From a virus: a stretch of 57,398 nucleotides of DNA. How positions within the stretch are numbered: position 1 is the first letter of the stretch; the number at the start of each line of letters is the position of its first letter. The stretch covers positions 1-57,398 of IMG/VR virus record IMGVR_UViG_3300010371_000008. One strand, given 5' to 3'. A program made the translations under genes and the position numbers. Positions 1 to 57,398 of the stretch are shown piece by piece. The notes under the pieces were generated by a model that saw nothing but the letters and a program-made list of their open reading frames with translations, had not been told where the DNA came from and did no database searches.

Positions 1-123
1 GCAGTACTGGTTGCAGTGGTTCACCGAGGGCACCGTGCCGGGCGGGTTCGCAACCCTGCCCGAATCGATCAACACGCCCGACCAGATCCGCCAGTATCAG
101 GAATATTACGACGACATGCACGC
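1..123. repeat. Terminal direct repeat, left copy (assembly overlap)
   Basis: Bases 1-123 are identical to 57276-57398. Both copies lie inside the portal open reading frame, and the frame is continuous across the join. This is what a circular contig with an untrimmed overlap looks like, giving a unit genome of 57275 bp. A packaged terminal repeat inside an essential gene is much less likely. Confidence 0.95.
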
Positions 124-2677
124 AGGCAATGTTGAGGAAAAGCACCAGATCGAATTCATGCCGCACGGCACAGTTTTCGAATGGCCGAAGGACGGCCAGT
201 TCAATTCCGACTTTGCCCTGTTCCTCATGCGGGAAGTATGCGCCGCCTACGGTGTGACACCCAACGACTTGGGATGGACGGAGGATGTCAACCGGGCCAC
301 CGGCGACACGCAGGTAGACGTGCAATTCCGTATCGGCACCCTGCCCCTGATCCAGCATGTCCAGGACATCATCAACGGCTACCTGCAGGACGATCTTGGT
401 TTGCCGGTCAAGTTCGAATTCGACACCGGCCAGGAGTCCGAAGACCGGTTGGCCACCGCCCAGTCATGGGTTGCCGGCATCACCGTCGGCGCTGTCAGTG
501 CCGACGAAATGCGGCAAGAAGTGTACGGGATGAAGATCGACAACGACCGGCCAATCCCGCGCGGCCTCATCAGCGCCCGTGCCGGGTTCATCCCGTGGGA
601 GGCGATCCTTGCCGTGGCCGGGCCTATCGACCCGGAAACCATGGCACCCGTGGACACGCAGCCGTTGGCTTTGCTGCCGTACAACAGCATTGACGGTGTG
701 ATGCCGCAGAAGATCCCCGGTGCCGCGAACTTCACGCGTGACCCGATCAACCCGGATGACCCGCAATTCCCCAGCAATGAGGGCGTTATTGAGTCCACCG
801 GCACGATTGCGTCAACTACGCCGATTGTGGCGAAGGCTGCCGGTGGTGTGGATGAGCTGCTGAAATTGGAGCTTGCCCAGTTCCGTGCGTTCACGAAGGC
901 CCGCGCGAAAACGGGCCGGTGGCGTGATTTCCGGTTTACCGTCCTGAACGGTACGGACGCGGCACGGTTGAACGCTGACGCACGCCAGACGGTGGTGAAG
1001 GCATCCGCCGACGCTGACCCAAAAGTGCCGGAAGTTGGTACGCCTAAATGGCGCCAACAAAACGCCAATCCGACACCGCAGCAACTCGTTGACCTGCCAC
1101 TGACTGATTATTGGTCACCGCAGGTCAAGGCGGGGCTCATGGACTTGTGGTCTGCCACCGACCTTGCCGCGGCCCGAACAGCCACGGACGGGCTCGGGGA
1201 CGTTGCCACCGGTGTTTACCAGCAGGCGGTGCGGCAAGTCCTGGCCGGGAACGTCAACAACCAGAACCTGACCAACACGGTCAAGTCGTTGTGGTCTGAC
1301 GCGTACAGTGCCGGTGCCATGTCAGCCCGTGCCCAAGTAACCGGCATCCCGGTCAACCTGGACACGTGGAAACCGGGCCTGCCCGAATCATTGGCAGGCA
1401 CCAGCGCCCAGCTACAGGCCGAACTCGACCGGGTAGGCGTCACCATTGACGGGATCACCAGCACCACCATGGACCGTATCGGCAACGTTATTGCCAACTC
1501 GGTGAATGCTGGCGCGTCCATCGAGGACACCGCCAATTCCATAAACGACGTGCTGAACGACCCGAACCGGGCCGAACTCATCGCGCACACGGAGACTGCC
1601 CGCATGCTGAACATGGCCGCCATGTCCACGTATGAGGATCTGAACGCGACCATGTTTGACCTGGTTATTTCCGAGGGCGCGTGTGAAATCTGTGAGGAAG
1701 CCGCCGACCAGAACCCGCACCGGCTGGACGACGACGACGCACAAGTGCCGTTGCATCCGCGCTGCCGCTGCTCCACCACACCCGCCATGGACGACACGGC
1801 GGCCACGGCGGACAGCATGAACGTTGGCGACCTCGAACCCGGTGAACTGGACGAATCCGACCTGTTCCCCGGCCCCGAGGACGACACGGAAATGCCGGAC
1901 GTGGAAGCGCCCAGCATGGACGACACACTGCTAGAGGAACCGGCAGACTATGCCGCCTTCATTGGTGACCTGCCAGAACCGCCAGAAGCGACCATGGACG
2001 CCGCCGCAATAGCGGCCATGGCCGATGACACGTCCAGCCTTGAAACAGCCTACGCAGCCGCAGCAGACGCCCCCGTGGTGTCTGTTGCCGACCAGCTCAC
2101 CGAGGAAACAACCGCCGCATGGTCCGATGAGGACATGCAAGGCGCGATTGGGATGCTGGCCGACGACCCGGCAGCGCAAAACCGGTTGCAATCGTTGTTG
2201 GAACAGCGTGAAGCGAACGCGGCGGCGCAGGAGGAAGCCGACACTGCCGCAATCAACGGGCTGACGACCGGCAACGAGCCGTCCACCAACCCGCTACTGA
2301 ACGCGACGTTATCCACAGGCCGCAACCTCTCCCCCGCGGAAGCCGCCAACGAAGAATATGATACGTACGTGTACAGCCAATACGCCCGCGCATTGGATGA
2401 CATCAACGGCAACTTCTTCAACAACGCCATGCGTGACCAAGCGAAGAAGAACGGTTACGACGAGATGAGCCTGTTCCAAGGTTCATACCGGAACGTGGCC
2501 AAATACGCGTCGGACGAGCTGAAACAGTGGTGGGAAGACAACGGGCGCGAAACCCAAGGCTCCTACCGGTACAAGCTACTCGGACGGCCCGCAGACAAGC
2601 GTTACGCGGACGTGGTTCAACAACTCGGGTTCGGGAAGGGTAAGGGCGGACTTGGAAAAGACCGATCAACTTTCTAA
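1..2677 (+). CDS. Portal-MuF fusion protein, C-terminal part (gene continues from 56524)
   Basis: This is the 3' part of a gene that begins at 56524 and crosses the assembly junction; the whole protein is 1142 aa. The frame is open from base 2. The first part completes an HK97/Mu-type portal, the dodecameric vertex through which DNA is packaged (GVTPNDLGWTEDVN region). From about residue 780 there is a Phage_Mu_F-type head-morphogenesis domain, with a CEIC pair near residue 811 and LHPRCRC near 835. A long acidic Ala/Asp-rich linker follows, then an unrecognised C-terminal domain rich in Tyr and Gln. Portal and MuF are normally separate adjacent genes, although fusions are known. The family calls are secure. 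The role of the last 300 or so residues is unknown. Confidence 0.9.
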   Translation, partial: QYWLQWFTEGTVPGGFATLPESINTPDQIRQYQEYYDDMHAGNVEEKHQIEFMPHGTVFEWPKDGQFNSDFALFLMREVCAAYGVTPNDLGWTEDVNRATGDTQVDVQFRIGTLPLIQHVQDIINGYLQDDLGLPVKFEFDTGQESEDRLATAQSWVAGITVGAVSADEMRQEVYGMKIDNDRPIPRGLISARAGFIPWEAILAVAGPIDPETMAPVDTQPLALLPYNSIDGVMPQKIPGAANFTRDPINPDDPQFPSNEGVIESTGTIASTTPIVAKAAGGVDELLKLELAQFRAFTKARAKTGRWRDFRFTVLNGTDAARLNADARQTVVKASADADPKVPEVGTPKWRQQNANPTPQQLVDLPLTDYWSPQVKAGLMDLWSATDLAAARTATDGLGDVATGVYQQAVRQVLAGNVNNQNLTNTVKSLWSDAYSAGAMSARAQVTGIPVNLDTWKPGLPESLAGTSAQLQAELDRVGVTIDGITSTTMDRIGNVIANSVNAGASIEDTANSINDVLNDPNRAELIAHTETARMLNMAAMSTYEDLNATMFDLVISEGACEICEEAADQNPHRLDDDDAQVPLHPRCRCSTTPAMDDTAATADSMNVGDLEPGELDESDLFPGPEDDTEMPDVEAPSMDDTLLEEPADYAAFIGDLPEPPEATMDAAAIAAMADDTSSLETAYAAAADAPVVSVADQLTEETTAAWSDEDMQGAIGMLADDPAAQNRLQSLLEQREANAAAQEEADTAAINGLTTGNEPSTNPLLNATLSTGRNLSPAEAANEEYDTYVYSQYARALDDINGNFFNNAMRDQAKKNGYDEMSLFQGSYRNVAKYASDELKQWWEDNGRETQGSYRYKLLGRPADKRYADVVQQLGFGKGKGGLGKDRSTF

Positions 2678-2834
2678 AGCCCAACGTGAAGGGTACATAG
2701 CGTACCTGTCCCACAACACGCCCCAAGATAATCCGTACAAGTATGCGGCGGACCCTGACACGTGCACGGCATGGTGTTCAGGGTTCGCCGCCGCCCGCAC
2801 GGACCGGGCTAAAGCCAATCAGGAAGCAACCTAA
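2652..2834 (+). CDS. RMF/CrpP-like small protein
   Basis: A 60-aa protein starting at TTG, with AAGGGTAAGG just upstream and a 26-bp overlap with the portal-MuF end. The pattern REGY-x-A, then NPY, then a W-x-x-G-[FW]-x-x-A segment followed by DR lines up well with bacterial ribosome modulation factor (GYQAG...CPY...WLGGW...A.ADR). RMF binds stationary-phase ribosomes; small relatives occur in phages and plasmids with mostly unknown roles. Its place between portal and protease genes means late expression. The family resemblance is by eye and a ribosome-directed role is inference. Confidence 0.6.
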   Translation: MEKTDQLSKAQREGYIAYLSHNTPQDNPYKYAADPDTCTAWCSGFAAARTDRAKANQEAT

Positions 2835-3209
2835 ATGACCGAATCCCGGTACGTTTTGGGCATCGCCTATCAGGCAGGCCCAGATCCTCGAATCCAGCGC
2901 GGCGCCGACGGTGGCCGCGATTTTTTTTCCCCCGACGAGCTGGAAAAAGCGGCGTGGAAGTTCGCCAAGTCATCCCGGATTGTCGGCACCAACCATGTGG
3001 ACGGTACGGAGGGCGCCGCCGAAGTGGTCGAATCCTACATCTACCGCGGCCCCGACTGGGACGTGGGTGACGGCGTAATCGTCAAATCCGGCGACTGGCT
3101 GCTGGCCGCCATCCTCGACGAACCCTCGTGGGCACTTTACAAAGCAGGACAATTTACCGGTTGGAGCCCGCAAGGTTCGGCCCGACGACGCAGGAGCACA
3201 CAGCAATGA
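2835..3209 (+). CDS. XkdF-type prohead protease domain
   Basis: A 124-aa protein resembling the N-terminal protease half of PBSX XkdF. It opens with a GIAYQ-like strand, then FFSPDELEKAAWKF, a conserved histidine in TNHVDGT, VVESYIYRG, GDWLLAAIL and a Gly-rich TGWSPQG end. These proteases cleave scaffold and capsid N-termini during head maturation. The gene starts directly after the RMF-like gene and its stop overlaps the next start as ATGA. XkdF proteins usually continue into a scaffold-like half, which here is a separate downstream gene. Confidence 0.75.
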   Translation: MTESRYVLGIAYQAGPDPRIQRGADGGRDFFSPDELEKAAWKFAKSSRIVGTNHVDGTEGAAEVVESYIYRGPDWDVGDGVIVKSGDWLLAAILDEPSWALYKAGQFTGWSPQGSARRRRSTQQ

Positions 3210-4447
3210 CCCAACCCATCCCCGACGACATGACCGAACTGGTCGATGCCGACATTGACCGCGTAGACATTGTGGGGAAAGCGGCGAACGGCACCCGTTT
3301 CATCATGGCCAAGTCCGCCGGCTCGCCCGCCTTGTTCACCCCCGCCGACGTGCGCCACATCCTGAAAGCCGACGGTGACGCCCCCGAGGGCGACCCGGCG
3401 GCAGTGGATCTGACCGAGGTGTTGGCCGAACCCACCACCGACGCGCCCGGTGATGAGAACCAGCCCGGCAGCCCCGCATGGGAATCCACCGACGCCGCCA
3501 CAGCGTGCAAGTGGACGGCGGTACTGGGCCGGGTCAAGAACGCCCTGCAGGTCATGGCCGACCGTGAAGGCGTCGAATCCGCCTCACCGGATGGTGACTG
3601 GGACGACTCGGAAAACCAGTGGAATTTGGAGGACGCGGCAGACGCCGTGGACTACGCAATCTCCATCCTGGCACCATTCGCCGTCTCCGAAGCACAGGGC
3701 GCCCAGCTCGGCGCCGAAGCCGCCGCAGCCCTCATCGGCAAGGCCGTGGACGAAATGGCCCCCAACCTGGGCACTGTTGAAGGGTTGGGTGTGATCCGCA
3801 AAGCGGGCCGTGCCCTGTCCGCCGCCAACGAAACCGCCTTGCGGAACGCCGCCGAGGCCATCCAGAAAGTTCTCGCATCACTCCCCGCGCCCGAAGAGAC
3901 GCCCGTTGAAAAGGAAGCCGCCACTTTGGCCGACACCGAAACCCCCGCAGTAGAACCCGCCGCCGTCGTTGCGGCTGAAACCCCCGTCGTGAAGGCCGAC
4001 GAAGAGGCCGCATCCGGTCTCGTCGCCGTGTTCGACCAGAAGGGCAACCTTGTCGGTGTGACCGACCCGGCCAACATTCAGGCCGTGTCCGGCGCGTCCG
4101 GTGAAGCACCCGCCGAACCGGCACCCGCCGCCGCTGCTGCCCCCGCCGCCGATGCCGGGGCGGCACAGGCCGCCTCCGACCTGACCAAGGGCGCCGAACC
4201 TGACGCCCTCACCAAAGCCATCGAAGCCGCTGTTGCGCCGCTGCTCAAGCGCATTGACGACCTCGAACACACACCCGTCCCGACCGGCGCACTGCTGGCG
4301 GGGCGTCATCCGGGAACCGCAGGCGAAAGCTTGGGCGAAGGACGCGACCGCGAAGACTTGGTAAAGCAAGTGCGGGAAGCCGTCGATCCTGGGGACAAAA
4401 TGCTGGGCATTGCCGAACTCATCAAGCGCGGACGTACCGGCGAATAA
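3206..4447 (+). CDS. Scaffold-like protein (C-terminal half of an XkdF-type protein)
   Basis: A 413-aa acidic, Ala/Glu/Pro-rich protein. Near its start, VDIVGKAANGTRFIMAK matches the junction that follows the protease in XkdF proteins (VsLVd.pAN..rF...K). The long low-complexity middle and the coiled LLKRIDDLEHTPVP segment near the end are typical of capsid scaffolding domains. ATG at 3206 is chosen because it overlaps the protease stop (ATGA); the frame is open upstream only as a short Arg-rich stretch. It probably acts in prohead assembly and is cleaved away by its neighbour. Confidence 0.65.
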   Translation: MTQPIPDDMTELVDADIDRVDIVGKAANGTRFIMAKSAGSPALFTPADVRHILKADGDAPEGDPAAVDLTEVLAEPTTDAPGDENQPGSPAWESTDAATACKWTAVLGRVKNALQVMADREGVESASPDGDWDDSENQWNLEDAADAVDYAISILAPFAVSEAQGAQLGAEAAAALIGKAVDEMAPNLGTVEGLGVIRKAGRALSAANETALRNAAEAIQKVLASLPAPEETPVEKEAATLADTETPAVEPAAVVAAETPVVKADEEAASGLVAVFDQKGNLVGVTDPANIQAVSGASGEAPAEPAPAAAAAPAADAGAAQAASDLTKGAEPDALTKAIEAAVAPLLKRIDDLEHTPVPTGALLAGRHPGTAGESLGEGRDREDLVKQVREAVDPGDKMLGIAELIKRGRTGE

Positions 4448-4475
4448 CCAGCGCCACCAAAACTAAAAACCTGAA

Positions 4476-4504
4476 CCTGTCACCTTGTGGTGGCGGGTTT
4501 TTTT
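4476..4504 (+). terminator. Rho-independent terminator before the capsid gene
   Basis: A 9-bp stem (4476-4484 with 4489-4497, including G-U pairs), a TTGT loop and seven T residues. It lies after the scaffold gene and just before the capsid ribosome-binding site, so it would attenuate read-through or protect the 3' end of the upstream message. Confidence 0.8.
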
Positions 4505-4528
4505 GTTCCCGAAAGGAAAACACCCGCT

Positions 4529-5974
4529 TTGAATCCCCTTGACAAGATCACCGAGGAAACGCTTGCCGCGTTCCGCAAGGCGCAGCAGAACGGTTTCGTT
4601 GTCGCCAACGGCATTGTCGGCTACGACCTCGCGGACATGGTGCAGCTCATCCCTGTCAACACTCCGCTGTTTTCTTCAATCACCCGCAAGGTGGCGCCGG
4701 TTGGTTCTACCGCCGCGTACTGGAAGATCATGACGAACCTGGCCGCGTCCATGCCGTCCCCGTTCACGGGCCTGTCCGTCGGTGGCCAGCTCATCCCCAC
4801 CAACGTCCTGAACGCGTCCGCCCCGTACGTCCCCGTACGTATCTCCGATTCCCTGGACTTTGACGCCCGCGACCTCGCCCGCAACTACGAGGATCTGGAA
4901 TCCCTGGCCGCCGCCTACACCCTGTCAACGTGGCGGGTGCTGGAAGAAAAGGCCATGCTGGCCGGCCAGGCCGCAGCCCTGCCCGCCATCGGCACCATCG
5001 TCGGCACCCCTGTCGCTACGGGCGGTTCGCTGCCCGCCGCGGCCTCGTACGTGTCCGTGCAGGCCCGCAGCGCCCATAACTACTACTGGGGCGGTTCCGG
5101 TGTGATGGGCACGCCCGTGTCCGTGACCACCGTTTCCGGTGGTTCCATCACCGCGACGGTGCCCGCCGTCAAGGGCGCTGTCGCGTACGACTGGTTCATT
5201 GGCTCGTCCAACTCCAACGGCGTCTACGCGGGAACCAGCGTGACCAACACGTTTACGTTCACCACGCTCACCGCCGCCACCGCCCCGCCCGTCCTGCCCG
5301 ACCTGTTCACCGGCGTCCCCACCAAGGGCGTCGCTGACGGAACGTTCAGCGCCAACGATTACAACGGCCTGCTCGCCTCCACCCTGCTCGACTACGGCGC
5401 TGCTGGCACGCTCGTGACCTCCGGCACGGCCACCCCGTCCGGTGCAACGTTCATCAGCCTTGACGGTGCGAAGCTGTCCGCAGCGTCCGGCCAGTCCATC
5501 CCGGAACTGGACGCCCTGTTCCAGGGCATTTACCAGCAGTCGCAGCAGATCCCCAACCGGATTCTGGTTGCCGGGCAGCAGGGCCAGGACATCAAGACCC
5601 GCATCTTGGGCCAGCAGTCCGCATTGCTGGAACTTGCCGGTGACTCCGGTTCGCGTGTCGGCGTGGTTGCTGGCGGTTCCGTCTCGAAGTACGTGGCGTT
5701 CACCGGTGACGTGGTGGATGTGCAGGTTTCCCCGCACATGATGCCCGGCACCATCGTCGCCATCAGCGACCGCGTGAACTTCCCCGAGTCCGGTATCACC
5801 AACGTCCTGGAATCCCGCGTGCAGCGTGACGTGCAGGAATGGGACTACGGCGTAACCCGTACCACGTCCGTCGGTGGCGGCCCCCGCAAGGAATGGGATG
5901 TTTCGTCCATCGAAACATTCCTGAACAGGGCCCCGCTGGCATGCGGGGTGCTCAGCAACATCCAGGCTGGCTGA
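4529..5974 (+). CDS. Major capsid protein with an Ig/FN3-like insertion
   Basis: A 481-aa protein right after the scaffold gene, the usual position of an HK97-fold capsid protein. It contains N-terminal helices (ITEETLAAFRKAQQNGF), the axial-domain-like LDFDARDLARNYEDLES segment, and later RILVAGQQGQDIK and VVDVQVSPHMMPGTIVAI strands typical of actinophage capsids. Residues of roughly 165-255 look like an inserted beta-sandwich of FN3/Ig type (VPAVKGAVAYDWFIG). I start it at TTG 4529, behind GAAAGGA; the longer GTG-started frame runs back into the terminator. Capsid identity is well supported by context. Confidence 0.85.
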   Translation: MNPLDKITEETLAAFRKAQQNGFVVANGIVGYDLADMVQLIPVNTPLFSSITRKVAPVGSTAAYWKIMTNLAASMPSPFTGLSVGGQLIPTNVLNASAPYVPVRISDSLDFDARDLARNYEDLESLAAAYTLSTWRVLEEKAMLAGQAAALPAIGTIVGTPVATGGSLPAAASYVSVQARSAHNYYWGGSGVMGTPVSVTTVSGGSITATVPAVKGAVAYDWFIGSSNSNGVYAGTSVTNTFTFTTLTAATAPPVLPDLFTGVPTKGVADGTFSANDYNGLLASTLLDYGAAGTLVTSGTATPSGATFISLDGAKLSAASGQSIPELDALFQGIYQQSQQIPNRILVAGQQGQDIKTRILGQQSALLELAGDSGSRVGVVAGGSVSKYVAFTGDVVDVQVSPHMMPGTIVAISDRVNFPESGITNVLESRVQRDVQEWDYGVTRTTSVGGGPRKEWDVSSIETFLNRAPLACGVLSNIQAG

Positions 5975-5998
5975 CCCCAGCCAACTCATAACTGAATA

Positions 5999-6031
5999 GC
6001 CCCGCCGCCGCTCATTGGGGGACGGCGGGGC
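5999..6031 (+). other. Intergenic GC-rich hairpin (no U tract)
   Basis: GCCCCGCCG (5999-6007) is the reverse complement of CGGCGGGGC (6023-6031) around a 15-base loop. It sits between the capsid and connector genes. With no T run it may be a message-stability or processing element, or a weak terminator. Confidence 0.6.
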
Positions 6032-6059
6032 ACCCCCACACTTTTTAGGAGTCCCCCGC

Positions 6060-6956
6060 GTGACGTTCATTATTGCCCCGGACGTGGGCACCTACTCCAC
6101 CCGCACCCAATACGTGACAGCCAACGAATTCAAGGCCGCACCTACCGGTGTTGACACGTCCCAGCTTGTGCCGGGCGGCAGCGTCGCCGCCAACACGCAA
6201 GCACTTGAAATGCAGCTACAGCGTGCGTCCGCGTGGGCTGACAATTTTTGCAACCAAACCATCGCCGCCACGGTGAACACCCAATCGGGTTTGTGGCGTG
6301 TCCGGAACATACCGGGCGTAGGCCCGGCAATCAAAGTTCCGTTGGACTTCACCCCCATCCTTGGTGTGACGGACGTTCAGACAGGCCCGCAACCGTCCGG
6401 GCTCACCGAACTGGCCGACTACACGAATTTGTGGATCAGTGACAAATCGGTCACCATTCCTGTCGCCTCCTGCCACGCCTATGGTTGGTGGGGGTCCGGC
6501 AGTGACATGTATGCGACCGTGCAGTACGTCAATGGGTATGCGAACACGGCCCTGACCAGCCCCGCCGCCGCCGGTGACACGACCCTGACCGTCGCCTCCC
6601 CGCTGGGTATCATGCCCGGCCAGCAGATCAACGTGCAGGGCGCCACTGGCGGGGAAACCGTCACGATCTCGCCGGCATGGGTGCCCCAGACAACGGGTAT
6701 TGCCGTCACCGTCCCGATCAGCACCCCACTCGTGGGTTCCTACCTTGTGGGCGATACGGTCACAGCGTTCCCGCAGGACATCAAACAGGCCATCATCCTG
6801 ATTGCGAAGTCGCTAATCCTTGTCCCCGGTGACCAAGCCCTCGTGATCCCCGTCTACGGGCAGCAACCCACCCAGTCGGAACAGTTGGCACCGCAAATCA
6901 CCAACGACCTTGATATTGCCGAGGATCTGCTGCTCCCGTACCGGCGCGTCATCTAA
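6060..6956 (+). CDS. Head-tail connector (adaptor-like) protein
   Basis: A 298-aa protein starting at GTG 6060 behind TAGGAG. It has an early helical part (NTQALEMQLQRASAWADNFCNQ) of the kind seen in gp6/gp15-type adaptors, which bind the portal ring. A beta-rich central region and a C-terminal helical end (LDIAEDLLLPYRRVI) follow. Position right after the capsid gene supports an adaptor role. The longer in-frame start at 6015 lies inside the preceding hairpin and has no ribosome-binding site. Confidence 0.65.
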   Translation: MTFIIAPDVGTYSTRTQYVTANEFKAAPTGVDTSQLVPGGSVAANTQALEMQLQRASAWADNFCNQTIAATVNTQSGLWRVRNIPGVGPAIKVPLDFTPILGVTDVQTGPQPSGLTELADYTNLWISDKSVTIPVASCHAYGWWGSGSDMYATVQYVNGYANTALTSPAAAGDTTLTVASPLGIMPGQQINVQGATGGETVTISPAWVPQTTGIAVTVPISTPLVGSYLVGDTVTAFPQDIKQAIILIAKSLILVPGDQALVIPVYGQQPTQSEQLAPQITNDLDIAEDLLLPYRRVI

Positions 6957-6968
6957 CCCCCACAGACC

Positions 6969-6998
6969 GCCCCGCCGTGTGGGGATACACGGCGGGGC
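6969..6998 (+). other. Intergenic GC-rich hairpin
   Basis: A perfect 12-bp stem: GCCCCGCCGTGT (6969-6980) with ACACGGCGGGGC (6987-6998) and a six-base loop. Its arms share GCCCCGCCG with the hairpin at 5999. There is no T run. Confidence 0.65.
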
Positions 6999-7017
6999 TC
7001 AACCATAGGCGGATCAC

Positions 7018-7518
7018 TTGTCTCTCACCACAGTCACGGACGCCATCCAAGCGTTCATGTACGGCATCGACGGCATCAGCTACATTTACCAGGAAATGCC
7101 GTGGCAGCTCACCGGTGACGCATGGCAGACGAACACCGAGGCCGGCACCGTCGCCGTCATCCATGTTGACGACATGACGGAAACCCGCATCACCGTCCCC
7201 GCCGTCCATGGCGGCCAAAAAGCCGTGGACTACACGGTGCGGTTCCTCATGCTCTACCAGTACCGCATCCCCCCGGATCTTGGCGGGGCAACCAAGGATG
7301 TTTGGTCTGTCGGCCAGAAAGCCCTTGTGGACGCCGTGACGGCCCGCATCCGCTCCGACCCGGCATTTGGGTGCGGTCAGGCCGGACCCATCTATTGGGC
7401 GGGTGACGGCAACAACGGCATCCGAACCGCGTTCGACATGCCCGTGAACATCGGCCCCGGCACCATTGTGTGCTGGACATCCACCACTTTCACCGTGCAA
7501 GAAATCGTGACCGCATGA
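7018..7518 (+). CDS. Putative head-tail connector or tail terminator
   Basis: A 166-aa protein starting at TTG. The order of elements (N-terminal helix DAIQAFMYG, strands, GGQKAVDYTVRFLMLYQ, a helix DVWSVGQKALVDAVTARI, final strands) resembles small alpha/beta proteins that cap the connector or the tail tube in siphoviruses. Context between the adaptor and the major tail protein supports this. Which of the two roles it fills cannot be decided from sequence alone. Confidence 0.5.
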   Translation: MSLTTVTDAIQAFMYGIDGISYIYQEMPWQLTGDAWQTNTEAGTVAVIHVDDMTETRITVPAVHGGQKAVDYTVRFLMLYQYRIPPDLGGATKDVWSVGQKALVDAVTARIRSDPAFGCGQAGPIYWAGDGNNGIRTAFDMPVNIGPGTIVCWTSTTFTVQEIVTA

Positions 7519-7814
7519 GCGGGGCACTCCGACGCCGCCAAGGCACCATGACCCACCACGCCCCGCAGGTGCGGGCCGTTTCCGGGCACGGGCTCCGCAC
7601 CGGCAAAGCCGCACACAATCGGGGCCTTGCACGCATCAGCCGTGTGGGCGGCACCCGTCATGTTTCCCACGGTGCGGCGACCCGGCGCCGCCGCACCGCC
7701 AAACACAACAAAACCAGCCAGACACGCCGCCGCCTCACGCGCCGGCCAGTGCAGCATCACGCCGTCCGTCACACCAGCAAGCGCGGGCACGTCCCCCGGC
7801 GCCGACACCATTAG
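7515..7814 (+). CDS. Arg/His-rich basic protein between connector genes
   Basis: A 99-aa, strongly basic protein; nearly a third of its residues are Arg, Lys or His, with RRRR-type runs. It overlaps the preceding gene as ATGA and is followed at once by AGGAG for the next start, so it fits the operon. Its function is not recognised; a small basic stopper or a nucleic-acid-binding virion protein are possible. The composition is unusual enough that coding should be confirmed. Confidence 0.5.
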   Translation: MSGALRRRQGTMTHHAPQVRAVSGHGLRTGKAAHNRGLARISRVGGTRHVSHGAATRRRRTAKHNKTSQTRRRLTRRPVQHHAVRHTSKRGHVPRRRHH

Positions 7815-7823
7815 GAGCATCAC

Positions 7824-8144
7824 TTGCCCGACTACAAATTCATTGGCGATTTTCCGCGCATGCTTACCGGCCTTATTCAGGGCGTAAACGCCGTCACAGG
7901 GTCCGACAACACCACCCCGTACGGTTCCACCATCGTGATTGATACGGGCGGTGTGGTGCACACGGATGACCCGTATGAGCTGGCCGGGCTGCTGCTGCTC
8001 GACGGTGAACCGCAACCCGTCGGGCCGGGCGGCTTGTTGATTGTGCCGCCCGCCGAAACGTCCACAGACACCAACCCCGACGGCACCCCACCCGACGCAC
8101 CCGCCGAGGCTGACCCCGCCACTGAACAGGAACCCACCGCATGA
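7824..8144 (+). CDS. Hypothetical protein upstream of the major tail protein
   Basis: A 106-aa protein beginning at TTG 7824 behind TTAGGAG. The first 75 residues look folded (YKFIGDFPRMLTGLIQGVNA, VVHTDDPYELAGLLLLDGEP); the rest is a disordered Pro/Thr/Asp tail. Its stop overlaps the next start as ATGA. Genes in this slot in actinophages are usually small connector-associated proteins; no specific role is claimed. Confidence 0.6.
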   Translation: MPDYKFIGDFPRMLTGLIQGVNAVTGSDNTTPYGSTIVIDTGGVVHTDDPYELAGLLLLDGEPQPVGPGGLLIVPPAETSTDTNPDGTPPDAPAEADPATEQEPTA

Positions 8145-9427
8145 CCATCAATTACACCCCGGGCGCGCAACAGTGGCTCGGCATCGCCAAGGAAACCACC
8201 TACGGCGTGCCCGCCGCCGCACCCACCGCCTTCATCCCCCTGTCGTCCCCCAAGTGGAATCCGAACGTGACCGTCCTCACGGACCAGAACATCCGCGGCA
8301 TGATGGGCACCAACTACCAGGCGACGCAGGGCATGTCGTATTCGGAACTGTCCTACCAGACGATGGTGTACAACGATTCCGTGATGCAGCACCTTGTGGC
8401 GGCGCTCGGCACCGCTGACACGGTGCTGCCGCTGCCCGCAACCGTCCTGACGAAGGGTGCCACGGCCACGACTGGCGGCACACTCCCGGCGGGCAACATG
8501 TATTGGAAGGTCACGGCGACCGCTGGCGGCGGCGAGTCGCCCGGTTCCAACGAGGTTACGGCCCTGCTGACCGGTTCCACATCCACCCAGGTTCTGACGT
8601 GGACGGCTGTGACCGGTGCGACCGGGTACAACATTTACCGGGGCATCGCCACGGGTGCTGAAAACGTGCTTGTGGCCAGTGTCGGAACCGTCCTGACCTA
8701 CACGGACACGGGAACGTCCATCGGCACCGGCACTGTCGGCTCCGCAGCCACGTACCTGCATCAGGTGTCGTTGCTGAACGTCGGCAACGGGCAGCCGCCC
8801 AGCTACACGGGATGGCTGTTCATGGGTGACAAGTGCGAACAGATCCCCGGCATGATGATTGCGGACCTGAAATTCACTTTCGTTGTCAACCAGAACACGA
8901 CCCTCGATGTGCAGTGGGCGGGCATGCCGTCCACCGCTGTCACGGCCCCGACGAACACGCCCACCACGCTGCCGCCGTTCCCGCCGTACACGACCAACAT
9001 CATGGTTGGGTCTGTCCCGATTGGCAACCGGACGGGTGCGACCCTGGATCTGAAACGGTCCACGGCCCCCATCCCTGTCCTGAACGGTACACAGAACCCG
9101 CTGGCGATCTTCTCCGGCCCGTTGGATGTGACGGGCACCATTGACGCCGTGTTCCAGGGCACCGTGGACAACGATCTTGTGAACCTGTTGACGAACGCGC
9201 AACCGTCCCTGACGATCAACGCGGACCCGCAGAACGATTCCGCGCACGGCCTGTCCCTGCATTGCAACCAGATCTACTACCTGACCGCACCCCCGGCAGG
9301 GTCCAACACGTCATGGATGACGGTCTCAAGCACGTTCGGCGCTGTCATGAACACGGTGGACGCCCTTGACGGCAACCAGTCCCCCATGCGGGCCATCCTG
9401 GCAACCACCAGCGCGACCCCGTTCTGA
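8141..9427 (+). CDS. Major tail (tube) protein with an FN3-like insertion
   Basis: A 428-aa protein. The N-terminus with KETTYGVPAAAPTAFIPL is characteristic of siphovirus tail tube proteins, and the gene precedes the tail chaperones as expected. Residues of roughly 110-200 read as an FN3/Ig-like domain (GNMYWKVTATAGGGESPGSN, then WTAVTGATGYNIYRG), probably displayed on the outside of the tube. The C-terminal half resumes the tube fold. Hexamers of this protein would stack around the tape measure. Confidence 0.85.
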   Translation: MTINYTPGAQQWLGIAKETTYGVPAAAPTAFIPLSSPKWNPNVTVLTDQNIRGMMGTNYQATQGMSYSELSYQTMVYNDSVMQHLVAALGTADTVLPLPATVLTKGATATTGGTLPAGNMYWKVTATAGGGESPGSNEVTALLTGSTSTQVLTWTAVTGATGYNIYRGIATGAENVLVASVGTVLTYTDTGTSIGTGTVGSAATYLHQVSLLNVGNGQPPSYTGWLFMGDKCEQIPGMMIADLKFTFVVNQNTTLDVQWAGMPSTAVTAPTNTPTTLPPFPPYTTNIMVGSVPIGNRTGATLDLKRSTAPIPVLNGTQNPLAIFSGPLDVTGTIDAVFQGTVDNDLVNLLTNAQPSLTINADPQNDSAHGLSLHCNQIYYLTAPPAGSNTSWMTVSSTFGAVMNTVDALDGNQSPMRAILATTSATPF

Positions 9428-9475
9428 TCCGCCCCTACCAAACCATTTTGAGCATCCCAACCATACCGTTTTGAG

Positions 9476-9503
9476 CGGCGCGCCCCACCTCCGGGGCGCG
9501 CCG
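9476..9503 (+). other. Intergenic GC-rich hairpin
   Basis: CGGCGCGCCCC (9476-9486) pairs with GGGGCGCGCCG (9493-9503), 11 bp with a six-base loop, between the major tail protein and the chaperone gene. No clear T tract follows. Confidence 0.65.
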
Positions 9504-9538
9504 TCATATCCCCACCTATCCCCACAGGAGACAAGACT

Positions 9539-10054
9539 TTGCATACTGTAAACATCCCCGGCGGCACTGCTGAACTGCTCGACTTGGAAGACATGACCCC
9601 GCGCCGCACCCGCGCCATGGACGTCATCCAGTTCCGTTACCCGGCACTCATGGCCAAGCTGACACGGCAGGAGATTGAACACCAGGCCAACGTGGCCGCC
9701 GCGCAGGCCGCCGGCCAGCCCGTCCCGGACATGCCAGACCCGCACCTGTCCGAGGCCGAGGCCGAGGCGCTGGCACTCATGGAGAACGCCACAATCTACG
9801 CCCAGTTGGGTTCGTGGACGCTGGACATTCCCCGCCCCGAAACCGTGGACGCCGTGCAGGACATGCCGTTGAGCGTGTACAACGCCCTGAAAATTGCGAT
9901 CATGGAAGCCCGCGTCACCCCCGACACCGACCCGGCATCATTCGAACCGAACGATGTAACCGTGGCGGATGATGCCAGCCCTTTTCCCAGCTCTGGCAGC
10001 TCGGGCGAATCCTCGCCGGCACCGGCTCGGCGTCGGGCACCGAAAACGACCTGA
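9539..10054 (+). CDS. Tail assembly chaperone, short form (G-like)
   Basis: A 171-aa protein starting at TTG 9539 behind ACAGGAG. It is the first of two overlapping genes between the major tail protein and the tape measure, the standard place for G/GT chaperones that hold the tape measure during tail assembly. The body is helical and the end is Ser/Pro-rich and disordered. A slippery heptamer at 9979-9985 allows a fraction of ribosomes to enter the -1 frame. Confidence 0.8.
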   Translation: MHTVNIPGGTAELLDLEDMTPRRTRAMDVIQFRYPALMAKLTRQEIEHQANVAAAQAAGQPVPDMPDPHLSEAEAEALALMENATIYAQLGSWTLDIPRPETVDAVQDMPLSVYNALKIAIMEARVTPDTDPASFEPNDVTVADDASPFPSSGSSGESSPAPARRRAPKTT

Positions 10055-10254
10055 CCCCGGACACCAGGCACCGCATCCGGGAATACCGGTACAGGAAATT
10101 GTTCGGCGCCTCCCATGAAGAATTCATGGACACCCCCATCCACGATGTGGAGTGGCTGCTACGCATTGACGACGCGTACCGGACCGTCGAGGCGAAAGCT
10201 CAAGGGCAGGCCGTCGCACCGCCGCCCGCCCCGTCCACACCCCGAATCAGTTAG
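9539..10254 (+). CDS. Tail assembly chaperone, frameshifted long form (GT-like)
   Basis: Produced by a -1 shift on CCCTTTT: read 9539-9985, then resume at 9985 and continue to the TAG at 10252-10254, giving 238 aa. The -1 frame is open across the whole span. It encodes a normal chaperone-type extension (HRIREYRYRKLFGASHEEF, then DVEWLLRIDDAY), which has no good start of its own. In lambda-like phages the G-to-GT ratio is fixed and essential for tail length control. Confidence 0.75.
9979..9985 (+). promoter_or_regulatory. Programmed -1 frameshift slippery site
   Basis: The zero-frame codons are AGC CCT TTT, which gives the canonical X-XXY-YYZ heptamer C-CCT-TTT. Both tRNAs can re-pair as CCC-TTT one base back. 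It is correctly placed near the end of the G-like gene. Confidence 0.8.
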
Positions 10255-10265
10255 GCGGTGCCCCT

Positions 10266-10712
10266 GTGGCTGGTTTCACCGTGGGCACCGAGGGTTTGAA
10301 GGCGCTGCAGGACGCTTTTGTGAAGGTTGGGGCGCAAGCCGACCAGGCGGCGAAGGCGACCGTGCAAGAGGGCACGAAAATGTTTCTCCAAGATTCCAAG
10401 GGTGGGTTTGAATTCGCCCACAAACGGGGCGAACCGCACGTGGGCGGCGCAAAGCCGAACATTGTTACCGGCAACTTGCGCCGCTCCATCCTCAACACGC
10501 CCCTAGAACATGTGGGGATGGGTGAGTACCGGGACACTGTGAGCCCGTCCGCAGTCTATGCGCGTCGTGTCGAAACAGGTTTCGAAGGCCCGGACTCGTT
10601 GGGGCGTCAATACCACCAAAAAGCTTACCCATACATGGGGCCGGCTGCCGAGAAATTGCAGGAAAAGTTGCCCGGCATCATGGCCGCGAACTGGAACAAA
10701 TACGTCATGTAG
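10266..10712 (+). CDS. HK97 gp10-like protein (tail completion/minor tail)
   Basis: A 148-aa protein starting at GTG. The signature GNLRRSI, then YARRVETGFEG, and a terminal YPYMGPAAEKLQEKLPGIM matches the HK97-gp10/putative tail component family, which usually acts at the head-tail joint. Here it lies between the chaperones and the tape measure rather than among the connectors. The family call is good; its exact site in the virion is uncertain. Confidence 0.7.
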   Translation: MAGFTVGTEGLKALQDAFVKVGAQADQAAKATVQEGTKMFLQDSKGGFEFAHKRGEPHVGGAKPNIVTGNLRRSILNTPLEHVGMGEYRDTVSPSAVYARRVETGFEGPDSLGRQYHQKAYPYMGPAAEKLQEKLPGIMAANWNKYVM

Positions 10713-10721
10713 GGGGTCCCC

Positions 10722-13619
10722 TTGTCGCTGCTGCCGCCGCTGCTTATGGAAATCAAGGCCAAGAATTCCGAGGCCATCGCGGCGTTCAAGGAGACTGCCG
10801 CCGAGGCCAACAAGATGGCTGCCGAGGCGACCGCTGCCGGTGAAAAGTCGAACGCGTCATTCCAGAAAATGCAGGGCATTTCCAAGGCCGCATTCTTGGC
10901 GACTGCCGGTGTTATGGCTGTGGTGGGTGTTGAGTCCATCAAAATGGCGGCAGAGTTTCAGGAGTCCACCAGCAAGCTTGCCGGTAACGCCCAGATCAGC
11001 ACGGACGCCGCAAACAACATTGGTAAGGCGTTCCTGTCCACGGCGGGCAAGTCCACGTTCAGCGGCCAAACCATGGTCAACGCCTACGGACCGGTTGCCC
11101 GGCAGCTCGCCTCCGTTGAAGGCCACGCCCTCTCGTCGTCCGACGCGCTGAAAGTCATGACGGCGGCCTCCGACCTGGCCGAGGCGTCCGGCGGCGATCT
11201 CGCCTCCACCACGTCCACCCTGGCCGTGGTCATGCAGTCCTACCATTTGGGCGCCACCGACGCCGCCGAGGCGTCCAACACCTTATTCAACGCCTCAACC
11301 ATCCTGAACACGCCGCTAGCCGACGTGGCTAACGCTGTGGACAAGCTCCACGGGCGTCTCGGTGTGGCCGCCCCATCCTTGGCGGACACGTCCGCGCTCA
11401 TGGTCGATCTTGGCCAGCACGGCGTGACCGGTTCGCGCGGGCTCATGGTGGTGCAAACGGCCATGTCTACCCTGCTCGGTGGTGCCAAGCCCGTCAACGA
11501 TGAGCTGAAATCGTTGGGCGTCTCAATTTTTGATTCCAACGGCAAATTTATTGGCATGAAAGAGGCCATGGCCAAGCTGTCCCCAGCCCTTGCCGGGCTG
11601 ACGGATGAGCAAAAAGCCTTGGCTGAAAAGAACCTTTTCGGTGCCGGTGCTGCCGGTGTCATGAACGGGGTCATGTCTGGCGGTGTCAAGTCGTTTGAAG
11701 CCGCATCTGCTGCGGTGGAGAAGCACGGCGCCGTGGAATCCGCGGCTGAACGGAACGCGCACACGTTCGGCGGCCAGCTCAAGACTCTGTGGGCTACGTG
11801 CCAGGATTTGGGTGTCACGATTGGCGCCGTCCTCCTGCCGCCCGTGCAAGGCGCACTAGCCGGCTTCCTGGGGCTGTTCAATTTCCTCAAGGCCAACACG
11901 CCCATCGCGATTACCTTGGGTGTCGTGGTGGGCGGCCTCGCCGTCGGCCTGTCCAGCCTGTACGTCATCACCAAGACGGTCACGCTTGTGCAGTCCGCAT
12001 GGGCCATGGGCACCAAGGCCGCAGCTGGCGCCCAATGGCTGCTGAACGCGGCCATGGACGCAAACCCCATCGGCATTGTGATTGTCATTCTCGGTGCTCT
12101 CGTGGCCGGTGTGGTCATCGCCTACAACAAGCTCGGGTGGTTCAAGGACGGCGTGAATGCCGTTTGGACCGGGATCAAAAACGTGACCGGTTCCGTCTGG
12201 GATTTCATCAAAACATACGTCATTGGCGGGTGGATTCTTGAATTCCAGATCCTGGGCAATGCAGGCATTTTCTTGTGGAAAAATGTTTTCATTCCGGTCT
12301 GGGATGGGATCAAATACGCGTCAAATACGACGTGGCAGTGGATCAACAACAACGTTTTCTCCCCGTTCAAACTCGGTATCACCGCTATCGGTATCGCGTT
12401 CGACCAGACACAAAAATTCATTGGCACCGCATGGGGCAAGGTGAAGGACGCCGCCGCGGCACCAGTCCGCTGGATTGTGGACACCGTTTACACCAACGGG
12501 ATTGAAAAAGTCTGGAACGGTATTGCTGGCGCTGTCGGCCTGAACCTGAAACTGCCCAACGTGTCCGCAGGTTTCGCGGACGGCGGCATCTACGGGACAC
12601 GCCCAGGCTACACGCCCGGACGCGACACCCACCTCATCGCCGTCTCCGGCGGTGAAGCGATCATGCGGCCCGAATGGGCGCGCGCCATCGGTACTGACGG
12701 GGTAAACCAGATGAACCGGATGGCGAAATCCGGCGGCGTTTCCGCGATCCGTAAAGCCATGGGCTATGCGGACGGCGGCATTGCCGGATACGCCGACGGC
12801 GGGGTACTCAACGGTATTGGCTCATTCCTTGGCGGGATCGGCCACGCCATCGGCACCGCCGTCTCCGACGTAGCCCATTTCGTGTCCGACCCGATAGGCA
12901 CCATTACCAGCCTCATCGTCGCACCCATCAAGGCCATGCAGTCCATGGCCCCGGGTGGACGGTTCGGGCAACTCGCGTTCCAGCTCCCCATCAACGTGGT
13001 GGACGGGCTCGGGGACGAGGCAAAGAAACTACTCGGCGCGATCACTGGCGGCGGCGGTTCCCCGGGCGGTGGTGGTGGGAACGCGGCGGCTGGCGTCCAG
13101 CAATGGGCGCCGGACGTGCTGCGCGCCCTCGCCATGGTGGGGCAACCCGCCAGTCTGCTACAAACCACGCTGCGCCGCATGAACCAAGAATCTGGTGGCA
13201 ACCCCAACGCAATCAACAATTGGGATTCCAACGCCGTAGCGGGCGACCCGTCGCGCGGGCTCATGCAAACCATCGGTTCCACGTTCGCCGCGTACGCCAT
13301 GCCCGGGTACAACACGAACATTTACGATCCGATGTCGAACATCCTCGCGTCTATGCGGTACGCCATCAGCCGGTACGGCTCGTTGGCAGCCGCCTACAAC
13401 CAGGCGGGCGGCTACTCACTGGGCGGAACCGTGCCTGTGTTCGATCAGGGCGGCTGGGTTCCTCCGGGACGGTCCATGATCGACAACCGCACTGGCGGCT
13501 ATGAGCGGCTTTCCAACACCACGCATGGCGGCGGAAACATCACCGTCTACGCCACCACCAACGCCTCACCCGACCAGATTGCAAACTCTATCGGTTGGGC
13601 GCTGAAAACCCAGTACTAA
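10722..13619 (+). CDS. Tape measure protein with a C-terminal lytic transglycosylase domain
   Basis: A 965-aa protein and the largest tail gene, starting at TTG 10722 behind AGGGGG. It begins with Ala/Lys-rich helices (AIAAFKETAAEANKMAAEA). It carries two strongly hydrophobic segments, around residues 390-410 and 445-465, and ends in a goose-lysozyme/SLT-like domain around residues 800-900. There the probable catalytic Glu lies in NQESGGNPNA (about residue 823), followed by GLMQTI and SRYGSLAAAYN. It sets tail length (about 0.15 nm per residue suggests roughly 145 nm) and probably digests peptidoglycan locally during DNA entry. Confidence 0.9.
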   Translation: MSLLPPLLMEIKAKNSEAIAAFKETAAEANKMAAEATAAGEKSNASFQKMQGISKAAFLATAGVMAVVGVESIKMAAEFQESTSKLAGNAQISTDAANNIGKAFLSTAGKSTFSGQTMVNAYGPVARQLASVEGHALSSSDALKVMTAASDLAEASGGDLASTTSTLAVVMQSYHLGATDAAEASNTLFNASTILNTPLADVANAVDKLHGRLGVAAPSLADTSALMVDLGQHGVTGSRGLMVVQTAMSTLLGGAKPVNDELKSLGVSIFDSNGKFIGMKEAMAKLSPALAGLTDEQKALAEKNLFGAGAAGVMNGVMSGGVKSFEAASAAVEKHGAVESAAERNAHTFGGQLKTLWATCQDLGVTIGAVLLPPVQGALAGFLGLFNFLKANTPIAITLGVVVGGLAVGLSSLYVITKTVTLVQSAWAMGTKAAAGAQWLLNAAMDANPIGIVIVILGALVAGVVIAYNKLGWFKDGVNAVWTGIKNVTGSVWDFIKTYVIGGWILEFQILGNAGIFLWKNVFIPVWDGIKYASNTTWQWINNNVFSPFKLGITAIGIAFDQTQKFIGTAWGKVKDAAAAPVRWIVDTVYTNGIEKVWNGIAGAVGLNLKLPNVSAGFADGGIYGTRPGYTPGRDTHLIAVSGGEAIMRPEWARAIGTDGVNQMNRMAKSGGVSAIRKAMGYADGGIAGYADGGVLNGIGSFLGGIGHAIGTAVSDVAHFVSDPIGTITSLIVAPIKAMQSMAPGGRFGQLAFQLPINVVDGLGDEAKKLLGAITGGGGSPGGGGGNAAAGVQQWAPDVLRALAMVGQPASLLQTTLRRMNQESGGNPNAINNWDSNAVAGDPSRGLMQTIGSTFAAYAMPGYNTNIYDPMSNILASMRYAISRYGSLAAAYNQAGGYSLGGTVPVFDQGGWVPPGRSMIDNRTGGYERLSNTTHGGGNITVYATTNASPDQIANSIGWALKTQY

Positions 13620-13623
13620 ACCC

Positions 13624-13656
13624 GCTGGCCGGCACCCCTAACGGGTGCCGGCCAGC
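13624..13656 (+). terminator. Strong intergenic hairpin after the tape measure gene
   Basis: A perfect 14-bp stem: 13624-13637 with 13643-13656, loop of five. It lies immediately after the tape measure stop. There is no U tract, so it may stabilise the 3' end or attenuate rather than act as a classic terminator. Confidence 0.55.
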
Positions 13657-13674
13657 CCCAGTGAACGGACGACT

Positions 13675-14997
13675 TTGACAACAACGTTTGCCAACATCAT
13701 GGACTACGGCGCCACCGGTGACGGAACGACCAGCGACACGGCGGCCCTGCTCGCCGCCCTGGGTGCGGGATCAGCCGGAAAGCCTCTGACCGTGTACCTT
13801 CCGCCGGGCGTCTATAATTGTGCGTCCGCGGGCGAGATTTTCATCAACAACCCAAACGTTGCCATCGTTGGTACGTCCGCGAAAGCCACCACACTGATCC
13901 TGTCGGCTGGGCTGCGCCCCATCAAGGGCCAGTTCTCGGCGTCCGGTATCGGCTTTGTCTGTTCCGCGTACTCGTCCAACAACCGAGCTATCTACGTCTC
14001 CGACGCCTACGTGACCGCGCTCAACACGGATGTCACCGGTTTCAGCATCACCAACTGCGACTTCACGGGATTCTTCTATTCCGTGGATCTGCGCGGCGGC
14101 GCGTACAAGACCAATGATTACACGTACGTGCCCCAGTATTTCATCCGTGACGTGAAAATCACCGGGTGCACCTCGACGGCCCCGGCTTCCGGGAATGCTG
14201 GCCATTTCCAGATGATCCAAACGTACGACACCGAAATTTCGGGCTGCTCCACCTATGGCGGGGCGGGTGCGACTTCCTATAATTTCATCCAGTCCAATGG
14301 TTTTGTGCGGGTCACCGGAAATTACAGTGACACGAATTCCTACGGATCGTGCGAGATTGAGAACCAGGCCGGGGATGTCACGATCACCGGGAACACTTTC
14401 AAGTCGCTCATGTGGGTGGATGATTCATCGTATGTGACCGTGGCCGGGAATCGTCTCGCCGGCGGCATGCGCATCACCTGCCAGTCGTACAATGTGCGGG
14501 CTGTCCAGATCACCGGCAATACGGTGGACTGGCTGGCGATCCAGAATTTTGGTGACGCGTCGGCACAGAATACGGCGGCCACCTTGTCCGGTGTGTGCAT
14601 CAACGGGAACGTTTTCAACGGCACCGGGGCGCAGGCCATCCTTGTGCAGGATGCTTTGGCGGACAAGATCAAGGGTGTTTCGATCCTGGCCAACACTTTC
14701 ACTGGCACCTATACCACCGGTGTGGTGACGGTTGTGCGCAACGTCGGCATGAACGTGACCATCATGGGGAACGTGTGCAGCACTGGCCACAACTACATCA
14801 CCCTGTCCGGCACTGGCGGCACCATCAACACGGTCAACAACAAGGGTGCCACCTATTCCGGCACCCGTGACCGCATGTTGACCAGCTACCACGAAATTCA
14901 GGTTGTTGGCGGCATCGTCGTCACCGCCCCGAACGGCAACCCGTATCTGCTGGGTGTCAGCGACACCGGCTCTTTCACCCTCACCGCCAACCCGTAA
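13675..14997 (+). CDS. Parallel beta-helix tailspike-like protein
   Basis: A 440-aa protein from TTG 13675. The N-terminal IMDYGATGDGTTSDTAALLAAL is the pectate-lyase-3 signature found at the head of phage tailspikes. Many Asn/Gly/Val repeats follow (ITGNTF, VAGNRL, ITGNTV, INGNVF, IMGNVC), typical of right-handed beta-helix coils. Such proteins bind and often cleave surface polysaccharide. I see no recognisable catalytic set, so it may only bind. Its place directly after the tape measure, before Dit, is unusual. No strong ribosome-binding site precedes the TTG. Confidence 0.7.
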   Translation: MTTTFANIMDYGATGDGTTSDTAALLAALGAGSAGKPLTVYLPPGVYNCASAGEIFINNPNVAIVGTSAKATTLILSAGLRPIKGQFSASGIGFVCSAYSSNNRAIYVSDAYVTALNTDVTGFSITNCDFTGFFYSVDLRGGAYKTNDYTYVPQYFIRDVKITGCTSTAPASGNAGHFQMIQTYDTEISGCSTYGGAGATSYNFIQSNGFVRVTGNYSDTNSYGSCEIENQAGDVTITGNTFKSLMWVDDSSYVTVAGNRLAGGMRITCQSYNVRAVQITGNTVDWLAIQNFGDASAQNTAATLSGVCINGNVFNGTGAQAILVQDALADKIKGVSILANTFTGTYTTGVVTVVRNVGMNVTIMGNVCSTGHNYITLSGTGGTINTVNNKGATYSGTRDRMLTSYHEIQVVGGIVVTAPNGNPYLLGVSDTGSFTLTANP

Positions 14998-15014
14998 AAA
15001 ATAGGTGCCCGCCC

Positions 15015-15043
15015 CCGCCCGCAACATTCCCTGTTGCGGGCGG
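15015..15043 (+). other. Intergenic GC-rich hairpin
   Basis: A 12-bp stem (15015-15026 with 15032-15043) with a TTCCC loop lies between the beta-helix gene and the Dit-like gene. No T tract follows. Confidence 0.6.
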
Positions 15044-15095
15044 CGCGCGTCGTGGCCTGGTTGTTTTCGCGTCCGCAAGTTTTGGAGGTTTCACC

Positions 15096-16631
15096 ATGTC
15101 AACCACGACCATCACCCGCACCAACTTGTGCCTGAACCCCAGCTTTGAAATGGATCTTTCCAACTGGCCGGGCACCACGGGATCAACGAACACCACGACT
15201 TCGGCGCAAGCCTATGTTGGCACGAGCTGCGCCCAGATCACCATGTCTGCCACGTCCACCGTCCGCTTCTACAGCCCCACCGGCGTGAACGGCATACCCG
15301 TCACACCGGGCCTGTCCTACGTGTTTTCTGCCTACGTCATGGCGGCCACCACAGGCAACTCATGCACTGCGGAAATTCTTTGGTACAACGCCGCAGGCAC
15401 CAACATTTCCAGCAGTGTCGCCGGTGCCGTGACCGACACCACGACGTGGACACAGTACAGCATTCAGGCCGTGGCACCAGCAAACGCCGCCACGGCCACC
15501 ATGGAGCTTTTCTGGACTACCGGCGTCGTCGGTCAAGTCCATTATGTGGATGCTGTCATGTTCCAGCAGGCCACCAGCGCGGGCACCTACTTCGACGGCG
15601 GCACCCCGAACGCTGCCGGCCCCGGCGGTCACAACCCGCCCGCCACATACTCCTACATGTGGCTTGGCGTCCCGAACGTGTCCGCCTCCGTGGAAGTGCT
15701 GACAATCCCGATGCAGGCGTACCAGTTGGCCATGCCCAACGGGACGATCCTTGGAAACGGTACGGGTGTTGAACTGTCCAGTATTTCTGGACTGTTGGAC
15801 AAGCCTGGCACCCGCCAGGGTGATGCGCCGCGCGGGCAGCGGGACGGGTCCATCCCCGGCCTGAATTTCGTGGGCGAACGCGTGGTAACGGTCAATTATC
15901 AGATCACCCAAGTCCCCGGCCTGACTGAAACGTACCGGGCCATGGCATCCGCAGCACACCAGAACGTGCAAGACCCGTCCACAATCTGCCTGACCGGCGG
16001 CGACTACCTGCGCCAATACGCGGGCATCGGCACCATGAAACCCGTCTACGACGTGCAGGTGCAGTTGCCGAACCGTGCCGTGCCGCTCATGTTTTTTGGG
16101 CGCCCCACCGGGTACAACTCCCCCGTGGATCAGAATTATGGGTACGGGCAAATCAGCATCGTTTCCCAGTGGACATGCCCGGACGGGCTGCTGTACGACG
16201 CCATCCCGGCATCGGCCAGTTGCGGACTCGCGAACCCCACCACGGGCGCCACTTTCCCGTTGACGTTCCCGCTCTCGTTCGGTTCATCCGTCGGCGGCTC
16301 CCTGCAAATCACCAACGCAGGCAAGTACTATGCGAACCCGTTTTTCGTGATCCATGGCCCGTGCAACACCCCCACGATTCAGAACCTTGTGACCGGCCAG
16401 CAAATCCAGTTGAACATGGTCCTTGCCGCATCGGATGTTGTCACGGTGGATACACAATCCGGTGTGGTCACCCTGAACGGGACGGCGAACCGCAACAACG
16501 CCGTGGACATCAGCACCACCATGTTTACGATCCCCGCCGGCACCGCGTCCATTGGTTTCAGTTCCATTGATTCTGTCGCCGTCAACGCGACCTTGACCGC
16601 GTACGTGCTGCCCACCTACGACGCCGCATAA
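15096..16631 (+). CDS. Minor tail protein: carbohydrate-binding module fused to distal tail protein
   Basis: A 511-aa protein with ATG behind TTGGAGG. The first 165 residues form a CBM4/9-like jelly roll, starting TNLCLNPSFEMDLSNWPG and including TSCAQITMSATSTVRFYSP and a closing YFDGG. From about residue 190 the sequence resembles an actinophage distal tail protein (a TRQGDAPRGQRDGSIPG segment in a beta-rich body). It is probably the baseplate ring at the tail tip with an added sugar-binding domain for cell-wall attachment. The Dit call rests on position and general pattern. Confidence 0.7.
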   Translation: MSTTTITRTNLCLNPSFEMDLSNWPGTTGSTNTTTSAQAYVGTSCAQITMSATSTVRFYSPTGVNGIPVTPGLSYVFSAYVMAATTGNSCTAEILWYNAAGTNISSSVAGAVTDTTTWTQYSIQAVAPANAATATMELFWTTGVVGQVHYVDAVMFQQATSAGTYFDGGTPNAAGPGGHNPPATYSYMWLGVPNVSASVEVLTIPMQAYQLAMPNGTILGNGTGVELSSISGLLDKPGTRQGDAPRGQRDGSIPGLNFVGERVVTVNYQITQVPGLTETYRAMASAAHQNVQDPSTICLTGGDYLRQYAGIGTMKPVYDVQVQLPNRAVPLMFFGRPTGYNSPVDQNYGYGQISIVSQWTCPDGLLYDAIPASASCGLANPTTGATFPLTFPLSFGSSVGGSLQITNAGKYYANPFFVIHGPCNTPTIQNLVTGQQIQLNMVLAASDVVTVDTQSGVVTLNGTANRNNAVDISTTMFTIPAGTASIGFSSIDSVAVNATLTAYVLPTYDAA

Positions 16632-16642
16632 GGAGAGTTGCC

Positions 16643-17773
16643 GTGCCTGCCCAGAAAGTCATGATTACGGCGTGGGATCTTTGCACTAACGTGTTGCTCA
16701 CCAATTTGGAGGCCGTCGCCCCCACGTTTTCGGAACGTTTGAACGGGGCGGGGCCTTTCAATATCTCCCTTGACCTGACCGACCACACGGTGTCCGAACA
16801 AACAAGCGTTATTCTCGGCCTCGATGGCATCCCGTTTAAGGTGATCTTTTCCGACCCGGACACGGAACAGATCTTCTTTACCGGGATTGCGCGCACACAG
16901 ACAATGGACCCGTCATCGCCGCTGCTGCCCATCACGGGCACCATGCTGACCGGTTACTTTGACAGTGTTTTTGCTGCGAAGTCATACACGACCAGCACCA
17001 CCCCGGCGAAGCTTTTGTACAACGTCATCCAGGACGTGCAAACTCTGGTTCCTGGGGCGCAAGTGTTCGTGACACCGAGCTACCGGATGGCTAACCCGCC
17101 GCCCTCGTTTGTCCCCGGCTACCAGCTGGGGCAGCGGATCAAGGTGTCACAGATCATGAACGACCTGACCATGGGCATTACGGCCGGTTATGGCGGCGTG
17201 GACTACTACATGTCTTCCAGCTTCCAGCCCGTGGGCGGACCGAAACACCTGCTCAACATTTGCGCGCCCCGCTGCGGGATCGACGCCACCCAGTCCGGCC
17301 TTGTGATCGACCTGACGACCGCCGCCACATGGTCCTATGCGGTGGATAACTCGGCGTCCAGCAACGAAACAGTGGTGGTTGGTTCCGGCACTGGCGCCAG
17401 CCAACCCGTGTCCGACGTGTTTTCGGATGTGCTGGTTGGCGGGCTCGGGCAGCCGCCCCGCCAGCAAGCCCTTTACCAATACAACCGGGTCACGTCCCAA
17501 TCCCACCTTGACAGTATCGCCCGCGGCGCATCCGAAATGTTCCAGAACCCGGTGCGCGTCTTCACCGTCACCTTGCCGGTGGATTATGCGTCATGCCAGC
17601 TGGGCGGTTTCAGCATCGGTGACGACGTGCTGGTGACATCACCCGCCGCCGGCACACCGTATTTCCCGCACGGGCTCAGTCAGTGGTGGCGGATCGTCGC
17701 CTACCAGGTCACCTACCCGACCGAGGGAACCGCCAGCGTCGTCCTCACCCTGAACACTCCCCCCGTCTTCTAA
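16643..17773 (+). CDS. Tail-associated hub protein (Tal/gp27-like minor tail protein)
   Basis: A 376-aa protein starting at GTG 16643 behind AAGGAGAG. It follows the Dit-like gene as the Tal protein does in most Gram-positive siphoviruses. Beta strands such as FSERLNGAGPFNISLDL near the start, and the GGFSIGDDVLVTS and YQVTYPTEGTASVVLTL strands near the end, fit the gp27/hub fold. There is no lytic domain. It probably plugs the tail tip. Confidence 0.65.
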   Translation: MPAQKVMITAWDLCTNVLLTNLEAVAPTFSERLNGAGPFNISLDLTDHTVSEQTSVILGLDGIPFKVIFSDPDTEQIFFTGIARTQTMDPSSPLLPITGTMLTGYFDSVFAAKSYTTSTTPAKLLYNVIQDVQTLVPGAQVFVTPSYRMANPPPSFVPGYQLGQRIKVSQIMNDLTMGITAGYGGVDYYMSSSFQPVGGPKHLLNICAPRCGIDATQSGLVIDLTTAATWSYAVDNSASSNETVVVGSGTGASQPVSDVFSDVLVGGLGQPPRQQALYQYNRVTSQSHLDSIARGASEMFQNPVRVFTVTLPVDYASCQLGGFSIGDDVLVTSPAAGTPYFPHGLSQWWRIVAYQVTYPTEGTASVVLTLNTPPVF

Positions 17774-17788
17774 GGAAGTATCCCCGCC

Positions 17789-18859
17789 ATGGTGAACCCC
17801 ATCCTTGACCCCCGCCACGCCTTGGCTGAACGGCTCAAGTCCATCGAATCGGCACAGGCCGGGCTATCCACCCAACCCCTGCTTTTGAACGCGTCTACGG
17901 GGCAGATTGGTGGCGGCACGCCTGGCTTGGCGACGGACGCGACCGGGTTGCAGGCGTATAACTCGGCGGGCGTGCTCGTTAATTTTCTGGAAACCTCCGA
18001 CGGCACCATGCGCTGCTTTGACAGCTCGGGCACGGAACAGGCCCGCATGGGTGCCCTGTTGTCCAATCCGGGCAATTATGGGCTGGAAATTTGGACGGGC
18101 ACGGCGTGGCAGCAGGTGGCGTCGGCCACGTCGGTGGCATGGACTGCTGTTACGGGGAAGCCGTCCACGTTCCCACCCACGCTGCCTATCTCCGGGTCCA
18201 GCATTTCCAGCCCGGTGGCGAATGCCACGAACGCAAACAACGCGACGTGGGCGAACGGTTCAACGAACGCGTACAACAACAACGTGCCCGGCACATCGTT
18301 TTATGCGGTGTGGGTGGGCAACGACTCGTTCAATTCTTTCGGCAAAAACGTGTCATCCATCCGGTACAAGACGAACGTTCGCGCCCACAACATCGACCCC
18401 GCCGAAGTTTTGAAGCTGCAACCGGTCATTTTTGACCGTTTGCCCGTCATGGTGGACCCGCCGGACGGGCAGGTGGGCGCCACCCAGCAGGTCACCGGCC
18501 CCGCCAACGAGTTCGGCATGATTGCTGAACAGGTGCACGAACACGTGCCGGAAATCATCCAATGGTACGACTCCGAAATTGACGGCATCCGGTACGACCT
18601 TCTGCCTGTCGCCCAGCAATCAGTCCTGATTGACCATGACGGCAGAATTGCCGCCCTCGAATCCCAGCTTGCCGCCGCCCTCGACCGGATCACCGCCCTT
18701 GAAACACAGGTGCAGGCGCCGTTGCCGAAGTGGTCCCCGCCGTCCGGGCCGGCCGCCACGGGTGTCGCGTACACGCCGACCGCATGGCACCCCAACATCC
18801 CGTCCTACGCCGCCCCGGTGCCTGAACCAGCACCACTGCCGTACACGATCCAACCATAG
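17789..18859 (+). CDS. Minor tail protein with a Peptidase_S74 chaperone domain
   Basis: A 356-aa protein. The N-terminal 150 residues are beta-rich fibre-like sequence. From about residue 185 there is an S74 intramolecular chaperone: SSIRYKTN (likely Ser/Lys pair), VLKLQPVIFDR, then NEFGMIAEQVHEHVPEI, the Tyr-containing IRYDLLPVAQQSVL and a coiled-coil LESQLAAALDRITALE. S74 domains trimerise fibres and then cut themselves off. Unusually, a Pro-rich tail of about 60 residues follows the coiled coil. Confidence 0.75.
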   Translation: MVNPILDPRHALAERLKSIESAQAGLSTQPLLLNASTGQIGGGTPGLATDATGLQAYNSAGVLVNFLETSDGTMRCFDSSGTEQARMGALLSNPGNYGLEIWTGTAWQQVASATSVAWTAVTGKPSTFPPTLPISGSSISSPVANATNANNATWANGSTNAYNNNVPGTSFYAVWVGNDSFNSFGKNVSSIRYKTNVRAHNIDPAEVLKLQPVIFDRLPVMVDPPDGQVGATQQVTGPANEFGMIAEQVHEHVPEIIQWYDSEIDGIRYDLLPVAQQSVLIDHDGRIAALESQLAAALDRITALETQVQAPLPKWSPPSGPAATGVAYTPTAWHPNIPSYAAPVPEPAPLPYTIQP

Positions 18860-18868
18860 GAGCCCGTC

Positions 18869-19771
18869 TTGGCTTTCCCCACCGTACCTTTCGGCCTCCA
18901 AAACGCCGCCCATAATGCGAACCTTTTTCGGCAGGCCGTGGCCTCCATCATCCCGCCCGGCGGCGGCCTGGCTCGGCAAGCTGACCTGAACATCACCCAG
19001 ACGGGCACCCCGTCCATGGCTGTCCTGCTGGGTGTGGGGCGTTTGTGGATTCCCGGCACCAACGTGTCCAACGTTGCCGGCGGCACGTTCTCCACACAGG
19101 CCATGTACTACACCGAAAACGAATCGGCCATTACAGTTCCGGTGACAGCATCCAGCCCGACCCTACCGCGCGTGGATGTCATCTATGTTGCTATCCAGGA
19201 TTCCCAATACTCGGGCACCCAGAACCAAGTGTCCACAACGTTTATTGCGACGGGCGCCCCCATTTCCGGGGCCTCGTACCCGGCGAACGCGCCCGCGATC
19301 CCCAACAATGCCCTCGCCATCGGCTACATCATTGTGCGGGCAAACTCCACATCCATCCTCAACTCCGACATCACCAATCTGGTCCTTCCCGTTTTTGGTG
19401 CCCCGGTCTCCACCGTGTACGCGCCTCTGAACGGGACGTACACGACCACGACGGGCACCATCACCCAGCAAACCATCACCGGCATCACCTCCCTGATTGC
19501 CAACATTCAGTTCATCTTCTCAGGAACCAGCCCCACCGTGGGCACCACGTTTGTGGATTTGGGGCAGATCATCCCTACCTCGCTTCTGTCCGCGACGGCA
19601 CCAACCTACTATGGTGCGGCATGGCTGGCCGGCGGCGGTGCGGGCTACAACCTTCCGATCAACATCTTCCTGAACCCGCAAACGGGCCACGTCCTGATTC
19701 GGCAACAGACCGGATCTAACGCCATGGCGTCCGGCGTCACGTTCTCCTTCGTCCTGCAATGGAACCCGTGA
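18869..19771 (+). CDS. Minor tail protein (baseplate or receptor-binding candidate)
   Basis: A 300-aa protein starting at TTG 18869 behind TAGGAG. The pattern GVGRLWIPGT, then SSPTLPRVDVIYVAIQDSQ and AIGYIIVRANS, is common in upper-baseplate or receptor-binding minor tail proteins of Gram-positive siphoviruses. The C-terminal third is a Gly/Thr/Ile-rich beta domain. It is the last tail gene before lysis, consistent with a distal tail role. Receptor binding is inference. Confidence 0.65.
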   Translation: MAFPTVPFGLQNAAHNANLFRQAVASIIPPGGGLARQADLNITQTGTPSMAVLLGVGRLWIPGTNVSNVAGGTFSTQAMYYTENESAITVPVTASSPTLPRVDVIYVAIQDSQYSGTQNQVSTTFIATGAPISGASYPANAPAIPNNALAIGYIIVRANSTSILNSDITNLVLPVFGAPVSTVYAPLNGTYTTTTGTITQQTITGITSLIANIQFIFSGTSPTVGTTFVDLGQIIPTSLLSATAPTYYGAAWLAGGGAGYNLPINIFLNPQTGHVLIRQQTGSNAMASGVTFSFVLQWNP

Positions 19772-19772
19772 T

Positions 19773-20168
19773 ATGAACTGGGTAGAAATTTCTGCGCTAA
19801 GCGGCTTTGGTGCCCTCATCCTGGCATTCTTCTCCACCATGCTGGTTTGGTTTTTCCGCCACATCCTGCCCGCGTACCGGCATTCCGCAACGTTCATCCG
19901 CAACTGTGTCGGCGTGCCAGCCGACCCGAAAACCGGGCAAGCCTACGTGCCCGGAATTTTCGAGCGCCTCGCCTCACAAGACAAGGTGCTGGCTGACCAA
20001 AACATCGTCTTGCAGAACATCGTGGACAAAGTGGAACACGCCGTACAACAGGTGGCCAACTCCCACGTGACCAACTTGCGCGATGACGTGGATGAAGTAA
20101 TCGGCAAGGTCGATTCCTTGCACCAGAAAGTGGATGCACTCCACACCGACCCAGGAGGCACCCCGTGA
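19773..20168 (+). CDS. Membrane-anchored coiled-coil protein (DUF2746/holin-like)
   Basis: A 131-aa protein with one N-terminal transmembrane helix (GFGALILAFFSTMLVWFF) and a long amphipathic C-terminal helix (IVLQNIVDKVEHAVQQVA and later heptads). This architecture matches small DUF2746-type proteins next to actinophage endolysins. It overlaps the endolysin start as GTGA. It is probably a lysis accessory or spanin-like holin partner; enzymatic function is not expected. Confidence 0.65.
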   Translation: MNWVEISALSGFGALILAFFSTMLVWFFRHILPAYRHSATFIRNCVGVPADPKTGQAYVPGIFERLASQDKVLADQNIVLQNIVDKVEHAVQQVANSHVTNLRDDVDEVIGKVDSLHQKVDALHTDPGGTP

Positions 20169-21280
20169 CGCTCAACGTGATCGACATCAGCCGCTACCAG
20201 GCGGGCATATACCTGTCCAACACCGGCGCGGATGGTGTCATTGTCGGCGTCACCTACGGCACCGCCGGGGCGAACCCGTACGCGTCCGCCCAGCTCGACG
20301 CCGTGAACGCTGCGGGCATGCTGCGCGGCGCCTACCACATCCGGGCCGGTGACGGGCCGACCCCGCAGGCCGAGGCCGATTCATTCCTTGCCAGCATGGC
20401 CGGGCACATGGACGGGAAAACCATCCTGATTCTGGACTGGGAAGAATGCACCCTGTCCGATGTGGCGTGGGCTAAAGCATGGCTCGATTACGTCTACTCA
20501 CGCACCGGAATCCGCCCCATCATCTACATGTCTTCCAGCGTGTCCCTCGCCTATGACTGGTCATCCGTCATGGCGGACTATGGCCTGTGGGTTGCCCAAT
20601 ACCCGTACAGCACCGTGACCGGGTTTGTGGGCGTCAACTGGACACCCCCAGCCACATCCTGGCCCGCCCTCGTCGGATGGCAGTACGCGGGCACCGGCGG
20701 CAGTGTCGGCGGCTATACCGGCATTGACCTGTCCGCTTTCTACATCACACCAGCCCAATGGCTCGCCTACGCGAACCCGTCATCCGTCATCACACCCGAG
20801 GAAGATATGCCACTCACCGCAGCAGACGTTGCCCTTATCTGGGCTTACAAAAACACGGCGGCGGGAGACACCGCCGACATGCACGCCCAACTTGTGGCCG
20901 CCGCAGCATCGGCAGCCGCCGCCGCAGCCATCACCCCGGCCACGATCTGGGCGTACAAGAACACCGCAGCCGGTGACACCGTCGACATGCACCAAACAGT
21001 GGTAAACGCCATGGCATCGGCCAAGGCATCCGCCACACAAGCCGCAGTAACCCAGTTGGGAACCGCCGTGGCCGGGGTTCCTGCCGCAGTCCTGAACCAG
21101 ACATTCACGACCGCAGCGGGAGCCACCACGAACGTCCCCGGAATTCTGGACGCGATCAACTCCAAGCCTGTCGGTGTCGTGTCCCTGTCTGCGGATCAGG
21201 TAGATCAGTTGGCGGCCACCCTGAAAACGGAACTGCCCGCCGCAACCCTGGCGGCACTGGCCGCGAAACTGACCGCATGA
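20165..21280 (+). CDS. Endolysin, GH25 muramidase
   Basis: A 371-aa protein starting at GTG. The catalytic domain, residues 1-200, begins NVIDISRYQAG and shows GAYHI, then ILILDWEE with the acidic pair (about residues 92-95), PIIYMSSS and WQYAG, all typical of glycoside hydrolase 25. The C-terminal part has two near-identical modules starting IWAYKNTAAGDT, followed by Ala-rich helices; these probably bind the cell wall. A late ATGA overlap links it to the small membrane gene that follows. Confidence 0.9.
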   Translation: MTLNVIDISRYQAGIYLSNTGADGVIVGVTYGTAGANPYASAQLDAVNAAGMLRGAYHIRAGDGPTPQAEADSFLASMAGHMDGKTILILDWEECTLSDVAWAKAWLDYVYSRTGIRPIIYMSSSVSLAYDWSSVMADYGLWVAQYPYSTVTGFVGVNWTPPATSWPALVGWQYAGTGGSVGGYTGIDLSAFYITPAQWLAYANPSSVITPEEDMPLTAADVALIWAYKNTAAGDTADMHAQLVAAAASAAAAAAITPATIWAYKNTAAGDTVDMHQTVVNAMASAKASATQAAVTQLGTAVAGVPAAVLNQTFTTAAGATTNVPGILDAINSKPVGVVSLSADQVDQLAATLKTELPAATLAALAAKLTA

Positions 21281-21411
21281 AACCGGCCCTCATCACCGGG
21301 ACGGCCGCCGCGATGGCCTACCTGCTCATTATGGGCTGGCAGATCCTGCGCGCGGCAGGCTTTGGGCGTGCCGGACGGTACGCATGCAACTACTCAAGGA
21401 GCGATCACTAA
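21277..21411 (+). CDS. Small single-span membrane protein in the lysis cassette
   Basis: A 44-aa protein from ATG 21277, overlapping the endolysin stop (ATGA) and the next start (TAATG). It has one hydrophobic helix (ALITGTAAAMAYLLIMGWQI) and a short basic tail. The tight translational coupling on both sides supports coding. It may be a holin partner or antiholin; no sequence family is recognised. Confidence 0.65.
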   Translation: MKPALITGTAAAMAYLLIMGWQILRAAGFGRAGRYACNYSRSDH

Positions 21412-21785
21412 TGGCGTCCACGCCCGTTTCCCCGAAAGTCACCGCCGGGGCGGCTGTGGCCGCCATTGTTGGCCTGTTGTTGCAGTATGGTGCCACGATC
21501 ACCCCGGCCACGTTCGCGTGGCTGGGTGCCGGCCAGTCGTTGGCGTTCACCGTCGTCACGTTGGGCGTTGGTGCTTTGGCGGCGTGGTGGAAGACTGACC
21601 CGCTGCGTGTCGTACCACCGGATATCCCGCCCGCAGCCACGGAATCCGCCGTGAATATCACCTATGCGGCACCCGCCCCTGTCCCCGCCGTCGCCATTGT
21701 TGAATCCATCCCCGCCGTCATCACTGTTGACGCCACCCCGCCCACAGCCACGGGCGCCCATGTGGCGTCACCGTTGAACCTGTAA
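21411..21785 (+). CDS. Holin
   Basis: A 124-aa protein with AAGGAG 10 bases before ATG 21411. Two hydrophobic helices (AAVAAIVGLLLQYGATI and FTVVTLGVGALAAWW) occupy the first 60 residues and a Pro/Ala-rich soluble tail follows. Two spans, the position straight after the endolysin and the strong ribosome-binding site fit a holin that makes the lethal membrane holes at the end of infection. Confidence 0.75.
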   Translation: MASTPVSPKVTAGAAVAAIVGLLLQYGATITPATFAWLGAGQSLAFTVVTLGVGALAAWWKTDPLRVVPPDIPPAATESAVNITYAAPAPVPAVAIVESIPAVITVDATPPTATGAHVASPLNL

Positions 21786-21798
21786 GAAAACGTTACAA

Positions 21799-21845
21799 GA
21801 GCCCCGAACTGTCCGGAATTTCCGGACAGTTCGGGGCTCTTTTTT
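21799..21845. terminator. Terminator between convergent late and lysogeny operons
   Basis: A perfect 19-bp inverted repeat (21799-21817 with 21821-21839) with a 3-base loop, followed on the plus strand by TTTTTT. It closes the rightward late operon. The minus-strand genes converge on it and probably use it too, although the T run on that side is poor. Confidence 0.9.
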
Positions 21846-21849
21846 GTGT

Positions 21850-22512
21850 CTAAATGTCGCCTTCCTCTGTGGCTTTCTTGACGTAGGGCCGCTGCTTGCC
21901 GGACTCTTTGGCCACGCGATTCTCCGACAGCCCCGCACGTCGAGCGTCCACGATCTGACGCTTGAGGTCGATCTCTGCCTGCTCTGCCTTTCCCCGCGCA
22001 ATCCGCAGCGCGTACACTGCCCGCTGCTCCGACTCTTCAATCGTCAAGGGCACGACCACGATGGCCGGGTTTCCAGAATGCATTTCAGCCTCCTTCAACG
22101 CCGCTGCTTTGGTGTCGAAAATTTCATCCTGCCGCGGCTCGCCGCCTTGGCCGCTGATGCCGTAGCGGTGTGTGACTGCTGCCCCGTGCTCTTGGATGCT
22201 ACGGATGGAGTCGATCAGGTCCGTGATGTCTTTGCGTGTGAGCCCGACCATGGACGTATATCCGACGTGCCCGCGGTACTGCCCGTACTGCTTGTGTCCA
22301 CGGTCGATTTGTGCGGCACCGGTCCATTCCGGGGAAATGTAGTCGTAGTCATCCCACACCACATAGTCTGCGGTGGTGCGGACAGCCGCGTTGCTGTCGT
22401 ATCGGGAAGTCGTCCACACTTCCTGCCCGTAGCCGAGGTTCAGGACGATGCCGTCCAGTGTGGTGATAGTCGCCGGCTGGGTGGACAGGTCGAATTCTGG
22501 GTAGTCGATCAT
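21850..22512 (-). CDS. Unknown lysogeny-strand protein with a C-terminal HTH-like end
   Basis: A 220-aa protein; I start it at ATG 22512, two bases after the preceding gene's stop, rather than the longer frame that would overlap that gene heavily. The first part is beta-rich and acidic (DYVVWDDYDYISPEW). The end is a helical stretch (LRIARGKAEQAEIDLKRQ) followed by a helix-turn-helix-like GLSENRVAKESGKQRPYVKK. It forms an operon with the upstream unknown gene behind the promoter at 22956. It could be a prophage-expressed regulator or exclusion factor; no family is recognised. Confidence 0.65.
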   Translation of the reverse strand: MIDYPEFDLSTQPATITTLDGIVLNLGYGQEVWTTSRYDSNAAVRTTADYVVWDDYDYISPEWTGAAQIDRGHKQYGQYRGHVGYTSMVGLTRKDITDLIDSIRSIQEHGAAVTHRYGISGQGGEPRQDEIFDTKAAALKEAEMHSGNPAIVVVPLTIEESEQRAVYALRIARGKAEQAEIDLKRQIVDARRAGLSENRVAKESGKQRPYVKKATEEGDI

Positions 22513-22513
22513 T

Positions 22514-22918
22514 TTAGTTGTCCCAAATCTGGATGCTGAACTTGCCGTTTCCGTTGTCGTAGTGGGTGGCGCCGGGCATGTCATCGTAGACGCGTCCTTC
22601 ACCGTAGACGCTGCCGCGCTTGGTGGTGTATCCGCCGCGGGTGGAGCGGAGGGGCCGCTGTGATGCTTCGTAGGCTGCGGCGTCTGCTGCTTCTTGGGCT
22701 TCAATCTTGGCGAGTCGTGCGGCTTTGGCGGCTTCGGTCTGTGCGGCTACCAGTTCGAGGTCTACGATGGCGGCTTCTTCGCTGTCATATGCGCGGCTAG
22801 CCTTGGTGGCCGTGTGAACGTTGCTGATGTACCATCCGCCGTCCGTGATCATCCCATTCCTGAACTTGGGGCGTGTGTAGAAGACTCCGTATGTTCCGGT
22901 GCTGTCCATGGTTGCCAT
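22514..22918 (-). CDS. Unknown lysogeny-strand protein
   Basis: A 134-aa protein with an aromatic N-terminus (TGTYGVFYTRPKF, GGWYISNVHTATKA), a central Ala/Glu-rich helix (VAAQTEAAKAARLAKIEAQE), and a Gly/Tyr-rich end. It starts at ATG 22918 behind an AAGGG and lies directly downstream of the promoter at 22956-22984. It is the first gene of a two-gene unit. Function unknown; expression from the prophage is likely. Confidence 0.65.
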   Translation of the reverse strand: MATMDSTGTYGVFYTRPKFRNGMITDGGWYISNVHTATKASRAYDSEEAAIVDLELVAAQTEAAKAARLAKIEAQEAADAAAYEASQRPLRSTRGGYTTKRGSVYGEGRVYDDMPGATHYDNGNGKFSIQIWDN

Positions 22919-22955
22919 TGTCTTGCCTTCCCTTGCTTTTCTTCCTTATGTACTA

Positions 22956-22984
22956 ATCATACAGCGGTTGCACGTTCAATACAA
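22956..22984 (-). promoter_or_regulatory. Sigma-70-type promoter for the 22918-21850 gene pair
   Basis: On the minus strand, TTGTAT (22984-22979) and TATGAT (22961-22956) are separated by 17 bases. The -10 differs from consensus at one base. It lies about 40 bases upstream of the ATG at 22918. Confidence 0.6.
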
Positions 22985-23033
22985 TGGTTTTTGGGGGAAA
23001 GTTCAAGAAAATTTCACCGCCACGCACTCCCGA

Positions 23034-23828
23034 TTAGTGGAACGGGACCATGACGGCGGCAAGGTTGGTCATCCGGTACGGGCTGTAGCCGGCTGTTGCG
23101 TCGGGGTCAACGCCGAGGGACATGCTCGCCAGGTCCGCCGTCGGCACACTGAACGACTCGAAAATGTCGGCACGGGCGCCGGGTACGGCGACGGTGGGCG
23201 GCGTGGCTTGGTGCACGAGGCCGATGGAATTGGTGGCGTCAATGATGCCCGGGTTCACGGGCGCAGACGTGGCGTCACCGTACAGGAGCGTGAATGCGTT
23301 GTCCATGGTGGACAGGGCTGCAATGTTGGCCGGCGCGGTGCCGGTGTTGGTGACGGTAAGATCCACGCGCACAAGCGTGTAGGCGGGTTCGAGGCTGCCG
23401 GAGGCTCCGGTGGCGACGGCTGACCCGTAGCTGTTGGGCATGGACTGCACTTCTGCCAGGGTGAGGGTGAGGCCGCCGGGGTAGGCGATGAACCTGCCGG
23501 CGGGTGTGTTGGCGTCGCCTGTGAGTTGGATGGGTGTCCCGTTGGAGTCGCACGCGTTGGCGGCGTAGGTGACTGCCCACAGGTTGCCGCCGCTGTTGGC
23601 GAAAAGTTGGGCGCATGGCTGGTTGGTGGCAGCCACCGGTGCGGGTGCCGGGGCGGGGGCGGGCGTGGTTGTGACCGGTGCCGGGGCGGGTGTCGCGGGG
23701 GCCGTTGTGTGGCTCGCTGACGGCTTGGGCACCGGGGCGGGCGTGGTTGCCGCAGTGACCCCGCTGCAACCGGCCAGCATGGCAACGGTGGCCGCTCCCA
23801 GTACGATTTTTACTACAGGGTGACGCAT
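23034..23828 (-). CDS. Secreted lipoprotein (DUF4352-like), lysogenic conversion candidate
   Basis: A 264-aa protein starting at ATG 23828 behind AAGG. It has a signal peptide RHPVVKIVLGAATVAMLAGC with a lipobox LAGC, then a Pro/Ala/Thr linker of about 60 residues. The extracytoplasmic beta domain (RVDLTVTNTGTAPANIAALS, then DNAFTLLYGDATSAPV) resembles DUF4352/telokin-type lipoprotein domains. It sits between the integrase and the other minus-strand genes, so it is likely made by the prophage. Superinfection exclusion or altered cell-surface properties are plausible but unproven. Confidence 0.75.
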   Translation of the reverse strand: MRHPVVKIVLGAATVAMLAGCSGVTAATTPAPVPKPSASHTTAPATPAPAPVTTTPAPAPAPAPVAATNQPCAQLFANSGGNLWAVTYAANACDSNGTPIQLTGDANTPAGRFIAYPGGLTLTLAEVQSMPNSYGSAVATGASGSLEPAYTLVRVDLTVTNTGTAPANIAALSTMDNAFTLLYGDATSAPVNPGIIDATNSIGLVHQATPPTVAVPGARADIFESFSVPTADLASMSLGVDPDATAGYSPYRMTNLAAVMVPFH

Positions 23829-23851
23829 GGTGTTTCGCCTTACTTTCTTGT

Positions 23852-23884
23852 AAATGGTTGTATGGGGCAAGCATACAACCATTT
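23852..23884. promoter_or_regulatory. 13-bp inverted repeat upstream of the lipoprotein gene
   Basis: AAATGGTTGTATG (23852-23864) is the exact reverse complement of CATACAACCATTT (23872-23884), with a 7-base spacer. It lies 24 bases upstream of the lipoprotein start and 12 bases after the integrase stop. An operator, a terminator without T run, or an integrase-related site are all possible. The right arm runs into CCATTTGAAACGG (23879-23891), which resembles the site next to the repressor gene. Confidence 0.6.
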
Positions 23885-23896
23885 GAAACGGTCAGA

Positions 23897-25093
23897 CTAG
23901 TCTTTTGGGGGATCAATTTCTTTGAGCTGGGCGGCGGCGACCTCCGACAGTTCGCCCATCATGGCCTTGCCAATGGCGGTTGCGGATTCAATCTGCGCGT
24001 CCGGCATCAGGTGCCCGTAAATCTTGTCGATCATGGACGTGTTGGCATGGCCGAGGCGGCGCGCGATCTTGAACAGATCCACGCCTTCCTGGATCAGCCA
24101 GGACGCGTGAGTGTGCCGCAGCCCGTGTGGTTTGATCGGCTTCACGAATGTTTCATCCATTTCGTGCGCCTTGTCGCGGGCCGGCACCCAGTAATTCCGG
24201 TAAAAGTCCTCGTTTTTGATCCTGCCGCCGCGCTTGTCCACGAAAAGGAGAGCATCTGTGGGTCGTCCCTCGATCAGCGGTTTCAGCATTTCGGCGAGAA
24301 TGGCGGGGATGGCGATGGTGCGGCGGGAGGATGGGTTTTTTGGTGGGCCGACGAAGCTGCGTTTGCCGCCGTCGGTCTTCCACGCTTTGTTGATCCTGAC
24401 GGTGGCAAGGGGACCGGACAGATTTACGTCCCCGACGGTGACGGCGGTGGCTTCCCCGAACCGGACCCCGGTCATGACAAGGAAGGAGATGAAAACCCGG
24501 TAGAACGCGTCCATGGCGGCGCGTAGGATGTTGAATTCTTTCACTGTCAGGAATAGCATGTCTTCCCCGGCGCGTTCGACGCTTGGCAGGTCCACGCGGG
24601 TGCATGGGTTGTTGGGACGGTATCCGCGCGTGACGGCGGTTTCCATGGCCGAGGACAGGAACGTGACGATCTTGGCTATGGTGACGGGGCTCATGGTGCG
24701 GTTTTTCCCGGTCTTCTTGTTCATGAGGCCGCGCACCCATGCCGTGATCTGGGTGTCCTTGAGCTGGTCCACAGGGACACCACCAATGTGCGGGCGGATG
24801 TGGTTGTTCAGGTAGCCCCTGTAATTGTTGATTGTGTGCTCGATGGGCTTGATGAGCGTATCTATGTGTTCTTGGCATACTTCGGCTACCGTGTGGGGCC
24901 GGGTCTTGACGGGAAGGATGACCTCTTGCGCTTTGGCGAAGTCGCCGCCGTTGGCGTCTAGTGCTTTGCGTAGGGTGATGGCTTCGGGTTCGGTGAGAAA
25001 TGTCACGGATGCTTGGGTGCCGTCTGTTTCTCTCCACATGACCTGGAATGAGGGTGTGCCGTCTTTGCGTACTCTTTTGCGAATGGATGCCAT
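23897..25093 (-). CDS. int: Tyrosine integrase
   Basis: A 398-aa site-specific recombinase from ATG 25093, which has GGTGAAACC just upstream; an in-frame TTG at 25180 would add 29 residues. It has an N-terminal arm-binding domain (SIRKRVRKDGTPSFQVMWRE), a SAM-like core-binding domain, and a catalytic domain. Visible catalytic elements are Arg in TGVRFGEA (about residue 210), HGLRHTHAS with the His-x-x-Arg box (about 321), GHANTSMIDKIYGH with the second His and the nucleophilic Tyr (about 358). It integrates and excises the phage; no separate excisionase is certain, but 28102-28335 is a candidate. Confidence 0.93.
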   Translation of the reverse strand: MASIRKRVRKDGTPSFQVMWRETDGTQASVTFLTEPEAITLRKALDANGGDFAKAQEVILPVKTRPHTVAEVCQEHIDTLIKPIEHTINNYRGYLNNHIRPHIGGVPVDQLKDTQITAWVRGLMNKKTGKNRTMSPVTIAKIVTFLSSAMETAVTRGYRPNNPCTRVDLPSVERAGEDMLFLTVKEFNILRAAMDAFYRVFISFLVMTGVRFGEATAVTVGDVNLSGPLATVRINKAWKTDGGKRSFVGPPKNPSSRRTIAIPAILAEMLKPLIEGRPTDALLFVDKRGGRIKNEDFYRNYWVPARDKAHEMDETFVKPIKPHGLRHTHASWLIQEGVDLFKIARRLGHANTSMIDKIYGHLMPDAQIESATAIGKAMMGELSEVAAAQLKEIDPPKD

Positions 25094-25168
25094 GGTTTCA
25101 CCATCTGTAGATAGTTTTTTCGTGGCGTCGGTGGCCTGTATCGGCGCGGCGTCTACTCTAATTTTAGT

Positions 25169-25215
25169 GTTCGGCGTCAACGAAAACGCGGGGCATCGCG
25201 GCGTTCGGCGTCAAC
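25169..25215. repeat. Direct repeats upstream of int (possible arm-type sites)
   Basis: GTTCGGCGTCAAC occurs at 25169-25181 and again at 25203-25215, 34 bases apart, with a weaker GTCGTGTCAAC nearby at about 25226. Pairs of short direct repeats beside int are typical of integrase arm-binding sites in attP. The attP core itself could not be identified. Confidence 0.45.
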
Positions 25216-25435
25216 CATTTTGGCCGTCGTGTCAACTACAGCGAGGTAATATGCCAATAATCCGCGTAAACACGCGGAACTTTTCGGGAAATCGGTAGTT
25301 ATACAGCCTAGACGCCTGCCCCGTGATTCCGGGACTTTGCCCAAACAGCGGGAACGTATCGCTACATTAGACGCCTTCTATCAACAATAAGGGACACTAA
25401 CGTGTTGACATGTCAACAGGGGACGGAGACGTTGA
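25216..25435. other. int-repressor intergenic region, probable attP neighbourhood
   Basis: No open reading frame is convincing here. The stretch holds a short hairpin CCGCGT/ACGCGG near 25262, a repeated TAGACGCCT (about 25311 and 25370) and the perfect 14-bp palindrome GTTGACATGTCAAC at 25404-25417. The A+T content is higher than in the genes. It is the natural place for attP and for int control. Confidence 0.4.
25404..25417. promoter_or_regulatory. Perfect 14-bp palindrome GTTGACATGTCAAC
   Basis: A perfect dyad located 19 bases beyond the 3' end of the smaller repressor gene, in the int upstream region. It is a good candidate for a dimeric regulator site. It contains TGACA/TGTCA half-sites like those at 48379-48434. 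Confidence 0.5.
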
Positions 25436-25813
25436 TCACGGGGAATCTACCGGTTCCGGTTGAGCCACCAATGCGAGGGTGCGGGCCATCATCAACAGGG
25501 TGTCTTGCGCGAATTCCGGCAATAAACCGGCCCCGGCAATCCGCAGCTCCGACGGATCATCAGCCGCCACCACCAGCCCCACACTCCGGGCGGCAGCCAG
25601 CAGCACGTCCGTATGCGAAACACCCAGTGCGAGGGCAATGCCCCGGATACTGTCCGGCTCCGGCAGCAACGTGCGCGGCGACCCGTTCCCCCACTGCTGC
25701 CATGCCGACAGCTTAGGGCGGTTCCCCGAATCATGAGCTAAATTCTCATACGAGCGACCACTGCGCCGTGCCTGGATAAGCTCGGCCAGCGTCATTCCAC
25801 CGTTGTCGGACAT
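25436..25813 (-). CDS. XRE-like regulator, second repressor paralogue
   Basis: A 125-aa protein with ATG behind AAGGAGAG. The N-terminal part (MTLAELIQARRSGRSYENLA, then KLSAWQQWGNG and PDSIRGIALALGVSHTDVLLAA) reads as a helix-turn-helix DNA-binding domain. The C-terminal helix DTLLMMARTLALVAQ parallels TLLLMVQSMRIAG in the upstream repressor, suggesting the two are related. It could be a co-repressor, a Cro partner or a regulator of int. Confidence 0.65.
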   Translation of the reverse strand: MSDNGGMTLAELIQARRSGRSYENLAHDSGNRPKLSAWQQWGNGSPRTLLPEPDSIRGIALALGVSHTDVLLAAARSVGLVVAADDPSELRIAGAGLLPEFAQDTLLMMARTLALVAQPEPVDSP

Positions 25814-25876
25814 GTCTTGATTCTCTCCTTACTAACCTATGGCTAGCTGGGTGCCCGACCACTGCCGGGCACCCAC

Positions 25877-26497
25877 CTATTCTGCCTTATACCTGTCGCG
25901 CCACTCGGCATCGTCGTCGGTGTCGCTGAACAAGCCATTCCCGCCGGTCTGCCCCGGCACGACACCGCCCCACCGGTGGATCTTCTCATGTGGCCGGAAA
26001 ACGTTAGTGATCTTCTCCTGCCCGTCGTTGTCGTCCTCATCATCTTCTCCTGTCAATTCTGTTAGTTGTGGTTCGGGTGCCGCGGGCACTGCCGCGGCTC
26101 CGATCTTCTGCTGTATGCCTGTTGCGGGTGTGACATCGGTTCCTGCTATCCGCATCGACTGCACCATGAGTAACAGTGTCTGCTTGCTTTCAAGGGACAG
26201 GGTGATGTCCCTCTTGATTGCTTCTTCAATCGTCCACTCATCCACTCCGATGATGATTCCCGCCGACGCCAGGGCGGCACGGGCCACCATGGCCGGCGGC
26301 AGCCCCATGGCTGCGGCTATGGCCTTCACGAACCCAATGTTCAGGGCAATAATTTCTGAATTGCGAATCCGTGAAATGTTGGACTTGCTCAACTTGTAAC
26401 CCAACCTGTTGGCCCGGTCAGCAATGTCTTGATCGCTCCACCCGTTGACGCGGCGTGTCTCGTCGATCAGCTCCGCTAGGGGGTGTGTGTGCTTCAT
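25877..26497 (-). CDS. Immunity repressor candidate (XRE family)
   Basis: A 206-aa protein whose first 75 residues form a helix-turn-helix: LAELIDETRRVNGWSDQDIADRA, LSKSNISRIRNSE, then IGFVKAIAAAMGLPP. A helical middle section and a long acidic linker with a C-terminal basic end follow. No LexA-type peptidase domain is visible, so it is not a self-cleaving cI. It is transcribed divergently from the Cro-like gene at 26742, with a CCGTTTGAAATGG dyad 15 bases before its start, the classic arrangement of an autoregulated lysogeny switch. Confidence 0.75.
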   Translation of the reverse strand: MKHTHPLAELIDETRRVNGWSDQDIADRANRLGYKLSKSNISRIRNSEIIALNIGFVKAIAAAMGLPPAMVARAALASAGIIIGVDEWTIEEAIKRDITLSLESKQTLLLMVQSMRIAGTDVTPATGIQQKIGAAAVPAAPEPQLTELTGEDDEDDNDGQEKITNVFRPHEKIHRWGGVVPGQTGGNGLFSDTDDDAEWRDRYKAE

Positions 26498-26741
26498 GTC
26501 CCTAAGTCTTCCCGTTTGAAATGGCTATGTAAAGCGACCCCCAGCCTATGACGGTCACCACTACAAAGGCATGGCACCCGTCTCACTGTTCACTATTTGT
26601 ACATCCCATTTTACTGCACGCCTGTCCAGCCGACGCGAAAAATTGGGCCAAAAAAGTTTGCACACCTGTTCCCCACTGGACACTAAAGCAGTAGACTTGA
26701 ACCACAAAACCTGTTCACCACAAAAAGTTAGGAGTCACCCA
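26498..26741. promoter_or_regulatory. Divergent lysogeny-switch control region
   Basis: A 244-base gap between the repressor (minus) and the Cro-like gene (plus). It contains the operator-like CCGTTTGAAATGG (26512-26524), several A/T runs and TTGCAC near 26658 followed by weak -10-like sequence on the plus strand. AGGAG at 26730 serves the Cro-like start. I could not settle exact promoter boxes. Confidence 0.6.
26512..26524. promoter_or_regulatory. Operator-like dyad CCGTTTGAAATGG
   Basis: A near-palindromic 13-mer, 15 bases upstream of the repressor ATG. The reverse complement differs from it at only the inner variable positions, and the site CCATTTGAAACGG at 23879 is its close relative. 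It is probably bound by the repressor. Confidence 0.5.
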
Positions 26742-27056
26742 ATGAGCACCACCACAGCACAGCCCAGAGTCGCAGGAATCTACATGCAAGTAACAGATCC
26801 GGCGCACCTGGCCAGACTCATGGAGAACCGCCGCGTTTCACAGCGCCAATTGGCGGCAGCGGCAGGGTGGGGACCCAAATCCCACTCATTCGTTGCACGG
26901 CTCACCAAAGGCCACGCCAAGGCTGTCAGCGTCGAATCCGCAGTCCGCATCGCCCACTACCTTGGAGTGCCCGTGGACGAAATTTTTGCGACCAAGCTGG
27001 ACAGCATTACTGTTCAGATACACCCGAAATCCAGTTCAGCAAGGAAGGCGGCATAG
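26742..27056 (+). CDS. Cro-like XRE-family regulator
   Basis: A 104-aa protein from ATG 26742 behind TTAGGAG. The helix-turn-helix is clear: DPAHLARLMENRRVSQRQLAA, then WGPKSHSFVARLTKGHAK, and VESAVRIAHYLGVPVDEIF. It is the first gene of the rightward early operon and is divergent to the repressor, as expected for Cro. It probably represses the lysogeny promoter. Confidence 0.8.
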   Translation: MSTTTAQPRVAGIYMQVTDPAHLARLMENRRVSQRQLAAAAGWGPKSHSFVARLTKGHAKAVSVESAVRIAHYLGVPVDEIFATKLDSITVQIHPKSSSARKAA

Positions 27057-27058
27057 TC

Positions 27059-27217
27059 ATGTCGTACCTCGAAATCCCCGCAAATGACAACCCGGCCAGA
27101 ATCCGCCAAGACATCGCAGCCAAGCTGGAAGTTTTGCAATCCGAATTCTCACCATTGGCGGTGCTGTCCATGACCATTCTGACCGGTCTGGTAGACATGC
27201 TGGGGAACGCGTCATGA
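27059..27217 (+). CDS. Small hypothetical protein
   Basis: A 52-aa protein starting at ATG 27059, three bases after the Cro-like stop. It is mostly helical (ARIRQDIAAKLEVLQSEF, then LAVLSMTILTGLVDML). The stop overlaps the next ATG as ATGA. Not recognised; a small partner of the regulator is possible. Confidence 0.55.
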   Translation: MSYLEIPANDNPARIRQDIAAKLEVLQSEFSPLAVLSMTILTGLVDMLGNAS

Positions 27218-27471
27218 ACAAGAAGACAGCCCCCGAATTCCGCAGCTTCGACGACCCGCGCCGGCACGTCCCCCGCCTCGTCTACGTGGCCGACCACCCA
27301 GACCACCATCACGGCGTCTGGCAGATGTCGGTACGCGACCACCACAACAACCTGCACGGGCGATGCCACGATACATGGGTGGAAGGACTCACATCCTGCC
27401 TCATGTGGGCGCACGTCAACGCAGCCCACGGCCTCACCCAGAACTCGGCCACCACCGGGGCGTGGTTGTGA
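27214..27471 (+). CDS. Hypothetical His-rich protein
   Basis: An 85-aa protein rich in His and Asp (VADHPDHHHGVWQMSV, RDHHNNLHGRCHDTW), overlapping both neighbours (ATGA upstream, TGATG downstream). The pattern suggests metal binding, but no family is recognised. Confidence 0.6.
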   Translation: MNKKTAPEFRSFDDPRRHVPRLVYVADHPDHHHGVWQMSVRDHHNNLHGRCHDTWVEGLTSCLMWAHVNAAHGLTQNSATTGAWL

Positions 27472-27620
27472 TGGCACGCCACCTAGCCCCAGCCACCCGC
27501 GCCCGCCTCATCCAAGAGGACTACGCGGGAATGTTCCCCCACGCCGCCGCCGCATTCGACACCCACCGGCACACACTCGGCCTTGGCAAGCACGACGCCG
27601 CCACCACACGAAAGAGCTAG
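27471..27620 (+). CDS. Small hypothetical protein
   Basis: A 49-aa protein from ATG 27471, coupled to the previous gene through TGATG. It starts with a basic helix (RHLAPATRARLIQEDYAGMF) and has a His/Lys-rich end. Function unknown. Confidence 0.5.
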   Translation: MARHLAPATRARLIQEDYAGMFPHAAAAFDTHRHTLGLGKHDAATTRKS

Positions 27621-27624
27621 AACC

Positions 27625-27858
27625 ATGATGACCTATGAAGACATCAACAATGGCTACGACAAGCTGGGAGAAATCGACGACTCCCGCGACGCCGCCGCCC
27701 GGATATGCGCCCAACACCTCCTGAACGGCAACATCGACGCCGCGCACCGTTTCGCAGAGCGGTTCCGGATGCACACCCGGAACGCTGACGAACTCCGCGC
27801 CCGGCTCACAGAAGCCATGAACGAAGTCCGCGATGAAGACCTGGCGGCCACGCCATGA
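27625..27858 (+). CDS. Hypothetical helical protein
   Basis: A 77-aa acidic, fully helical protein (MMTYEDINNGYDKLGEIDDS, later AAHRFAERFRMHTRNADELR). ATG 27625 follows the previous stop by four bases and the end overlaps the next start as ATGA. No family is recognised. Confidence 0.6.
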   Translation: MMTYEDINNGYDKLGEIDDSRDAAARICAQHLLNGNIDAAHRFAERFRMHTRNADELRARLTEAMNEVRDEDLAATP

Positions 27859-28100
27859 CGCCCACGACCGAGATGGCCACGGTGTGCGAATGCACCGAAT
27901 GCGCGCCACCCACAGCCCCACCCATCACCCACATTTACTGTGTCCACCACGGCGACCCGCAACGCGCGCTTTGCGGAACCCCCCGCAACCGCCCCGTCGA
28001 ATCCCTGCGCGTCATCGGTAGACGCTACCCCACCCACCGGAACATGTGCATCGTGTGCATGGACATGGCGCCCCGCCCGTGCCCGGAATGCGGCGGCTGA
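27855..28100 (+). CDS. Cys-rich zinc-binding-type protein
   Basis: An 81-aa protein with CECTEC near the start, IYCVHHGD and C in the middle and a CIVCMDMAPRPCPEC knuckle at the end. The paired CxxC motifs suggest one or two zinc sites. Several other genes in this phage share this style (31514, 31975, 35219, 38332). Role unknown. Confidence 0.6.
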   Translation: MTPTTEMATVCECTECAPPTAPPITHIYCVHHGDPQRALCGTPRNRPVESLRVIGRRYPTHRNMCIVCMDMAPRPCPECGG

Positions 28101-28101
28101 A

Positions 28102-28335
28102 ATGGAAACCATGGAACCACTCGAAACCCCGGAAACGGTAGCCCACCTTTTCCACATCGACGTGCGCACGGTACGCACCAAAGCACACACCGGGGAATGG
28201 CCTGCAGTCAGTTTCGGCCCCCGAACTCTCCGTTTCACGCCGGAACAGCTCGCCACCATCGTTGCCCTGCACACCATCACCCCCGCGCCGGCACCCGTTG
28301 AAAGACGCCTTGGCACCAGGGCGCGCCGGAACTGA
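28102..28335 (+). CDS. Excisionase-like helix-turn-helix protein
   Basis: A 77-aa protein from ATG 28102. TPETVAHLFHIDVRTVRTKA followed by GEWPAVSFGPRTLRF is the MerR/HTH_17 winged-helix pattern of AlpA and excisionase proteins. A basic tail follows. It lies in the early rightward operon and could be the directionality factor for int, or an early activator. Confidence 0.7.
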   Translation: METMEPLETPETVAHLFHIDVRTVRTKAHTGEWPAVSFGPRTLRFTPEQLATIVALHTITPAPAPVERRLGTRARRN

Positions 28336-28421
28336 TTTTTTTTACCCAAAATTTCCGTTTCAAACACTAGAAACACCCATTACAAGAGCGTAAAATTGAA
28401 GCATACCGAAAGGACAAGCTC
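28336..28421 (+). promoter_or_regulatory. Promoter/operator region of the replication operon
   Basis: An A+T-rich 86-base gap. It holds a T8 run at 28337, CCGTTTCAAAC at 28355-28365 (similar to the repressor-region dyad) and TTAC-N6-GTAA at 28380-28393, which recurs at 38034-38047. GAAAGG precedes the next start. Likely a regulated promoter, boxes not fixed. Confidence 0.5.
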
Positions 28422-28781
28422 ATGTACGAGCCCAGAATGACCAAAGAACACGCGGTAGCGGCAGCCCGCCACATGATCGTCACGTTCCACAAGGAACTGC
28501 CCGACATCGACTGGTTGAGCGTTCACTACCTCACCAACCAGTTCCAGCGGGATCTATCCGCCGCCATCCAGTGCGACATTGACGGAGACAGGCTGTTGGA
28601 GATCTTCGAAACTCTGGACCGGATGGAGGAACTGTACTACTTCACCGGGGAGTATTCCGACATGCGCCCCGAGGACTACGGCATGGAATACGCCACCCTT
28701 TCAAATGTGCTTGACACTGATTTGTGGCGGCTGCTTGAAGACTACACGGTGCGCGCCCCGTTCTACTTCGAGGCGGCGTAG
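28422..28781 (+). CDS. Hypothetical protein
   Basis: A 119-aa acidic protein, predominantly helical (KEHAVAAARHMIVTFHKEL, RLLEIFETLDRMEELYYF). It has a good ribosome-binding site (GAAAGGAC) and is the first gene behind the control region at 28336. No family is recognised. Confidence 0.7.
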   Translation: MYEPRMTKEHAVAAARHMIVTFHKELPDIDWLSVHYLTNQFQRDLSAAIQCDIDGDRLLEIFETLDRMEELYYFTGEYSDMRPEDYGMEYATLSNVLDTDLWRLLEDYTVRAPFYFEAA

Positions 28782-28783
28782 CC

Positions 28784-28957
28784 ATGTGCCACGACACATG
28801 CAGGGTGGAGGACTGCGACTGCACTTGTGCGGGCTGCCGCCCCTCCGAATGCGACAAGTGCCCAAGGTGTGGTGCCGAATACGACGCCACCCCAGCCGGC
28901 GGCGGCGTAACTGACTATTACGACTCCCCCAGCTACCGCAACATGGGGCAGAAATGA
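28784..28957 (+). CDS. Very Cys-rich small protein
   Basis: A 57-aa protein from ATG 28784, two bases after the previous stop, overlapping the next gene as ATGA. Nine cysteines lie within the first 32 residues (CHDTC, CDCTCAGC, ECDKCPRC), followed by a Tyr/Gly tail. Probably a compact zinc-binding fold; function unknown. Confidence 0.65.
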   Translation: MCHDTCRVEDCDCTCAGCRPSECDKCPRCGAEYDATPAGGGVTDYYDSPSYRNMGQK

Positions 28958-29208
28958 TCGCCATGGACACCGACACGAAACCGGGGCTCTCCGCAATCAC
29001 CGACCAAATCCGCCACCTGTACTGCATGGGACGCCACGAAAGAATAGTCGGCCAGGAACATGCATTCTGTGGGGCGATACGCAACAAGCCACATGCGGGC
29101 ATCGTCCTCATCGCACAGCTTGAGCACGAAAACTTTTGCCTCGTGTGCACCGACATCATCAAACATGGCGGCAGCCTATGCGCCGCATGCAGGAAGGGCA
29201 AGAAATGA
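28954..29208 (+). CDS. Hypothetical zinc-binding-type protein
   Basis: An 84-aa protein with a His/Cys cluster (HLYCMGRHERIVGQEHAFCG) and two CxxC pairs (FCLVC and LCAAC) in its second half, suggesting metal coordination. Coupled to both neighbours by ATGA overlaps. Confidence 0.6.
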   Translation: MIAMDTDTKPGLSAITDQIRHLYCMGRHERIVGQEHAFCGAIRNKPHAGIVLIAQLEHENFCLVCTDIIKHGGSLCAACRKGKK

Positions 29209-30290
29209 CCATCCAGACCCGGCAGCCCACAGGGAAACCCCCGTGGCCCATAACCCTCATCGCTGGCGGTGAGAAAGCGGGCAAGTCCTACGCCGCCGCC
29301 CTCGCCTCCGCATCAGACCTGATCGACCGCACATTCTGGATCGGTGTCGGAGAAGACGACCCCGACGAATACGGCGCCATCCCCGGCGCACGTTTCGAGA
29401 TTGTCCCCCACAACGGCACCTACCGGGAAATCTTGGGCAAAGTGCGGGAAGCCGTCACCGAACCCACCCCCAACGGCAAGCCCAACCTGGTTGTGATCGA
29501 CTCCGGGACGCGCCTGTGGGAAATGCTCTCGGACGAAGCCCAAGCACGGGCGAACGCCCGCCGCAAGGGAGCCAAGACCGACGCGGAAGCCGTCATTGGC
29601 CCCGACCTATGGAACCGCGCCACAAACCAATGGTTCGATGTCATGGACGCGTTGCGGGCACACAACGGCCCGTCCATCATCACGGCACGTCTGGACATTG
29701 TGACCGTCATGGACGCGTCCGGGAAGCCCACGAAGGAAAAGACCTCAAAGGTCAAGGCGCAAAAGTCGCTGCCCTATGACGTGGGTGTGGTCATTGAGAT
29801 CCCCGAACGCGGGCAAACCTACATCACCGGTGTCCGGTCCCTGAAATATGACGTACAGGTGGGTGACAAGAAGCCGCTTCCAGACTTCACCATGGACAAC
29901 CTGTGGCGCATGCTGGGCGTGGACGTGGACGGTGCCACCGCCCCGCGGCAATACTCGGGCGCTGACGGGCGCACCTCGGCCACCATGGCCGACACGGCAC
30001 CAACGGACGCGGACGCCGCAGCGGCAGCCGTCAACCGCTACCGGAACACGCGGACACCACATCCCGAACCGGCACCCGAATCCCAAACACCGCCCGTCCA
30101 GACACAACCTGACTGGCCCGCCCTGTTCGCCGCAGCCTCCGGGAACCGGGACAAGCTCATGGCGCTACGCAACCAAGGACACCGGGCCGGCATCCCCAAC
30201 ACATACGGCATGTTCGCCGCCATTGACGCCGAACTCGCACGTCTCGCATCGGAAACCCCAGTCGAAGGAACGTTGGTCACAGCATCATGA
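29205..30290 (+). CDS. Sak4-like RecA-fold ATPase
   Basis: A 361-aa protein from ATG 29205. Walker A is GGEKAGKS (residues 21-28) and Walker B is LVVIDSG (about 95-101), with DLWNRATNQWFDVMDALR following, the layout of Sak4-type single-strand annealing proteins related to the RecA core. The C-terminal third is a Pro/Thr-rich linker and a small helical domain (DWPALFAAASGNRDKLMALR). Two genes before SSB, it probably anneals phage DNA ends during recombination. Confidence 0.75.
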   Translation: MTIQTRQPTGKPPWPITLIAGGEKAGKSYAAALASASDLIDRTFWIGVGEDDPDEYGAIPGARFEIVPHNGTYREILGKVREAVTEPTPNGKPNLVVIDSGTRLWEMLSDEAQARANARRKGAKTDAEAVIGPDLWNRATNQWFDVMDALRAHNGPSIITARLDIVTVMDASGKPTKEKTSKVKAQKSLPYDVGVVIEIPERGQTYITGVRSLKYDVQVGDKKPLPDFTMDNLWRMLGVDVDGATAPRQYSGADGRTSATMADTAPTDADAAAAAVNRYRNTRTPHPEPAPESQTPPVQTQPDWPALFAAASGNRDKLMALRNQGHRAGIPNTYGMFAAIDAELARLASETPVEGTLVTAS

Positions 30291-30868
30291 CACTCAAAGA
30301 AGAACTGTTGAAAACCGCCCTCATGGGCGCCATGACGTTCGTAGTCAAGGACATCAACGACGCCCACCGCCACAACATCATGGACACCCTGCTAGACAGC
30401 TACCGGGACACTGGCAACAAATCCTATTCCGTGGCCCTGCCCGACGGAACCAAAGTGGCGACGATCACCCTGAACGAGCCCAAGCCCGAAACGGTGGTGT
30501 CCGACCCCGCGGCGTTCCAGGAATGGTGCAAAACACACCGACCCGACCTGCTTGAACACATCGAACATGAAGCCATGCCCGCATGGTCACAAACCATCGA
30601 GTACCCGGCCACGGAGGCATGGACGGAAACCGTCCTGAAAGGTGCCGCCGCAGCCCACATTGTGGAGGACTACAAAGTGGCTGGCGACATGTACGTGACC
30701 CCGGAAGGGGAACCCGTGGACGGGATCGAATACCACCCAGCGGATGAGCCGTCACGGTTCACCATGACGTACACGGCCAAGGATCACGGCACGTCCGTAG
30801 TCCAGGCATGGCGTGACGGCCAAATCCCCTTGGAGCTTGACAGCAACCTCCCGCGCATCGGCGCCTAA
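30287..30868 (+). CDS. Hypothetical protein between Sak4-like and SSB genes
   Basis: A 193-aa protein with an N-terminal helix ([20 protein letters not shown]) and beta-rich middle ([17 protein letters not shown]). Proteins in this slot next to Sak4/SSB are common in actinophages and assumed to assist DNA metabolism. I recognise no catalytic motif. ATGA overlap upstream. Confidence 0.65.
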
Positions 30869-30885
30869 CCGAAGGAACCCAAACC

Positions 30886-31449
30886 ATGTCCAATGAAACC
30901 ACCATCACCATTGTGGGCAACCTGACCGCAGACCCCGAATTGAGGTTCACCCAGTCCGGGCAGCCCGTCGCCAACTTCACCATCGCCTCAACCCCGCGCC
31001 TGTTCGACCGGAACACCAACGAGTGGAAGGACGGGGAAACCCTGTTCCTCCGTTCGTCCATCTGGAAGGAAGCCGCCGAGAACGCGGCGGAATCCCTGAC
31101 GAAGGGAATGCGCGTCATCGCGTCGGGCCGTTTGAAGTCCCGCACCTACGACACGAAAGAGGGTGAGAAGCGAACCGTTACGGAGCTGGAAATTGACGAG
31201 ATTGGCCCGTCGCTTAGGAACTCCGTCGCACGAGTGACCCGCACCGACAGAACCGGGAACCGCGGCGGCGCACCGACCACACAGGCCGGTTACGGCGGCT
31301 ACCCGCAACAGACCGCAGGTTACCCGCAACCGAACCAGCAGCAGGCAGCACCGTGGGGCGCAACCCAGCAGCCCCAAACCCCGCCAGGCCCCGGCAACAA
31401 CCAGCAGTGGAACCAGCCAGCCGGCGCCCCATGGGGACAGTCCTACTAA
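30886..31449 (+). CDS. ssb: Single-stranded DNA-binding protein
   Basis: A 187-aa protein with a clean OB fold ([62 protein letters not shown]). A Gln/Pro/Gly-rich disordered tail ends in an unusual WGQSY rather than the acidic DDDIPF-type tip used by bacterial SSBs to recruit partners. It protects replication and recombination intermediates. Confidence 0.9.
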
Positions 31450-31459
31450 CCCAAATCGT

Positions 31460-31491
31460 CCGGGGCGCCGCACCTTCCACCGGTGCCCCGG
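31460..31491 (+). other. Intergenic hairpin after ssb
   Basis: CCGGGG (31460-31465) pairs with CCCCGG (31486-31491), and an inner CACC/GGTG stem forms after a small bulge. No T run. Probably an RNA stability element. Confidence 0.45.
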
Positions 31492-31513
31492 CACACCCAG
31501 AAAGAAGAACCCC

Positions 31514-31972
31514 ATGCGTCACATCGACTACCGTTTCATCGAGCTCCAAGAACCCGAGATGCCCCTGTTTGTGGACTGCCACCGGTGCGGCATCCGACTC
31601 GGCGTCGGCTCAAAAGCCGACTACTGCGCCACCTGCCGCAACGTCATGCGTCGCGGACGCCCCCACTACGATGGCATGCTCATCCCCGAATTTCAGATCA
31701 ACCTCTACACGCGCAGCAAGAACGGTTCAGGGCTCACCAACACCATCCACGCCCTACGGGAAAGCAAAGTCCTGTACTGGCACGACAACATGTATGACGA
31801 CCGGGCCGTACTCGCCTACATGCTGGACCTGTGCGGGCACCTCCCCCACACAATGGTGACCATCACCAACCCTGGCGAAACCCTCGCCCACTGGCAGGAC
31901 GACGATGATCCCGACCACATCATGCCGTGGATTGAGAAAGCCATCCACGACGCGCAAGCCCTGGCAGCCTAG
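31514..31972 (+). CDS. Zinc-ribbon hypothetical protein
   Basis: A 152-aa protein with an N-terminal zinc ribbon (CHRCGIRL then YCATC, about residues 22-43) and an alpha/beta remainder with an acidic loop (HWQDDDDPDHIMPW). ATG 31514 is preceded by AGAAAGAAG. No enzymatic motif is clear. Confidence 0.65.
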   Translation: MRHIDYRFIELQEPEMPLFVDCHRCGIRLGVGSKADYCATCRNVMRRGRPHYDGMLIPEFQINLYTRSKNGSGLTNTIHALRESKVLYWHDNMYDDRAVLAYMLDLCGHLPHTMVTITNPGETLAHWQDDDDPDHIMPWIEKAIHDAQALAA

Positions 31973-31974
31973 CC

Positions 31975-32310
31975 ATGGGGCAGCTCGTCCTTGGACGGTT
32001 CAGCGTCCGTTGCAGGTGCGGGAAAATCGTCGGCCTGTCGCTGGAAGACGCCCGGATGCAGTACCGCAAATTCTCCAAAAAACATGGCAGCACCAACCCG
32101 GTCAGGTATTACCGATGCCAGTACAACTCGTGGCATTGGACCAGAAAACTGGAATGGAAAGAATCCACCACCCCGCCCTGTCCCCGCTGCGGGAAAACCA
32201 TTTACGACGACACCCACGACCCGGAAGCAGGCAGTTATTGCACGCTCGCCTGTCACGACCTCGCCAAGCAATATCACAACCAGGCCAGACGGGCGGCGTC
32301 CAGATCATGA
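31975..32310 (+). CDS. Zinc-binding-type basic protein
   Basis: A 111-aa basic protein with CRCG near residue 13, a C in the YYRCQY segment, CPRCGK at about 71 and YCTLACHDLA near 90. The spacing suggests two zinc sites with nucleic-acid binding. The stop overlaps the next ATG. Confidence 0.6.
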   Translation: MGQLVLGRFSVRCRCGKIVGLSLEDARMQYRKFSKKHGSTNPVRYYRCQYNSWHWTRKLEWKESTTPPCPRCGKTIYDDTHDPEAGSYCTLACHDLAKQYHNQARRAASRS

Positions 32311-32513
32311 AAACTGCCCTAATCATCACAGCGGGCGTCCTCGCCGTTGTCGGGCTCCGGGCCGTCATCCTCGCCTACACGTCACGGTGCACGGTCACAC
32401 CGCCCACCATCGTTTTTTCATCAGAAGATTTTCCACTCACACCGGAAGAAATGGCCGCTGCAAATGCGGAAGACGACCTAATCCTGTGGGAAAGGCAGTT
32501 CAACACCCCATGA
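32307..32513 (+). CDS. Small membrane protein
   Basis: A 68-aa protein with one N-terminal transmembrane helix (TALIITAGVLAVVGLRAVIL) and an acidic tail (ANAEDDLILWERQ). Translationally coupled on both sides (ATGA). Unknown role; membrane anchoring is evident. Confidence 0.6.
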   Translation: MKTALIITAGVLAVVGLRAVILAYTSRCTVTPPTIVFSSEDFPLTPEEMAAANAEDDLILWERQFNTP

Positions 32514-33535
32514 CCATCTATTACCAGGACGACATGGTGACGCTCCACCACGGGGACAGCCTCGAAATCCTGCCAACCCTTGACATGGAGGCTGCGGCGC
32601 TACTCACAGACCCACCCTATTTCAAGGTCAAGGCCGACGAGTGGGACAACCAGTGGGACAAAGCCCACGAATTCCTGTCATGGATGGGCGTGTTCCTCGA
32701 CCACGCGAAACCGCTACTTGCACCCAACGCGTCCGTGTGGGTGTTCGCCTCCCCGGTTATGACCTCATCCGTTGAACGGATCATCGGTGACCGGTTCCGT
32801 GTCTTGAACTCGATTCGGTGGGTCAAGGAATCCGGTTGGCACCAGAAGGCCGAGCTTGCGGCCATGCGTTCCTACCTTTCCCCGTGGGAAGGCATCGTTT
32901 TTGCGGAGCAGTTCGATGACGTGTATGGGGACGCGGCCAAGGCGTTGCACCGTGAAGTGTTCGCACCTATCGGCCACTACATGCAGGCCGAATGGGAGCG
33001 TGCGGGCTGGAAGTCCGGGGCGTTGGGTGTGGCGTTGGGTTATGACTCGGCACTGCCCACACGCTGGGCCGAGGGCTCATCCCTGCCAACCCGTGACGCG
33101 TACGAACGCATGCGCGGAATCCTGAACAGCACCGGTTCCGACTACCTGGCGAAGGATCACGCGTACCTGCAAACCGAATACGACTACCTGCGTCGCGAGT
33201 ATGAAGAACTGCGCAACGAATTTGAGACGCTACGCCGCCCCTTCACCATCACCGACCGGGCACACTCCACCGACGTCTGGAACTTCCCACCCGTCACATG
33301 GCACCCCGGAAAACACCCATGCGAGAAACCCCAAACCATGCTGCGGCACATGATCCAAACCAGCACCCGCCCGGGCGACACGGTTCTAGACCCGTTCGCT
33401 GGATCTGGCGCCACCCTGGACGCGGCCAGACAGCTAGGACGCCGCGCCGTCGGCATCGAAAAAGACGAGCACTGGTGCGAGGAAATCGCGCGGCGCCTGT
33501 CACAGAACGTACTCAATTTTGGAGAAGTGGCATGA
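32510..33535 (+). CDS. DNA methyltransferase, beta class (N6-adenine or N4-cytosine)
   Basis: A 341-aa protein. The catalytic motif IV is DPPY at residues 34-37; the SAM-binding motif I is DPFAGSG near 295. This order (IV before I) defines the beta class. Between them lies a recognition region with a long coiled segment (YLQTEYDYLRREYEELRNEF). DPPY suits adenine-N6. With no partner nuclease visible it is probably an orphan that shields phage DNA from host restriction. Confidence 0.85.
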   Translation: MTIYYQDDMVTLHHGDSLEILPTLDMEAAALLTDPPYFKVKADEWDNQWDKAHEFLSWMGVFLDHAKPLLAPNASVWVFASPVMTSSVERIIGDRFRVLNSIRWVKESGWHQKAELAAMRSYLSPWEGIVFAEQFDDVYGDAAKALHREVFAPIGHYMQAEWERAGWKSGALGVALGYDSALPTRWAEGSSLPTRDAYERMRGILNSTGSDYLAKDHAYLQTEYDYLRREYEELRNEFETLRRPFTITDRAHSTDVWNFPPVTWHPGKHPCEKPQTMLRHMIQTSTRPGDTVLDPFAGSGATLDAARQLGRRAVGIEKDEHWCEEIARRLSQNVLNFGEVA

Positions 33536-33732
33536 CCAAAAAGACTGTCCAACGGTGCGGCACGCACCACGGATATTTCGACCACAAACGCAACGGGTCC
33601 CCCGCATGCACTGTCTGCCTCGCCGCCTATGCGAAGTGGATGCGGGAATACAGACACCGCACCGGGCGCAACACCCACACACTCACCCCAGACACCATCC
33701 TGCAACGCCACGGAATCAAGGTAGAACCATGA
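33532..33732 (+). CDS. Small basic protein between the methyltransferases
   Basis: A 66-aa protein with RCGTHHGYFDHKRNG and a CTVCLAAYAKWMREYR segment; it looks like a small zinc-associated basic domain. It overlaps both methyltransferase genes by 4 bases. Function unknown. Confidence 0.6.
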   Translation: MTKKTVQRCGTHHGYFDHKRNGSPACTVCLAAYAKWMREYRHRTGRNTHTLTPDTILQRHGIKVEP

Positions 33733-35222
33733 ATGCCACCAAAACAGATATCGACTGGACCGACCTGTTTTGTGGGCGCGGCGGATCTACAACCGGCATT
33801 AGCCAGGTTCCGGGAATGTCCGTGGCCGTAGCGGCAAACCATTGGCAACTCGCCGTTGACAACCACGCCGCAAACCACCAAGACACGGACCACATTTGCG
33901 CCGACATTTCCCAGCGAGACCCGAAGTATTTCCCGCACACCGTGGCAGCGTGGGGCAGTCCAGAATGCACAAATCACACCGTGGCCAAAGGCAAAAAGAG
34001 AGTCACGAACCAGCCGGACCTTTTCGGTGACACACTTCCCGACGAGGCTGCAGAACGGTCACGCGCCACCATGTGGGACGTTTGCCGGCTGTCCGAATTC
34101 CACAACTATCAGATATTCATCACCGAGAACGTGGTGGAGGCGGCCCGCTGGGTCATGTTCGATGCATGGCTTATGGCAATGACCGCACTGGGCTACAACC
34201 ACCACATCGTCTACATGAACGCGATGCACGCCCAACTCGGCGGGTTACCCGCACCACAATCCCGGGATCGCATGTACGTCGTTTTCTGGAAGAAGGGCAA
34301 CAGGGCCCCCGACTTTGACCGGCTGCGCCCCAATGCCTACTGCCCATCATGCGGGGAAGTTGTCCGCGCCATGCAGGTCTTCAAAAAGCCTGAACGGTGG
34401 GGCAAATACAAAGCACAATACAACTGGCGTTGCCCGAAACAGTCTTGCAAAAACCGGATCATCGAACCGGCATGGCTGCCCGCCTCAACCGCGATTGACT
34501 GGACCCTGCGCGGGCAGCGGATCGGAGACAGGCCACTACGCAAGTTCACGGACAAGAAGACGAACACCGAGACATGGGCGCCCCTCGCCCCCAAGACTCT
34601 CGCCCGCATCCACAACGGGCTGGAAATGTACGGGTCCACACCCATGAGCATTGATAGTGTCCGCGGGTCACAGATCATTAGCGCCGTGGACCGGGAACCG
34701 TTCGCCACCCAGACCACCGCATACACCCGTTCACTGCTGATCCCTGTAGAGGGACGCGACGGAAAGACGGCCCAGCCCGTCACGAACGCCATGCGCACCC
34801 AAACCACCCGCAACGAGACGGGGATACTCACGCCCGGGCATTCCATGCTCATGGAGTACTACGGCAACGGCACCATGCACGAACTGACCAAAGCCATCCC
34901 CACCATCACCACGCATGACCGGTTCGCCATGATTACGACCCTGCGCGGGCACAACACCCCGAAACTGGTTTCGGATGTTCTGGACACGTTCGCCGCCAAC
35001 GGACTGCATCACGGGCTCACCGAATGGGACGCCGCCGAACTCGACGATTGCGAATTCCGCATGTTGGAGCCGCACGAGATTAGCCGTGGCATGGCATTTC
35101 CCGAGAACGAAACGGAAATCGGCACCAAGCGCGAACGCGTGAAAATGTCCGGTAACGCTGTCTGCCCGCCGTGCGCCCGTGACCTGGCCATTATCACCGG
35201 GGAATCCTTGATGATGTCATGA
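33729..35222 (+). CDS. DNA cytosine-C5 methyltransferase
   Basis: A 497-aa protein. Motif I is DLFCGRGGST (residues 12-21). The catalytic motif IV is SPECTNHT, with Cys near 80 in place of the usual PCQ context. ENV (motif VI) lies near 132, PQSRDR (motif VIII) near 177, and GNAVCPP (motif X) near 475. A four-Cys zinc finger (CPSCG...CPKQSCK) is inserted around residues 203-240. The conserved Cys and other motifs suggest an active m5C enzyme, probably for anti-restriction. Confidence 0.85.
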   Translation: MNATKTDIDWTDLFCGRGGSTTGISQVPGMSVAVAANHWQLAVDNHAANHQDTDHICADISQRDPKYFPHTVAAWGSPECTNHTVAKGKKRVTNQPDLFGDTLPDEAAERSRATMWDVCRLSEFHNYQIFITENVVEAARWVMFDAWLMAMTALGYNHHIVYMNAMHAQLGGLPAPQSRDRMYVVFWKKGNRAPDFDRLRPNAYCPSCGEVVRAMQVFKKPERWGKYKAQYNWRCPKQSCKNRIIEPAWLPASTAIDWTLRGQRIGDRPLRKFTDKKTNTETWAPLAPKTLARIHNGLEMYGSTPMSIDSVRGSQIISAVDREPFATQTTAYTRSLLIPVEGRDGKTAQPVTNAMRTQTTRNETGILTPGHSMLMEYYGNGTMHELTKAIPTITTHDRFAMITTLRGHNTPKLVSDVLDTFAANGLHHGLTEWDAAELDDCEFRMLEPHEISRGMAFPENETEIGTKRERVKMSGNAVCPPCARDLAIITGESLMMS

Positions 35223-35458
35223 GCGCCCTAGACACCAAGACGGCACCGGCCGACCAACTGGCACCCGCACAAAGAACAAAACATATCTTCCACATGAACT
35301 GCAACCGGGAGGTACACCCGAAAACCGCCTATTGCGGATTCAAGGGCGGCATCATCGGCATTACATGGATACCCGCCACAGCGAAACCGACAGACTGTTC
35401 ATTGTGCATCCTGTGCCGAGAAACAACCGGGTGCCCGCAATGCGGCTACAAACCCTAA
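35219..35458 (+). CDS. Cys-rich hypothetical protein
   Basis: A 79-aa protein with HMNCNREVHPKTAYCG and a closing CSLCILCRETTGCPQCG cluster (four to six cysteines), a likely zinc site. It resembles 27855-28100 and 28954-29208 in layout: one Cys, a short fold, a terminal CxxC pair. Overlaps the methyltransferase stop (ATGA). Confidence 0.6.
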   Translation: MSALDTKTAPADQLAPAQRTKHIFHMNCNREVHPKTAYCGFKGGIIGITWIPATAKPTDCSLCILCRETTGCPQCGYKP

Positions 35459-35472
35459 GATCAGGTGAAAAA

Positions 35473-35799
35473 ATGAGAAACCATATTCTCAACGGCGAGT
35501 GTTCCGTTTACCGCGTGTTCGACTGGAACGAGCGACTGTTATACGTTGGCATGTCCCACGAACCATACAAGCGGCTAATGCAACACAAGCGGAACAATGC
35601 ACCATGGATACCGTTTGCATCGTGGATTAGCATACTCAAATATGAGCATAGGAGCGGGGCTGAATTTTTGGAGGCCAGGGCAATTATTGAGGAATCCCCG
35701 TTCTGGAACAGGCAGAGTCCTGTTCGCCCACTGGAAGGACCGGCGCCAGAACCTCTAGACGGAGTGTTTTTTATGATTCCCGAAGATTGGGCGTGGTGA
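35473..35799 (+). CDS. GIY-YIG-type nuclease domain protein
   Basis: A 108-aa protein. The core CSVYRVFDWNERLLYVGMS, then PYKRLMQHKRNNAPW and a Glu in EFLEARAIIEE, matches the GIY-YIG fold with VYR/YVG in place of GIY/YIG, and conserved Arg, His and Glu. It is stand-alone, with no DNA-binding domain. It could process recombination or repair intermediates, or be a homing-nuclease relic. Confidence 0.7.
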   Translation: MRNHILNGECSVYRVFDWNERLLYVGMSHEPYKRLMQHKRNNAPWIPFASWISILKYEHRSGAEFLEARAIIEESPFWNRQSPVRPLEGPAPEPLDGVFFMIPEDWAW

Positions 35800-35802
35800 T
35801 CG

Positions 35803-36666
35803 GTGGCACGTATCAGGTCTATCAAACCGGAAATCCGCACAAGCGAGAAAGTCAACGCGTGGCCGGTGGAGATCCGTTATTTCTGGATTATGCTCTGGGG
35901 ATACGTTGACGACTATGGCAAGGGACGCGATAACGCAAAACTAATTGTTGCGGACACGTACCCGCTGGACGATAACGTGACCCCGGCGATGGTGGAGGAA
36001 TGGTTATGTGTCCTGGCGCATGATGATGTAATCGCGCGGTATGTGGTGGACGGCAAACGGTATCTTGTGGTGCTGAACTGGGCGGAACATCAGCGCCCGT
36101 CACACCCGGCCAAGAGCGTTTTGCCAGACATGCCAGACGACTATAACGGTTCGGCAACAGAAAACTTGGTGCCTGCTCAAAAATCGAAACCAACCCCGCC
36201 GCATCCCAGTAATGGCGCGGATTACGGTAGTCCTCGCGAAGGTCTCCGGAGGATTACCGTAAATGATTCCCCTGAGCAGGGAGCAGTGAGCAGTGAGCAG
36301 GGAGCAGTGAGCGGGGGTAGCGCGGGCGCACCGCCGCGATCCAGCACCGCCGCGCGAAGCTCAACACGCATCCCGCGCGACTTCAAGGCAACGCCCCCAA
36401 TGATTGCGTGGGCGTTGGAAAACACCCCAAACGTCAACTGGCAGAACTCCACAAAAAGATTCAAATCCTACTACAACTCCGTCGCCGGTAATTCACAGCT
36501 CAAGACGGATTGGGTGGAGGCGTGGAAATCGTGGCTTTTGGGTGACCAAGAAAAAGCGGCGGCCAGACCGCAGCAGTTCAAGACGGCGGCGGAAAAGAAC
36601 TTAGAAGCCGGTGCGGCATTGCATGCGAAGTATTCGGCTCAATTGGAAATTGAAGGAACCCAGTAA
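35803..36666 (+). CDS. Replication initiator (phage replisome organiser/DnaD-like)
   Basis: A 287-aa protein starting at GTG 35803. The opening ARIRSIKPEIRTSEKVN followed by WPVEIRYFWIMLWGYVDDYG is the conserved N-terminus of phage replisome organisers, which bind the origin through a winged helix. A disordered middle encodes the iteron block 36274-36315. The C-terminal helical part (FKATPPMIAWALENTPNVNW) probably recruits the loader encoded next. This resembles lambda O, where the origin lies inside the gene. Confidence 0.75.
   Translation: MARIRSIKPEIRTSEKVNAWPVEIRYFWIMLWGYVDDYGKGRDNAKLIVADTYPLDDNVTPAMVEEWLCVLAHDDVIARYVVDGKRYLVVLNWAEHQRPSHPAKSVLPDMPDDYNGSATENLVPAQKSKPTPPHPSNGADYGSPREGLRRITVNDSPEQGAVSSEQGAVSGGSAGAPPRSSTAARSSTRIPRDFKATPPMIAWALENTPNVNWQNSTKRFKSYYNSVAGNSQLKTDWVEAWKSWLLGDQEKAAARPQQFKTAAEKNLEAGAALHAKYSAQLEIEGTQ
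36222..36315. repeat. Inverted repeat plus six 7-bp iterons: candidate replication origin
   Basis: TTACGGTAGTCCT (36222-36234) and AGGATTACCGTAA (36250-36262) form an inverted repeat with one mismatch. Twelve bases later, 36274-36315 holds six tandem heptamers of GAGCAGG/GAGCAGT type (the last is GAGCGGG), also readable as two 21-bp units. The block lies inside the initiator gene, at its disordered linker. Confidence 0.65.
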
Positions 36667-37100
36667 TGAACATTCTTGAAACAACGTCGTATCTGACTTG
36701 GCTTTCACAGTCGGATGGGCGGGTGAAGGTGACGGACCCGAATGTACAGATCTGGGCCGCCGCCCTGGCCGCCGCGACCAACGCCGAGGTGCGGGAAGCA
36801 ACGTTGGCACACTACCGGGGCAACGACACCTGCGTGACACCGCACATGATCCGCAAGGCGTGCGCGGAAATCCGGGAACGCACGACGGCGACACAATCAG
36901 CGTTGACCGCCGGCCCGGCGTTGACGGCGGAAGTCCCGTACGACGCGTACGTGAAGCACATCCACCGGCCCGAGTTTCAGGCCATGTTCGAGGCTGGCCG
37001 GCGCGAGGGAAACGCACACCGGGCGTACAAGCAGACGTTGCGGGAGACGGGCAGCCGTGAGCTGGCGAAGGCCGCCGGGGAACGGGCGCGGGCAGCGTGA
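36666..37100 (+). CDS. Putative helicase-loader-like replication protein
   Basis: A 144-aa helical protein coupled to the initiator by TAATG. The pattern W-x-x-AL, then EVREATLAHYRGNDTCVTPHMIRKAC, is common in small proteins that follow initiators in actinophages, thought to load the host helicase. No ATPase motif, so not DnaC-type. The family call is tentative. Confidence 0.5.
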   Translation: MNILETTSYLTWLSQSDGRVKVTDPNVQIWAAALAAATNAEVREATLAHYRGNDTCVTPHMIRKACAEIRERTTATQSALTAGPALTAEVPYDAYVKHIHRPEFQAMFEAGRREGNAHRAYKQTLRETGSRELAKAAGERARAA

Positions 37101-37630
37101 CCGTTTACAAGCGTTACGGCACGAAGGCACAGCAGCGGGCCGCAACCGAGTTGCGTGACCGTGTGGCAGCAGCCGAGGTCGAGGCTGCGGAAGCGTACCG
37201 GTGGGAAATGGCGTTGTTGCAGTTGCGGTTGCAGGCTGCGGAGCAGGCCAGGACGGATGCCCGGTTGTTGCGTTTGCGGCGGCGTGTGGCGGTTGCGGAG
37301 TCTGCGGCGCGGACTGCGGAGCAGGAGGCCGAGGAAGCCGGGGCGCGTATGGCGGAGGCGGAGGCGGTGCGGGTGTGGGCGTTGCGGCGTTGGCCGGAGT
37401 CGGTGGATCTTGGGCCGAGGCGTGCGGATGCTGCGGTGGCGGATGCTGCCGCGTTTGGGCGGGCACACGCCGGGACGCCTAGAAGCCGCGCTATGACGTT
37501 GCGAGGGTCACGGATGCCTACCCATAGCCAAACCGTTACGGTAATCGATTCTGACGGCTATTCTGTGGCTGTGGGGGCACATCCTGAACGGCGCACACAA
37601 ACACTCCAAGCGGAGGAACTAGCATCATGA
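37097..37630 (+). CDS. Coiled-coil hypothetical protein
   Basis: A 177-aa protein starting at GTG with a 4-base overlap (GTGA). Residues 10-110 are nearly continuous Ala/Glu/Arg helix (RDRVAAAEVEAAEAYRWEM and later heptads), then a short beta-type end (QTVTVIDSDGYSVAVG). The codon use is visibly richer in GCG/TTG/GTG than neighbours, suggesting a separate origin. Function unknown. Confidence 0.6.
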   Translation: MTVYKRYGTKAQQRAATELRDRVAAAEVEAAEAYRWEMALLQLRLQAAEQARTDARLLRLRRRVAVAESAARTAEQEAEEAGARMAEAEAVRVWALRRWPESVDLGPRRADAAVADAAAFGRAHAGTPRSRAMTLRGSRMPTHSQTVTVIDSDGYSVAVGAHPERRTQTLQAEELAS

Positions 37631-37998
37631 CCAGGAACAGGGCATCAGCCAAAGCAGCCGGCAGCAGTTTTGAACGCAGCACGGCGGACTACCTCGCCGC
37701 CGTCTTGCACGATCCCGGAATTGACCGGCAGGTGAAGACCGGCGCTCACGACAAGGGCGACATTCGGGGCGTGACCATTCACGGGCAGCGTGTGGCTGTT
37801 GAGTGCAAAAACACGGCGAAAGTCCAGCTTTCCGTGTGGGCGTCCGAGGCCGAGGCCGAGCGTATCAACCTGGCAGCGCTGGCAGGTGTGACGGTGCACA
37901 AGCGTCACGGAAAAGGCAGGGCCGCCGATCAGTGGGTGACGCTCACGCTGCGCGACTTTGCCGCCATCCTGTCCGGCGTACGGCCCGAGGATGCCTGA
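37627..37998 (+). CDS. Holliday junction resolvase-like nuclease
   Basis: A 123-aa protein with GSSFERSTADYLA, then DRQVKTGAHDKGDIRGV, and VAVECKN: the E...D...ExK active-site pattern of the restriction-nuclease fold (Hjc/RecB-like resolvases). It ends the replication operon. It would cut branched DNA before packaging. Confidence 0.75.
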   Translation: MTRNRASAKAAGSSFERSTADYLAAVLHDPGIDRQVKTGAHDKGDIRGVTIHGQRVAVECKNTAKVQLSVWASEAEAERINLAALAGVTVHKRHGKGRAADQWVTLTLRDFAAILSGVRPEDA

Positions 37999-38033
37999 AA
38001 ATTTCTTCAAAAAACCTTTGCCAACCTATACCG

Positions 38034-38047
38034 TTACAAGTGGGTAA
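38034..38047. promoter_or_regulatory. TTAC-N6-GTAA dyad upstream of the small-gene block
   Basis: TTACAAGTGGGTAA, flanked on the left by CCG, repeats the design of TTACAAGAGCGTAA at 28380-28393 (flanked by CCCA). Both lie in A+T-rich gaps before long gene blocks and both are followed by TTGAAG within 20 bases. Candidate activator or repressor site. Confidence 0.5.
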
Positions 38048-38056
38048 GTCGTACAC

Positions 38057-38209
38057 TTGAAGTATCAGCAAAACAGCACCACAACCCCGGCGAAGGAGTA
38101 CACCGCCAATGCCCTAACCAGCAGCCCCGTTCCGTCATTGGAACCCGCACCGGAACCAGCCGGGCACCACCTGCAAGCGGTGGGGCGGGAACACAGAAAA
38201 AGCCCTTGA
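38057..38209 (+). CDS. Possible 50-aa peptide (doubtful)
   Basis: A TTG-started frame of 50 codons, Pro/Ser/Thr-rich with a His/Arg end, fills most of the gap 37999-38227. An AAGGAG within it is followed by an immediately terminated ATG and so serves no other start. Ribosome-binding signals for the TTG are weak. It may be leader RNA rather than a gene. Confidence 0.3.
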   Translation: MKYQQNSTTTPAKEYTANALTSSPVPSLEPAPEPAGHHLQAVGREHRKSP

Positions 38210-38227
38210 TCCCCCAAGGAGAACAAA

Positions 38228-38335
38228 ATGTTTACCACCATCAAAACCCTTTGGCATCGGGTTATCGCCACCATCATTACGGCTGACCCGAACCCGGAAT
38301 ACTCGGCACTCGATCATTGGGCTGGCCTGAAATGA
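38228..38335 (+). CDS. Very small amphipathic protein
   Basis: A 35-aa peptide with an excellent CAAGGAG, seven bases before ATG 38228, overlapping the next start (ATGA). The sequence begins FTTIKTLWHRVIATIITA, an amphipathic or weakly hydrophobic helix. The leader TTGATCCCCCAAGGAG also appears in variant form before other genes (49505, 53384). Confidence 0.6.
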   Translation: MFTTIKTLWHRVIATIITADPNPEYSALDHWAGLK

Positions 38336-38643
38336 GTACGCCCGCACCGGCCCGGTTGCCGGATCTTCCCGGCCTGGTTCGCGGAATCGTCGGCAAGAAA
38401 GAAAACCCCGACGGGCGGCGCACCCTCTACACGCTGCAATGTGAAAACTGTTTCCAGCTAGAAACGCCGGAACATTTGGTTCTCATGAAAACACATTTCC
38501 ACACGCGCGGAACCGACCGCCGCCGCCTATGCCCAGAATGCCGCATCCACCTATTCCCAGACTGCAACTGTTGGGGCTGCATCGAAGACCGGGAAGAATC
38601 CCGCCGAAACAAAAGAAAGACAGAACCCGGCCATGCTAGTTGA
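38332..38643 (+). CDS. Zinc-finger-type hypothetical protein
   Basis: A 103-aa protein with CENC, then LCPEC, and CNCWGC motifs separated by a basic stretch: probably two zinc sites. The C-terminal end is strongly charged (EDREESRRNKRK). It overlaps neighbours at both ends. Confidence 0.6.
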   Translation: MSTPAPARLPDLPGLVRGIVGKKENPDGRRTLYTLQCENCFQLETPEHLVLMKTHFHTRGTDRRRLCPECRIHLFPDCNCWGCIEDREESRRNKRKTEPGHAS

Positions 38644-38851
38644 AATGTTCGGCGGACCGTGCGACGGAATGATGATGGAACACCACCTACCACTCCCCCG
38701 ATACGTCTTAACCCCAGAACTCCCCATCGAAACAATCAACAAAACCATTGCCGAAAACCCGGACGCAGAAATTGGGATAGCCATTTACCGGGCAGACGCA
38801 AACCACCCATCCGGGAAACCTGTCTACACATTCCAAGGAATCAGAACATGA
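38633..38851 (+). CDS. Hypothetical protein
   Basis: A 72-aa protein with MFGGPCDGMMM and PVYTFQGIR. The FGGPxDG opening followed by a short beta unit is a recurrent small-protein pattern in actinophages, function unknown. Overlaps the preceding gene by 11 bases. Confidence 0.6.
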   Translation: MLVEMFGGPCDGMMMEHHLPLPRYVLTPELPIETINKTIAENPDAEIGIAIYRADANHPSGKPVYTFQGIRT

Positions 38852-39084
38852 GAACACCAACCATCACCGCCGGATGCATGGACTGCAACCGCCAAAGCTT
38901 CCACCCCACCACGACCGAAGCCAACACGGAACTGTTCTGGCACGGCCTCGAAAACCCCAACCACCGGCCCCTCATCGCAGACGCCGCCAATGGTTGGCAC
39001 CGGGCATGGGTTGACCTCGACCAACCCAACAACCACCCCGCACGAATCGACCGGAAAGAAGCGTCACCATGGCTTACACGCTGA
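38848..39084 (+). CDS. Hypothetical protein
   Basis: A 78-aa protein starting at ATG 38848 (ATGA overlap). It has a CMDC pair near residue 10 and many His, Asn and Trp residues (WHGLENPNH, GWHRAW). No family is recognised. Confidence 0.55.
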   Translation: MRTPTITAGCMDCNRQSFHPTTTEANTELFWHGLENPNHRPLIADAANGWHRAWVDLDQPNNHPARIDRKEASPWLTR

Positions 39085-39281
39085 CCATCAGCCAAAGCGA
39101 CAGCACGGCCAATGTTGTGTGGGACTTGGAAGGCAACGCCAACGATGCCATGAACGAACGTGTGGCACGACTCCGCACCCACCATATCGAGTTCGCGCGG
39201 ACGTTTGACAGCATCTATTACCAACGCCCCGTGACGGGCACGAGCGTAACACTCACATACAAGGACGAGGCCGAGTCATGA
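39069..39281 (+). CDS. Hypothetical protein
   Basis: A 70-aa protein with alternating hydrophobic pattern (AYTLTISQSDSTANVVW, then SVTLTYKDEAES), suggesting a small beta fold with one helix (DAMNERVARLRTH). Overlaps the preceding gene by 16 bases. Confidence 0.55.
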   Translation: MAYTLTISQSDSTANVVWDLEGNANDAMNERVARLRTHHIEFARTFDSIYYQRPVTGTSVTLTYKDEAES

Positions 39282-39628
39282 AGACCATGGGTGAACCGTG
39301 GCAGCGGGAAGACTGCCCGGACGGCGTGAAGTCATGTCACGGGCACTACACCACCCCCGGCGCGAAAGTTTACGACATTGGGCACACCGACAGCCGCAAC
39401 TTTCACTACGTGAACGAGGTGGAAAACCTGGCCCGGGACAAGCGATTCACGGACGCCGAGCTGGCCGCCGAATACTGGCGGGCATCCGCCAACCCCAGAA
39501 TCCGCGCATACCAGCGCGACGAGGCCGGGAACGTTGCGGGCATTCCTGGCACCGGCTGGGAATACGAACACCAAATCATGCGCCGTTTAGCTACCCGCCC
39601 CAACTACGACGAGGACACCCGGCCATGA
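39278..39628 (+). CDS. Hypothetical protein
   Basis: A 116-aa charged protein. It carries DCPDGVKSCHGHYT near the start and a helical middle (FTDAELAAEYWRASANPRIR). ATGA overlaps on both sides. Not recognised. Confidence 0.6.
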   Translation: MKTMGEPWQREDCPDGVKSCHGHYTTPGAKVYDIGHTDSRNFHYVNEVENLARDKRFTDAELAAEYWRASANPRIRAYQRDEAGNVAGIPGTGWEYEHQIMRRLATRPNYDEDTRP

Positions 39629-39792
39629 TGCACGCATCGGTCAAACTGATCACGGGCGACGAGTACCAAAAATACTTTGACCCGAACAACGCCGTCCAGT
39701 TGGGCGACATGTTCACCCCGATTCTTCAAGGACTGCGGGAAGGGCTCATTACCGCCGTCGTCATCGAGCCCGCACTAAGGCCCGAATCATGA
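39625..39792 (+). CDS. Small hypothetical protein
   Basis: A 55-aa protein from ATG 39625 (MMHASVKLITGDEYQKYF, then GLREGLITAVVIEPAL), mixed alpha/beta. Coupled at both ends by ATGA. Function unknown. Confidence 0.55.
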   Translation: MMHASVKLITGDEYQKYFDPNNAVQLGDMFTPILQGLREGLITAVVIEPALRPES

Positions 39793-40211
39793 CCACCCCA
39801 ACACCCGAAGCCATCGAAGCCGCCAAGGATGCGATGCGGACAGTCACACCGCCGCCCGGAGTGTCGAAATCTGACTGGCTCGCTGAGCATGGCGGATGGG
39901 CACTGTTGGCCGGCGCTGTCGCCGCTGCTGCCCCGTTCATCGCCGCCCAAGCCAAAGTTGAGGCACTGGCACCCATCCTCGCGCTGCACCAGCCATCCCA
40001 GGTCTGGGAGTACGACGACGTAAACGGAGTGTTCAAGGTGGACGCAGACGGCGAGCAAATCCCCATGCACAAGCTCTGCATCGAATGCACGAGCGAGGAC
40101 GTGCTGGAAGCGGTGGGCGATTGCGACTACACCGAGGGAAGCCTGTCCGGTGAAGTCCGCTGGCCGTGCGCAACCTACGCCGCCGCCACCATCGAAGGGA
40201 AAGACTCATGA
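39789..40211 (+). CDS. Hypothetical protein
   Basis: A 140-aa protein. A hydrophobic Ala-rich segment (GGWALLAGAVAAAAPFIAA) may be a helix buried in a bundle or a membrane span. After it come acidic strands and a CIECTSEDVLEAVGDCD stretch. ATGA overlaps on both sides. Unknown. Confidence 0.6.
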   Translation: MTTPTPEAIEAAKDAMRTVTPPPGVSKSDWLAEHGGWALLAGAVAAAAPFIAAQAKVEALAPILALHQPSQVWEYDDVNGVFKVDADGEQIPMHKLCIECTSEDVLEAVGDCDYTEGSLSGEVRWPCATYAAATIEGKDS

Positions 40212-40417
40212 GCAGCCTGAACGAGACCGTAGCCGATTTCGAGCACGGCGGCGTGAACTACCAGATCGACAAGCTACTTGACCAGCCCGGAGTGTTCGCC
40301 TTGTTTGAGATTGGCGAACTTGGCAGCGCACCCAACCAGGTACTCGACTTCATCTGCTTCGACGATGACGAAGAAGACCTGATCGACACCGCGAAGGTGG
40401 CGCTGGACGATGAGTGA
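40208..40417 (+). CDS. Small acidic hypothetical protein
   Basis: A 69-aa protein with strongly acidic C-terminal half (FICFDDDEEDLIDTAKVALD). Small acidic phage proteins sometimes mimic DNA, but nothing here proves that. Coupled to the previous gene by ATGA. Confidence 0.55.
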   Translation: MSSLNETVADFEHGGVNYQIDKLLDQPGVFALFEIGELGSAPNQVLDFICFDDDEEDLIDTAKVALDDE

Positions 40418-40877
40418 CCCCGTGACGGCCCCGGACTTGGAACTGACTCCGGTCACCTTCGCGGATGCTTGCGCGTTCGTGGCCCTGCACCACCGCCACA
40501 GCAAGCCTCCGGTCGGGCATAAGTTCAGCATCGGTGTGGAGGCTGGCGGGAAGCTCGTTGGTGTGGCCATGGTGGGCCGTCCCGTTGCCAGGATGCTTGA
40601 CGACGGCCTCACGCTCGAGGTGAACCGGACCGCCACGGACGGCACACCCAACGCGAACTCGAAGCTGTACGGGGCGGCGTGGCGTGCAACCCGCGCACTC
40701 GGCTACCGCAAGCTCATCACCTACACGCAACGCGCCGAGTCCGGGTCATCACTACGCGCCGCTGGCTGGCGTGTCATCGCCCAACGCCCCGCACGCCCCG
40801 GCTGGACCACGCCCAGCAGACCCCGCAAAGACCACGGCACCGGCTACACCGAACGCACACTATGGGAGGCATCATGA
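40410..40877 (+). CDS. XF1762-family protein (GNAT-like)
   Basis: A 155-aa protein. HHRHSKPPVGHKFSIGV, VGVAMVGRPVARMLDD, LEVNRTATDGTPNANSKLYG, and ITYTQRAESGSSLRAAGW follow the conserved order of the XF1762 family found in many phages, thought to have an acetyltransferase-like fold. Substrate unknown; a host-protein or DNA-modifying role is guesswork. Confidence 0.75.
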   Translation: MSDPVTAPDLELTPVTFADACAFVALHHRHSKPPVGHKFSIGVEAGGKLVGVAMVGRPVARMLDDGLTLEVNRTATDGTPNANSKLYGAAWRATRALGYRKLITYTQRAESGSSLRAAGWRVIAQRPARPGWTTPSRPRKDHGTGYTERTLWEAS

Positions 40878-41242
40878 CCAACACAACACCACCAGCCCCG
40901 GATTTGGAGAGCATCATCGCGGCAGCGCTGGCAGGGCATGACACTTGGGTGCCAGATACCGAGCACGGCGCCGTCGTGTGCGACGAGTGCGGGTGGGAGA
41001 TCTATTCCAAGTGGGTTGATCCGAACGCCGAGCAGACGACAGAGCAACGGAAGTACGCTCATCAGGCCCGTGCTGTGCTGGCCGCGCTGCGTGGGGCCGG
41101 GACGGTTCAGTTTGGCGCGACGGGCGAGGGGCGCGTCAGGGAATACGGCAGGGACCGCCGCAGTGCGCAGCTCAGCGCCCGCAGACGTCGCGGTGCGCTT
41201 GTCTCCCGCATGGTCACGCCATGGACGGCGGTGGAGGTGTGA
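40874..41242 (+). CDS. Hypothetical protein with one CxxC
   Basis: A 122-aa protein. VVCDECGWEIY near residue 34 could be half a zinc site. The C-terminal third is very Arg-rich (RREYGRDRRS-like and SARRRRGALVS). Overlaps neighbours by ATGA and GTGA. Confidence 0.55.
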   Translation: MTNTTPPAPDLESIIAAALAGHDTWVPDTEHGAVVCDECGWEIYSKWVDPNAEQTTEQRKYAHQARAVLAALRGAGTVQFGATGEGRVREYGRDRRSAQLSARRRRGALVSRMVTPWTAVEV

Positions 41243-41487
41243 GCGCCACTTATGAGCAAGCCACCATGAAAGCCCGGACACTTCCCGGATACACCCCCAA
41301 CGAGGGGCACGCAGACCGCACCCGTGACCTGTGGCCCATGCCGTCCAACAGCCGCCGACGATGCCTCTGCGGATGCAACACGCGAGCAACACACAGCGGC
41401 GGAAACAACGCCATCGCGCTCATGTACGGATGCGAACTGCACGTGCGCCGATGGGTTCGAGACGGATACACAAGGAGAACACCATGA
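41239..41487 (+). CDS. Cys-rich basic hypothetical protein
   Basis: An 82-aa protein from GTG 41239, chosen for its 4-base overlap with the previous stop. RRRCLCGCNTRATHSGGNN and YGCELHVRRWVRDGYTRR resemble small one-zinc proteins (CxCGC...GC..H) frequent in actinophages. Function unknown. Confidence 0.6.
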   Translation: MSATYEQATMKARTLPGYTPNEGHADRTRDLWPMPSNSRRRCLCGCNTRATHSGGNNAIALMYGCELHVRRWVRDGYTRRTP

Positions 41488-41828
41488 CCACGCTTGACGA
41501 GATCCAGGCACGAGCCGACGCAGCAACCGAGGGACCGTGGAAGGCAAATGATGTAGTCGATGAGGACACGGGTGATTTGGAGTATTCCGAGATCCTGCAC
41601 GACTACAAAAGAGAGTCCGGGGGCGTGTGGCCGAATCAGATTCTCGGCACCATGGATTACGACTCCGCCGACGCCGTGTTCATCGTCCACGCCCGGGAGG
41701 ACGTGCCGCGCCTGGTTGCCGCGCTCCGGGCCATTGAGGCGAGCATTGCCTACTGGGAAACCCTCTCGGACGGCGACCGACACTATGCCGGAGTCATCCG
41801 GAAACACATCCGGGAGGCGTTGGGATGA
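41484..41828 (+). CDS. Hypothetical phage protein of the DADFIAHAREDVP type
   Basis: A 114-aa protein. The start LDEIQARADAATEGPWKAND and the later SADAVFIVHAREDVPRLVAALRAIE are a very common actinophage pattern, related in style to Ead/Ea22-like proteins of unknown role. The family is recognisable; the function is not. Confidence 0.7.
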   Translation: MTTLDEIQARADAATEGPWKANDVVDEDTGDLEYSEILHDYKRESGGVWPNQILGTMDYDSADAVFIVHAREDVPRLVAALRAIEASIAYWETLSDGDRHYAGVIRKHIREALG

Positions 41829-42019
41829 CCGCCGGGTATGTTCGCGGCTACTACGGCGTGCCAGCCAAACGGGGAATGCGTGTGACCGTCGAAGGCAGGC
41901 CGGGTGTGATCGTGTCATTCCCCGGCCAGTACATCGGCGTCCGGTTCGACGGCGAAAAGTTCACATCCAAATGCCACCCCACATGGGAAGTCCAATATTT
42001 GCAGCCGGTGGAATCATGA
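41825..42019 (+). CDS. Small beta-barrel-like hypothetical protein
   Basis: A 64-aa protein rich in Val/Gly/Tyr strands (GMRVTVEGRPGVIVSFPGQY, then IGVRFDGEKF), suggesting an SH3-like barrel. ATGA overlaps on both sides. Confidence 0.6.
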   Translation: MTAGYVRGYYGVPAKRGMRVTVEGRPGVIVSFPGQYIGVRFDGEKFTSKCHPTWEVQYLQPVES

Positions 42020-42198
42020 ACCGCCGACCAAACCTGCAAGAGTCCATTTCTGCCATCCTGTTCAACCACCCAGTCAGTGACGGGGCAGGCATGACCACCG
42101 AAGACATTGCCGAACAATGCGATGCCGCTTCACGCGCCATCATGGCCGAGCTGGCCAGCCGCTACATCATCCCGTGGGAAATCAGCAGAGCCCCGTGA
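42016..42198 (+). CDS. Small hypothetical protein, possible winged helix
   Basis: A 60-aa protein (LQESISAILFNHPVSDGAGM, then TEDIAEQCDAASRAIMAELA) with a helix-turn-helix-like spacing. Too short for a firm call. Overlaps the next gene as GTGA. Confidence 0.5.
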   Translation: MNRRPNLQESISAILFNHPVSDGAGMTTEDIAEQCDAASRAIMAELASRYIIPWEISRAP

Positions 42199-42347
42199 AG
42201 TGGCAACCAGACCCGGCAGACCTGCACCACCCAGTACACGCCACCATCACCGGGTGCGACTACAAGGACACCAACCTTGTCTGCGCCGCCGACGGCCAAG
42301 ACTGGCCATGCGAAACCAAACAAACGTTACGGAGCACCACACCATGA
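42195..42347 (+). CDS. Small hypothetical protein
   Basis: A 50-aa protein starting at GTG with a 4-base overlap. It contains TGCDYKDTNLVCAADGQDWP and two or three Cys with Trp and Asp. Unknown. Confidence 0.5.
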   Translation: MKWQPDPADLHHPVHATITGCDYKDTNLVCAADGQDWPCETKQTLRSTTP

Positions 42348-42478
42348 GCGACCAGCTCAACCCCCAAAACACGGGTCACCGCCCGCACGGTGGCGACAGC
42401 GGATGGTGCAAACTCAACGACCACGCCCACTGCCTCTACCCCAAATGCACATGCACATGCCACAAGGACCAACCATGA
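42344..42478 (+). CDS. Small Cys/His protein, CxCxCH family member 1
   Basis: A 44-aa protein from ATG 42344. It has GWCKLNDHAHC in the middle and ends YPKCTCTCHKDQP. The next gene (ending PCPCTCH) and 43389 (YKCSCH) share this terminal motif, so these are paralogues. Possibly a single-zinc mini-domain. Confidence 0.65.
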   Translation: MSDQLNPQNTGHRPHGGDSGWCKLNDHAHCLYPKCTCTCHKDQP

Positions 42479-42600
42479 ACCCTGACTGCCGCGACGGAAA
42501 ACACCGGACATGCTCCGGCACCGGGTGGGACGACAACACCGACCAGCCCGCACCATGCCCCTGCACATGCCACACCACCGACGAGGCACCGCAACCATGA
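42475..42600 (+). CDS. Small Cys/His protein, CxCxCH family member 2
   Basis: A 41-aa protein (NPDCRDGKHRTCSGTGWDDN, then PAPCPCTCH), translationally coupled to member 1 by ATGA. The same closing Cys-Thr-Cys-His indicates tandem duplication and divergence. Confidence 0.65.
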   Translation: MNPDCRDGKHRTCSGTGWDDNTDQPAPCPCTCHTTDEAPQP

Positions 42601-42932
42601 ACATCAGTGGAACCTACGCCCGACGCCCCACAACCATCCTGGCCGCCGGCCAAACCCCAACCATCCCCGGAAAGCGCACACCCGCCATGCCCACCCAACA
42701 AGAACACTATCCCTTCTGCCCGTGCCCCACCTGCTTCACCATCAGGGAAAAAGCACACACCGAGCATTGGGCGTCTCTCAACCTGCACGAACGCATCCAA
42801 GAAACCCTGAACGCCAAAATTGAAGGCGACAACGGCAGAATGCCCGAAAAGGGGATGTTCAACTGCCGGGACATCCAAGACCTATTGGCCGAAAACATCC
42901 GGCTCACAGCCGAAAGGAACACGCACCAATGA
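42597..42932 (+). CDS. Hypothetical protein with a Cys motif
   Basis: A 111-aa protein. ATG 42597 overlaps the previous stop; a second possible start is ATG 42687 (PTQQEHYPFCPCPTC). The CPCPTC then leads into a charged helical region (NLHERIQETLNAKIEGDNG). Unknown. Confidence 0.55.
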   Translation: MNISGTYARRPTTILAAGQTPTIPGKRTPAMPTQQEHYPFCPCPTCFTIREKAHTEHWASLNLHERIQETLNAKIEGDNGRMPEKGMFNCRDIQDLLAENIRLTAERNTHQ

Positions 42933-43324
42933 ACCACCCAGGAGCACCCGCCGCCGACATGAAACCGGAATGGAAATCAACCTACCCCATGCTGCATTAT
43001 GCCTTGGAAACCATCAACCCGGACGAGTCACACACCTACGAAACTGTGGACGCGCAACGCGTGAAGTTCGCGGACGGGTTCGTGCAATTCTGGAACGAGC
43101 GCGGCCCGGACGAAGTGGACGAACTCGTGCTGGCTGTCGCCTACGTGGACGTGGCCAGCGTCTACGAAACCCCCACAGCGGAACCCCGCAACACGCACCC
43201 GGAAATCCTGGCGAAAGCCACCGAATGGGCACCCATACGGGAAGCAAACCAGCAGATCCGCGAAATCGTGCGTCCCGCCAAAGTCGCCGCCGAATTGCTG
43301 AACCTTGACACCGGCGACATATAA
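42929..43324 (+). CDS. Hypothetical protein
   Basis: A 131-aa acidic helical protein (YPMLHYALETINPDESHTYE, DEVDELVLAVAYVDVASVYE). It closes this run of overlapping genes before the control region at 43325-43388. Not recognised. Confidence 0.6.
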   Translation: MNHPGAPAADMKPEWKSTYPMLHYALETINPDESHTYETVDAQRVKFADGFVQFWNERGPDEVDELVLAVAYVDVASVYETPTAEPRNTHPEILAKATEWAPIREANQQIREIVRPAKVAAELLNLDTGDI

Positions 43325-43347
43325 AACTATGCCCAAAATATCCATTA

Positions 43348-43370
43348 CAAACGGAGGGATCACCCGTTTG
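43348..43370. promoter_or_regulatory. Inverted repeat CAAACGG-N9-CCGTTTG
   Basis: CAAACGG (43348-43354) and CCGTTTG (43364-43370) form a dyad with a 9-base spacer, directly upstream of a TATAAT. CCGTTTG is also the left half of the operator-like site at 26512. Candidate repressor operator. Confidence 0.55.
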
Positions 43371-43376
43371 CAAAGA

Positions 43377-43382
43377 TATAAT
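43377..43382 (+). promoter_or_regulatory. Consensus -10 box TATAAT of a probably leaderless transcript
   Basis: A perfect TATAAT with six bases between its end and the ATG at 43389, so transcription would start at or next to the start codon. No Shine-Dalgarno sequence fits in that space. The -35 region is poor, consistent with dependence on an activator. Confidence 0.55.
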
Positions 43383-43388
43383 TATGAT

Positions 43389-43577
43389 ATGCAACCAACA
43401 ACACCGGTTAGTTCCTCAACCCACAAACGGGGCTGTTGCTGGAATCCGTACGGGACATGCTCACGGCATTACAAATGCTCATGCCACACCCCCACGCCGC
43501 GCCAAGCCATCACCGAGGCACAAAAACGGTGGCAAGAACTCATTACCGAAATGGTGTCCGAAACCAATGACGACTGA
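43389..43577 (+). CDS. Small Cys/His protein, CxCH family member 3 (probably leaderless)
   Basis: A 62-aa protein whose ATG lies at the expected transcription start. It contains RGCCWNPYGTC and YKCSCHTPTP, like the two small genes at 42344 and 42475, plus an added helix (AITEAQKRWQELITEMV). Function unknown. Confidence 0.6.
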   Translation: MQPTTPVSSSTHKRGCCWNPYGTCSRHYKCSCHTPTPRQAITEAQKRWQELITEMVSETNDD

Positions 43578-44463
43578 AACCCAATGCCCCACCTGCACCC
43601 GCACCAACTACACAGACGCCACCATCTGCCCCGCCTGCCGCAACTACCTCGAAACCTGCCTACTAGAAACCAGCTCACTACTGGACGACCTCGACGTAAC
43701 CCTCACCAAACAGGCACAAACACGAGGCCACGGCATGTCCGACGAAATAGACCCCGTGAAATTCATGTACAACATCGGTGCATCCAACGCCGCCGACCGG
43801 CACAAGCATGTTCTCATGTCCTGGGCCGCCCTCGTCCGTGACGAAGACGGGCAATGGCTACCAGTCGTAGACCAGACCGGCAAACCAATCCGCCGGCCAG
43901 GAGACCACCACCACATCAAAATGTGGCGACCCACTGAACGGTACACGGGCAAACCCACCGCCCAAGACGCCGCCGCCTACCTACTCCGGCACCTCCAATT
44001 CCTCACCCACCACGACGCAGCCGCCGACGCCTACGACGAAATAACCACCGCCTGCCAACAAATCGAACGCGTCATGGACATCCAACCCGGGCGCATGCTC
44101 GTAGGCGAATGCACCACCGGCCTACAACACGGCACCCCCTGCAGCACCATCCTCTGGGCTGCACCCCACACCACCAAAACCACATGCCCAACCTGTGACA
44201 CCGTGTGGGACGTCAAAACCCGCCGACTCCACACCTACCGGCAAGCCACCCACACCGCAGCCACAGCAACCACCATCACCCGCGCCCTCAACCTGGGCGG
44301 CATCGCCATCGACGCCCACCGCATCCACGTTTGGGCGTCCCGCGGCCTACTCACCCCAGCCGCCCCCAGACGGTACATCGTCGGGCACGTCGCCCGGCTA
44401 ATCATGCTCGCAGAAGCGGGCGAAAAACTCTCCCCCATCGAAGCTATGGAGCCCAGCAAATGA
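43567..44463 (+). CDS. Zinc-ribbon and helix-turn-helix DNA-binding protein
   Basis: A 298-aa protein. An N-terminal zinc ribbon (CPTCTRTNYTDATICPAC), a helical core, a second zinc site (VGECTTGLQHGTPC, then TCPTCDTVWD) and a C-terminal winged-helix-like segment (AIDAHRIHVWASRGLLTPA). This combination of zinc and HTH domains is common in actinophage early regulators. It follows the promoter at 43377. Confidence 0.65.
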   Translation: MTTETQCPTCTRTNYTDATICPACRNYLETCLLETSSLLDDLDVTLTKQAQTRGHGMSDEIDPVKFMYNIGASNAADRHKHVLMSWAALVRDEDGQWLPVVDQTGKPIRRPGDHHHIKMWRPTERYTGKPTAQDAAAYLLRHLQFLTHHDAAADAYDEITTACQQIERVMDIQPGRMLVGECTTGLQHGTPCSTILWAAPHTTKTTCPTCDTVWDVKTRRLHTYRQATHTAATATTITRALNLGGIAIDAHRIHVWASRGLLTPAAPRRYIVGHVARLIMLAEAGEKLSPIEAMEPSK

Positions 44464-44969
44464 CAGCGCCAGGCATGAAAGTAGAGGATCGTTTTTGGCT
44501 ACACGTAGATAAGAACGGCCCAATCCCGCCCGACTTTCCCGAACTGGGGCGTTGCTGGACATGGACCATGGGCGTTGACCGCAAGGGCTACGGCGTGTTT
44601 CATCCGCATGGGGATAACATGCAGGCCCATCGCTATTCCTACGAACTGGCCAATGGCTCGATACCCGACGGTGCGGTGATAGACCACAAGTGTTACAACC
44701 CCCCATGCGTAAGACCATCGCATCTACATGCCGTTAGCTCGAAACAGAACAACGAGAACCGCCACGGCGCGAACCGAAACAACCACTCATCGGGCATCCG
44801 TGGCGTCACATGGCATAAGGGCGCATCCAAATGGGCAGCGTCCATTATGCACCAAAGAAAAAACGTTTATTTGGGCCTCTATATCGACATCCACGAGGCT
44901 GAGAACGCATGTATAGAAGCCCGACAAAAGATATTTTCCAACAGCAGACTTGATGAGGCAAGACCATGA
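44460..44969 (+). CDS. HNH endonuclease with AP2 domain
   Basis: A 169-aa protein. It has a typical HNH_3 core (MQAHRYSYELANGSIPDG, VIDHKCYNPPCVRPSHL, SSKQNNENR). A C-terminal AP2 DNA-binding domain (SGIRGVTWHKGASKWAAS, then YLGLYIDIHEAENA) follows. These are homing-type mobile endonucleases. Its codon use is less GC-rich than neighbours, as expected for an insertion. Overlaps the preceding stop (ATGA), so it is settled into the operon. Confidence 0.85.
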   Translation: MTAPGMKVEDRFWLHVDKNGPIPPDFPELGRCWTWTMGVDRKGYGVFHPHGDNMQAHRYSYELANGSIPDGAVIDHKCYNPPCVRPSHLHAVSSKQNNENRHGANRNNHSSGIRGVTWHKGASKWAASIMHQRKNVYLGLYIDIHEAENACIEARQKIFSNSRLDEARP

Positions 44970-45247
44970 AATATCAGCAGCTTAGCGGACAGGTAAAACA
45001 GCTTTGGTTGGACCATCACGGAGGCGTTCCGTTGGTTCCGGTCAGCGTGAAGCTGTGGATTCAAGGACGCGTTTCAGACGCGCTCATTGAGTACAGCGAT
45101 ACCAACGTGAAAGAGCTGTACAAGCACCTTGCATGGGATATGCGTCTTTCGGAGATTGAGACGGTACAAATGACAGATTGGCTGTCGTTTTCCCGGGATT
45201 ACGGGTTCTCGGTCAAGGTTGGCGCGGACGGCAGCGTGGAACCATGA
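44966..45247 (+). CDS. Hypothetical protein
   Basis: A 93-aa protein (QQLSGQVKQLWLDHHGGVPL, later DMRLSEIETVQMTDWLSF), mixed helix and strand, somewhat less GC-rich like the HNH gene before it; they may have arrived together. Not recognised. Confidence 0.55.
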   Translation: MKYQQLSGQVKQLWLDHHGGVPLVPVSVKLWIQGRVSDALIEYSDTNVKELYKHLAWDMRLSEIETVQMTDWLSFSRDYGFSVKVGADGSVEP

Positions 45248-45438
45248 CAATCAAGTTTTACCGTGCCAAGATCAACGTCACCAAATCACCCGAAACATCC
45301 CCCGACCCAAATCTTCCGTGGCGATGCAGCGCCACGGGAAAATGCCCGTTTCCCACGTACTGGAGCCAGTGGAGCACCGCCATGTGGTGGGCAACACGAC
45401 CGATACGAGACGACGACCGCGAGGAAATGGGAGCATGA
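45244..45438 (+). CDS. Small hypothetical protein
   Basis: A 64-aa Trp-rich protein (WRCSATGKCPFPTYWSQW, then MWWATRP). Two Cys could pair. ATGA overlap with neighbours. Unknown. Confidence 0.5.
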   Translation: MTIKFYRAKINVTKSPETSPDPNLPWRCSATGKCPFPTYWSQWSTAMWWATRPIRDDDREEMGA

Positions 45439-45641
45439 AAACACGCAGCAGGAAACGCCTCGAAGCCAAATACCGGGGCCAATGGGAAGCCCGCATCAAA
45501 CTAGGCAAATCTTTCATCATCTACGTGGGCCGCAGCCGACACCTCAATCAATGGTCTGCACAGTATTGCAGCATCCCGGGATCGTTTTCACACGTCCGCC
45601 CCGCATTCAAACCGCTCATCCACAACGGAGGACGACCATGA
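45435..45641 (+). CDS. Small basic hypothetical protein
   Basis: A 68-aa strongly basic protein (KTRSRKRLEAKYRGQWEARI, later SFIIYVGRSRHLNQW). It could bind nucleic acid. ATGA overlaps. Not recognised. Confidence 0.5.
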   Translation: MKTRSRKRLEAKYRGQWEARIKLGKSFIIYVGRSRHLNQWSAQYCSIPGSFSHVRPAFKPLIHNGGRP

Positions 45642-46102
45642 GCAAAAAATGGGAAACAATCCCTTTCTACCAGATCAAGCAAGGCGACCGGTTGAAAATC
45701 GACGCCAGCGTGGATGACCGGAAAGACACCTACCGGGGCACCGCCGCACGCCGAACCGGTTCCTCATGGATGACACTGGGCGGCGCGATACTGACCGGAC
45801 TAAGCCCGAGCACCGCATCAGACAAGATCCGCCGCCGCATAGTCAAGGCACCCGAACCGGAACCACTGCCCACCAAGTTCGGCAGCGTCATCCTGGTTCA
45901 CGAAATTTTGAACAACGCCTTGATTGGGGCGAACCCGATTACCCTTGACCCGCCCAAACCGTTCCACCTTATCCCCACAAACACATGGACACCTGTTGGC
46001 AGCGGCGAACAATGGGGATACCACGCGTCACACATCACCAAATGGGAGCACGCGTCAATCATCCCAACAGCCACACTCACCGCCGAAACGTGGAAGCCAT
46101 GA
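45638..46102 (+). CDS. Hypothetical protein
   Basis: A 154-aa protein, beta-rich (FYQIKQGDRLKIDASVDD at the start). Later parts are VILVHEILNNALIGANPI and AETWKP. Coupled to neighbours by ATGA. No family recognised. Confidence 0.55.
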   Translation: MSKKWETIPFYQIKQGDRLKIDASVDDRKDTYRGTAARRTGSSWMTLGGAILTGLSPSTASDKIRRRIVKAPEPEPLPTKFGSVILVHEILNNALIGANPITLDPPKPFHLIPTNTWTPVGSGEQWGYHASHITKWEHASIIPTATLTAETWKP

Positions 46103-46230
46103 ACTTTATTACGTGGGCGTGGCTGATGTTCACCATCCTCACGATCCCAGTGATGATTTGGAGCAGTATCAAAGTGATACGCGAAGAACTTCAACGGCAA
46201 CGCGACTGCGAGAAGGACACCGAACCGTGA
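46099..46230 (+). CDS. Small membrane protein
   Basis: A 43-aa protein with a single membrane helix (FITWAWLMFTILTIPVMIW) and a charged tail. Coupled to the genes on either side (ATGA, GTGA). Unknown. Confidence 0.55.
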   Translation: MNFITWAWLMFTILTIPVMIWSSIKVIREELQRQRDCEKDTEP

Positions 46231-46802
46231 CCAAGCCACCCATCGAGTGGGAGCACCCCGAGAAATGCCACGCCCACAACCGGGGCGGCAAACAATGTGG
46301 ACGCAACCCAATCCCCGGCGGCGTCGTGTGCGTCATGCACGGCGGCAAAGCGCCAGCCGTGAAAGCCGCCGCCGAACAACGACTACGCACCCAAGCCATC
46401 GAAAAAGACGCCGCCGCCGTCATCGCCCACGAAGGCATCGACAACGTAGAAGACCCCCTAGACGAACTATCCAAGTTGGCGGCAGCAGCAACAGCCATGT
46501 GCGACGCCCTCGGTGCCAGGGTAAACGCCCTCGACAACCTCACCGGCTCGGACCACAACGGCGACGAAAAAATCTACGCCGAAGTACTCCTATACGAACG
46601 CGCCATGGACCGGGCCGCCCGCTTCCTCGACCTACTCGTAAAAGCCGGTTTCATGGAACGGCAAGTACGCATCCAAGAAGGCACCGCAAACGCCGTCGTC
46701 CACGTCCTACAACGCATCTTTGAACGGCTCAACCTCACCCCGGAACAGGCCGCCCAAATCCCCACCATCGTCCCCGAAGAACTGCGCGCACTCGAAGGAT
46801 AA
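46227..46802 (+). CDS. Possible terminase small subunit
   Basis: A 191-aa protein starting at GTG. It begins with a Cys/His motif (CHAHNRGGKQC then CVMHGGKAPAVKAAAEQRL) that often precedes actinophage small terminases. The helical remainder ends LNLTPEQAAQIPTIVPEEL, a common small-terminase tail. It lies 8 kb before the large subunit, farther than usual. It may instead be a regulator of unknown target. Confidence 0.5.
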   Translation: MTKPPIEWEHPEKCHAHNRGGKQCGRNPIPGGVVCVMHGGKAPAVKAAAEQRLRTQAIEKDAAAVIAHEGIDNVEDPLDELSKLAAAATAMCDALGARVNALDNLTGSDHNGDEKIYAEVLLYERAMDRAARFLDLLVKAGFMERQVRIQEGTANAVVHVLQRIFERLNLTPEQAAQIPTIVPEELRALEG

Positions 46803-47013
46803 AAAAATGTCCAAAAAACCCGCTTGAAGTGTTGACAACACACACTTGAGATGTTTTACTTGTGATAGTCGATAAGTCTCTAAAGAAGACAGACGGCCCC
46901 GCGCTGAACAAGCGCCCAAAAACTACCCGGCCGGTAGCGACACTACGCCGCCAGGACCCGGCCGGGCCTACCCAAAGTCACCAGCGCCCCACCGCGCCGG
47001 AAAGGTGCACACC
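46803..47013 (+). other. Intergenic region with promoter and hairpins
   Basis: The first 60 bases are A+T-rich and carry the promoter at 46833. The rest is GC-rich, with a CTACC/GGTAG hairpin near 46924 and a CCCGGCCGGG palindrome near 46958. As a gap beside a putative small terminase it could also hold a packaging signal; nothing proves this. Confidence 0.4.
46833..46861 (+). promoter_or_regulatory. Promoter with consensus -35 (TTGACA)
   Basis: TTGACA (46833-46838), a 17-base spacer and TTTACT (46856-46861). The -35 is embedded in the dyad GTGTT-GAC-AACAC (46830-46842 region) and flanked by AAGTGT/ACACTT arms, suggesting repression by a dimeric protein. Drives 47014 and following genes. Confidence 0.6.
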
Positions 47014-48369
47014 ATGGGACAATGCAAATACGCCGAAGCCGCCGAAAAAATCGACGACAGACTAGACCAATACACGTCACGGCAAGCCGCAACCATCACC
47101 GGCATCAGCAAATCAGCCATCAACCGGCACCGCGCCAAAGACTGCATCTGCTACGGCAAACCAGCCCCCCACACCACCGGCACCACACACCCAGCCACAG
47201 CCGACATCCTCACCGGACACGTCGAAGTAGGCCCCGACGGCGGCAAATTCACCGGCGTCCAAACCACCGAAAAAGTCACCGACTGGCGGCACATCTTCCA
47301 GCGCTTCAACCTCGACCCCGAAGAATTCGAAATCGTGGGCGACACCGTACACTGCGGAACCTGGCAACAATCCAAGGCCCTCGAAGACGGCACCCGCGAC
47401 ATTGTGAACCTGTACTCCTACCGGGCACAATTCACCAAAAGACGCACTGGCCCTAGCGTTGATCCGGTAGCGATCCTGGCAGCACTCCGCACCGACGACA
47501 ACCCGTGGAACCACCCACGCACCGCCGGCATACTCTACGGCCAAGATTCCACATTTGGAATGTGCATCAACGACATTCAACTAGGCCAGTCCTACAACGG
47601 CGGCAGCCCGGCAACGATTGCCCAATTCCACCGGTACGTCACCGAAGCCGCCCAACGAGTCACCGAACTACGGCAGCTCGGCCGCCGCCTCGAAAACCTC
47701 CTAATCGTGGTTGGTGGCGACCTTGGCGAAGGCTGCGTAATCTACCCGAACCAGGCATTCAACCTCGACCTCGACCGGAAACAACAGTCAGAGGGCATCA
47801 TTGCCCTGCTGCTGCACACCCTCGACACCATGGCCCCCATGTTCGAACACGTCCAAGTGTTGGCATGCAAAGGCAACCACGGCGAACACCGCATCAACGG
47901 AAAACTCACCACCCTGGGCGACAACGACGACACGCACGCCGTAGAAATGGCGAAACTCGCACTCAGCCGCGACCCCGAAATGCGGCACATCGACTGGACA
48001 ATTGCCGGTGACGAAGCCGCAGTAAGCACCCACGTTTACAAGTGGATTGTTGCCACCACCCACGGCGACGTATTCGCCAAAGGTGTGGCCGGGCCAACCA
48101 CGGAACGCAAAGCCCACGCATGGATGAAAAACATGGCCGCAGCACGCAAGAGGTTTGGTGACGTTGCCGACGCCGACGTGCTCATCACCCACCACTTCCA
48201 CCACGACGAAATGGCCGACTGGGGCGACACCCTGTGGCGGCAGACCCGTTCACAGGATCGGGGCTCACCCGGATTCTCCCAAGCAACTGGCACTTATTCG
48301 ATTCCGGGCATGTTGACGTTCGTTATTACACCGGATGTTCGGTGGCAGGACGAGTACACGCTGACCTGA
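47014..48369 (+). CDS. Metallophosphoesterase with an N-terminal HTH
   Basis: A 451-aa protein; ATG 47014 has GGAAAGG in front. The N-terminus (YTSRQAATITGISKSAINRH) is a helix-turn-helix. The catalytic part has GGDLGEG (about residue 234), KGNHGEHR (about 287), THGDVF (about 349) and THHFHH (about 392): the metal-binding boxes of calcineurin-like phosphoesterases, some of which are Mre11/SbcD-type nucleases. A DNA-directed nuclease is likely, but a nucleotide hydrolase is possible. Confidence 0.8.
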   Translation: MGQCKYAEAAEKIDDRLDQYTSRQAATITGISKSAINRHRAKDCICYGKPAPHTTGTTHPATADILTGHVEVGPDGGKFTGVQTTEKVTDWRHIFQRFNLDPEEFEIVGDTVHCGTWQQSKALEDGTRDIVNLYSYRAQFTKRRTGPSVDPVAILAALRTDDNPWNHPRTAGILYGQDSTFGMCINDIQLGQSYNGGSPATIAQFHRYVTEAAQRVTELRQLGRRLENLLIVVGGDLGEGCVIYPNQAFNLDLDRKQQSEGIIALLLHTLDTMAPMFEHVQVLACKGNHGEHRINGKLTTLGDNDDTHAVEMAKLALSRDPEMRHIDWTIAGDEAAVSTHVYKWIVATTHGDVFAKGVAGPTTERKAHAWMKNMAAARKRFGDVADADVLITHHFHHDEMADWGDTLWRQTRSQDRGSPGFSQATGTYSIPGMLTFVITPDVRWQDEYTLT

Positions 48370-48378
48370 CCCCATGGA

Positions 48379-48434
48379 TGACAGTGTGTCAACAAACACC
48401 ATAGTACAGCTAACGGTGTACTGACACACTGTCA
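48379..48434. promoter_or_regulatory. Pair of TGACA-N3-TGTCA dyads forming a long inverted repeat
   Basis: TGACAGTGTGTCA (48379-48391) and TGACACACTGTCA (48422-48434) are each palindromic and are exact reverse complements of each other, 43 bases centre to centre (about four helical turns). ACACC/GGTGT arms nest inside. It could be a looped operator pair or an RNA hairpin terminating the metallophosphoesterase message. Confidence 0.6.
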
Positions 48435-48472
48435 CCAAACCCGCACCCCTGCTATCCCCCAGGAGCACCACC

Positions 48473-49507
48473 ATGCACATCTATCTTTCCGGTCCGATGC
48501 GCGGAATCAAGGCGTTCAATTTCCCGGCATTCGACCACGCAACCCGCATCCTCCGCAACGCCGGCCATACCGTCTTCAACCCCGCCGAAAAAGACAGGGA
48601 GAACGGGTTCGACGCAACCGGCATGACCGGCAACGAAGACCTGGCCCGTGAAGGGTTCGACCTGCGAACAGCACTGGGTGAAGACTTGGACTGGATCTGC
48701 CAACACGCGCATGTGGTGGCGACCCTGCCCGGTTCGGATGAGTCCGCCGGGGCGACCGCCGAGATTGCTACCGCGATTGCGCTGGGTTTGCCGGTGGTGC
48801 CGTGGGATGACGTGTATCTGGACAGTGGCCGGAACAAGGGGTATGTGCTGCCTACGATTGCTGAACTGCGGCAACGTTTGCAGGCACGCACTGGCACGTA
48901 TGCTGGCCGTCCTGTGACGTTTGACGAGGGCGTGCGTATCGACCATGCGGACACGATCCCCGCCGATACCGTGTACATGCCCGGCGAAGAAGACGGCGAC
49001 TATCCCACCGACCCGGCCCGTGTCGGTTGCCGTGGAGAATGCGACCCGTGGACGTGCGCGGCATGCCGGGCCAAGGACGACGACGAGACGCTGGAAGACT
49101 ACAGCGACCGCATGCGCGCCAAGTTCACACCCGAACATGTTATGGACATATCGGCCAAACTTTCCGGCGAAACGCGCACGACCTCGGCCACTGGCGCCGA
49201 AAAAGGCGTGAAGCTGGCCGCGTTCGACCTCATCCCCATGGAAGCGCTAACGAAGGTTGCCACCCATTACGGGATTGGTGCCCGCAAATACGCCGCCCAC
49301 AATTGGCGCGCCGGCTATGAATGGTCGAAGTCGTTCGCCGCCATGCAGCGTCACGCCACCCAGTTCTGGGCTGGCGAAGACATGGACACCGAAACCGGCA
49401 GCCCGCACATGGCCGCCGTCGCGTTCCACGCGCTCACCCTGCTCACGTTCATGGATGAACAACCCGGCTACGACGACCGTTACACCGCAAACCACACCAC
49501 CACCTGA
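48473..49507 (+). CDS. DUF4406-DUF5664 fusion (nucleotide-metabolism enzyme)
   Basis: A 344-aa protein behind CCCAGGAG. The N-terminal part (MHIYLSGPMRGIKAFNFPAF and LPGSDESAGATAEIATAIAL) is a DUF4406, nucleoside deoxyribosyltransferase-like fold with a catalytic-type Glu. A CRGECDPWTCAAC knuckle separates it from a C-terminal DUF5664 region (PMEALTKVATHYGIGARKYA, NWRAGYEWSKSFAAMQRH, HMAAVAFHALTLL), a phage dATP/dGTP diphosphohydrolase-type domain. It may shape the nucleotide pool or make a modified base. Confidence 0.75.
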   Translation: MHIYLSGPMRGIKAFNFPAFDHATRILRNAGHTVFNPAEKDRENGFDATGMTGNEDLAREGFDLRTALGEDLDWICQHAHVVATLPGSDESAGATAEIATAIALGLPVVPWDDVYLDSGRNKGYVLPTIAELRQRLQARTGTYAGRPVTFDEGVRIDHADTIPADTVYMPGEEDGDYPTDPARVGCRGECDPWTCAACRAKDDDETLEDYSDRMRAKFTPEHVMDISAKLSGETRTTSATGAEKGVKLAAFDLIPMEALTKVATHYGIGARKYAAHNWRAGYEWSKSFAAMQRHATQFWAGEDMDTETGSPHMAAVAFHALTLLTFMDEQPGYDDRYTANHTTT

Positions 49508-49524
49508 TCCCCCAGGAGCCCAAC

Positions 49525-49731
49525 ATGCCCACACTCATTCAGAAACGCCGCGTCCAAATGCAAACCGCCGTCATGACCGACCTTGGCCCGCAGATCCACG
49601 AAGCCGTGGATTTTGTGCCGGTGGCGGATCTGGACACGTACCTTGCGGACGCGGCTACTCGCTGGCAGCGGATTGTTGTTGGCACTGACCACGACGCCGG
49701 CCCCGGCGGCGACACCTACACGGAGGAATAA
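49525..49731 (+). CDS. Small hypothetical protein
   Basis: A 68-aa protein with CCAGGAG nine bases upstream. It reads QKRRVQMQTAVMTDLGPQI, then VADLDTYLADAATRWQRI, with a Gly/Asp tail. No family is recognised. Confidence 0.6.
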   Translation: MPTLIQKRRVQMQTAVMTDLGPQIHEAVDFVPVADLDTYLADAATRWQRIVVGTDHDAGPGGDTYTEE

Positions 49732-49736
49732 CACCC

Positions 49737-50030
49737 ATGGCCCTAGGAATATTCAACTACGGTTCGGGCGGCTTCATTGTTGACCTCGGCCCCGGAACTT
49801 ACCACTTCAAGAACCTCGGTCCAAGCCGGGTAGCCGTCAACATGTATGACGGCACCGCGGCGAATGGCACCATGGACAGCTACGCAACCACCCCAGATTT
49901 CGGGTGGCCGCTGGCAGTAGGCGAATCAGTGGAATTCGTCAACAGCAACGGGCGAAAGTTCATCCTCCAAGGGTCAGGTGACCCACAAATGCACGACCAA
50001 TCAGCGGTATGGGTGGCATACGAATCATGA
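49737..50030 (+). CDS. Beta-rich, possibly structural protein
   Basis: A 97-aa protein (YGSGGFIVDLGPGTYHFKNL, then VGESVEFVNSNGRKFIL) that looks like a small beta-sandwich. It opens the cassette 49737-52853, which has virion-protein style composition. Its place may be as a head or tail decoration protein. Confidence 0.5.
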   Translation: MALGIFNYGSGGFIVDLGPGTYHFKNLGPSRVAVNMYDGTAANGTMDSYATTPDFGWPLAVGESVEFVNSNGRKFILQGSGDPQMHDQSAVWVAYES

Positions 50031-50377
50031 CAATTTTGACAACGGCAATGAAAAACCAGCTTGCCACCTCATACATCGGCACAGCTCTCTACGGGGCACT
50101 GACCACCACGGCCCCGGGTTCCAGCTCGGGAACGGAAGTAACGGGCGGATCACCCGCATACGCCCGCATCGCGGCGGCCTGGGGAACCGTGACAAATGGT
50201 GTTGTGTCGGCATCCCCCATGGTTTTCAACGTGCCGGGTCCCGCCGTTACCGTCGTTGGCTTTGAGTTCTTCAACCTGTCAAGCGCGGGCATCTATCAGG
50301 ACGGTTGCGGCATCACTTCCCAAACGTTTTCGTCCCAGGGCACCTACACGATCACGCCCACGTTCACCATCGCCTAG
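50027..50377 (+). CDS. Putative virion-associated protein
   Basis: A 116-aa protein from ATG 50027 (ATGA overlap). The sequence ALYGALTTTAPGSSSGTEVT, then SPAYARIAAAWG and VVGFEFFNLSSAGIYQDG, resembles small structural proteins associated with tail fibres in actinophages. Function not established. Confidence 0.55.
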   Translation: MTILTTAMKNQLATSYIGTALYGALTTTAPGSSSGTEVTGGSPAYARIAAAWGTVTNGVVSASPMVFNVPGPAVTVVGFEFFNLSSAGIYQDGCGITSQTFSSQGTYTITPTFTIA

Positions 50378-50387
50378 GAGCCTATCC

Positions 50388-50672
50388 GTGCTCGGATTCC
50401 CAACCGACAAAAACAACATCGACTCCCGCGCCGGATACCTCGCCCTCACACTCCGCGACACCTTCTCCGGAATCGTCATCTTCAAAGCCTGGCTAGACAC
50501 CCAGCAAGACACCGACCTAACCGGACTCGGCTACACCCAAGCCGAAGTGACCCTACTACGGGCCGCATACACCGACCTGACCAACCTAAACAACATTGCC
50601 CACGCACAAGGCACCCAACCGGCGGCGTCCGACTTCTTCTGGAACGCGAAACACCTAACCGGGCTCTCATAA
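50388..50672 (+). CDS. Hypothetical protein in the second structural cassette
   Basis: A 94-aa helical protein starting at GTG 50388 behind TAGGAG (YLALTLRDTFSGIVIFKAWL, then LRAAYTDLTNLNNIAHAQG). It lies between two structural-looking genes and may be a small connector between fibre and virion. Function unknown. Confidence 0.55.
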   Translation: MLGFPTDKNNIDSRAGYLALTLRDTFSGIVIFKAWLDTQQDTDLTGLGYTQAEVTLLRAAYTDLTNLNNIAHAQGTQPAASDFFWNAKHLTGLS

Positions 50673-50689
50673 ACGGTTAGGGGGCCACC

Positions 50690-52600
50690 ATGGCATCATG
50701 GGTCAACCGCACCCTAGTCCAGACGGCACGCAACGGCACCGCCTCGAACACGGTATCTTTCACCCCGGCCACCGCCGGGAACCTGCTCGTGTGCGTGCTC
50801 GACGCCGCCGTGACCTCATCCACCCCGACCGGTTGGACACTGCCATCCGGTGGTTCCGCAGTCAACAACACTGGCTTGTACGTTTGGTATAAGACAGCCA
50901 GTGCCGCCGAATCCTCGTTCACGACCACACACAACGCCTCGAACTATCCGGGCGCGTACGTGATCTACGAGTTCGCGGCGGGTTCCACGTTCAAGGGTTC
51001 CGTCTCATCTGTGACGGCCAGCTTGTCGGGTGCGAACCCTGCCCTGACCGGGTTGACGGGCACTAACTCGACGTTTGGTGCTGTTGGTGTGGATGTGCCG
51101 AACACGGGCGGCAGCACCTCCACCACGTGGACGGGTTCACCAACACCCGTTGAGGACGTGGACGTGTTCGCCCTGGCCGCGTCGGGCACTGACGGTTATG
51201 AACTGTCGGTTGCTGTGGCGGATGGGAACACGGGGACGAGTTTCACGCCGACTGGTTCGGTGTCTGGCCCGTCGGTTTCGACAAAAGAGGCGCTGACGTT
51301 TGCGGTGGCTGTCGCCTCGGGCTCCCCCGCGTACAGCACGACGGCGGCCCTGGCGGGTTCTGGTTCGTTGGGTGTGACTAACACCCCGGCGATCCCTGCT
51401 GCTGCCACCCTGACCGGTGCGGGCACCCTGACCACCACGAATGCCCCGGCATGGACTGGCGCTGTCGGCATGACCGGCACCGGCGCCCTGTCGGTGACGA
51501 ACGCGCCGGCGTGGACGGGTGCTGTGGGGCTCGGCGGTGCTGGCACGTTGTCGGCTGCTGCGACCCCGCAACAGTCCGCCCTTGCCGCCCTGTCCGGCAC
51601 TGGTTCACTGGGTGCGGTTGCGACCGCCCCGGCCATGGCCACGACCGCATCGCTTGGCGGCACGGGCACGTTGTCCGGCGCCTCGGCCAGCAACTACAGC
51701 ACAACAGCCACCCTCACCGGTACGGGTACGCTCGGCGCTTCCGCGACGGCACCAGCCCTGGCGGTTACAGCCACCCTCGCCGGTAATGGTGCCCTCTCGT
51801 CAACGAACACGCCCGCATTCACCGCCACCGTATCCCTTGCCGGTGCGGGGTCACTCACAGCCACCAACACCCCGGCGGTAGCTACCGTTACCGCCGTCGG
51901 CGGTGCTGGTTCCCTGTCTATCACCGTGACCGTACCAGCCATGACGGCCACCGCCGCACTAGGCGGCACGGGTTCCCTTGTCGGGAACACGGCAGGCAAC
52001 TACTCGGCCAACGCATCCCTCGGCGGCACCGGGTCACTGGCTGCCGGTGCCACACAGCCCACCATGACGGCGACAGCCGCCCTCACGGGCGCTGGCTCGC
52101 TGTCTGTGGGCAACCTGCCACGATTCACCGCCACGGCAGCCCTAGGCGGCACCGGCGCCCTTACAGTGGGCAACGTCCCGGCCATGGCCGGGACAGCCAC
52201 ATTGTCCGGTGTTGGCACCCTGACCGGCAACACGGCCAGCAACTATGCCACGACGGCGACGTTGGCTGGTTCGGGCAGTTTGGCTGGGGCGGGTGTTGCA
52301 CAGTTCGCAACAACTGCCGCCCTGACCGGTTCCGGGTCATTGGTTGCGTCCAGCAAACCCAGCATGGCCACAACGGCGTCCCTGTCCGGTTCTGGCGGCC
52401 TCGCACTACTCACCCGCCCAGCACTAGCCACCACCGCCAACCTGTCCGCTATGGGCGTCCTAACCACACACACCGGCGACCTGTACGAAGCCATCGTCAC
52501 CGCACTGTTGGACACCAACCCGTGGCACGGACTCCTAGACGGCACCCCATGGCGGGGCGGCCAAGACACCACCGTATGGAGGGCACGCCTCGATGAATAG
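50690..52600 (+). CDS. Repeat-rich fibre or decoration protein
   Basis: A 636-aa protein. The first 210 residues are a beta-sandwich-like domain (TAGNLLVCVLDAAVTSSTPT, YPGAYVIYEFAAGST). From about 214 to 590 run about 18-19 copies of a 20-residue repeat of form ATAxLxGxGxLxxxxxPxx, low in charge and almost free of aromatics. The last 45 residues are distinct (LLDTNPWHGLLDGTPWRGG). The repeats would make a long solenoid or fibrous shaft. It is placed far from the tail genes, near the terminase, so a head fibre is possible. Confidence 0.6.
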   Translation: MASWVNRTLVQTARNGTASNTVSFTPATAGNLLVCVLDAAVTSSTPTGWTLPSGGSAVNNTGLYVWYKTASAAESSFTTTHNASNYPGAYVIYEFAAGSTFKGSVSSVTASLSGANPALTGLTGTNSTFGAVGVDVPNTGGSTSTTWTGSPTPVEDVDVFALAASGTDGYELSVAVADGNTGTSFTPTGSVSGPSVSTKEALTFAVAVASGSPAYSTTAALAGSGSLGVTNTPAIPAAATLTGAGTLTTTNAPAWTGAVGMTGTGALSVTNAPAWTGAVGLGGAGTLSAAATPQQSALAALSGTGSLGAVATAPAMATTASLGGTGTLSGASASNYSTTATLTGTGTLGASATAPALAVTATLAGNGALSSTNTPAFTATVSLAGAGSLTATNTPAVATVTAVGGAGSLSITVTVPAMTATAALGGTGSLVGNTAGNYSANASLGGTGSLAAGATQPTMTATAALTGAGSLSVGNLPRFTATAALGGTGALTVGNVPAMAGTATLSGVGTLTGNTASNYATTATLAGSGSLAGAGVAQFATTAALTGSGSLVASSKPSMATTASLSGSGGLALLTRPALATTANLSAMGVLTTHTGDLYEAIVTALLDTNPWHGLLDGTPWRGGQDTTVWRARLDE

Positions 52601-52853
52601 CTACCCGCGCGAAACCACCCAGTTTCAGCCCGTCATCGTCACCGAGAACGGCCTCACCATCACGACCGGCGTGAAATTCTCGGACGTGCCCGACGGCTCC
52701 CGCCCCACCACATGGGTCACACCAACCACCCTGAACGGGGCTATTGGTGTCATGGTGGCCGGTTACCCTGCCGGGCGGCGCCGGATCTTTGCCCAGGTCA
52801 CGGCGAACCCTGAAACACCCGTGATTGATTGCGGCGTGTACATGGTCACCTGA
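52593..52853 (+). CDS. Small beta-rich protein
   Basis: An 86-aa protein overlapping the repeat-protein gene by 8 bases (TTQFQPVIVTENGLTITTGV, then PAGRRRIFAQVTANPETPV). It reads as one beta domain. It probably partners the fibre-like protein. Not recognised. Confidence 0.55.
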   Translation: MNSYPRETTQFQPVIVTENGLTITTGVKFSDVPDGSRPTTWVTPTTLNGAIGVMVAGYPAGRRRIFAQVTANPETPVIDCGVYMVT

Positions 52854-53021
52854 CCTGCTGTTTTTTGCCGGAATAGTGCCGACCGTTGGAGGTGGTTGTC
52901 ATGGGTGGTCTTTGGCCGACCCTGCCGCGTGTGGCGTGAATGACAGTGCAAGACCGACTGTAGGAGGTCACCCTATCTCCCCGCGCCGGGGTTATGGCGT
53001 AGCCGTCGTGAGGCGGCGCAA
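52854..53021 (+). other. Non-coding leader before the tRNAs
   Basis: No convincing gene. Two strong Shine-Dalgarno sequences occur: GGAGGT at about 52889 leads to a 12-codon ATG frame ending in TGA, and AGGAGGT at about 52963 has no usable start after it. A GGGT/ACCC hairpin lies between. Possibly leader-peptide sequence or decayed genes. Confidence 0.4.
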
Positions 53022-53094
53022 GTTCGCGTAGCTCAATTGGTAGAGCGGCTGACTGTAAATCAGTAGGTTGCAGGTTCAAGTCCTGCCGCGTTCA
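53022..53094 (+). tRNA. tRNA with anticodon GTA (Tyr), class-I shape
   Basis: A cloverleaf of 73 bases: D stem GCTC/GAGC, anticodon loop CTGTAAA (anticodon GTA at 53055-53057), T arm GCAGG-TTCAAGT-CCTGC, discriminator A. Bases 2 and 3 of the acceptor face T-T mismatches. The variable loop is five bases, although bacterial tRNA-Tyr normally has a long variable arm. CCA is not encoded. Confidence 0.8.
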
Positions 53095-53100
53095 CGAGTA

Positions 53101-53274
53101 CTAATCCGGCGACGGCTATAAACATCCCAACAGGGCGGTGACCCAACCACCAAGCAGGGTTTGACCGTGCCAAGCGGAAGCGGCTTGGCTCACTCGCCAT
53201 GGTGTTTCATGGCTGGAACCTCGGGGAAGAACCGGGGACACGGATAGGGAGGCGGTGACACCGTTTTTCTCATT
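53101..53274 (+). ncRNA. Structured non-coding spacer between the tRNAs (candidate RNA)
   Basis: No open frame with a start signal. Two perfect hairpins stand close together: GCCAAGC/GCTTGGC (53169-53175 with 53183-53189) and GCCATG/CATGGC (53196-53201 with 53208-53213). CGGTGACACCG followed by TTTTT ends the stretch near 53268. It looks like a small structured RNA with a weak terminator. Confidence 0.4.
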
Positions 53275-53348
53275 GCGCGCCTAGCCCAAATGGTAGAGGC
53301 GGCAGGCCCAAACCCTGCGTGATGCTGGTTCGAATCCGGCGGCGCGCA
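53275..53348 (+). tRNA. Second tRNA, isotype uncertain (anticodon position reads CAA)
   Basis: 74 bases with a perfect 7-bp acceptor stem (GCGCGCC/GGCGCGC), D stem of three pairs, anticodon stem GCAGG/CCTGC, T arm GCTGG-TTCGAAT-CCGGC and discriminator A. The seven-base anticodon loop is CCCAAAC, so positions 34-36 read CAA (Leu), but position 33 is C, not the near-universal U. The variable loop is short, unlike bacterial Leu tRNAs. Confidence 0.75.
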
Positions 53349-53393
53349 CGCACTACACAAAACATACTACAAACAGAAAGTCCTTGATCCCCC

Positions 53394-53519
53394 ATGGTCC
53401 TTATCTGGATACTCACCGCCATCCTGCAATCCCTCGCCTACGCCCCCGCCGTCGCTTTGTGGGCATGGTTCGGTGCGCACTGGATCATCACCGTGTTCCT
53501 GCTGCTCATCCTGGGCTGA
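53394..53519 (+). CDS. Small two-span membrane protein
   Basis: A 41-aa protein (LIWILTAILQSLAYAPAVAL, then GAHWIITVFLLLILG) that is almost all membrane. Its ATG comes straight after TTGATCCCCC, the leader also seen at 38206. It might be an accessory holin for the second lysis-like group (54137, 54646) or have another membrane role. Confidence 0.6.
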   Translation: MVLIWILTAILQSLAYAPAVALWAWFGAHWIITVFLLLILG

Positions 53520-53715
53520 CCCGCCGGTGGGACCGTTCTTGCCGAAGGCGGTTAAAACGCGTGTGGCTGGGGCCGTAACCATCCGGACGAATCACGCACC
53601 CACCCCACAAGTTCCCGCCATGCACAGCGTGGACGGGCAACACCGGAATTTACCGCTGGCAGTTTACCGGAACCACAAAAAACCCAGCACCCTTTTTCAG
53701 GAAGGCGGACACGTC
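53520..53715 (+). other. Gap with no clear gene
   Basis: 196 bases. The frame of the next gene is open through much of it, but without a convincing start; the AGGAAGG at 53700 points to ATG 53716. I see no strong hairpin or promoter. Confidence 0.4.
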
Positions 53716-53925
53716 ATGACCGACATGCCACAAAAAAACTGCGCCTGCGCCACCCCCATGGACAACGTGCACGGGGTCTGGATCTGCGCCCACTGCGACA
53801 CCGGATGCACCGCCGACCGGCCCTGCGGGCTCTGCAACAAGTACAGTGCCCAAACCCAGCTACGCATCAACAACACGGCAAGGCTCGAAAAGCCGGACAC
53901 GAAACCACCGGCCACCGATGCCTAA
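53716..53925 (+). CDS. Cys-rich zinc-binding-type protein
   Basis: A 69-aa protein with eight or more Cys (NCACATPMD, CAHCDTGC, CGLCNKYSAQ), likely a double zinc knuckle. ATG 53716 has AGGAAGG nine bases in front. The next gene overlaps its end. Function unknown. Confidence 0.6.
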   Translation: MTDMPQKNCACATPMDNVHGVWICAHCDTGCTADRPCGLCNKYSAQTQLRINNTARLEKPDTKPPATDA

Positions 53926-54127
53926 CCCCGTCACCCCTGACTCTTTCATCCACCCGGGCACACCCAAAACGGATCTGCCCTGCTCTGCGTGCGGACAAAA
54001 CCAGCTCATGGTGCTGCCGTACTGGCTCATCACCCCGGACGGTGTGAGCTGCTACGAACACAAGCTTGTGTGTTTCTGCTGCCACGCGCAAACCGTGATC
54101 TTTGTGCCTGCCAACCACCACCGTTAG
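53918..54127 (+). CDS. Zinc-ribbon-type hypothetical protein
   Basis: A 69-aa protein with LPCSACGQNQ and VCFCCHAQTV, two CxxC/CxC pairs about 30 residues apart as in a zinc ribbon. Overlaps the previous gene by 8 bases. Role unknown. Confidence 0.6.
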   Translation: MPNPVTPDSFIHPGTPKTDLPCSACGQNQLMVLPYWLITPDGVSCYEHKLVCFCCHAQTVIFVPANHHR

Positions 54128-54136
54128 GGGGATGTT

Positions 54137-54649
54137 GTGACTGATCTGACCGGCCAAGTTGGTTTGTGCATGAACGGCGGCAACACCATGTCGCACCTGA
54201 TCCAATGGTTTACACGCTCCCACTCGTACCATGTGGTGGTGGCGTGGTCCCCGACCGAATGCGTGTCGGCGGAACCCGGCGGGGTATTGGACCGCACCAA
54301 CGACGCCTACACCGGTACGGTGTGGTCACGGTTTGACCTGACCGACACGGAACGCGCCGGCATTGTGGCCGCCTGCAAAGCCAGTGAGAAACTGCCATAC
54401 AACTATGCGGTCTACCCTTTCCTCGCCGTCTCACGCCTCACCCACATCCCCGTCCCCCATTTCGTGGCGGACTGGCTGGAACGGCGCCGCAACGTGGACT
54501 GCTCCCAACTCGCCGCACAAATCTACGCCGCCGCCGGCCTGCACCTATTCGCGGAAGAATCCGATGTGGTGACCCCGGGCGACTGGGAACGAAAGTTTCG
54601 GCAACTCGGCTGGCTCCCACCCACCCTCGAACCCGTGGCCGCGCCGTGA
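54137..54649 (+). CDS. Papain-like (permuted NlpC/P60, YiiX-type) amidase or peptidase
   Basis: A 170-aa protein starting at GTG behind AGGGGG. The order is circularly permuted: His in SHSYHVVVAW (about residue 32) comes first, and the Cys in NVDCSQLAAQIYAAAGL (about 121) second. YiiX-type proteins act on cell-wall peptides, lipids or other amides. It overlaps the DUF1003 gene (GTGA). It could be a second wall-degrading enzyme or a virion-entry factor. Confidence 0.65.
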   Translation: MTDLTGQVGLCMNGGNTMSHLIQWFTRSHSYHVVVAWSPTECVSAEPGGVLDRTNDAYTGTVWSRFDLTDTERAGIVAACKASEKLPYNYAVYPFLAVSRLTHIPVPHFVADWLERRRNVDCSQLAAQIYAAAGLHLFAEESDVVTPGDWERKFRQLGWLPPTLEPVAAP

Positions 54650-55011
54650 GCAACTGGCATGACCGGCACCTCGACGACCGCACCCCCGGCGACCGGGTAG
54701 CGGACAAGGTGGCCGAATACATGGGCAGTTGGAAATTCATCATCCTGCAATCCGCCATCGTCGTGGTGTGGATGCTGCTGAACACGGCCGGCTGGTTCAT
54801 CTGGCATTGGGACAAATTCCCGTTCATCCTGCTCAACCTCATGTTCAGCACCCAGGCAGCCTACGCCGCCCCGATCATCATGATGGCGCAGAACCGGGCC
54901 GGTGAACGCGACCGGGCGAACGCCCAACACGACTACGAGGTAAACCTGCACAACCGTGACGAACTCGCCGCGATCCGTGCCCTGCTGGAAGACACCCGGC
55001 CTGACCCCTGA
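54646..55011 (+). CDS. DUF1003 membrane protein
   Basis: A 121-aa protein starting at GTG. RVADKVAEYMGSWKFIILQS, then WDKFPFILLNLMFSTQAAYA, PIIMMAQNRAGERDR, and DYEVNLHNRDEL are the diagnostic DUF1003 order, with two membrane helices. Cellular DUF1003 proteins lie next to Mg/Co transporters; a phage copy just before the large terminase is unusual. It may serve as a holin or alter membrane function. Confidence 0.8.
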   Translation: MSNWHDRHLDDRTPGDRVADKVAEYMGSWKFIILQSAIVVVWMLLNTAGWFIWHWDKFPFILLNLMFSTQAAYAAPIIMMAQNRAGERDRANAQHDYEVNLHNRDELAAIRALLEDTRPDP

Positions 55012-55034
55012 CCGCTGCCTAAAGGTGGTGAACC

Positions 55035-56513
55035 ATGCCACCGCAGACACGCTGGACTGAAACCGCTGCGCAAGCTTTCGAAACGAAAACGCCTGTGTGG
55101 GCTACCCCGGGTGCGCTCGCCCGGGCGCTCGACCACCGCACCGTGCAGACACGCGCCCTTGACCTGATCGACGCCGCCCTGGTGGAGGCGTACAACACGC
55201 CCGGTTCGCGCCTTATCGTGTCCATGCCGCCGCAGGAGGGCAAAAGCACCCGCGTCTCCGTCATGTTCCCGTTGTGGGTGTTGGCGCAGGATCATTCCAA
55301 GGCTATCGTCCTGACCTCGTATTCTGACCGGTTGGTGCGGAAGAACTCGCGCGCCGTCCGCAACTACATCACCACCGACGGGCCGCGCCTGGGCATGTCC
55401 CTCGCCCGCGACTCCCGATCAGCGATCACATGGAAGTTGGACGGGGACCGTGGCGGAATGTTCGCCGTGTCCATTGGTGGCCCGCTCACCGGTGAACCCG
55501 CCGACATCCTCATCATTGACGACCCGCACAAGGGCGCCAAAGAGGCTGACAGTGAACACCAGCGCGAGGACGTGTGGGAATGGTGGCTGTCCACCGCATC
55601 CGCCCGCCTCTCGTCCGGTGCTTCCGTTGTCATGGTGTTGACCCGCTGGCATCAGGACGACCTTGCAGGCCGGTTCATCAGCGCACCCGACGGCGCGCAA
55701 TGGAAAGTGCTAAACATCCCCGCGGAGGCCGACCACGACCCCGACAAAGGCGAAACCGATCCCCTAGGCCGGAAGGTGGGCGAATTCCTCGCATCCGCCC
55801 GGAAACGCACCACCGCCGAATGGGAAGCAATCAAGGTCCGCCAGTCCGGGCGCACATGGAACGCCCTCTACCAGGGCCGCCCGTCATCCGCTGCGGGAAC
55901 CATTTTCAAACGGAAATGGTGGCGCCGGTACGACACGCCGTTGTGGACGGAGGTTGACGGGGCCTGTTATGTGCCGCCCAAGGATGGGGACGAAATCATC
56001 ATGTCTTGGGACATGACATTCAAGGCATCCAAATCCTCTGACTATGTGGTGGGTCAGGTGTGGTTGAAGCGCGGCCCTGACGCGTACCTGCTCGACCAGA
56101 TCCGCCGCCGCATGGGATTCTCCGACTCCAAGGCAGCGTTCGAGGCGTTCGTGGCGAAATGGCCGCAAGCCAGCCTGAAACTCATTGAAGACAAAGCCAA
56201 CGGCACCGCCATCCTCGACGTACTCCGCTCCGTGATCCCCGGCCTTGTCGCCATCAACCCGACCGAATCCAAGGAAGCCCGCGCCGAAGCCGTCACCCCG
56301 TTCTTGGAGGCCGGCAACGTGCACGTGCCCGCGGCGAAGGTCCGGGCATGGGCGGAAGGACTCATCGAGGAAGCCGCCGAATTCCCCACCGGCGCCCACG
56401 ATGACCAGGTGGACGCCACCACGCAAGCCCTCAACCGTCTATTCATCCACCCCCAAACACAGGGCAGCGCATGGTTCGAGTACATGAAACAGCAACTGAA
56501 AAAGAGCACGTGA
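55035..56513 (+). CDS. terL: Terminase large subunit
   Basis: A 492-aa DNA-packaging motor, ATG behind AAAGGTGG. ATPase domain: Walker A MPPQEGKST (residues 64-72), Walker B ILIIDDP (about 158-164) followed by a Glu-rich turn, and a coupling Thr in MVLTRWHQDD. RNase-H-like nuclease: MSWDMTF (about 323) and DDQVDAT (about 456) supply the metal-binding Asp residues. The portal gene starts 10 bases after its stop. Confidence 0.93.
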   Translation: MPPQTRWTETAAQAFETKTPVWATPGALARALDHRTVQTRALDLIDAALVEAYNTPGSRLIVSMPPQEGKSTRVSVMFPLWVLAQDHSKAIVLTSYSDRLVRKNSRAVRNYITTDGPRLGMSLARDSRSAITWKLDGDRGGMFAVSIGGPLTGEPADILIIDDPHKGAKEADSEHQREDVWEWWLSTASARLSSGASVVMVLTRWHQDDLAGRFISAPDGAQWKVLNIPAEADHDPDKGETDPLGRKVGEFLASARKRTTAEWEAIKVRQSGRTWNALYQGRPSSAAGTIFKRKWWRRYDTPLWTEVDGACYVPPKDGDEIIMSWDMTFKASKSSDYVVGQVWLKRGPDAYLLDQIRRRMGFSDSKAAFEAFVAKWPQASLKLIEDKANGTAILDVLRSVIPGLVAINPTESKEARAEAVTPFLEAGNVHVPAAKVRAWAEGLIEEAAEFPTGAHDDQVDATTQALNRLFIHPQTQGSAWFEYMKQQLKKST

Positions 56514-56523
56514 AGGGGCTGAC

Positions 56524-57398
56524 ATGGGATTCCTTGACCGTCTAGGTTTTCGCCGCAATAGTGTTGTGAAGACTGACCCGACCGCCGCCGCGCCCATGTT
56601 GAATGCTGACGTGGTGCGGGCCGCCAACCAAGCCCAGATGGGCACTGGCCCGTTCGCTCCCGGTGTGCCGTTGTCGGCGTACCGGGGCGTTGACGGCGCC
56701 CCGCGCCGGTTCAGCTTCCCGACCGGGTACAACATCAAGACCAGCCCTGACCGTGACGGGCGGGTTAGTTTTGAGACACTGAAACGGCTCATCGACAACT
56801 ACAGCGTCGCGCGCGCCTGCATCCAGCACCGCATCGATGATGTGCGTTCCCTCGAATACTCCATCCAGCCGCGCGACGACAACGTGACCGACGCCGACAA
56901 CGCCATCACCGCCGCCTATGCGGCCATGCGCCACCCCGACGGTGTGCACTCGTTCCGGGCGTGGCTCGCCATGTACTTGGAGGATGTGCTGCGGTACGAC
57001 GCGGGCTGCCTCATCAAGCAACGCGACCGGCTAGGCCGCTACTGCGGCCTGCAAGTCGTCTCCGGAATGACCATGGCCCCGAAACTTGACGAATGGGGCA
57101 ACCGCCCCAGTGGTAACGCCACCGCGTTTCAGCAGTACAACGAGGGCCTGCCGTGGATGGACTTCACCGCCGACCAAGTAATCTATGAACCGTTCCGGCC
57201 GCAACCGGATTCCGTGTACGGGCTCGCCCCGCTAGAGGCTGTCATGCTGACCGCCAACACGCACATGAGGTATCAGCAGTACTGGTTGCAGTGGTTCACC
57301 GAGGGCACCGTGCCGGGCGGGTTCGCAACCCTGCCCGAATCGATCAACACGCCCGACCAGATCCGCCAGTATCAGGAATATTACGACGACATGCACGC
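56524..57398 (+). CDS. Portal-MuF fusion protein, N-terminal part (gene continues to 2677)
   Basis: Starts at ATG 56524, ten bases after the terminase stop, behind AAGGGG. The window ends after the duplicated 123 bases; joining at 57275/1 keeps the frame. Residues 1-250 show the portal N-terminus: GFLDRLGFRRN, SVARACIQHRIDDVRSLEYS, and VYGLAPLEAVMLTANTHM, the last being the classic portal motif. The rest lies at 1-2677. Confidence 0.9.
   Translation, partial: MGFLDRLGFRRNSVVKTDPTAAAPMLNADVVRAANQAQMGTGPFAPGVPLSAYRGVDGAPRRFSFPTGYNIKTSPDRDGRVSFETLKRLIDNYSVARACIQHRIDDVRSLEYSIQPRDDNVTDADNAITAAYAAMRHPDGVHSFRAWLAMYLEDVLRYDAGCLIKQRDRLGRYCGLQVVSGMTMAPKLDEWGNRPSGNATAFQQYNEGLPWMDFTADQVIYEPFRPQPDSVYGLAPLEAVMLTANTHMRYQQYWLQWFTEGTVPGGFATLPESINTPDQIRQYQEYYDDMH
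57276..57398. repeat. Terminal direct repeat, right copy (assembly overlap)
   Basis: Exact copy of 1-123. See the left copy: it marks the circular join and should be trimmed from one end. Confidence 0.95.

Follow-up and report, generated by a model that had tools for sequence, protein, structure and literature searches.

A probable replication origin of phased palindromes and tandem heptamers inside the initiator gene of a phage

Where does a phage begin to replicate its DNA when the gene for its replication initiator itself contains arrays of short repeats? This question is raised by a 57,398-base virus record, the whole of which we analyzed and call the window. A first-pass annotation had pointed to an inverted repeat and a run of 7-bp repeats within one open reading frame as a candidate origin. 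Our analysis suggests that window positions 36222-36315 are very probably the phage replication origin, located where its own initiator gene encodes a linker. The features on which the argument draws are as follows.

35803-36666, + strand: initiator gene, 287 aa with a GTG start; PHROG 1408, "RepA-like replication initiator" of actinobacteriophages
35803-36132, + strand: N-terminal winged-helix domain (residues 1-110), the proposed binder of the phased palindromes
36145-36372, + strand: disordered linker (residues about 115-190, AlphaFold2 pLDDT < 50), with the entire candidate origin inside
36222-36262, no strand assigned: 41-bp dyad, the proposed initiator-binding array, with four sites, TTACGGTA, CTCGCGAA, CTCCGGAG and TACCGTAA
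36267-36273, + strand: TTCCCCT junction between palindromes and heptamers, with CCCCT kept in 6/6 closest relatives
36274-36315, + strand: tandem heptamer array of 42 nt, GAGCAGG GAGCAGT GAGCAGT GAGCAGG GAGCAGT GAGCGGG
36394-36660, + strand: C-terminal domain, helical (residues 198-286) and exchanged among relatives
36666-37100, + strand: downstream gene, 37-43% identity to Arthrobacter phage proteins
37627-37998, + strand: replication-module gene for a RusA-like Holliday junction resolvase (PHROG 244, E 2.8e-27)
23897-25180: integrase gene (PHROG 1, E 1.1e-67)

In profile searches, the product of the 35803-36666 gene matched the PHROG 1408 "replication initiation protein" family over residues 1-269 (E 6.6e-37) as well as PHROG 2149 (E 4.5e-33). 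A tblastn search with the initiator matched at least 362 phage records, many of which carry a replication-initiator annotation and many of which come from phages of Mycobacterium and Gordonia. The Pfam-A search of the protein gave no family at E ≤ 0.1, lambda O N-terminal and replisome organiser families included, and the PDB sequence search with the initiator family profile gave no match. AlphaFold2 modeling from a 73-sequence alignment predicted the N-terminal domain with pLDDT mostly 90-98, comprising helices at residues 22-34, 45-52 and 61-73 and wing strands at residues 77-82 and 85-90. When this winged-helix model was compared to the PDB in a fold search, only generic winged-helix proteins were returned, all of them weakly (best E 0.037). 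The same modeling placed disorder at residues about 120-190, which, together with the PHROG 1408 assignment, bears out the original proposal that the repeats fall in the unstructured linker of an initiator.

The tandem 7-bp repeats themselves proved to be real. TRF identified a period-7 array of 6.1 copies at 36274-36316, and three consecutive GAGCAGK units were found in none of 100 dinucleotide shuffles. Scanning the window for the same pattern yielded three overlapping exact placements, all within 36274-36315, and none elsewhere even when two mismatches were allowed, leaving this the sole array of its kind in the window. The purine-rich strand of the array is the coding strand. Where six GAGCAGK units had been described, we found five exact units followed by a degenerate sixth, GAGCGGG; the length of exactly 42 bases, which keeps the frame, was correct. 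We also considered a G-quadruplex, which GGGAGCAGGGAGCAG resembles. Yet units ending in A (21) and in T (14) are common among 223, so a G-quadruplex is not a feature that the family shares.

Upstream of the heptamers, the arms TTACGGTA (36222-36229) and TACCGTAA (36255-36262) that had been reported as an inverted repeat are present, but their extent had been understated. The full arms are 14 nt long (TTACGGTAGTCCTC at 36222-36235 and GAGGATTACCGTAA at 36249-36262), with 13/14 positions paired (93%) around a gap of 13 nt. Arms of 8 bp are little informative on their own, with 106 such perfect pairs in the window. The 14-nt form was found 0 times in five Markov shuffles, though there are about eight such places in the window, and it is not a product of chance. 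The four sites of the dyad are centered at 36225.5, 36236.5, 36247.5 and 36258.5, exactly 11 bp apart, and the arms first reported are the outermost two of the phased sites. A separate outer hairpin was rejected, as the closest relatives do not preserve the TTACGGTA arms in inverted-repeat form; for this reason, and because the arms match the 11-bp phase, we counted them within the array.

We found the same layout across relatives of the initiator. The six closest relatives all carry GAGCAG-type units at the same location (6/6), and when the viral collection was scanned for CCCCTGAGCAGNGAGCAGNGAGC, 19/19 stretches retrieved lay inside the linker of an initiator-family gene. An anchor-free scan for GAGCAGN x3 yielded at least 119 stretches. 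Pooling both scans gave at least 122 loci; among the matches listed, 49 belong to family genes and without exception read along the coding strand. Most other GAGCAGN x3 loci outside the family, among the matches listed, are apparently dispersed and mostly intergenic repeats on unrelated contigs, so the heptamer unit alone is not diagnostic. At L047, L068, L086 (contig IMGVR_UViG_3300039307_000285), L065, L041 and other loci, GAGCAGT or GAGCAGG arrays occur many times per contig; L033 and L085 have the heptamer mid-gene with a family assignment that is weak or absent. The reversed pattern, GACGAG x3, gave 46 loci, and it is not a pure negative control since three of these are family initiators that use GACGAGG as their heptamer. 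Among genome contigs, the pattern scan found seven, one of which (Micromonospora globbae, L181) has it in a family initiator. A BLASTN comparison of the 141-bp region to phages produced chance-level matches only.

Because these samples had been picked by the repeat, we sampled again by the N-terminal domain alone, which gave 148 nonredundant genes from query alignments that included known array carriers. Strict tandem arrays, defined as three copies of at least 93% with a period of 4-12, were found in 101/148 linkers versus 1/146 downstream, 2/142 upstream and 1/148 N-domain segments. With a relaxed score, the counts were 130/148 for linkers versus 3/146 downstream and 4/142 upstream, and about 12% of the sampled relatives are without a clear array at this threshold. 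Unit periods across the family are 5-8 bp, and the unit types include GGAACAGx (8 bp), GAGCAGG (7), GGATCAA/GGATCAG (7), GGAACAG (7), GGAAG/GGAAA (5) and a few others, with A[AGT]CAG present in 80/95 arrays. For instance, Fishburne, Brujita, Butters, Redi, Bipper, Denise, Ovechkin, PFR2 and Mycofy1 have 8-bp GGAACAGG-type units, PapayaSalad has 7-bp GGAACAG units and Gsput1 has 5-bp GGGAA units. In most of the linker arrays of Fishburne, Brujita, Butters, Redi, Bipper, Denise, Ovechkin, PFR2 and PapayaSalad, CTCGCGAG-type palindromes lie upstream. Some linkers hold other repeats: Shoya gp60 (L192 1012-1818), which joins another N-terminal domain to the C-terminal domain of the window, has a 5-bp GACCC array with a pyrimidine-rich coding strand, and LESphi2 (Pseudomonas phage, L191 1501-2379) and yong1 (Hafnia phage, L195 1501-2379) have TGATTC-type repeats. 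The complementary strand of these repeats reads AATCAG, and the two gammaproteobacterial relatives may thus have the array in inverted orientation.

The palindromes recur as well. Just upstream of the tandem arrays, autocorrelation in 70 nonredundant cases gave z = 18.1, 8.8 and 5.2 at lags of 11, 22 and 33 relative to a codon-shuffled baseline. The 11-bp-phased palindromes found there (CTCGCGAG, CTCCGGAG and CTCATGAG) have a core that varies by phage, with CGCG, CCGG, CATG and others represented, and perfect 8-bp palindromes in the linkers are mostly CTCGCGAG, CTCCGGAG and TTCGCGAA, positioned at most 60 bp upstream of the tandem array. Pairs of palindromes at spacings of 10-11 and 20-21 bp number 26 and 17 in linkers versus 3 and 2 downstream. 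Total palindrome density is not raised (5.7 per kb in linkers versus 5.1 and 6.8 in controls), and only spacing and identity are informative for the linker palindromes. Over 80 nonredundant arrays, the distance from palindrome center to first tandem unit clusters at 16-17, 26-28, 37-38, 48-50 and 58 bp. These steps of ∼10.5 bp amount to about 16 + 10.5n bp, with 88/102 distances within four of eleven phases, and the first heptamer of the window, at 36274, fits this spacing. At the level of sequence, these comparisons establish a two-part DNA element in which about four palindromes, 10.5-11 bp apart, are followed at a fixed helical phase by purine-rich units on the coding strand, the whole flanked by the winged-helix domain on one side and a C-terminal domain open to exchange on the other.

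To which molecule does this conservation belong, the DNA or the peptide? Tandem units are found in all three reading frames across relatives, and therefore selection acts on the DNA and not on the peptide. Among the seven closest genes, invariant residues encoded by a single codon make up 7/7 in the region versus 9/62 in the N-terminal domain (Fisher p 1e-5). Together, the reading frames and the codon conservation rule out that the repeats merely encode a peptide linker. Relatives with a common N-terminal domain and array carry differing C-terminal domains. The C-terminal domain of the window initiator and that of gp60 from Arthrobacter phage Shoya share 56% identity, and the N-terminal parts of the two differ. 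The unit type is the same in 84% of pairs at 70-85% N-domain identity and in 11-20% of pairs below 40%, and it does not track the C-domain class. Since the N-terminal domain and the array are adjacent, linkage alone could cause the unit type to track this domain. One could propose that the repeats have no role in initiation and are a by-product of a flexible linker of low complexity, of a selfish 7-bp repeat that spreads, or of domain shuffling concentrated at this point. GAGCAGT arrays do occur as dispersed repeats on unrelated contigs, and the C-terminal domain is indeed swapped where the array lies. However, a by-product would have to keep the same location despite differing units and frames, a fixed strand and order, the helical phase-lock to the palindromes and the single-codon conservation, and we find this account scarcely credible.

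The neighboring genes are informative about a second alternative, in which the locus is not an origin but a partition or other segregation (centromere-like) site, or else an operator for autoregulation. Repeat arrays of 7 bp or 10-11 bp also serve plasmid centromere-binding proteins, and TubR and AspA are among the many proteins to which the winged-helix model bears a weak resemblance (E about 0.2). The site nevertheless lies inside the initiator and is followed by a loader-like gene and RusA. Moreover, the integrase gene indicates that the phage is temperate and therefore has little need of partition, and an operator would be odd within a coding region, behind a DNA-binding domain, in most relatives. 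We thus regard a segregation site or operator as improbable. Matches to the 36666-37100 gene include BrayBeast gp61, annotated "helicase loader", and Shoya gp61, annotated "DNA helicase", and its function is taken from these annotations by others only. As both this gene and the C-terminal domain of the window initiator are Shoya-like, the domain and the loader seem to move together. The window proteins that were tested have their closest matches in Arthrobacter, Microbacterium and Streptomyces phages. Immediately ahead of the initiator, at positions 31991-35222 of the window, a DNA methyltransferase gene of the N6/N4 type adjoins one of the C5 type, and methylase genes likewise precede the initiator in PFR2, Shoya and Fishburne.

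The proposal that an origin lies inside the initiator gene thus gains support from an array that recurs in most relatives with differing units and reading frames, on a fixed strand and phase-locked to palindromes. The likeness to the lambda O iterons needs to be divided. The origin-in-initiator layout appears to be shared, but what corresponds more closely to the iterons is probably the set of phased palindromes at 36222-36262 and not the heptamers, which in their strand asymmetry and non-helical period are a separate second element of the candidate origin. Alternatively, the heptamers could be the initiator iterons, bound as double-stranded sites by the winged helix, while the palindromes form a separate operator, for instance for autorepression. 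Direct repeats are classic initiator targets, as in SPP1 oriL within gene 38 (PMC6316719), and the agreement of unit type in 84% of pairs at 70-85% N-domain identity speaks for such binding. Against this, the period of the units (5-8 bp) is non-helical whereas the palindrome array is helically phased, the GAGCAG unit is paired with several cores (CCGG, CGCG and CATG), and it also appears in another initiator class, the O-like PHROG 345. We judge this assignment of the heptamers possible but unlikely; because it is compatible with origin function, its probability overlaps that of our main claim.

If the palindromes are the initiator-binding sites, the N-terminal winged-helix domains would bind them next to one another along a single face of the helix, forming a nucleoprotein complex. 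Strain or wrapping would then open the duplex at or beside the tandem array, and its one-strand, non-helical repeats might be held single-stranded by the initiator or by a conserved host replication factor. The strand so held would set the strand for helicase loading, and the C-terminal domain, with the downstream loader, would recruit the host helicase. The steps beyond palindrome binding are hypotheses. No AT-rich tract lies beside the window array at 36274-36315, nor is there an AT-rich element beside arrays in the family, where mean AT within 100 bp is 0.31-0.41 versus a background of 0.36. This missing tract is the main departure from textbook origins.

The second initiator class offers a view of the tandem array in another setting. 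In L100, the gene at 10968-12110 (- strand) matches PHROG 345, "replication initiation O-like" (E 6.1e-30), and has a mid-gene GAGCAGG array that follows a roughly 11-bp array of AAAGCCTT-type sites. In L360, grouped with L100, this roughly 11-bp array ahead of the tandem units reads AAGGCTT/AAAGCCTT. Three relatives of the L100 protein found by N-terminal domain (L361-L363) carry, at the corresponding location, 6-7 bp units of the GGAACAG or GGAGCAG type. The window protein and the L100 protein have no meaningful pairwise similarity outside the repeat-coded linker. The A[AG]CAG core accompanies differing palindromes in two initiator classes, PHROG 1408 and PHROG 345. A tentative extension, which we hold to be less probable than its negation, is that phage origins in general have the tandem GGANCAR(G) array as a second element, which replaces the AT-rich unwinding element and which, instead of being read by the initiator domain specific to each family, is read by a host replication factor or as single-stranded DNA. 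Its complement usually presents CTG every 6-8 nt, and an array of primase start sites or a helicase-loading array is one testable form of this idea.

A literature search found no paper placing the origin of phages with this initiator, and a text search did not find GAACAGGGGAACAG and found GAGCAGGGAGCAG in six human-disease papers only, subscription journals being mostly uncovered in both. Apparently, then, the two-part origin layout has not been described before, although it is present in most of a large phage family that includes well-studied mycobacteriophages. The finding supplies concrete candidate origin coordinates for phages that grow in, for example, M. smegmatis mc2 155, and would be of use in the construction of phage-derived vectors for actinobacteria. 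Mechanistically, it poses the questions of how an origin opens without an AT-rich tract and what reads a strand-specific array of 5-8 bp units.

Lastly, we compared the candidate origin to known systems. The extrachromosomal prophages Miko, Rachaly and Jeeves are of the RepA type, with RepA proteins of 320-350 aa (PMC7157519), and their initiators, like that of the window, are called RepA-like. The authors of that study suggested that, by analogy with lambda, repA itself or the sequence immediately before it may hold the origin, and repeated motifs were not found in the regions that they examined (PMC7157519). The O-like initiators of PHROG 345 resemble the window family in their GGARCAG-type, purine-rich mid-gene units and differ from it in N-terminal domain and palindrome core. 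In Bacillus phage SPP1, oriL consists of direct repeats within the initiator gene 38, and gene 39 is the helicase loader (PMC6316719). The candidate origin likewise has direct repeats inside the initiator gene, whereas the AT-rich unwinding element of SPP1 is missing from it. In lambdoid phages such as the Stx phages, the ori lies mid-gene in O and comprises four iterons and an AT-rich tract (PMC7466680). In place of the lambda arrangement, the window family has 8-bp palindromes every 10.5-11 bp and an array of 5-8 bp units without an AT-rich tract. In both, the origin or its candidate sits in the middle of the initiator gene and is built of repeated sites. A helicase-loader gene comes next in lambda, and in the window the next gene is a putative loader by the annotation of its matches.
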